A stretch of DNA of 20,693 nt from Pseudaestuariivita sp. (lineage in GTDB: Bacteria > Pseudomonadota > Alphaproteobacteria > Rhodobacterales > Rhodobacteraceae), in contig JAHDCH010000012.1 of NCBI GenBank assembly GCA_020629995.1, forward strand, positions 1 to 20,693. The letters run 5' to 3'. Every line of letters starts with the position of its first letter. The first letter of the stretch is position 1. Positions 1-20,693 of this stretch are shown in pieces. Both the position numbers and the translations under genes were made by a program. Under the pieces are notes generated by a model. That model had not been told where the DNA came from and ran no database searches. It was given only the letters and a program-made list of their open reading frames with translations.

Positions 1-1
1 C

Positions 2-49
2 GAGGCCGCGCGCCCGATCTGGGACGCCCCGGTTCACTGGTCGCGGTGA
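2..49 (+). CDS. 3' end of an upstream gene (partial, unidentified)
   Basis: The window opens in a frame that reads 15 sense codons and then TGA at 47-49, giving the tail EAARPIWDAPVHWSR. Codons end mostly in G or C, like the real genes nearby, and the stop is followed by a non-coding stretch with a hairpin and a promoter-like sequence. This fits the last residues of a plus-strand gene that begins outside the window. It is too short to assign to any family, and a chance open frame cannot be excluded. Confidence 0.4.
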   Translation, partial: EAARPIWDAPVHWSR

Positions 50-83
50 CGCGCCGCCAAAATCGTCGCCACATCATCGGCAA

Positions 84-112
84 AGGGTCGCATTTTAACG
101 GGGTGCGACCCT
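84..112. other. 9-bp inverted repeat in the leader upstream of the BI-1 gene
   Basis: AGGGTCGCA (84-92) is followed by an 11-base loop and then its exact reverse complement TGCGACCCT (104-112). No T-run follows on the plus strand, so it is not an ordinary intrinsic terminator for the upstream gene. It lies just before a promoter-like sequence at 121-149, so it could be an operator or a Rho-associated 3' hairpin. Function is inferred from position only. Confidence 0.4.
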
Positions 113-120
113 GCGCGCGC

Positions 121-149
121 TTGAAAATCCGCCGATCTGTGCCAATATC
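121..149 (+). promoter_or_regulatory. Candidate sigma-70 promoter for the BI-1 gene
   Basis: TTGAAA (121-126) matches a -35 box well. After a 17-base spacer comes AATATC (144-149), a weak -10 box. Transcription would start near 156, leaving a leader of about 55 bases before the ATG at 210. The match is modest and rests on sequence alone. Confidence 0.35.
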
Positions 150-209
150 CTGAGCGAACCGGTCGGATGTTCCGCCCGTGTCTTTTTGGACAAGCTATGG
201 AGGCACTTG

Positions 210-992
210 ATGTCTGAATACTCGACGATACGGACGACCGCGGCAGGCGCCCGCGCCGCCGAGATTGATGCGGGCCTGCGCGCGCACATGAACAAGGTTT
301 ACGGCACGATGTCCGTGGGCATGGTGATCACCGCGCTGGCCGCGTGGGCGATTGCGGGCCTGGCGGTGACGTCGGACCCCACCGGCGCGACCGTCGCACT
401 GCGCGAAGGCCAGTACCTGACCGGTCTGGGCACGCTGATCTACACCACGCCCCTGCGCTGGGTGATCATGTTCGCACCGCTCGCCTTCCTGTTCTTTGGC
501 TGGGGCGCCCTGATGCGCCGCGGGTCGGCGGCAACCGTGCAGCTGGGCTTTTTCGCCTTTGCGGCGGTGATGGGCCTGTCGATGAGCTCGATCTTCCTGG
601 TCTACACGTCGTTCTCGATCGTGCAGACGTTCCTGGTGACGGCGATCGCCTTTGCCGGTCTGAGCCTCTATGGCTATACGACCAAGCGCGACCTGTCCGG
701 CATGGGCACGTTCCTGATGATGGGCGTGATCGGCCTGCTGGTGGCGATGGTGATCAACATCTTCCTGCAATTGCCGGCGATGATGTTCGCGATCTCGGGC
801 ATCGGTGTGCTGCTGTTCGCGGCGCTGACCGCCTTTTACACGCAGGACATCAAGAACACCTACGTGGCGCACGCGCATCACGGCGATCAGGAATGGCTGG
901 ACAAGGGTGCCTATGACGGTGCGCTGTCGCTCTATATCTCGTTCCTGAACATGTTCCAGTTCCTGCTGATGTTCATGGGCCAACAAGAATAA
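210..992 (+). CDS. Bax inhibitor-1 / YccA family membrane protein
   Basis: A 260-residue inner-membrane protein of the Bax inhibitor-1 (TMBIM/YccA/YbhL) family. It has a short hydrophilic N-terminus and about seven hydrophobic segments. The family-typical C-terminal half is present: FYTQDIKNTY followed by ALSLYISFLNMFQFLL, which corresponds to the conserved acidic loop and last helix. Eukaryotic and Bacillus members are pH-sensitive calcium-leak channels; E. coli YccA interacts with the FtsH protease. Which role applies here cannot be read from sequence. The start at 210 is chosen because GGAGG lies at 199-203. An upstream in-frame TTG at 186 has no ribosome-binding site and would add eight poorly conserved residues. 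The gene stands alone, with a promoter-like sequence upstream and a strong terminator downstream. Confidence 0.93.
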   Translation: MSEYSTIRTTAAGARAAEIDAGLRAHMNKVYGTMSVGMVITALAAWAIAGLAVTSDPTGATVALREGQYLTGLGTLIYTTPLRWVIMFAPLAFLFFGWGALMRRGSAATVQLGFFAFAAVMGLSMSSIFLVYTSFSIVQTFLVTAIAFAGLSLYGYTTKRDLSGMGTFLMMGVIGLLVAMVINIFLQLPAMMFAISGIGVLLFAALTAFYTQDIKNTYVAHAHHGDQEWLDKGAYDGALSLYISFLNMFQFLLMFMGQQE

Positions 993-1015
993 CGCGTTTT
1001 CCAAACGCGGTGACG

Positions 1016-1043
1016 AGGCCAGCCTTTCGGGGCTGGCCTTTTT
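1016..1043 (+). terminator. Intrinsic terminator after the BI-1 gene
   Basis: AGGCCAGCC (1016-1024) and GGCTGGCCT (1031-1039) form a perfect 9-bp stem around a 6-base loop. The run TTTTT follows at 1039-1043. It begins 23 bases after the BI-1 stop codon. Confidence 0.85.
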
Positions 1044-1084
1044 CGTTGCGGCCAGGGCCGGTGCCTGTGGCGCGGCGGCGGGAG

Positions 1085-1116
1085 CCTCCGGCGGGGATAT
1101 TTAAGGCCAGAAGAAG
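1085..1116 (+). repeat. CCTCCGG...ATATTT...AGAAGAAG dispersed element, copy 1
   Basis: CCTCCGGCGGGGATATTT (1085-1102) followed by AAGGCCAGAAGAAG. A related copy lies on the minus strand at 10856-10889. Both sit in gaps between convergent genes, and each reads in the same direction as the gene it follows (BI-1 here). The GC-rich head is followed by ATATTT, which could act as a weak terminator or 3'-end element. I recall similar strings as common between genes in Rhodobacteraceae genomes, but this was not checked. Confidence 0.5.
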
Positions 1117-1155
1117 CCGGGGGACACCAAAGGCAGTGGCCTGCGGGCAGACGCG

Positions 1156-1641
1156 TCAGAGGCGCAGGGTCATTTCCACCGCGGGGAAGGTGATGCCGTC
1201 GTCGAGAGGGACATCGATCACGCCGATGCGGCTGAAGCCGAGAGAGGCGTAGAAGGGTTCGCCCGTAAAGGTCGACCAGCAGATCATGCGTGTGATGCCC
1301 TTGGCACGCGCGGCAGACAGGCAATGGGTGATCAGCCGGGTGCCGATGCCCCGGCGCAAGGCGCGGTCATCGGTCACAACATGGCGGACATGGCCAACCA
1401 GAGGATCGTGGCGGTCCCGGGTCCAGCCGCCGGCGCCGAGAATGTCATCGCCCGCGGTTGCAACGTAGTAGGTGCTGCAGGTCAAAAGGTGCATCTTGGC
1501 ACGGGAAATCCGGGGGAGGACGAGGACACGGATGGAGGGCGCGTAATCGTCCTTGAGCAGTTTTGGATAGACGCGGGAAAGCAGCGCATCCACGGCGTCA
1601 TAATCTGCCTCGGTCGACGGGCGGATCCGGATGTCAGGCAT
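1156..1641 (-). CDS. GNAT family N-acetyltransferase
   Basis: A 161-residue stand-alone GNAT domain. It opens with the typical strand IRPSTEADYDAV. The acetyl-CoA pyrophosphate-binding motif is RRGIGTRL at about 94-101, and the C-terminal motif is the FYASLGFSRIG segment at about 129-139. The central strands read YYVATAGDDILGAGGW and VRHVVTDDR. GNAT enzymes move an acetyl group from acetyl-CoA to an amine; the substrate cannot be inferred. A ribosome-binding site GAGGTGA precedes the ATG at 1641. The gene lies downstream of rpmG, but a strong terminator in between suggests it has its own promoter or depends on read-through. It ends convergent with the BI-1 gene. Confidence 0.88.
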   Translation of the reverse strand: MPDIRIRPSTEADYDAVDALLSRVYPKLLKDDYAPSIRVLVLPRISRAKMHLLTCSTYYVATAGDDILGAGGWTRDRHDPLVGHVRHVVTDDRALRRGIGTRLITHCLSAARAKGITRMICWSTFTGEPFYASLGFSRIGVIDVPLDDGITFPAVEMTLRL

Positions 1642-1664
1642 AACGTCACCTCAGCTCTGAAACG

Positions 1665-1694
1665 CAAAAAGCCGCGCCCGGGTGGCGCGGCTTT
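1665..1694 (-). terminator. Intrinsic terminator downstream of rpmG
   Basis: GCCGCGCC (1671-1678) pairs perfectly with GGCGCGGC (1684-1691) around a 5-base loop. On the minus strand the stem is followed by TTTTT (rc of 1666-1670), so it ends rpmG transcription. The stem is also flanked by CTTT on the other side, so it may work weakly in both directions. Confidence 0.87.
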
Positions 1695-1717
1695 CACAAG
1701 CAGTCAGGCATGGCCTG

Positions 1718-1885
1718 TTACTTGATCTTGCCTTCTTTGTACTCGACGTGCTTGCGCGCGACGGGGTCGTATTTGCGGCACGAGAATTTCTCGGTCATCG
1801 TGCGGGCGTTTTTCTTGGTCACGTAGAAGTGGCCGGTGCCTGCGGTCGAGTTCAGGCGGATCTTGATGGTCGTCGGTTTTGCCAT
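1718..1885 (-). CDS. rpmG: 50S ribosomal protein L33
   Basis: A 55-residue protein matching bacterial L33 across its whole length. It opens [22 protein letters not shown], contains [22 protein letters not shown] at the end, and is the usual family size. Only one cysteine is present, so this is the zinc-independent form without paired CxxC motifs. The ATG at 1885 follows GAGGAGAC; longer in-frame starts upstream would add a non-conserved, Arg-rich leader. It lies downstream of rnpB with a good promoter at 1941-1968 and ends at a strong terminator, so it is probably a single-gene unit. Confidence 0.97.
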
Positions 1886-1940
1886 TGTTCTGTCTCCTCG
1901 CGCCGCGCGGATGGCGCGCGGGTGAAATCTGTAGGCTTGC

Positions 1941-1968
1941 GTTCTACGCATAGCCGTGCGGCTGTCAA
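1941..1968 (-). promoter_or_regulatory. rpmG: Probable sigma-70 promoter of rpmG
   Basis: On the minus strand, TTGACA (1968-1963) is a perfect -35 box. A 16-base spacer and TAGAAC (1946-1941) follow as -10. The spacer contains an inverted repeat AGCCG-CA-CGGCT next to the -35. A start near 1934 would give a leader of about 50 bases. Assigned by sequence match only. Confidence 0.6.
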
Positions 1969-1990
1969 CCGGATTCGCCGGGGCAATCTG

Positions 1991-2377
1991 CGCGGAGGGC
2001 CTGTAAGCCGGATTCTGTTCACACGCGGTGGCCCGCGCGATCGGTGACCATTCCTCTGCCCTGCCTGTTGCCAGGCAAGGTCAAGCTGCCAACCCGAACC
2101 TGCTGGGGCCAGGGCGGCCCCCTGCCCGTTGCCGGGCAGACGCGGTTCCTATTCGGCATTGCTCCCGGTGGGGCTTGCCATGCGGCCGGCGTTGCCGCCA
2201 GCCCGGTGGGCCATTACCCCACCGTTTCACCATTGCCGTGGCGGACCACGGCTGTCTTGTTCTCTGTGGCGCTGTCCGTCGGGTTGCCCCGCCCGGGTGT
2301 TACCCGGCACCGTTGCCCTGTGGAGTCCGGACTTTCCTCGAAACCGCTGGGGTTCCGCGGCCACCCGGCCCTCCGCG
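1991..2377 (-). ncRNA. rnpB: RNase P RNA (class A, alphaproteobacterial type)
   Basis: The catalytic RNA of RNase P, which removes the 5' leader from pre-tRNAs. The two ends pair as helix P1: the minus-strand 5' end reads CGCGGAGGGCC and the 3' end GGCCCTCCGCG (2377-2367 with 2001-1991). The hallmark GGAAAGTCCGGACTCC block, the 5' strand of P4, lies at 2339-2322, and the matching 3' block ACAGAATCCGGCTTACAG at 2018-2001. The length of about 387 nt is normal for the class. Several further hairpins are visible in between. The gene begins 10 bases after the amidase stop codon, and its likely promoter overlaps the end of that gene. Mature ends are inferred from P1 and may be off by a few bases. 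Confidence 0.96.
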
Positions 2378-2384
2378 CCCGCCT

Positions 2385-2413
2385 GCGTTACGAGGTCAGC
2401 GAAAGCGCGTCAA
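2385..2413 (-). promoter_or_regulatory. rnpB: Probable promoter of rnpB, overlapping the amidase 3' end
   Basis: On the minus strand, TTGACG (2413-2408) lies 17 bases ahead of TAACGC (2390-2385). The predicted start is about 7 bases further on, exactly where helix P1 begins (2377). The TAA of the -10 box is also the stop codon of the amidase gene. The -10 match is modest, but the spacing to the RNA 5' end supports it. Confidence 0.5.
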
Positions 2414-3080
2414 CGGGGTAGCGGCCCGCAAGCGCGGTGATCAGCCCCATATCGGTGCCATCCAGAGGGCCGGAGCCGGTGGGCCGGTGACGCAGGCGGA
2501 AGGCCTGGAGCCGCGTGGGCGCATCCACCGGGGCCGTGTATCCGGCCCGGCGCAAGAGCGTATCGGCCAGGGTCTCATCGGGCTGGACCCAGCCCGCCTC
2601 GACCGAGACGGCAAGCCCCTGACGCGCGAGGCGCAGCCAGTCGAACCGGGGGCCCGGGTCGATCTTGCGCCCCGGGGCAAGGCAGGAATGCGCGATCACA
2701 CGCTCCGAGGGAATGGCCCAGTCGCGCAAGATGCGCGTCAGCAGAGCCTCGAGCGCGGCCATCTGAGGTTCGGGAAAGGGATGCGCGCCGGTATTGGCAA
2801 GCTCGATCCCGATGGACCGGGAATTGACGTCCGACACCGCGCCCCAGGCCCCGGCCCCGGCGTGCCAGGCGCGCATCGCCTCATCGACCATGTGCCAATG
2901 CGTGCCGTCTTCGGCGATCAGGTGATGGGCCGACACCTCGGCCTCGGGCGCGCACAGCCAGTCACGCGCACGGGCGGCATCGTCCATCGCCGTGTAGTGG
3001 ATCACCACGATATCCGGCAGCGCCCCATCACGGCGCGGGCCGTAATTGGGTGACGGGTGCCAGATGGGCGCAGCGCTCAC
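2388..3080 (-). CDS. N-acetylmuramoyl-L-alanine amidase (AmpD/AmiD family)
   Basis: A 230-residue amidase_2 enzyme that cleaves the bond between N-acetylmuramic acid and L-alanine in murein or anhydro-muropeptides. The zinc site of the AmpD/AmiD family is intact: H28 (VIHYTA), H131 and D141 (AHSCLAPGRKIDPG), with E93 (GIELAN) and K139 as catalytic residues. The C-terminal part (about 165-225), with LQAFRLRHRP and GPLDGTDMGLITALAGRYP, resembles the peptidoglycan-binding region of AmiD, so the AmiD subtype is favoured over AmpD. No signal peptide or lipobox is present, so a cytoplasmic location and a role in wall recycling are inferred. Translation starts at GTG 3080, overlapping the TGA of the upstream lipoprotein gene by 4 bp (GTGA), which indicates coupling. 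Confidence 0.92.
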   Translation of the reverse strand: MSAAPIWHPSPNYGPRRDGALPDIVVIHYTAMDDAARARDWLCAPEAEVSAHHLIAEDGTHWHMVDEAMRAWHAGAGAWGAVSDVNSRSIGIELANTGAHPFPEPQMAALEALLTRILRDWAIPSERVIAHSCLAPGRKIDPGPRFDWLRLARQGLAVSVEAGWVQPDETLADTLLRRAGYTAPVDAPTRLQAFRLRHRPTGSGPLDGTDMGLITALAGRYPVDALSLTS

Positions 3081-3802
3081 TCGGTCGAGATGGCGCCGGC
3101 GGGCACGACCGAGGGCGCGGCGGCGGGTTGCGCAGCGGCGCCGCGGATCGCGCGGAACGGTGCAGGGTCCCAGCCGCAGGCATAGCCGTCGCCATCGGGG
3201 TCAAGGTTCTGGCGGTCCTTTTGCGGGCCGCCCCGCGCCAGGAAATCAAGCTGGGCCTCATCCGAAGACGCGTAGGCGGCGCAATTGCGCTGAAACTTGG
3301 CCTGGCTGCGCAGGCCGGTGCGGCGATAAATCTGCTGGCCACGCGGATGCGAGGTGCGCAGGGCGTATTCCACCACGTTCGGCCCCGAAGCCCCGCTGCG
3401 CGAAGGCAGCTCGGTCGGGGCGATCACACGGTATTGCTCGGCGTTGGCGCGCACCCGGGCGGCGTCATCCTCGATCGAGCGGCGGCCCGAGACGGCACCA
3501 AAGTCGTTTTCATTCGAGATGCCGGCAGAGCCCGGCGCGGGGTTCGACGGGTTCGCCTCGAGCGGGGCCACGCCGGAATTGGCGGCCCGGGCGCGCGCCG
3601 CGGCGGCGGCCTCGGCACTGTCGAGCGTTGTCGTTGTCACGCCCGGAGCGGCGGGCACACCGCCGCCCTGAAGCTGCGCATCGCGCGCGCGGCGCTCGGC
3701 ATCGATCCGGTCAAAGCCAACGCCCGCGCCGCTGTCCGGGATGGCCGGCTGGCATGCTGCAAGCGCGGCCAAAGCCAAGCCACAAAAGTACAAACGTGTC
3801 AC
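3077..3802 (-). CDS. Lipoprotein with C-terminal excalibur-like domain
   Basis: A 241-residue predicted outer-envelope lipoprotein. The hydrophobic signal ends in the lipobox LAAC with the lipidated Cys at position 17. A long low-complexity region rich in Ala, Ser, Gly and Pro follows (about 20-145). The C-terminal part (about 165-210) carries C174 (FQRNCAAY) and DPDGDGYAC (201-209). This DxDxDGxxC calcium-loop-like motif with a preceding Cys is typical of excalibur domains. Function is unknown; excalibur domains are usually extracellular and may bind calcium. The start is GTG at 3802, because AGGAG lies just upstream and the signal peptide begins there; longer upstream starts lack both. It sits between gatA (34-bp gap, no clear terminator) and the amidase (4-bp overlap), so a cell-wall role for the pair is plausible. 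Confidence 0.8.
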   Translation of the reverse strand: MTRLYFCGLALAALAACQPAIPDSGAGVGFDRIDAERRARDAQLQGGGVPAAPGVTTTTLDSAEAAAAARARAANSGVAPLEANPSNPAPGSAGISNENDFGAVSGRRSIEDDAARVRANAEQYRVIAPTELPSRSGASGPNVVEYALRTSHPRGQQIYRRTGLRSQAKFQRNCAAYASSDEAQLDFLARGGPQKDRQNLDPDGDGYACGWDPAPFRAIRGAAAQPAAAPSVVPAGAISTE

Positions 3803-3836
3803 TGGATCACTCCTGCCCGACCCTTTTGCGGGGCTT

Positions 3837-5312
3837 TTACCACCATTTTGCGGGTTTCGCCACAAATCCGGCTGCCTGCTCGAGCGCATAGGCGGTGTTC
3901 AGCAGATCGCCTTCTTCCCACGGGCGGCCGATCAGCTGAAGCCCAAGGGGCAGGCCCTGGGCATCGAGGCCCGCAGGCACCGAAATCCCCGGCAGCCCGG
4001 CAAGGTTCACGGTCACGGTAAAGACGTCGTTGAGGTACATCTGCACCGGGTCGTCGAACTTCTTGCCCAGCTCGAACGCGGCCGAGGGCGTGGCGGGGGT
4101 CAGGATCGCATCCACCCCTTGCGCGAACACGTCCTCAAAATCCTTCTTGATCAGCGTCCGAACGCGGCGCGCGCGGTTGTAATAGGCATCATAAAAGCCC
4201 GCCGACAGCACATAGGTGCCGACCATCACGCGGCGCTGCACCTCGGCGCCAAAGCCTTCGGCGCGGGTCTTTTCGTACATCTCGGTGATGCCGTCCCCCT
4301 GCCCGATCCGGGCGCGGCGGCCATAGCGCACCCCGTCATAACGGGCGAGGTTCGACGACGCCTCGGCAGGCGCGATCACATAATACGCAGGCAGCGCGTA
4401 TTTGGTGTGGGGCAGCGAGATGTCGACGATCTTGGCGCCCGCATCCTTGAGCATCGCGGTGCCGTCGGCCCAGAGCTTTTCAATCTCGGCCGGCATGCCG
4501 TCCATCCGGTATTCGGAGGGGATGCCGATTGTCTTGCCCTTGATGTCACCGGTCAGCGCCGCTTCGAAATCGGGAACGGGCAGCTCGGACGAGGTGCTGT
4601 CCTTGGGATCGTGGCTGCACATGGCCTGCAGCATGATGGCCGCATCGCGCACATCCTTGGTCATCGGGCCGGCCTGATCCAGCGAAGACGCAAACGCGAC
4701 GATCCCCCAGCGCGAGCAGCGCCCATAGGTCGGCTTGATCCCGGTGATCCCGGTAAACGCCGCAGGCTGGCGGATTGATCCGCCGGTGTCGGTGCCCGTT
4801 GCCGCAAGGCAGAGGTCAGCGGCCACAGCCGCCGCAGAGCCGCCCGAAGACCCGCCCGGCGTCAGGGGCGCGTCCACCTTCCACGGGTTGACCGCATTGC
4901 CATAGACGCTGGTTTCGTTCGACGAGCCCATGGCGAATTCGTCCATGTTCAGCTTGCCCAGCATCACCGCGCCCGCGTCGGCCAGGTTCTGGCTGACGGT
5001 GGATTCGTATTCGGGCGTGAACCCTTCGAGGATGCGCGAGGCGGCCTGGCTGGGTGCGCCTTTGGTGCAGAACAGATCCTTGATCCCCACCGGGATGCCG
5101 CACATGGCGGGCGCGTCGCCTGCCTTGATCCGCGCGTCAGCGGCCTTGGCACGCTCGCGCGCGATATCGGGCGTCTTGTGCACAAATGCGCCCAGCGCAT
5201 CGGCCCCGTCGATGGCCGTCAGGCAGGCCTCGGTCAGCTCAAGGCTGGTGGTCTCGCCGGCGCGCAGCGCGTCGCGGGCGGCGGCGATGGTCAGCTTGTT
5301 CAGATCGGTCAT
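3837..5312 (-). CDS. gatA: Glu-tRNA(Gln)/Asp-tRNA(Asn) amidotransferase subunit A
   Basis: A 491-residue amidase-signature enzyme of normal GatA length. It releases ammonia from glutamine for transamidation of mischarged Glu-tRNA(Gln) (and often Asp-tRNA(Asn)) by the cytoplasmic GatCAB complex. The Ser-cisSer-Lys triad is visible: K78 in [10 protein letters not shown]155 in [10 protein letters not shown] and S179 in [11 protein letters not shown], with the usual 24-residue spacing between the two serines. The start is ATG at 5312, whose A is the last base of the gatC stop codon (TAATG). The open frame continues upstream, but that stretch overlaps gatC in another frame and is not conserved in style. 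gatB is not in the window. Confidence 0.97.
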
Positions 5313-5599
5313 TATTCCACCACCTTGGGCACGGCAAAGAACCCCTCGCGCGCATCGGGCGCGTTGGACAGGACCTTCTCTTGCTGGTCGCCGTCGGTGA
5401 CGCCATCGGTGCGGCGTTTCAGGCGCATGGGCGTGACCGACACCATCGGCTCGACCCCGTCCACATCCACCTCGTTCAGCTGTTCGATAAAGCCGAGGAT
5501 GGCGCTGAATTCCTGCGCCAGGGCGGGAAGCGCGTCGTCTTCCACCTGAATACGCGCCAGCTTGGCCACGCGCGCCGCGGTTTGAGTGTCGATGGACAT
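5312..5599 (-). CDS. gatC: Glu-tRNA(Gln)/Asp-tRNA(Asn) amidotransferase subunit C
   Basis: A 95-residue protein of standard GatC size that wraps around and stabilises GatA in the GatCAB complex. It opens [19 protein letters not shown] and has the conserved centre [22 protein letters not shown], followed by the C-terminal [12 protein letters not shown], all typical of GatC. A strong ribosome-binding site CCGGAGG precedes the ATG at 5599. Its stop overlaps the gatA start by one base, so the two are translationally coupled. It begins 29 bp after the stop of the ceramidase-like gene, with no terminator in the gap, so read-through from the upstream genes is likely. Confidence 0.96.
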
Positions 5600-5628
5600 G
5601 AGACCTCCGGGTGTGATCGCTTCGCCGT

Positions 5629-6291
5629 TTAGCGCGGGGCCGCGCGCCCCGCAAGCATGTGGCGTCGGTAGACCTCGATCATCCACGGCAGCATCAGCGC
5701 ATTCAGGCTGTGCCAGAAGATATGCGTGCCGATGGGCCAGACCTCGCACAGGATGAGGTCGAGCGAGCGCAGCGTGATCGACACGCACAGCAAACCCGCG
5801 CCGATGAGCATTCCGCGTGCCGTCACGCGGCTCTGGCGCGCGACAAAGGGCGCAAAGGCCACCAGCAGGATCGGCACGGTCCAGTAGAAGTTCGAGATGG
5901 CGAGGAACGGCACCATGTTGAGCAGCGGCACCATGACGGCGGCATAGGGCACGAAGGCCAACGTCATCAGCCCCGCGACCCACCAGCGCAGGTCCAGAAC
6001 ATCGGCGCAGACGGCGTAGAGGTACAGCAGGATGAACAGGCCAATGGGCGTCACATCCGCCGCCGACGCCCAGCCGGTGGCATGGGTGTGGAACAGGAAG
6101 GAGCCGACGGCGATCGCCAGCAGCAACAGCCCCAGACCCATCGCAATCGGCAAACCGTCACGCCGGCAGCGCCACAGCATGTAGAGCGCCCCGATCAGGT
6201 AGAACCCGTTGGTCAGTGCATTCAGCGGCTCGGACCAATAGGTGAAATCGGTCCGCTCGCAGTAGATGTCGACCTGATCGTGCCAGTTCAT
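5629..6291 (-). CDS. Alkaline-ceramidase-like (CREST superfamily) membrane hydrolase
   Basis: A 220-residue membrane protein with about seven hydrophobic segments, matching the ceramidase/PAQR (CREST) superfamily. The complete active-site pattern of alkaline ceramidases is visible. S64 and H68 lie in GSFLFH, D79 comes 11 residues later, and H190 and H194 lie in HIFWH; this spacing equals that of human ACER3. The N-terminal calcium-site region [21 protein letters not shown] is also present. The family hydrolyses amide bonds of ceramide-like lipids in the membrane. Most bacteria of this group are not known to make sphingolipids, so the true substrate may be another lipid amide, such as an aminolipid. 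A hairpin repeat lies 17-36 bases upstream of the ATG, and gatC follows after 29 bp. Confidence 0.87.
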
Positions 6292-6307
6292 TGCGCCGCC
6301 CCCGTAG

Positions 6308-6327
6308 GATGGGTGCTTGCACCCATC
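6308..6327 (+). repeat. GTAGGATGGGTG palindromic repeat (REP-like), copy 1
   Basis: GATGGGTGC (6308-6316) and GCACCCATC (6319-6327) form a perfect 9-bp stem around TT. With its left flank it reads GTAGGATGGGTGCTTG. A second copy with the same asymmetric flank lies on the minus strand at 13742-13766. Here it fills the gap between the SMP-30 stop (6334) and the ceramidase-like start (6291), so the mRNA hairpin would sit about 17 nt ahead of the start codon. Confidence 0.7.
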
Positions 6328-6333
6328 TGCCGT

Positions 6334-7200
6334 TCAGAAGTCATAGCCGCCCGAATAGGTGCCATGCGGCAGGCCCGGCACGTCCAGGTCCGCCACAAAG
6401 ACAGACCCCGACTGAGGCGCGGCCATAAGGCCCGCAGCTTCCAGCCCCTGCCGCGCGGTGGTGATGAACATCCGGCGGAGGTCCGGCCCGCCAAAGGCCA
6501 CGCAGGTCACATGCGGCACCGGAACCTCGACCCGCGCCACAACCGCGCCGTCCGGTCCACGCGCCTCGACACAGGAGCCGCCCCAGATCGCGGTCCACAG
6601 GCGCCCCGCGCTGTCCACCGCCGATCCATCCGGCCCGCCGCTGGTCACGCTGGCAAACACCTCGCCCGTCCCCGTCAACCCGGTGGCGGTGTCATAGGCA
6701 TAGCACCAGATCTCGCCGGTGGGCGTGTCGGTGAAATACATCACGTCGCCCTCGGGCGAAAAGGCGCAGGAATTGGCGATCTGCGCAGGGATGGCCACCT
6801 CGGCCACGTCCGGCCCCACGCGCCAAGTCGGGCAGATCGCAGCGCCGCCCGCATCCAGCCCGCCGACCACCATCCGCCCTTGCCGGTCCAGCGTGCCGTC
6901 ATTCATGCGTGTGCCGGGGTGGCCCGGCATATAGGGGCGCAGCATCTGCCGCGCGCCCGTGGCCGGATCAAAGCGGCACAGGCCGTCCTTGAACGCGCCC
7001 AGAGCCATGCCGGCCGCATCAAATGCAAAGGCGCACAGCCCCATGTCGAGCGGCACCCGCCGCACGGCAGCGCCGTTTGCATCACAGGACCACAGCGCCG
7101 CGCCTTCGATGTCTGTCCAGTAAGCACGCTGATCCGCCTGCCGCCACTGCACGCCCTCGCCCAGTTCGCAGCGGCAATCCACCAACAGGTCTGCCTTCAT
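6334..7200 (-). CDS. SMP-30/gluconolactonase/LRE-like family protein
   Basis: A 288-residue six-bladed beta-propeller of the SMP-30/gluconolactonase family, usual in length. The metal-binding residues of the family align: E15 in LGEGVQW, N143 in IANSCAFSPEG and D191 in GGPDGSAVD. The substrate-side residues R98 and N100 in RMNDG also align. Members hydrolyse lactones (sugar lactones and others) using a divalent metal, in the cytoplasm when no signal peptide is present, as here. The ATG at 7200 overlaps the TGA of the upstream dehalogenase gene by 4 bp (ATGA), so the two are translationally coupled. This suggests that it acts on a product of the dehalogenase pathway rather than in sugar catabolism, but that is inference. 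A palindromic repeat follows 7 bp after the stop. Confidence 0.9.
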   Translation of the reverse strand: MKADLLVDCRCELGEGVQWRQADQRAYWTDIEGAALWSCDANGAAVRRVPLDMGLCAFAFDAAGMALGAFKDGLCRFDPATGARQMLRPYMPGHPGTRMNDGTLDRQGRMVVGGLDAGGAAICPTWRVGPDVAEVAIPAQIANSCAFSPEGDVMYFTDTPTGEIWCYAYDTATGLTGTGEVFASVTSGGPDGSAVDSAGRLWTAIWGGSCVEARGPDGAVVARVEVPVPHVTCVAFGGPDLRRMFITTARQGLEAAGLMAAPQSGSVFVADLDVPGLPHGTYSGGYDF

Positions 7201-10200
7201 AGCTCTACCTCGATCTCTCCGCCGGGTTTGGCCGCGCGGCTTTGGCACAAAATGATCCCGGTCTCGCGCTGCGCCTTGGACAGAACGAAATCGCGATGCT
7301 CCACCTCGCCCGACAGCAGATGCGCGCGGCAGACGCCGCAGATCCCGTCGCTGCATTTGACGTCCACGTGCACGCCGTTCTGGGCCAGCACATCGGTCGC
7401 CGTCATGTCCGCGGGCACGTCAAACCGCCGCCCATCCTTCAGCTTGAGCGTGAACGGGTGGTTCTCATACTCGGGCAGCTCGGGCACGCTGAAGTATTCC
7501 AGATGCCGCCCCTCTTCGGGCACGCCCGCCGCCTCGGCCGCGTCCATCACCGCGGCCATATAGGCATCGGGCCCGCAGGTATAGACATGCGCGCCCTCGG
7601 GCAGTGCCCGCATCAGCGCGGGCAGATCGGCACGCGTGCCTTCGTCCGAGACGTGCAGCGTCACGCGGTCCGCCCAAGGGACGGCGCCGAGCATCGCCGC
7701 GAACCCTGCCCGGGCGCGGGTCGGCACCGAATAATGCAGCGCAAAGTCCCGCCCCAGCGCATGCAGCCTGTGGGCAAAGGCCACCATCGGCGTGATCCCG
7801 ATCCCGCCGCCCATGAGCCGCGAAAAGGGTGCATCCTCGGTCAGATTGAAATGGTTGATCGGCTTTGAGATGAAGATCCGTCGCCCCTCGGCAAATATCC
7901 GGTGCATCAGGGCCGAGCCGCCCTTGCCCGCATCCTCGCGCAGCACCGCGATCTGATAGGACGACCGGTCCGCCGGATCGCCGCACATGGAATACTGGCG
8001 CAGGAATTCAGGTGCGACCACGATGTCGAGATGCCCACCCGCCGTCCATTCCGGCAAGTCGCGCCCTTCGGGGTCGCGCAGCACATAGCGCGTGATATCC
8101 TCGGTCAGCCTGTCGACCTCGGCCACCACCACCTGCAGCACCGGCGCATCACCCGGCACCGCGACCCGGTGCACGGCGCTGTCATCCCCCTGCGCCAGTT
8201 TCAGCTTGTACTCTTCGGCGGTGATCATGGCCTGATAGGCTTCGATCCCCGCCTCGCGGTCCATCGGGAAAGGATAGGGCCAGGGCGGCGGTGCCAGCGG
8301 CGCGGGATAAACGGCCAGCGTCTGATCCTCGTATTTCAGATCAAGGTCCTTTTGCAGGTCGCGCCGGTTGAGAGGGTGTTTCGTCGGGCGATAGGCTCCG
8401 TCCTCCTCAAGCTCGATATCCCACCACCATTTCTTGATGTCATTCAACCCGCCCCGCCCGGCGGCATCATCCAGACGCGCCAGCAGGGGCGCGGCCTTTG
8501 GCACGTTCATCGCCGCCCAGCGAAACGGCTTTTCTGCGAAAAGCCCTTCAAGGTTCCACGGGCAGGTCTTCATGCAGCGCCCGCACATCGCGCCGCCCGG
8601 CGTGGTGATCCGGTAGGTCGCGCATTTCTGGCTGTCGGATTTCCAGATCTCGTAGCCGTTGAACATCAGCTTCGGCCCGGCGGTGATCGCACCGCTGGGG
8701 CATTCGCGTGCGCATTTGTTGCAGGCCTCGCAAAACGCCTGCAGGCCAAAATCAATCGGCGCGTCATGCGCCATCGGCAGATCGGTCGTCACCACGCCCG
8801 ATTTCAGCCGCGGCCCCAGGAACGGATTGAGGATCACTTCGCCGATCCGGCTGACCTCGCCCAGCCCGCTCAGCAGCAAAAGCGGCGGCTGCAGCACCTC
8901 GCCGTCCATCACCGTATGCGCCTTGGCCTTGTAGCCGAGGTTCCTCAGATGCCCGGCGATCACGCCGCCCAGAAGGGAAAAGCGCAAATACGCCCGCATC
9001 GATTGCGCCACGCTGATCCAGTCGTCGCCGGATGCGCCCTCCATCGTCTCGTACCCCTGATCGACGATCATGCTGATCGCCTGATCGTGGGGCGGGTCGA
9101 TGGGATCGCCGCGCGCGTCATGGCTGTACCAGGTCCAGTCGGGGCAGCGGCTGATCCCGGCCGCATCGACGCCTAGGAAATAGGTCGCCGCCTTCACGGC
9201 CTCGGCTGCCTTTTGCGGGCTGAGCGGGACGCGGTCCGGCGCAGGCTCTCCGTCCTGCAGCAGCACAAACGCACCCAGCGCCCGCCGCTGTGCAAAGGAC
9301 GGCGCCGACTTGCGGGCATAATGCCCCCCCTTGGCCCCGTCCTGCACCGTCTTGCCCATGTCGCCAAACTGGGCGCGGGCAAACATGTCGGCCCGTTTGG
9401 GCACCCGCGCCACGCGTGGCTCGTCGATATAGGTGGTGGGATCCGCGACCCGCTTCAGGGTCTCGAACGGGTGCGGCCCCTGCGCATAGTCCCGGCTGCG
9501 ATAGGGATCGCGGTTCAGCGCCGATTTGGCATGCCCCATGCCCAGCCACCACCCGGGCCTTTGCAGCCTTTGCCCGGCCATCGGCGCCAGAGGCGCATCG
9601 TGGGCCAGCTCCATATCCGTCGTCACGCAGGCCAGCCCGAAACGCCGCCCAAGCCAGGGCGCTTGCCCGCCTGCCGTCAACCCGGACGCCTCTGCGGCGA
9701 TGTTCAGGTCTATGTCCGAGGCCGCCCCGCTGTGCGCGCGTGCGTCCCACCCCAGCAAGCGAATGTATTGCGCGATCACCACCCCCGTTTCCGCCGCGCG
9801 CAGGCAGGCCCTTTGCGCCTCGGCGCCCGCGATCCAGTCATATCCCGGCTCGCCCGGGTCAGGCGCGCGGGTATAGTCCACCAGGAATGTCAGAACCGTG
9901 CCATGCGCACCCATCGGCTCGGGCGGCGCGCTCATTGCCTCTTTCAGCTCGGCCATGATCATGTCGATCCCCGAGGCCAGCGTCTTGGTCTGCCGCGTGC
10001 GCAGCGCTTCGGCCAGCCGCGCCACGTCAGGGTTGACCCACGGCTCGGGCAGACGCGCCTGCGTCGGCAACGGCCCGATCCCCACCATCGCGGCGTCGTT
10101 GAAATACCCAAAGGCTTTCAGGTGCTGCGCTCTTTCCCGGGGGTCATCGGGGATCTCTGCCTTGGCTGCATTGACCGGGCCGGTGCGGATCGCATCCAGC

Positions 10201-10373
10201 ATCGCCTGAAATTCGCCCATTGCGCCGACGATGCTCTCTCGCCGTTTCGGTACAAAGCTCACCGGCCGCGCTGCCTCGACGCCGCCAAGCAACAGTTTTT
10301 GTGCCCGCTTCAGCCGTTCAAGCGGATAGGGGCCCATGTGCACCGGGCGCCTTGCGTCGGAAAATATCTTCAT
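7197..10373 (-). CDS. rdhA: Self-sufficient catabolic reductive dehalogenase fused to NAD(P)H oxidoreductase
   Basis: A 1058-residue fusion. Residues about 1-620 form a cobalamin-type reductive dehalogenase unit. The core (about 390-545) ends in VVTTDLPMAHDAPI. Two [4Fe-4S] motifs follow: C548-C551-C554-C558 and C584-C597-C600-C604. Residues 189-265 are a visible degenerate duplicate of the core half. Residues about 740-960 are a flavin/NAD(P)H reductase with RQYS at 792-795, GGGIGITPM at 855-863 and YTCGPDAYM at 931-939. Residues about 970-1058 are a plant-type ferredoxin with C1007, C1012, C1015 and C1043. The layout matches the aerobic BhbA/NpRdhA class, which removes halogen from halophenols or halohydroxybenzoates using NAD(P)H. 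There is no Tat signal, so it is cytoplasmic. The ATG at 10373 keeps the RPVHMGPYPLERL stretch but has only a poor ribosome site (GCGGGG directly before it). The exact substrate is unknown. Confidence 0.92.
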   Translation of the reverse strand: MKIFSDARRPVHMGPYPLERLKRAQKLLLGGVEAARPVSFVPKRRESIVGAMGEFQAMLDAIRTGPVNAAKAEIPDDPRERAQHLKAFGYFNDAAMVGIGPLPTQARLPEPWVNPDVARLAEALRTRQTKTLASGIDMIMAELKEAMSAPPEPMGAHGTVLTFLVDYTRAPDPGEPGYDWIAGAEAQRACLRAAETGVVIAQYIRLLGWDARAHSGAASDIDLNIAAEASGLTAGGQAPWLGRRFGLACVTTDMELAHDAPLAPMAGQRLQRPGWWLGMGHAKSALNRDPYRSRDYAQGPHPFETLKRVADPTTYIDEPRVARVPKRADMFARAQFGDMGKTVQDGAKGGHYARKSAPSFAQRRALGAFVLLQDGEPAPDRVPLSPQKAAEAVKAATYFLGVDAAGISRCPDWTWYSHDARGDPIDPPHDQAISMIVDQGYETMEGASGDDWISVAQSMRAYLRFSLLGGVIAGHLRNLGYKAKAHTVMDGEVLQPPLLLLSGLGEVSRIGEVILNPFLGPRLKSGVVTTDLPMAHDAPIDFGLQAFCEACNKCARECPSGAITAGPKLMFNGYEIWKSDSQKCATYRITTPGGAMCGRCMKTCPWNLEGLFAEKPFRWAAMNVPKAAPLLARLDDAAGRGGLNDIKKWWWDIELEEDGAYRPTKHPLNRRDLQKDLDLKYEDQTLAVYPAPLAPPPWPYPFPMDREAGIEAYQAMITAEEYKLKLAQGDDSAVHRVAVPGDAPVLQVVVAEVDRLTEDITRYVLRDPEGRDLPEWTAGGHLDIVVAPEFLRQYSMCGDPADRSSYQIAVLREDAGKGGSALMHRIFAEGRRIFISKPINHFNLTEDAPFSRLMGGGIGITPMVAFAHRLHALGRDFALHYSVPTRARAGFAAMLGAVPWADRVTLHVSDEGTRADLPALMRALPEGAHVYTCGPDAYMAAVMDAAEAAGVPEEGRHLEYFSVPELPEYENHPFTLKLKDGRRFDVPADMTATDVLAQNGVHVDVKCSDGICGVCRAHLLSGEVEHRDFVLSKAQRETGIILCQSRAAKPGGEIEVEL

Positions 10374-10456
10374 CCCCGCAAACCATCATGCTGCGCGCCC
10401 CGTTGCAATCACCAATCCCCCGGCCCATCGTCCCGGCAAACAAGGAGACATGACCC
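10374..10456. promoter_or_regulatory. Divergent intergenic region between rdhA and the CMD-family gene
   Basis: These 83 bases must contain the 5' signals of both divergent genes. The CMD-side ribosome site AAGGAG is at 10442-10447. I found no convincing -35/-10 pair and no clear operator palindrome on either strand, so any promoter here is probably activator-dependent or lies within one of the genes. Confidence 0.35.
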
Positions 10457-10852
10457 ATGGACCACGACCTCTTCGACACCGACCTTTTCGAAACCGGCCT
10501 CGCCCAGCGCAAAGCCACACTCGGCGCAGAATATGTCGAAAAGAACCTCGCCGCCGCGGACGACTTCACCCGCCCCTTTCAGCAGGCCATGACCGCCTGG
10601 TGCTGGGGTTTTGGCTGGGGCGACGATGCGATCGATCCCAAGACCCGCTCGATGATGAACCTCAGCATGATCGGCGCCCTGGGCCGGATGCACGAATGGG
10701 AAACCCATTGCCGCGGCGCCCTCACCAACGGCGTCACCAAGGACGAGCTGCGCGCCATCATCCATGTCATCGGCATCTACTGCGGCGTGCCCATGGCCCT
10801 CGAATGCTTCCGCGTCGCCCGCAAGGTGCTCGAAGAAGACGGCCAGCTCTGA
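10457..10852 (+). CDS. Carboxymuconolactone decarboxylase family protein
   Basis: A 131-residue protein of the CMD family with the typical core ALTNGVTKDELRAIIHVIGIYCG (about 88-110). The length fits 4-carboxymuconolactone decarboxylase (PcaC, about 130 residues), which works in the protocatechuate branch of the beta-ketoadipate pathway. Only a single Cys (C109) is found where AhpD-type peroxidases have CxxC, so a thiol-peroxidase role is unlikely. Many CMD-family proteins are not true PcaC, and no other pca genes are present, so the exact reaction is open. The ATG at 10457 is 9 bases after AAGGAG; a nearer ATG at 10450 is in another frame. It diverges from rdhA, suggesting a shared regulon and possibly a downstream step of the same pathway. 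Confidence 0.88.
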   Translation: MDHDLFDTDLFETGLAQRKATLGAEYVEKNLAAADDFTRPFQQAMTAWCWGFGWGDDAIDPKTRSMMNLSMIGALGRMHEWETHCRGALTNGVTKDELRAIIHVIGIYCGVPMALECFRVARKVLEEDGQL

Positions 10853-10855
10853 CCT

Positions 10856-10889
10856 CTTCTTCTCTTTGTCAAATATGGCCCCCGGAGGG
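10856..10889 (-). repeat. CCTCCGG...ATATTT...AGAAGAAG dispersed element, copy 2
   Basis: Read on the minus strand, this copy has CCTCCGGGGGCCATATTT followed by GACAAAGAGAAGAAG. It shares its head, ATATTT core and tail with the copy at 1085-1116. It lies 3' of the bile-acid-symporter-like gene in that gene's own direction, between two convergent genes. The GGCCC...GGGCC stem next to ATATTT could serve as a weak terminator. Confidence 0.5.
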
Positions 10890-10962
10890 CCGCTCTGCCA
10901 CGCGCGCCCTCCGTTTCAGCCCTTTGCAACACCCGCCACCCCGTGCCAGAAACCTGTGCGCG

Positions 10963-11859
10963 TCAGCGCTCCTTTTGATACAGCTTCGCCATCACCAGCG
11001 GCGTCAGGAACATGGGGATCTGGTAACAGCCAAGAAAGGCCAGCGCGGGGCCGATCACCTCGGGCGGCAGGGCGGCGAGGAACAGCGACATGTTCCGGTT
11101 GCCGCAGGCCACCCCCACATCCACCGACCCCGACAGCCTCAGGCCAAGCCATTGCAGGCCAAAGTTCGCGGCACAGGCCGCGCCCAGCCACACCAGCAGG
11201 CGCGCAGGGCTTTCGGCCCATGTCTGCGCCACCGCAGGCATCAGCGCGATCACGAACACCGCCAGCAGCACCGCGCCCAGCGCATCGACGCGTTGCGTCT
11301 GCAGCGAGCTCAGGTCCCCCGCCAGCCGCCGCGCCACGAGACCCCCGCAGATCGCGCCTCCGATCAGCAGCGCCAGCATGGCCGCTGCCAGCAGAACATC
11401 GCCAAACCGGCCGCCGCCGAACAGCAGCCACAGCACAGGCACCACCGTCACCGGCAAGGCCGCGCTTCCAAGAACCAAAAGGCGCATGGCGCGGTCGCCG
11501 GCCGTGCCCATCATCTGGCACAGGGCAGGCGCCGACATGATCGGCGGCGCGGCCAGCATCAAGGCCAGAGCCAGAACCAGCGGCTGCGCGCGCGCCCCCA
11601 AAACGGCAGCCAGACCAACAACAGCCAGTGGCAGGCCCAGTTGCAGGACCAGAACCAGCCGCATCTCACCCAGTGCCGAAGCCCGAAACCCGGCCATCAG
11701 CGCAGGCCCGATACGAAACGCGGTCAGCCCCAGGATCACTGCCACCAGCACCCGCAGCCACGGCGTCAGCACCGCCGCCCAGGCCGGAAACGCGATGCCC
11801 AGGGCCAGCCCCGCCACCAACACCCAGCGGGCATGGGCGGCGAGAAAGGCACTGAGCAT
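10963..11859 (-). CDS. Bile acid:sodium symporter (BASS/SBF) family permease
   Basis: A 298-residue integral membrane protein with nine to ten hydrophobic segments. The family-typical helix-break region GNRNMSLFLAALPPE (about 251-265) and the C-terminal CYQIPMFLTPLVMAKLYQ are visible. SBF members carry organic anions with sodium; in bacteria the substrates include pantoate, pyruvate-like acids and sulfonates. The substrate here is unknown. Its ATG (11859-11857) begins on the base directly after the dctM stop codon TAG (11862-11860), with no gap, so it is the last gene of the TRAP operon and translationally coupled. Two different secondary-transport classes in one operon is unusual; it could be an exporter or an alternative importer for a related compound. 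Confidence 0.85.
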   Translation of the reverse strand: MLSAFLAAHARWVLVAGLALGIAFPAWAAVLTPWLRVLVAVILGLTAFRIGPALMAGFRASALGEMRLVLVLQLGLPLAVVGLAAVLGARAQPLVLALALMLAAPPIMSAPALCQMMGTAGDRAMRLLVLGSAALPVTVVPVLWLLFGGGRFGDVLLAAAMLALLIGGAICGGLVARRLAGDLSSLQTQRVDALGAVLLAVFVIALMPAVAQTWAESPARLLVWLGAACAANFGLQWLGLRLSGSVDVGVACGNRNMSLFLAALPPEVIGPALAFLGCYQIPMFLTPLVMAKLYQKER

Positions 11860-13173
11860 CTAGCGGGTCTGCCGTATGTTGTCGGGCAGGTAGGTGGCGA
11901 TTTCCGGCACCCAGATCAGGATGAACACCATCAGCACCATGATCAGGAACATCGGGATCGCGGCCTTGGCGATATAGCCCATCTCGTGATCCGTCATGCC
12001 CTGAAGCACGAACAGGTTGAACCCGATGGGTGGCGTGATCTGCGCCATCTCGACAACGACGACCACAAAGATGCCGAACCAGATCAGGTCGATCCCCGCC
12101 TCGCGCACCATCGGCTCGACCACCGCCATGGTCAGCACCACCGCCGAGATCCCGTCAAGGAACATGCCGAGGATGATATAGAAGACCAGCAGCGCCATCA
12201 GCAGCTGGAACCGCGACAGCTCGAGCACCGCGATCCAGTCAGCCAGAGCGCGCGGGATGCCGGTGAAGCCCATAGCCTGTTTCAGGAACGCAGCCCCCGC
12301 CAGGATCAGCGCGATCATCGCCGAGGTGCGCATCGCCCCCATCAGCGAGGCCGAAAAGGTGTGGCGGTTGAGCGATCCCTGCCCCGCCGCCAGCGCCAGA
12401 GCGCCCAGCACCCCGATGGCCGAAGCCTCGGTCGCGGTGGCATACCCCAGATACATCGACCCGATCACCACGAGGATCAGCAGGAACACCGGGATCAGAA
12501 ACCGCGAGTTCTTCAGCTTGTCCGCAAAGCTCATCCCCGTCTCGATGTCCGGGTTCCAGGTCTTGGAGGTCTTGGACACGATGCCGACATAGGCCATGAA
12601 CATCGCCGCCAGGCAGATGCCCGGCAGGACGCCGGCAAAGAACAGCTTGGTGATGCTCTCGTTCACGGTCACGCCATAGACGATCAGAGCCAGCGAGGGC
12701 GGGATCATCAGGCCGAGCGTGGCCGCGCCGGCCAGCGTGCCGATCACCATGTTTTCGGGATAGTTGCGCTGGCGCAGCTCGGGGATCGACATCTTGCCCA
12801 CGGTGGTCAGCGTCGCGGCCGACGAGCCGGACACAGCGGCAAAGACCGTGCAGCCGACGATGTTGGTGTGCACCAGCCCCCCGGGCAGTTTGGCGAGCCA
12901 GGGCGACAGGCCACGGAACATGTCTTCGCTGAGGCGGGTGCGGAACAGGATTTCGCCCATCCAGATGAACATCGGCAGGGCGGTGAGCGTCCAGGAGGAC
13001 GAGGAAGACCAGATTTCGGACACCATGTTGGTGCCGGTCTGCAGGTTCTTGGTGGTCAGGAATTCCGAAGCGAACCACGCCGCGCTGACCAGCGACAAGC
13101 CCACCCACAGGCCAGATCCCAGCAACAGGAACAGGACGGCGACGAGGATCAGTGTGATGCCAACAATGCTCAT
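11860..13173 (-). CDS. dctM: TRAP transporter large permease subunit (DctM family)
   Basis: A 437-residue membrane protein with about 12-13 hydrophobic segments, normal for DctM. It holds the sodium/substrate translocation path of a TRAP carrier. Characteristic stretches are FAAVSGSSAATLTTVGKM, AGAATLGLMIPPSLALIVYG and EMAQITPPIGFNLFVLQG. It acts with the small subunit DctQ and the binding protein DctP. The ATG at 13173 follows a GGAG site nine bases upstream that overlaps the end of dctQ; the gap to the dctQ stop is 6 bp. The stop abuts the start of the symporter gene. Confidence 0.96.
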   Translation of the reverse strand: MSIVGITLILVAVLFLLLGSGLWVGLSLVSAAWFASEFLTTKNLQTGTNMVSEIWSSSSSWTLTALPMFIWMGEILFRTRLSEDMFRGLSPWLAKLPGGLVHTNIVGCTVFAAVSGSSAATLTTVGKMSIPELRQRNYPENMVIGTLAGAATLGLMIPPSLALIVYGVTVNESITKLFFAGVLPGICLAAMFMAYVGIVSKTSKTWNPDIETGMSFADKLKNSRFLIPVFLLILVVIGSMYLGYATATEASAIGVLGALALAAGQGSLNRHTFSASLMGAMRTSAMIALILAGAAFLKQAMGFTGIPRALADWIAVLELSRFQLLMALLVFYIILGMFLDGISAVVLTMAVVEPMVREAGIDLIWFGIFVVVVVEMAQITPPIGFNLFVLQGMTDHEMGYIAKAAIPMFLIMVLMVFILIWVPEIATYLPDNIRQTR

Positions 13174-13179
13174 GGCCGG

Positions 13180-13701
13180 TTACTCCGAATGGCTGGCGAC
13201 GGTGTCGCGCACGATGCGGTGCTCGCCGCGGATCAGCAGGTGCACCAGGTTGTCAAGAAAGCACAGCGTCAGAAGCCCACCGCCGATCACCATGACCGAT
13301 TGCGGCATCCACAGCATCGTCGCATCCTGCCCCTGGCTGATGTCTTTGAATTTCCACGAAAAGTAGACAAACTGATACGCGTGGTAGGTGAAATAGGCCG
13401 AGATGGCGGCGCCGAGGCCAAAGCACCACAGCTCCATCAGGTACTTCAGCTTGCCCGGCACCGCGTTCAGCAGGATCGACACGCGGATATGCGCGCCGCG
13501 GCCCAGCGCGTTGGCAAAGGCCAGGAAAGAGGCCGCCGCCATGGCATAAGAGGCATATTCGGGCGCACCCGGAAAAACCTCTCCGGTCCAGCGGGCCAGC
13601 ATCTGCAGCACGATCAGCGACAGGATGGCGATCAGGCACAGCGCGGCGGCGAAGCCCGAAACAAGATACAGCGCGTCGAGCGCGCGGCGGATGGCGGTCA
13701 T
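13180..13701 (-). CDS. dctQ: TRAP transporter small permease subunit (DctQ family)
   Basis: A 173-residue protein with four hydrophobic segments and the usual DctQ layout. The family motif region VFPGAPEYASYAMAAASFLAFANALGRGAHIRV (about 43-75, shown in part by the residues PEYASY and RGAHIRV) is present. It forms the membrane part of the TRAP carrier together with DctM. The ATG at 13701 is preceded by GGGGGA; an upstream in-frame start has no such site. It lies 6 bp before dctM and is separated from dctP by an 81-bp gap that contains a palindromic repeat. Confidence 0.94.
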   Translation of the reverse strand: MTAIRRALDALYLVSGFAAALCLIAILSLIVLQMLARWTGEVFPGAPEYASYAMAAASFLAFANALGRGAHIRVSILLNAVPGKLKYLMELWCFGLGAAISAYFTYHAYQFVYFSWKFKDISQGQDATMLWMPQSVMVIGGGLLTLCFLDNLVHLLIRGEHRIVRDTVASHSE

Positions 13702-13741
13702 GGGATCCCCCGGTGGAGAGCAGGCAGTAGAGAGCAAGAAA

Positions 13742-13766
13742 AGGATGGGTGACGAGCACCCATCCT
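13742..13766 (-). repeat. GTAGGATGGGTG palindromic repeat (REP-like), copy 2
   Basis: AGGATGGGTG (13742-13751) and CACCCATCCT (13757-13766) form a perfect 10-bp stem around a 5-base loop. Read on the minus strand it starts GTAGGATGGGTGCTCG, almost the same as copy 1 at 6308-6327. It sits between the dctP stop (13783) and the dctQ start (13701), the position where a 3' hairpin can protect the abundant binding-protein message. Confidence 0.7.
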
Positions 13767-13782
13767 ACACGTTGAAGCCGCG

Positions 13783-14760
13783 TTACTCGGCCTTGAAGGC
13801 GTCGACGATGGCCTGACCGGCTGCGCCCGCATTCTCGAGCCATTCGGCGGTCATCGTCTCGCCGATGACCTTGAGCTCGTTCACCAGCGTCTCGGACGCC
13901 GGGCCGACGGTCATGCCGCCTTCGGCGAGGCCTGTCATGGTAAAGTCGGTGTACTGCACCGACCGCCAGTAGCCGGCGTATTCGGCCAGTTCGGCGCAGC
14001 CCTGCATGACGGCCTTTTGCCCGTCATCAAGGCCGTTCCAGGCGTCCGAGTTCACCATGATGTAGTTGCGCGGCAGCCACGCATCGACCTCGTAGAAGTA
14101 GTTGAGCGATTCCCAGACCTTGCGGTCATAGCCGGTGGCGCCCGACGAAACCATGGAATCGGCCACACCGGTGGCGAAGGCCTGGCTGATCTCGGCCGCC
14201 TCAATGGTGACCGGCAGCATGCCTGTCAGCTCGGCCAGACGCGAGGTGGCGTTGTTGTAGCTGCGGAACTTGACGCCGGCCATGTCGGCGACCGAGTTCA
14301 CTTCATCGCGGAAGTAGAGGCCTTGCGGCGGCCACGGCACAGAATAGAGAAGCGTCAGGTTCTGCTCGGCCAGAAGCTCGGTCAGCGGACCTTTGGCGGC
14401 GTCCCACAGCTTGGTGCTGTCTTCGAACGAGGTGGCGAGGAACGGCACCGAGTCAAAGCCGAACAGAGCGTTTTCGTTCTGGTGGCCGGAGAGCAGACGC
14501 TCACCGATGTTGACCTGACCGGTCTGGATCGCGCGTTTGATCTGCGCGCCGGGGAAGAGCGAGCCCGAGGGGTGCGTCACGATGTTGATCGCGCCGCCGG
14601 TGCCGGTGGTCACGCATTTGCCGAACTCGGCCGCGGTGACCGAGTGGAAGTTCGATCCCGAATAGGCCAGCGGCATGTCCCAGGTCTGGGCATGCCCATC
14701 GGCAAGCGCCGCGGTCGTGGTCAGCGCCGTGGCGCCAAAGAGTGCGATAAGTGTCTTCAT
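13783..14760 (-). CDS. dctP: TRAP transporter periplasmic solute-binding protein (DctP family)
   Basis: A 325-residue exported binding protein. The signal peptide MKTLIALFGATALTTTAALA is followed by DGHAQTWDMPLAYSGSNFHS. The TRAP-family pattern continues with the PSGSLFPGAQIKRAIQTGQV region (about 64-83) and ADMAGVKFRSYNNATSRL (about 158-175), where a conserved Arg (R166) usually contacts the carboxylate of the ligand. This suggests an organic acid substrate; the exact ligand is unknown. GGGAGA precedes the ATG at 14760. It lies 51 bp after a DadA-like gene and 81 bp before dctQ, so the likely operon is oxidoreductase-dctP-dctQ-dctM-symporter. Confidence 0.94.
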   Translation of the reverse strand: MKTLIALFGATALTTTAALADGHAQTWDMPLAYSGSNFHSVTAAEFGKCVTTGTGGAINIVTHPSGSLFPGAQIKRAIQTGQVNIGERLLSGHQNENALFGFDSVPFLATSFEDSTKLWDAAKGPLTELLAEQNLTLLYSVPWPPQGLYFRDEVNSVADMAGVKFRSYNNATSRLAELTGMLPVTIEAAEISQAFATGVADSMVSSGATGYDRKVWESLNYFYEVDAWLPRNYIMVNSDAWNGLDDGQKAVMQGCAELAEYAGYWRSVQYTDFTMTGLAEGGMTVGPASETLVNELKVIGETMTAEWLENAGAAGQAIVDAFKAE

Positions 14761-14811
14761 TTGGAAGGTCTCCCTGGTTGAAAAGTCATGTCTGCCCCGG
14801 TTTCCCCAAGG

Positions 14812-16068
14812 TCAATTCGCGTAGCGTGCCGGAGCATGTGCGCTCAGGTCAACGTTTGGTGTTCTGCCCGAAATCATCTGGGCCAGCAGGCGGCCCGTGC
14901 GCGGCCCGCCCGTGAGGCCGATATGGTGGTGCCCAAACCCCGCATAGGCCCCCGCCAGCCCGGGCGCCGGCCCGATCACCGGGATCGAATCCGCAGGCGC
15001 GGGGCGGTGGCCCATCCATTCGGTCTGGTCTTTCCAGGTCAGCCCGGGAAAGGCGGTGGCGATATTGCGGCGCAACAGCTCCAAAGGCGCTTGGGACGCG
15101 GGCGCGCGGGTCCCGCCAAGCTCGACCACGCCGGCCAGCCGCAGACGTCCGTCCATGGGCGTGGCAACAAACTTGCCACTGGCGACCATCACGGGGACCG
15201 ATGGCATGGACGACGGCTCCCACAGTTCGATGTGGTAGCCACGTTCGCTTTCCATCGGGACGGTGAACCCAAGCTGCCTGGCCAAAGGGCCGGACCAGAT
15301 GCCCGTCGCCAGTATGACGGCATCGCAGGCAAGTGTTTCGCCACCCGCGCGGACGCCGGCGACCGCGCCATGTGCGCTGTCGATGCCCGTGACCTCGGCC
15401 TTGACGATCTGCGCGCCCTGCGCCTCGGCCTCGGCGGCCAGCGTTTTGACATAGGCGCCCGGGTCGCTGATGCGGCCGTGATCGCCCATCAGCACACCGC
15501 AGGCATGGCCGCGCGCCAGAAGAGGATCGCGCGCGGCCACGCCTGCCGCATCCAGCACCTCCCAGCGGATCCCGTGAGAGGCGCGGATGTCCCATGCAAA
15601 GGCATCCGCATCAAAGGCGGCGCGGTCGCGGTAGACATACATATAGTCGGAGGGCACGACGTAGCGCGCCGCTTTGGTCCCGCCCGACAGGGCCTGATGT
15701 TCCTCGAGGCTGCCGGTCACGATGGCGGCGATGGCATCAGCGATGCGGCGGGTGTCAGCCGCGTTGGCATGTGACAGATACCGCACCAGCCACGGCATGA
15801 GGCGCGGCAGGTAGCCCCAGCGCAGGAACAGCGGCTGATCGCGGTCCAGCAGCATCCCGGGCGCGCGGCGCATCAGCCCCGGCCCGGTCACCGGAACCAT
15901 TGCACAGGACGCCAGCACCCCGCCGTTGCCAAAGGACGTGCCTTCGGCGGGACCGGCCCGGTCAATCAGCGTGACCCGGTGCCCATCGCGCTGAAGCCAG
16001 AGCGCGGCAGACACACCAACGATCCCGGCGCCGATCACGACGACATGCTGTGCGGATACAGGCTTCAC
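14812..16068 (-). CDS. FAD-dependent oxidoreductase, D-amino-acid dehydrogenase (DadA)-like
   Basis: A 418-residue DAO-family flavoenzyme. The N-terminal Rossmann motif VVVIGAGIVGVSAA (GxGxxG at 13-18) binds FAD, followed by LIDRAGPAEGTSFGNGG, typical of DadA-like proteins. The C-terminal FAD contact region GFGHHHIGLTGGPRTGRLLA is also typical. Such enzymes oxidise D-amino acids or related secondary amines to keto or imino acids and pass electrons to the membrane quinone pool. The start is GTG at 16068, with AAGGAG seven bases upstream; longer frames lack a site. It heads the TRAP operon and diverges from an Asp/Glu-racemase-family gene, suggesting a shared amino-acid or hydroxy-amino-acid pathway. 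Confidence 0.87.
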   Translation of the reverse strand: MKPVSAQHVVVIGAGIVGVSAALWLQRDGHRVTLIDRAGPAEGTSFGNGGVLASCAMVPVTGPGLMRRAPGMLLDRDQPLFLRWGYLPRLMPWLVRYLSHANAADTRRIADAIAAIVTGSLEEHQALSGGTKAARYVVPSDYMYVYRDRAAFDADAFAWDIRASHGIRWEVLDAAGVAARDPLLARGHACGVLMGDHGRISDPGAYVKTLAAEAEAQGAQIVKAEVTGIDSAHGAVAGVRAGGETLACDAVILATGIWSGPLARQLGFTVPMESERGYHIELWEPSSMPSVPVMVASGKFVATPMDGRLRLAGVVELGGTRAPASQAPLELLRRNIATAFPGLTWKDQTEWMGHRPAPADSIPVIGPAPGLAGAYAGFGHHHIGLTGGPRTGRLLAQMISGRTPNVDLSAHAPARYAN

Positions 16069-16100
16069 CAGCCGGCTCCTTTTCCATTCTCCCACTGGCA

Positions 16101-16129
16101 CTCTGCGCAAGTCGAATGCGATACGTCAA
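16101..16129 (-). promoter_or_regulatory. Possible promoter of the DadA-TRAP operon
   Basis: On the minus strand, TTGACG (16129-16124) is a good -35 box, but the matching -10 position reads GCAGAG (16106-16101), which is poor. The surrounding AT-rich patch (16130-16155) is unusual for this GC-rich window. It lies in the 162-bp divergent gap and marks the likely control region of both genes. Confidence 0.3.
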
Positions 16130-16230
16130 CATTTTATTTGCATTTTGTCATCGTTATGCGCCGGATGCTTGCCAGGGCGGCATTTGCGGTGGCATCTGGG
16201 GCAAGCGCGGCGGCAAATAAGGGGGCAAGG

Positions 16231-16932
16231 ATGCAGGTGGATCAGGCGGCGGTGGGCATCGTGATGCTCGAATCGCGCTTTCCGCGCATCCCCGGCGATG
16301 TGGGCAACCCGGTCAGCTGGGACTTTCCGGTGCTGTACAAGGTGGTGCCGGGCGCCCTGCCCGGCCCGACGGTGCGCAGCGGCGCGCCGGATCGGTTGCC
16401 GGATTTCATCGCGGCGGCCGAAGCGTTGATCGCCGAAGGCGCGCAGGGCATCGCCACCAGCTGCGGGTTTCTGGTGCTGCACCAGGCGGCGCTGCGCGAG
16501 GCGCTGGGTGTGCCTGTCCTGTCGTCCGCTCTGATGCAGGTGCCCATGGTCGCGGCGATGCTGGCGCCCGGCGCGCGTGTCGGGGTGCTGACCGTGTCCG
16601 GCACGTCACTGGGCCCCCGGCACCTGCGGGCCGCAGGCGCGCCAATCGACACACCGGTGGGCACCACCGAAGACGGGCAGGAATTCACCCGCGCGATCCT
16701 GGGCAATGCGCCGGATCTGGATGTCGCGCAGGCCGAGGCCGACAATGTCGCCGCCGCGCGCGCCCTTGTGACCCGGCATCCGGAGATCGGCGCGCTGGTG
16801 CTGGAATGCACCAACATGGTGCCCTACGCCGCCGCCATCCGCGCCGCCACCGGGCGGCCCGTCTTTTCTATCGAAACCGCAATCCGATGGTTCCAAAGCG
16901 GCCTTGTTCCCCGCAGTTTCCCGCGGCCCTGA
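16231..16932 (+). CDS. Aspartate/glutamate racemase family protein
   Basis: A 233-residue protein of the Asp/Glu racemase superfamily. Both catalytic Cys positions are present: C78 in ATSCGF and C193 in LECTNMVPY. Family members racemise aspartate, glutamate or hydantoins, or isomerise maleate; the substrate is not evident. The N-terminus VGIVMLESRFPRIPGDVGN (from about 8) is typical, and GGGGG precedes the ATG at 16231. An in-frame ATG at 16156 would add 25 residues that look like a short signal peptide, but it has no ribosome site and starts inside the divergent promoter region. It faces a DadA-like dehydrogenase, so racemisation followed by oxidation of a D-amino acid is a plausible pair. 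Confidence 0.83.
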   Translation: MQVDQAAVGIVMLESRFPRIPGDVGNPVSWDFPVLYKVVPGALPGPTVRSGAPDRLPDFIAAAEALIAEGAQGIATSCGFLVLHQAALREALGVPVLSSALMQVPMVAAMLAPGARVGVLTVSGTSLGPRHLRAAGAPIDTPVGTTEDGQEFTRAILGNAPDLDVAQAEADNVAAARALVTRHPEIGALVLECTNMVPYAAAIRAATGRPVFSIETAIRWFQSGLVPRSFPRP

Positions 16933-17052
16933 CCCCCGAAAAAGACCAGATCGCGCAAATTTTAGCCAAGTTGGCCCAACTTCCGCCGCATTCTCGGCCT
17001 AAGTGCTGGTGCGGAACGGGTGGGGCCGCAGATTGACGATCAGGAGCAAATC

Positions 17053-17382
17053 ATGCTGCGCAAGACGACCGCCCTGGCCCTTGCGGCCATCCTTGGCACC
17101 GCAGGCCCCCTCGCCGCCGCCGAACATACGGTAATGATGATGGGCGACGGTTTCTTCCCCGATGCGCTGTACATCGAAGACGGTGACACCGTGCGCTTTG
17201 TGAACGCCACCGACACGGTGCAACAGGCCGTCGCCGCAGACGCCAGCTGGTCGACCGGCGATGTGGCCGTCGATGGTGCTTTTGTCATGACCGTCGAAAC
17301 CGGCATGCATCAGGTGTTCCTCGCCAACGGCGTGGCTGCGATCACCGGCACCGTGTTCTTCGGCGAAGCACCGCTCGACTGA
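17053..17382 (+). CDS. Small exported cupredoxin-like protein lacking copper ligands
   Basis: A 109-residue protein with a clear signal peptide (about residues 1-24, ending AAA before EHTVMMMGDGFFP). The mature part looks like a short cupredoxin beta-sandwich: GFFPDALYIEDGDTVRFVN resembles the start of plastocyanin-like domains. The usual ligands are absent, with no Cys at all. The loop that normally gives the first His reads TVQQAVA, and GMHQVFLANGV occupies the C-terminal ligand loop. So it probably does not form a type 1 copper site; M and H residues near the ends might still bind copper. CAGGAG lies at 17041-17046. It stands 120 bp after the racemase gene and ends 6 bp from a convergent gene. 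Confidence 0.75.
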   Translation: MLRKTTALALAAILGTAGPLAAAEHTVMMMGDGFFPDALYIEDGDTVRFVNATDTVQQAVAADASWSTGDVAVDGAFVMTVETGMHQVFLANGVAAITGTVFFGEAPLD

Positions 17383-17388
17383 TCCGGA

Positions 17389-18054
17389 CTACGTCTCCAG
17401 CGGTTCGATCAATTCGGGCCCCGAGGCGCGGTTTGAATTCACGCGGGCATCGACCCTGACGAACCCAAGATCATCTTCGGGCGCGGGCTGCATCAGGCGG
17501 GCCGCGCCCTTTCCCTGTTCGCCCAGCCACAGACCAAAGGCATCCGGCGTCAGCACCACGGGCATCCTGTGGTGGACCTGGGCCATCGACTGATTGGCGG
17601 CGCAGGTGACGATGGCGCAGGTGCGTTGCACGTCATCACCACGGCCCCAGTCCTGCCAGACCCCGGCAAAGACCAGCGGCGCGCCGTCCCGGCGGGTGAT
17701 GTACCACGGCAGACGGTTGCCGTCGGCATCCTTGGTCCATTCATAAAAGCCGGTTGCCGGGATCAGGCAGCGGCGTTCGCGCGCCGCCGCGCGAAAGGCA
17801 GGCTTTTCGGCGATGGTTTCCGACCGGGCGTTGATCAGCAGCGGGCCGTCCGAGGGCGTCTTGTACCAATGCGGAAGAAAGCCCCAGCGCATCGACACAA
17901 GGCTGCGCCCCGTCTCGCCCGCCATGGCGACATGCACCTGAACGGTGGGGCAGACGTTGTAGTTCGGCACATCCGGCAAGGCGTTGGCGGGCTGCGCATC
18001 GAACAGCTGCGCCATGGCGTCGCTGGGCAGCGTGACGGCAAAGCGGCCGCACAT
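17389..18054 (-). CDS. SOS response-associated peptidase (SRAP/YedK family)
   Basis: A 221-residue SRAP protein, close in length to E. coli YedK. The catalytic residues all align: C2 (MCGRF), which forms a thiazolidine crosslink with abasic sites in single-stranded DNA after removal of Met1, N75 in INARSET, E105 in GFYEW and H161 in VHHRMP. The role is to shield abasic sites at stalled forks in the cytoplasm. The start is ATG at 18054, since MCGRF must be N-terminal; the frame runs further upstream but overlaps the DUF2798 gene. It is separated from that gene by 5 bp and is probably co-transcribed with it. Confidence 0.95.
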   Translation of the reverse strand: MCGRFAVTLPSDAMAQLFDAQPANALPDVPNYNVCPTVQVHVAMAGETGRSLVSMRWGFLPHWYKTPSDGPLLINARSETIAEKPAFRAAARERRCLIPATGFYEWTKDADGNRLPWYITRRDGAPLVFAGVWQDWGRGDDVQRTCAIVTCAANQSMAQVHHRMPVVLTPDAFGLWLGEQGKGAARLMQPAPEDDLGFVRVDARVNSNRASGPELIEPLET

Positions 18055-18059
18055 CGCTG

Positions 18060-18296
18060 TCAGCCCCGGATCACGATGCGCGCCAGGATGCGGCGCACCA
18101 AGGGCGCGATCACCAGCACCGCGGGAAAGGCGATGCACCACGACAAAAACCAGGCCTTGACCCATGCGGCCCCAAACCCCGGCCCCGGCCCGAGCGACAC
18201 AAACAGCGACGTCCCCGAGACAATGAACGTCATCATCGCGGTCAGCAAAAAGCCAAAGGCGACAGCTTCGAGGCGGGCGGGAACAAAGGGGCGCAT
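18060..18296 (-). CDS. DUF2798 family small membrane protein
   Basis: A 78-residue protein with two predicted membrane helices (about 9-32 and 44-66), opening MRPFVPARLEAVAFGFLLTAMMTFIVSG. This pattern, with a short basic N-terminus and two helices separated by a Gly/Pro-rich loop, fits DUF2798 proteins, whose function is unknown. GGAG lies five bases before the ATG at 18296. It is the first gene of a two-gene unit with the SRAP gene and diverges from a flavodoxin-like gene across only 66 bp. Confidence 0.78.
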   Translation of the reverse strand: MRPFVPARLEAVAFGFLLTAMMTFIVSGTSLFVSLGPGPGFGAAWVKAWFLSWCIAFPAVLVIAPLVRRILARIVIRG

Positions 18297-18362
18297 GGCA
18301 TCTCCGGCGGGCAGACTGCCCTTGTCTTGCGCGCACGGGCGGGCTGCGTCAAGCTGGGGCGC

Positions 18363-18944
18363 ATGACCCAGTCGCCCGGCCCCGCCCTTTGCATTGTCTA
18401 TTTCAGCGGCCAGGGCCACACGCGCCGGCTGGCCAAGGCAATCGCCGAAGGCGCAGGCGGCGCGCGGTTGGTCGACATCGAGGACCGGAGCGCCGAAGAC
18501 ATCGCCGCCCTGGCCGATGCCGCACTGATTGCCTTTGGCGCGCCCACCTACATGGGCAGCACAGCCGCCGCCTTTGACACATTCCTCGAAGAGGTCGCCG
18601 CCGACTGGCCGGACCATCCGTGGTCCGGCAAGATGGCCGCGGGGTTCACCGTCGCCAGCCACCCCAGCGGCGACAAATGGGCGGCCCTGACCCGGATCTG
18701 GGTCTATGCGATGCAGCTGGGCATGTTGTGGGTCGGCGCAAACGAGACCGGCGCGCCGGTGCGCCCAAGCGAGCAGGGCATCAACCGCGATGGCGCTTGG
18801 ATCGGCCTGATGGCCACATCGGATCGGGACAAGGCCCGCCTGATCGGGGACGGAGACCTGGAAACAGCCCGCCGGTTTGGCGCGCGTCTGGCCTGGGCCG
18901 CGCGCAGCTGGCAGCCGGATCAGGGCGCAAGGATGCGCGAATAG
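18363..18944 (+). CDS. Flavodoxin/WrbA-like FMN protein
   Basis: A 193-residue flavodoxin-fold protein. The FMN phosphate loop SGQGHTRRLAKAIAEGA (about 18-34) and the second loop FGAPTYMGSTAAAF match flavodoxin/NAD(P)H:quinone reductase (WrbA) family members. They handle two-electron transfer to quinones or other acceptors in the cytoplasm. The ATG at 18363 has only a weak GGGGC site. Its last 25 bases overlap the 3' end of the convergent methyltransferase gene (18920-18944). The promoter must lie in the 66-bp divergent gap next to the DUF2798 gene. Confidence 0.85.
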   Translation: MTQSPGPALCIVYFSGQGHTRRLAKAIAEGAGGARLVDIEDRSAEDIAALADAALIAFGAPTYMGSTAAAFDTFLEEVAADWPDHPWSGKMAAGFTVASHPSGDKWAALTRIWVYAMQLGMLWVGANETGAPVRPSEQGINRDGAWIGLMATSDRDKARLIGDGDLETARRFGARLAWAARSWQPDQGARMRE

Positions 18945-20110
18945 AGCAGAAGGCCAACAGGTTCGAACGCCGCCTCGATCTGGCCCCAGACATTCAGGAA
19001 AGCCATCTGCTGCATCCCCGCCCCCTTGGCAATATCGGCCAGCGTACGTTTGCGGTCGATCCCGGCGATCAGCTTGGCGGCCTGTTTGGGCAGCTTGGGC
19101 ACCGTCAGCTTGACGTTCTGCGAGGTGATCGGCAGCGGTTTGCCCTGCGCCACCGCCTGAGCGATCTTGCGCGGATCGACCGTCATGTGCGGCACGGCAT
19201 CCATGCCCGCCCCCTTGCGCGCCGCCGCGCCCTTGGGCCGGGCATAGCCCAGATGCTTGCGGATCGCGCCGTGCAGACGCTCGGCCGTGGCCATCTGGGT
19301 CAGGCGGTCCATACCGGCGGGCACCTCGGTGATGCGGCCAAGGTCGTAAAGGGCATCGGGCCCAAGCGCGACCAGGTCAAAGCCCGTGTCGTCCAGCAAA
19401 GAGCCCCATTCGTCGATCCGGTAGGCGCGGTCCTGGCTGTGCAGCAGCAGGTCATAGAACCCCGCATCCGAGATCTTGTGATCGACCACATGGGGGTTCA
19501 GCTTGAACGGGTGGCCGTCGGGCAGCTTTGGCATCAATGCCTTGGCTTTTTTCAACTTGTCCTGCGGGCTCAGCCCGTCAAACAAGGCACCAAACGCCTC
19601 TTGCAGCGGATAGACCCCGCCCCGGCCATACGGCGCATAGACCATCCAGCCCAGCCCGCCATCGGGTTTGAGAGCGGCATGCAGCGCGCGCAGGCCCGCG
19701 CCCGGGTCGGGCAGATGGTGCAGCACGCCGCAGCAATCGATGTAGTCCACCGGGCCATAATCCGGCGCGTTCAGCAGGCTGTCGGTTTCAAACCGGATAT
19801 TCTGCAGCCCGCGCGCGGCGGCGCGCGCCTCGGCGATCTTGCGCGCGCCGGGCGACAGGTCGAGATAGGTGATGTCGTAGGGCTTTTTGGCAATGGTCAG
19901 CATCGTGGCCAGCTGGATCAGCGCATCACCCGTGCCTCCGCCCGCGACGATGGCGCGAAACGGCTCGGACCAGTCGCGGTTGCCCTTGTAGAGCACATGA
20001 TCGATCTCGACCGGGTTTGACGGCGATCCGGTGACCAGCCGCTTGGCCTCGTCCGCCGGATCCCGTTCGGGGTAAGGATAGGCGTCATACTGGTCAACGA
20101 TCTGCGACAT
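18920..20110 (-). CDS. Class I SAM-dependent methyltransferase
   Basis: A 396-residue protein with an N-terminal Rossmann methyltransferase domain. Motif I is AIVAGGGTGDALIQLA (about 53-68), followed by ITYLDLSPGARKIAEARAAA (acidic loop) and the motif VDYIDCCGVLHHLPDPGAGL (about 123-142). The C-terminal part (about 300-396) has KLIAGIDRKRTLADIAKG, which resembles a winged-helix-like regulatory domain found in some such enzymes. The target of methylation is unknown. The ATG at 20110 is used because AAAGG lies about 10 bases upstream; a TTG three codons earlier is less likely. It ends tail-to-tail with the flavodoxin-like gene with 25 bp of overlap. Confidence 0.9.
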   Translation of the reverse strand: MSQIVDQYDAYPYPERDPADEAKRLVTGSPSNPVEIDHVLYKGNRDWSEPFRAIVAGGGTGDALIQLATMLTIAKKPYDITYLDLSPGARKIAEARAAARGLQNIRFETDSLLNAPDYGPVDYIDCCGVLHHLPDPGAGLRALHAALKPDGGLGWMVYAPYGRGGVYPLQEAFGALFDGLSPQDKLKKAKALMPKLPDGHPFKLNPHVVDHKISDAGFYDLLLHSQDRAYRIDEWGSLLDDTGFDLVALGPDALYDLGRITEVPAGMDRLTQMATAERLHGAIRKHLGYARPKGAAARKGAGMDAVPHMTVDPRKIAQAVAQGKPLPITSQNVKLTVPKLPKQAAKLIAGIDRKRTLADIAKGAGMQQMAFLNVWGQIEAAFEPVGLLLYSRILAP

Positions 20111-20237
20111 GGAGAGCAAGCCTTTTGCATGGGTCGGCCCTTGCTACCCTGCCCCGGCGCGCGCCTGCAAGCCGATGCGCGCAGGCGGCCTTTTGCATCA
20201 CGCGCAGACCGTGGCGGATTGCCTGTTTGTCGGCGCC

Positions 20238-20693
20238 CTACCTTGCCGCACCGTACGCGTCCTGCAACGAAATCATGGTGCGATGCGCACAGGGCGCGCG
20301 GGCGGTGAAGTTATCGAACCACGTGTTCGCATTGCTGGTGGCGCGCGCCATATCCGCCTTGATCCGCCGGCTGGACCAATACCTGTCATTGGACACAAGC
20401 GACTGCACCGGTGAGGTCAAAAAGCGCGGCTGGCCGATATACACCATGCGCCCAAAGGCTGCGGTGCAGGCGTTTGCACTGTCCGGACAGGCCTCGCGGC
20501 ACAAAAGCCGGTAAGGCGTCCACAGGCGCACGTCGGGTGCAAGGCTTGCCACATCGGCATAAAACGCGCCGTCCCGGATCATCGCCACGTTGTCCGGCGC
20601 CAGCCAATTCCACCGCATGGCCAAAGGCACGCCCGCCTGTGCGGCGGCGACCGCACCCGCACCCGGAGCCCCGGGCAAGCGCGCGTCAGCCAC
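20238..20693 (-). CDS. Unidentified Cys-containing protein, C-terminal part
   Basis: The last 151 codons of a minus-strand gene whose frame is open to the window edge, so the N-terminus is probably missing (a GTG sits at the very edge). I do not recognise a family. Visible features are WNWLAPDNVAMIRDGAFYADVASLAP, a Cys group CREACPDSANAC (about 64-75), and C134 near the end (APCAH). The even spacing of Cys suggests disulfides and a periplasmic protein, but the signal region cannot be seen. The stop at 20240-20238 is followed by a 127-bp gap before the methyltransferase gene. Confidence 0.6.
   Translation of the reverse strand: MADARLPGAPGAGAVAAAQAGVPLAMRWNWLAPDNVAMIRDGAFYADVASLAPDVRLWTPYRLLCREACPDSANACTAAFGRMVYIGQPRFLTSPVQSLVSNDRYWSSRRIKADMARATSNANTWFDNFTARAPCAHRTMISLQDAYGAAR

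Follow-up and report, generated by a model that had tools for sequence, protein, structure and literature searches.

A predicted self-sufficient reductive dehalogenase of the BhbA/JtRdhA kind in a Pseudaestuariivita genome

The reductive dehalogenase JtRdhA of Jhaorihella thermophila has been purified, and it debrominates and deiodinates phenols with NADPH, in air as well (PMC10463259). A sequence-only reading of the locus studied here had named both Comamonas BhbA and the Nitratireductor enzyme as forms fused to a reductase; this holds for BhbA, whereas NpRdhA, the Nitratireductor enzyme that has been characterised, naturally has no fused reductase (PMC10463259). A protein of Nitratireductor sp. 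OM-1 aligns over the entire length of our query. The wide occurrence of this kind of enzyme in roseobacters has already been stated (PMC13101508), and the roles of the catalytic residues are taken here from PMC7565698. The window, a 20,693-nucleotide stretch of contig JAHDCH010000012.1 of a Pseudaestuariivita assembly, contains a gene of this kind (rdhA), which has the following parts:

7197..10373, minus strand: rdhA-PDOR fusion gene for a self-sufficient catabolic reductive dehalogenase of 1058 residues (open reading frame, profiles, structure matches, identity to relatives)
9585..10154, minus strand: N-terminal repeat of the cobalamin domain, an internal duplication, residues 74-263 (hhalign)
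8463..9230, minus strand: catalytic cobalamin domain with two [4Fe-4S] clusters, residues 382-637 (TIGR02486, best stretch 430-637)
8562..8732, minus strand: the two [4Fe-4S] cysteine motifs, C548-C604 (motif reading, alignment)
7230..8153, minus strand: flavin/NAD(P)H/[2Fe-2S] module like phthalate dioxygenase reductase, residues 741-1048, with C1007/1012/1015/1043 (2pia, Fer2)

This kind of enzyme was characterised in 2023 (PMC10463259), and the gene is a further example of it and not of a new kind; the novelty implied by the sequence-only reading is thus not supported. The protein is 72-73% identical overall to the J. thermophila protein P0047 (85.7% in residues 391-740 and 65.7% in the reductase module), which is taken to be JtRdhA by species and architecture.

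At a probability of about 0.9, we consider the 1058-residue protein to belong to the BhbA/JtRdhA kind, as a predicted single-chain reductive dehalogenase of the cytoplasm that probably tolerates oxygen. Its naming as an aerobic catabolic, self-sufficient dehalogenase with a fused NAD(P)H reductase in a marine alphaproteobacterium is well supported by the sequence. The reading frame at 7197-10373 exists; it runs on the minus strand, a point that the sequence-only reading had left unstated, and the plus strand there is interrupted by stops. In the profile search which that reading had proposed, the reductive dehalogenase profile TIGR02486 passed its cut-off of 160.35 with 184.3 bits; the J. thermophila protein and BhbA scored 195.0 and 203.3 bits, respectively. 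The NpRdhA structures match the dehalogenase part with an E-value of about 1e-155. The cobalamin-binding domain is duplicated (N-terminal against C-terminal part, hhalign probability 99.1, E 6.6e-19), and the N-terminal repeat carries an insert at about residues 105-155, which is a gap in the alignment to NpRdhA (4ras). The proposed C-terminal flavin, NAD(P)H and plant-type [2Fe-2S] module was also recovered: phthalate dioxygenase reductase (2pia) matches residues 741-1048 with an E-value of 9.3e-51, the P450-reductase fusions 6kbh and 6laa match as well, and Fer2 scores 38.4 bits over residues 981-1047. No flavin or NAD Pfam domain of the protein lies above cut-off, and the flavin/NAD(P)H assignment is based on the structure matches to 2pia and to 6kbh and 6laa. 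As compared to the copy of the same genus, rdhA is under purifying selection (dN 0.109, dS 0.790).

A respiratory RdhA was ruled out by profile and architecture, with the reductase fused and no Tat signal seen. The N-terminus, read by eye, has an RR pair that is followed by no hydrophobic stretch, and no Tat model is among the 25 families listed in the profile search of the protein. A gene for the membrane anchor RdhB is not among the immediate neighbours of rdhA, which are an SGL and a CMD gene (described below).

All twelve cysteines named earlier (C548/C551/C554/C558, C584/C597/C600/C604 and C1007/C1012/C1015/C1043) are cysteines indeed, and they are invariant across the alignment of 112 fused rows, which includes that of the window. 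The VTTDLPMAHDAPI stretch is present as well and begins at residue 528. By residue mapping from the structure alignment, S458, M459, Y462, K524 and R588 correspond to NpRdhA S422, M423, Y426, K488 and R552, and F331, which sits ahead of residues 382-637, corresponds to F291. These six pocket residues are unchanged in 112/112 fused rows. In a quick SH-aLRT tree, in which long outgroup branches were flagged by the program, the window protein falls among fused marine alphaproteobacterial relatives including that of J. thermophila, and BhbA lies outside.

The electron path, substrate class, halogen preference and oxygen tolerance are inferred from the characterised relatives. The C-terminal flavin would accept hydride from NAD(P)H, and base-off cobalamin would then be reduced by single electrons that pass first through the plant-type [2Fe-2S] cluster and next through the two [4Fe-4S] clusters. 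S458, K524 and R588 may hold an ortho-halogenated phenol by its hydroxyl with the halogen at the cobalt, Y462 (with K524) would be the proton donor, and the halide would depart. The most likely substrates would be marine phenols of the bromo- or iodo-4-hydroxybenzoate or phenylacetate type, from which the ortho halogen would be removed. NADPH is the presumptive donor over NADH by the same analogy, at that strength only because the reductase module is less JtRdhA-like (65.7%) than the catalytic part, and oxygen tolerance is short of certain because Roseobacter A3X954 has been reported as highly oxygen-sensitive (PMC13101508). The 4-hydroxybenzoate left after dehalogenation could be passed to PobA and on to protocatechuate 3,4-dioxygenase. 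Genes for PobA (665.1 bits, cut-off 538.7), the protocatechuate 3,4-dioxygenase beta subunit PcaH (337.6 bits, cut-off 296.4) and CobN (880 bits with neighbours in frame, cut-off 822.05) were found in the same assembly, all three elsewhere than on the window's contig. Outside the marine clade, the fused relative of Nitratireductor OM-1 lies near pobA and BhbA near ligA, both being near aromatic-degradation genes.

The sequence-only reading had suggested from the gene context that the substrate may be new. The neighbours of rdhA in the window are:

6334..7200, minus strand: SMP-30/gluconolactonase-like (SGL) gene, a lactonase (SGL, 193.1 bits)
10374..10456, no strand: divergent intergenic region of 83 bases between rdhA and CMD (sequence, inference), presumed to hold the rdhA promoter
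10457..10852, plus strand: divergent carboxymuconolactone-decarboxylase (CMD, PcaC-like) gene (PcaC, 116 of 155.7 bits, under the cut-off)
10963..16038, minus strand: cassette of a membrane protein, TRAP DctM/DctQ/DctP and a DadA-like protein (profiles; the membrane protein was called from its letters and has no Pfam family)

Nineteen of the other window genes were searched by tblastn (E 1e-10, >60% of the query) against the flanks of the dehalogenase gene, at most 10 kb per side, in the best 80 of 309 relatives. SGL was found in none of these 80 and CMD in two (L049 at 79%, L020 at 31%); DctP, DctQ and DadA were found once each, in L013, DctM in five (L013 at 76%, four at 28-36%) and a racemase in one (L076, 58%), and the remaining query genes gave no match. 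L013 also has the membrane protein, which a later blastp comparison picked up (43.7%). Among 30 additional loci, the flanks of which were mostly limited to 1.5 kb, L083, of the same genus, was alone in having SGL, CMD and the membrane protein. The surroundings as a whole are common only to one same-genus genome (probably Pseudaestuariivita), and the regulator adjoining rdhA varies by lineage, judged by one representative of each cluster (LysR for a cluster of 29 loci, LuxR for one of 9, WYL for one of 5). A conserved dehalogenase gene cluster was thus rejected, the window's neighbours being mostly absent from these best 80, and the context gives little support for a new substrate, with CMD and DctP mostly distant from rdhA in the 295 family genomes.

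An enzyme of the same kind could nevertheless have been recruited in the window's genus to another halogenated substrate, the product of which would be processed by SGL and perhaps also by CMD; we regard this as unlikely. The SGL start and the rdhA stop share the bases ATGA, and SGL adjoins rdhA in both searched genomes of the genus; this coupling, seen adjoining only there, is the distinctive point of the locus. Close SGL matches (E<=1e-60) occur in only 5 of the 295 family genomes, all five with a dehalogenase match, but in the three others SGL lies away from rdhA. CMD is a near neighbour of rdhA (within 10 kb) in the window, in G072 and in G245 (two lists compared; the places of CMD and rdhA in G245 are those of L049), but it occurs in 124/295 genomes and is that near to rdhA in just these three. 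The pocket also argues against another substrate: of 12 positions compared with the J. thermophila protein, 11 are identical and only A353 differs, and the catalytic residues are invariant. A genus-specific small operon, in which a marine debrominase with its own lactonase would serve a brominated compound outside the known JtRdhA range, e.g. one yielding or being a lactone, is a long shot.

It is very improbable that the gene belongs to an amino-acid pathway (DadA, TRAP, racemase, 5-oxoprolinase) for halogenated tyrosine-like compounds. The DadA-DctPQM-membrane-protein cassette does lie about 7 kb from rdhA (start to start, DctP to rdhA) in the window and G072, and also in G200 and L013, where PxpBCA stands between; the window has no Pxp genes between them. 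In L095 and L111, rdhA has TRAP genes nearby that are of a different type (34% in DctM). DctP and rdhA co-occur in 44 genomes (Fisher p 4e-8), but kinship, genome size and a marine way of life are confounders here; only three of the 44, two of them of one genus, have the genes within 10 kb and two more within 50 kb, and 21 of the 65 DctP genomes are without such an rdhA match. The closeness gives p about 0.02, assuming a 4 Mb genome and ignoring kinship. For this count, rdhA meant 112 genomes with a dehalogenase match of at least 650 residues (partial or unfused G033, G160 and G096 left out, split G099 and G269 retained), and DctP meant 65 genomes above 60% identity (matches of lower identity excluded, as were G088 at 60% and a partial one in G160). 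CMD and DctP were both rejected as rdhA partners, since they occur widely in the family and usually lie at a distance from rdhA.

The epoxyqueuosine reductase QueG (or another B12 iron-sulfur protein), raised in the sequence-only reading as the competing assignment, has a next to negligible chance: QueG shares the class III cobalamin family and its profile TIGR00276 matches residues 488-569, but with 20.9 bits against a cut-off of 200 while the dehalogenase cut-off is passed, and the proton-donor and hydroxyl-binding residues of dehalogenases and a fused reductase are present.

By our own count, the fused dehalogenase gene, or most of it, is present in 112 of 295 family genomes drawn from 294 genera. 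Through the window, this widespread trait, a single-gene debrominase, gains a further genus. Its spread, together with lineage-varying neighbourhoods, is consistent with a portable step, complete in itself, that acts on natural bromophenols in the sea.

As compared to known systems, respiratory PceA (4uqu) matches in the catalytic part (E 4.8e-29, residues 456-652), but the window protein, unlike such enzymes, has a fused reductase and no Tat signal was seen. Ros_A3X954 of Roseobacter sp. MED193 is likewise a marine catabolic debrominase without a Tat signal, per PMC13101508; its reported oxygen sensitivity sets it apart, and its assay substrate was 2,6-dibromophenol (PMC13101508). NpRdhA (Nitratireductor pacificus, 4ras and 6zxu) shares the dehalogenase part, with Y426/K488/R552 kept, but lacks the fused reductase and the insert. 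BhbA (Comamonas sp. 7D-2 plasmid pBHB, WP_015585978.1) shares the fused architecture, all cysteines, the Y/K/R residues and 49% identity; it differs at residues 330, 347, 352, 353 and 455, branches outside the marine clade and is encoded on a plasmid adjoining ligA. JtRdhA is similar in length, domain order and catalytic residues, and differs from the window protein by the valine of P0047 at A353 and by the lactonase coupling, which is seen only in the window's genus.

The dehalogenase gene and its two adjoining genes lie in the window as follows.

7197-10373, minus strand, rdhA, open reading frame of the fused dehalogenase, 1058 residues
6334-7200, minus strand, SMP-30/gluconolactonase-like gene (SGL)
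10457-10852, plus strand, carboxymuconolactone-decarboxylase gene (CMD)

The profile search bore out the family assignment made in the sequence-only reading: against the NCBIfam model for reductive dehalogenases the rdhA protein scored 184.3 bits, above the cut-off of 160.35, and Pfam placed Fer2 and two overlapping double-4Fe-4S models above their cut-offs. Every cysteine named in that reading was found, as was its VTTDLPMAHDAPI motif, whose first residue is 528. No flavin or NAD domain scored above its Pfam cut-off. QueG was rejected as an identity for the protein (20.9 bits vs a cut-off of 200). In the solved-structure search, residues 1-104 and 156-726 matched the unfused NpRdhA of Nitratireductor pacificus (4ras, E 1.2e-155), residues 741-1048 matched phthalate dioxygenase reductase (2pia, E 9.3e-51), and the reductase portions of the fused P450s 6kbh and 6laa also matched. 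The cobalamin domain is duplicated, its second copy lying in the first half of the protein (74-263 vs 382-541, hhalign probability 99.1, E 6.6e-19).

Residues of NpRdhA were mapped by hand through the structure-match alignment.

Catalytic equivalents, NpRdhA to window protein: Y426 = Y462; K488 = K524; R552 = R588
Further equivalents: S422 = S458; M423 = M459; F291 = F331

The available part of PMC7565698 describes Y426 and K488 of NpRdhA as the proton-donating dyad and assigns binding of the hydroxyl group to S422, K488 and R552. F331, S458, M459, Y462, K524, R588 and twelve cysteines were invariant in 112/112 fused rows of an alignment of 115 (three unfused; 108 distinct). Among twelve pocket positions compared with the Jhaorihella thermophila protein only one differed, A353 in the window protein and valine in that of J. 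thermophila, and the fused rows are themselves divided there (alanine 53, valine 59). The window protein departs from columns at least 97% conserved at seven positions, none of them among the twelve.

Scoring of 7994 candidates gave 3095 homologues at E <= 0.001, which may include proteins without both halves; the best 120 of these, the window's own included, had 1046-1089 residues and 70-100% identity. Within the family, 115 of 295 genomes (window's own included) carried a match at E <= 1e-100, and a hand count of the listed places gave 112 with a match over at least 650 residues. The tree placed the window protein as sister to P0003 (support 100), named Pseudaestuariivita atlantica and identical to the sequence of the same-genus genome G072, with G181 close by (90); Pseudaestuariivita is therefore the probable genus of the window. 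Between rdhA and the same-genus copy, dN was 0.109 and dS 0.790.

Several interrupted or partial copies were also observed. A frame change somewhere within about residues 318-389, close to where the N-terminal repeat gives way to the catalytic domain, splits the dehalogenase into two ORFs in G269 (L144) and G099 (L145), through either assembly error or decay. In G193 a second match (C12:38801-40090), about 430 residues long, is broken by two stop codons, and an uninterrupted copy lies on a different contig. In L106, L107 and L108 (G295, with two, and G301), from other alphaproteobacterial families, the dehalogenase part alone was matched.

SGL lies downstream of rdhA and starts within its stop codon (ATGA overlap). 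Near relatives of SGL occur in five of the 295 genomes, each also with a dehalogenase match, and SGL adjoins rdhA in just two of them, the window's own genome and G072. CMD, divergent and upstream, is present in 124/295 genomes; comparison of the two place lists gave three genomes in which it lies <10 kb from rdhA, namely the window's, G072 and G245. In L049, whose places are those of G245, the distance is about 1.8 kb. Past CMD, genes follow for a membrane protein, a TRAP transporter and a DadA-like protein, in the same order in G072, and also in L013 and G200, which may be one lineage, with 5-oxoprolinase genes in between. Of the genomes having both DctP and rdhA, 3/44 have the two <10 kb apart. 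Elsewhere rdhA has other transporters close to it: TRAP genes in L111 and L095, and a tricarboxylate-type binding protein at the BhbA locus.

The DadA-DctPQM cassette (window 10963-16932) recurs in the family (L013, L141, L142, L143). In L013 and L141 it is accompanied by 5-oxoprolinase genes; in the window, L142 and L143 an Asp/Glu racemase lies close by. Its membrane protein of roughly 300 aa had no Pfam match in the two copies scanned. A different arrangement, a molybdenum hydroxylase flavin-subunit-like gene downstream of the dehalogenase, was found in 29/80 loci (L003 and 28 others), mainly Ruegeria, usually with a large molybdopterin-subunit gene and frequently a divergent upstream LysR gene (one representative per gene profiled).

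The surroundings had been taken earlier as a hint of a possibly new substrate. That hint is not supported: the window's neighbours are otherwise nearly absent among the loci of the best 80 of 309 relatives, and because the neighbourhood is mostly unshared, or its genes mostly lie away from rdhA elsewhere, no particular substrate is indicated. In the assembly from which the window comes (378 contigs, completeness 70%), contigs other than the window's encode PobA (665.1 bits, cut-off 538.7), protocatechuate 3,4-dioxygenase beta (337.6, cut-off 296.4) and CobN (880 with in-frame neighbours, cut-off 822.05). Brominated 4-hydroxybenzoate would be converted to 4-hydroxybenzoate and then protocatechuate, using B12 made by the cell itself; such a route is possible, and we infer the joint working of these genes.

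The observation of a fused dehalogenase is sound, and the enzyme kind is already known; the novelty of the window rdhA is limited to its sequence and the genus-specific lactonase coupling. BhbA of Comamonas sp. 7D-2 (WP_015585978.1, pBHB) shares 49% identity with the window protein and, like the Nitratireductor OM-1 protein, falls outside its clade, whereas the J. thermophila protein (72%, among the best 120) falls within it. According to the accessible portion of PMC10463259, JtRdhA is NADPH-driven and takes bromine and iodine off ortho-halophenols, under air as well, and the chlorinated compounds tried were inhibitors only. A Roseobacter debrominase has also been characterised, and putative bhbA homologues are wide-spread across the Roseobacter clade, as stated in the section seen of PMC13101508.
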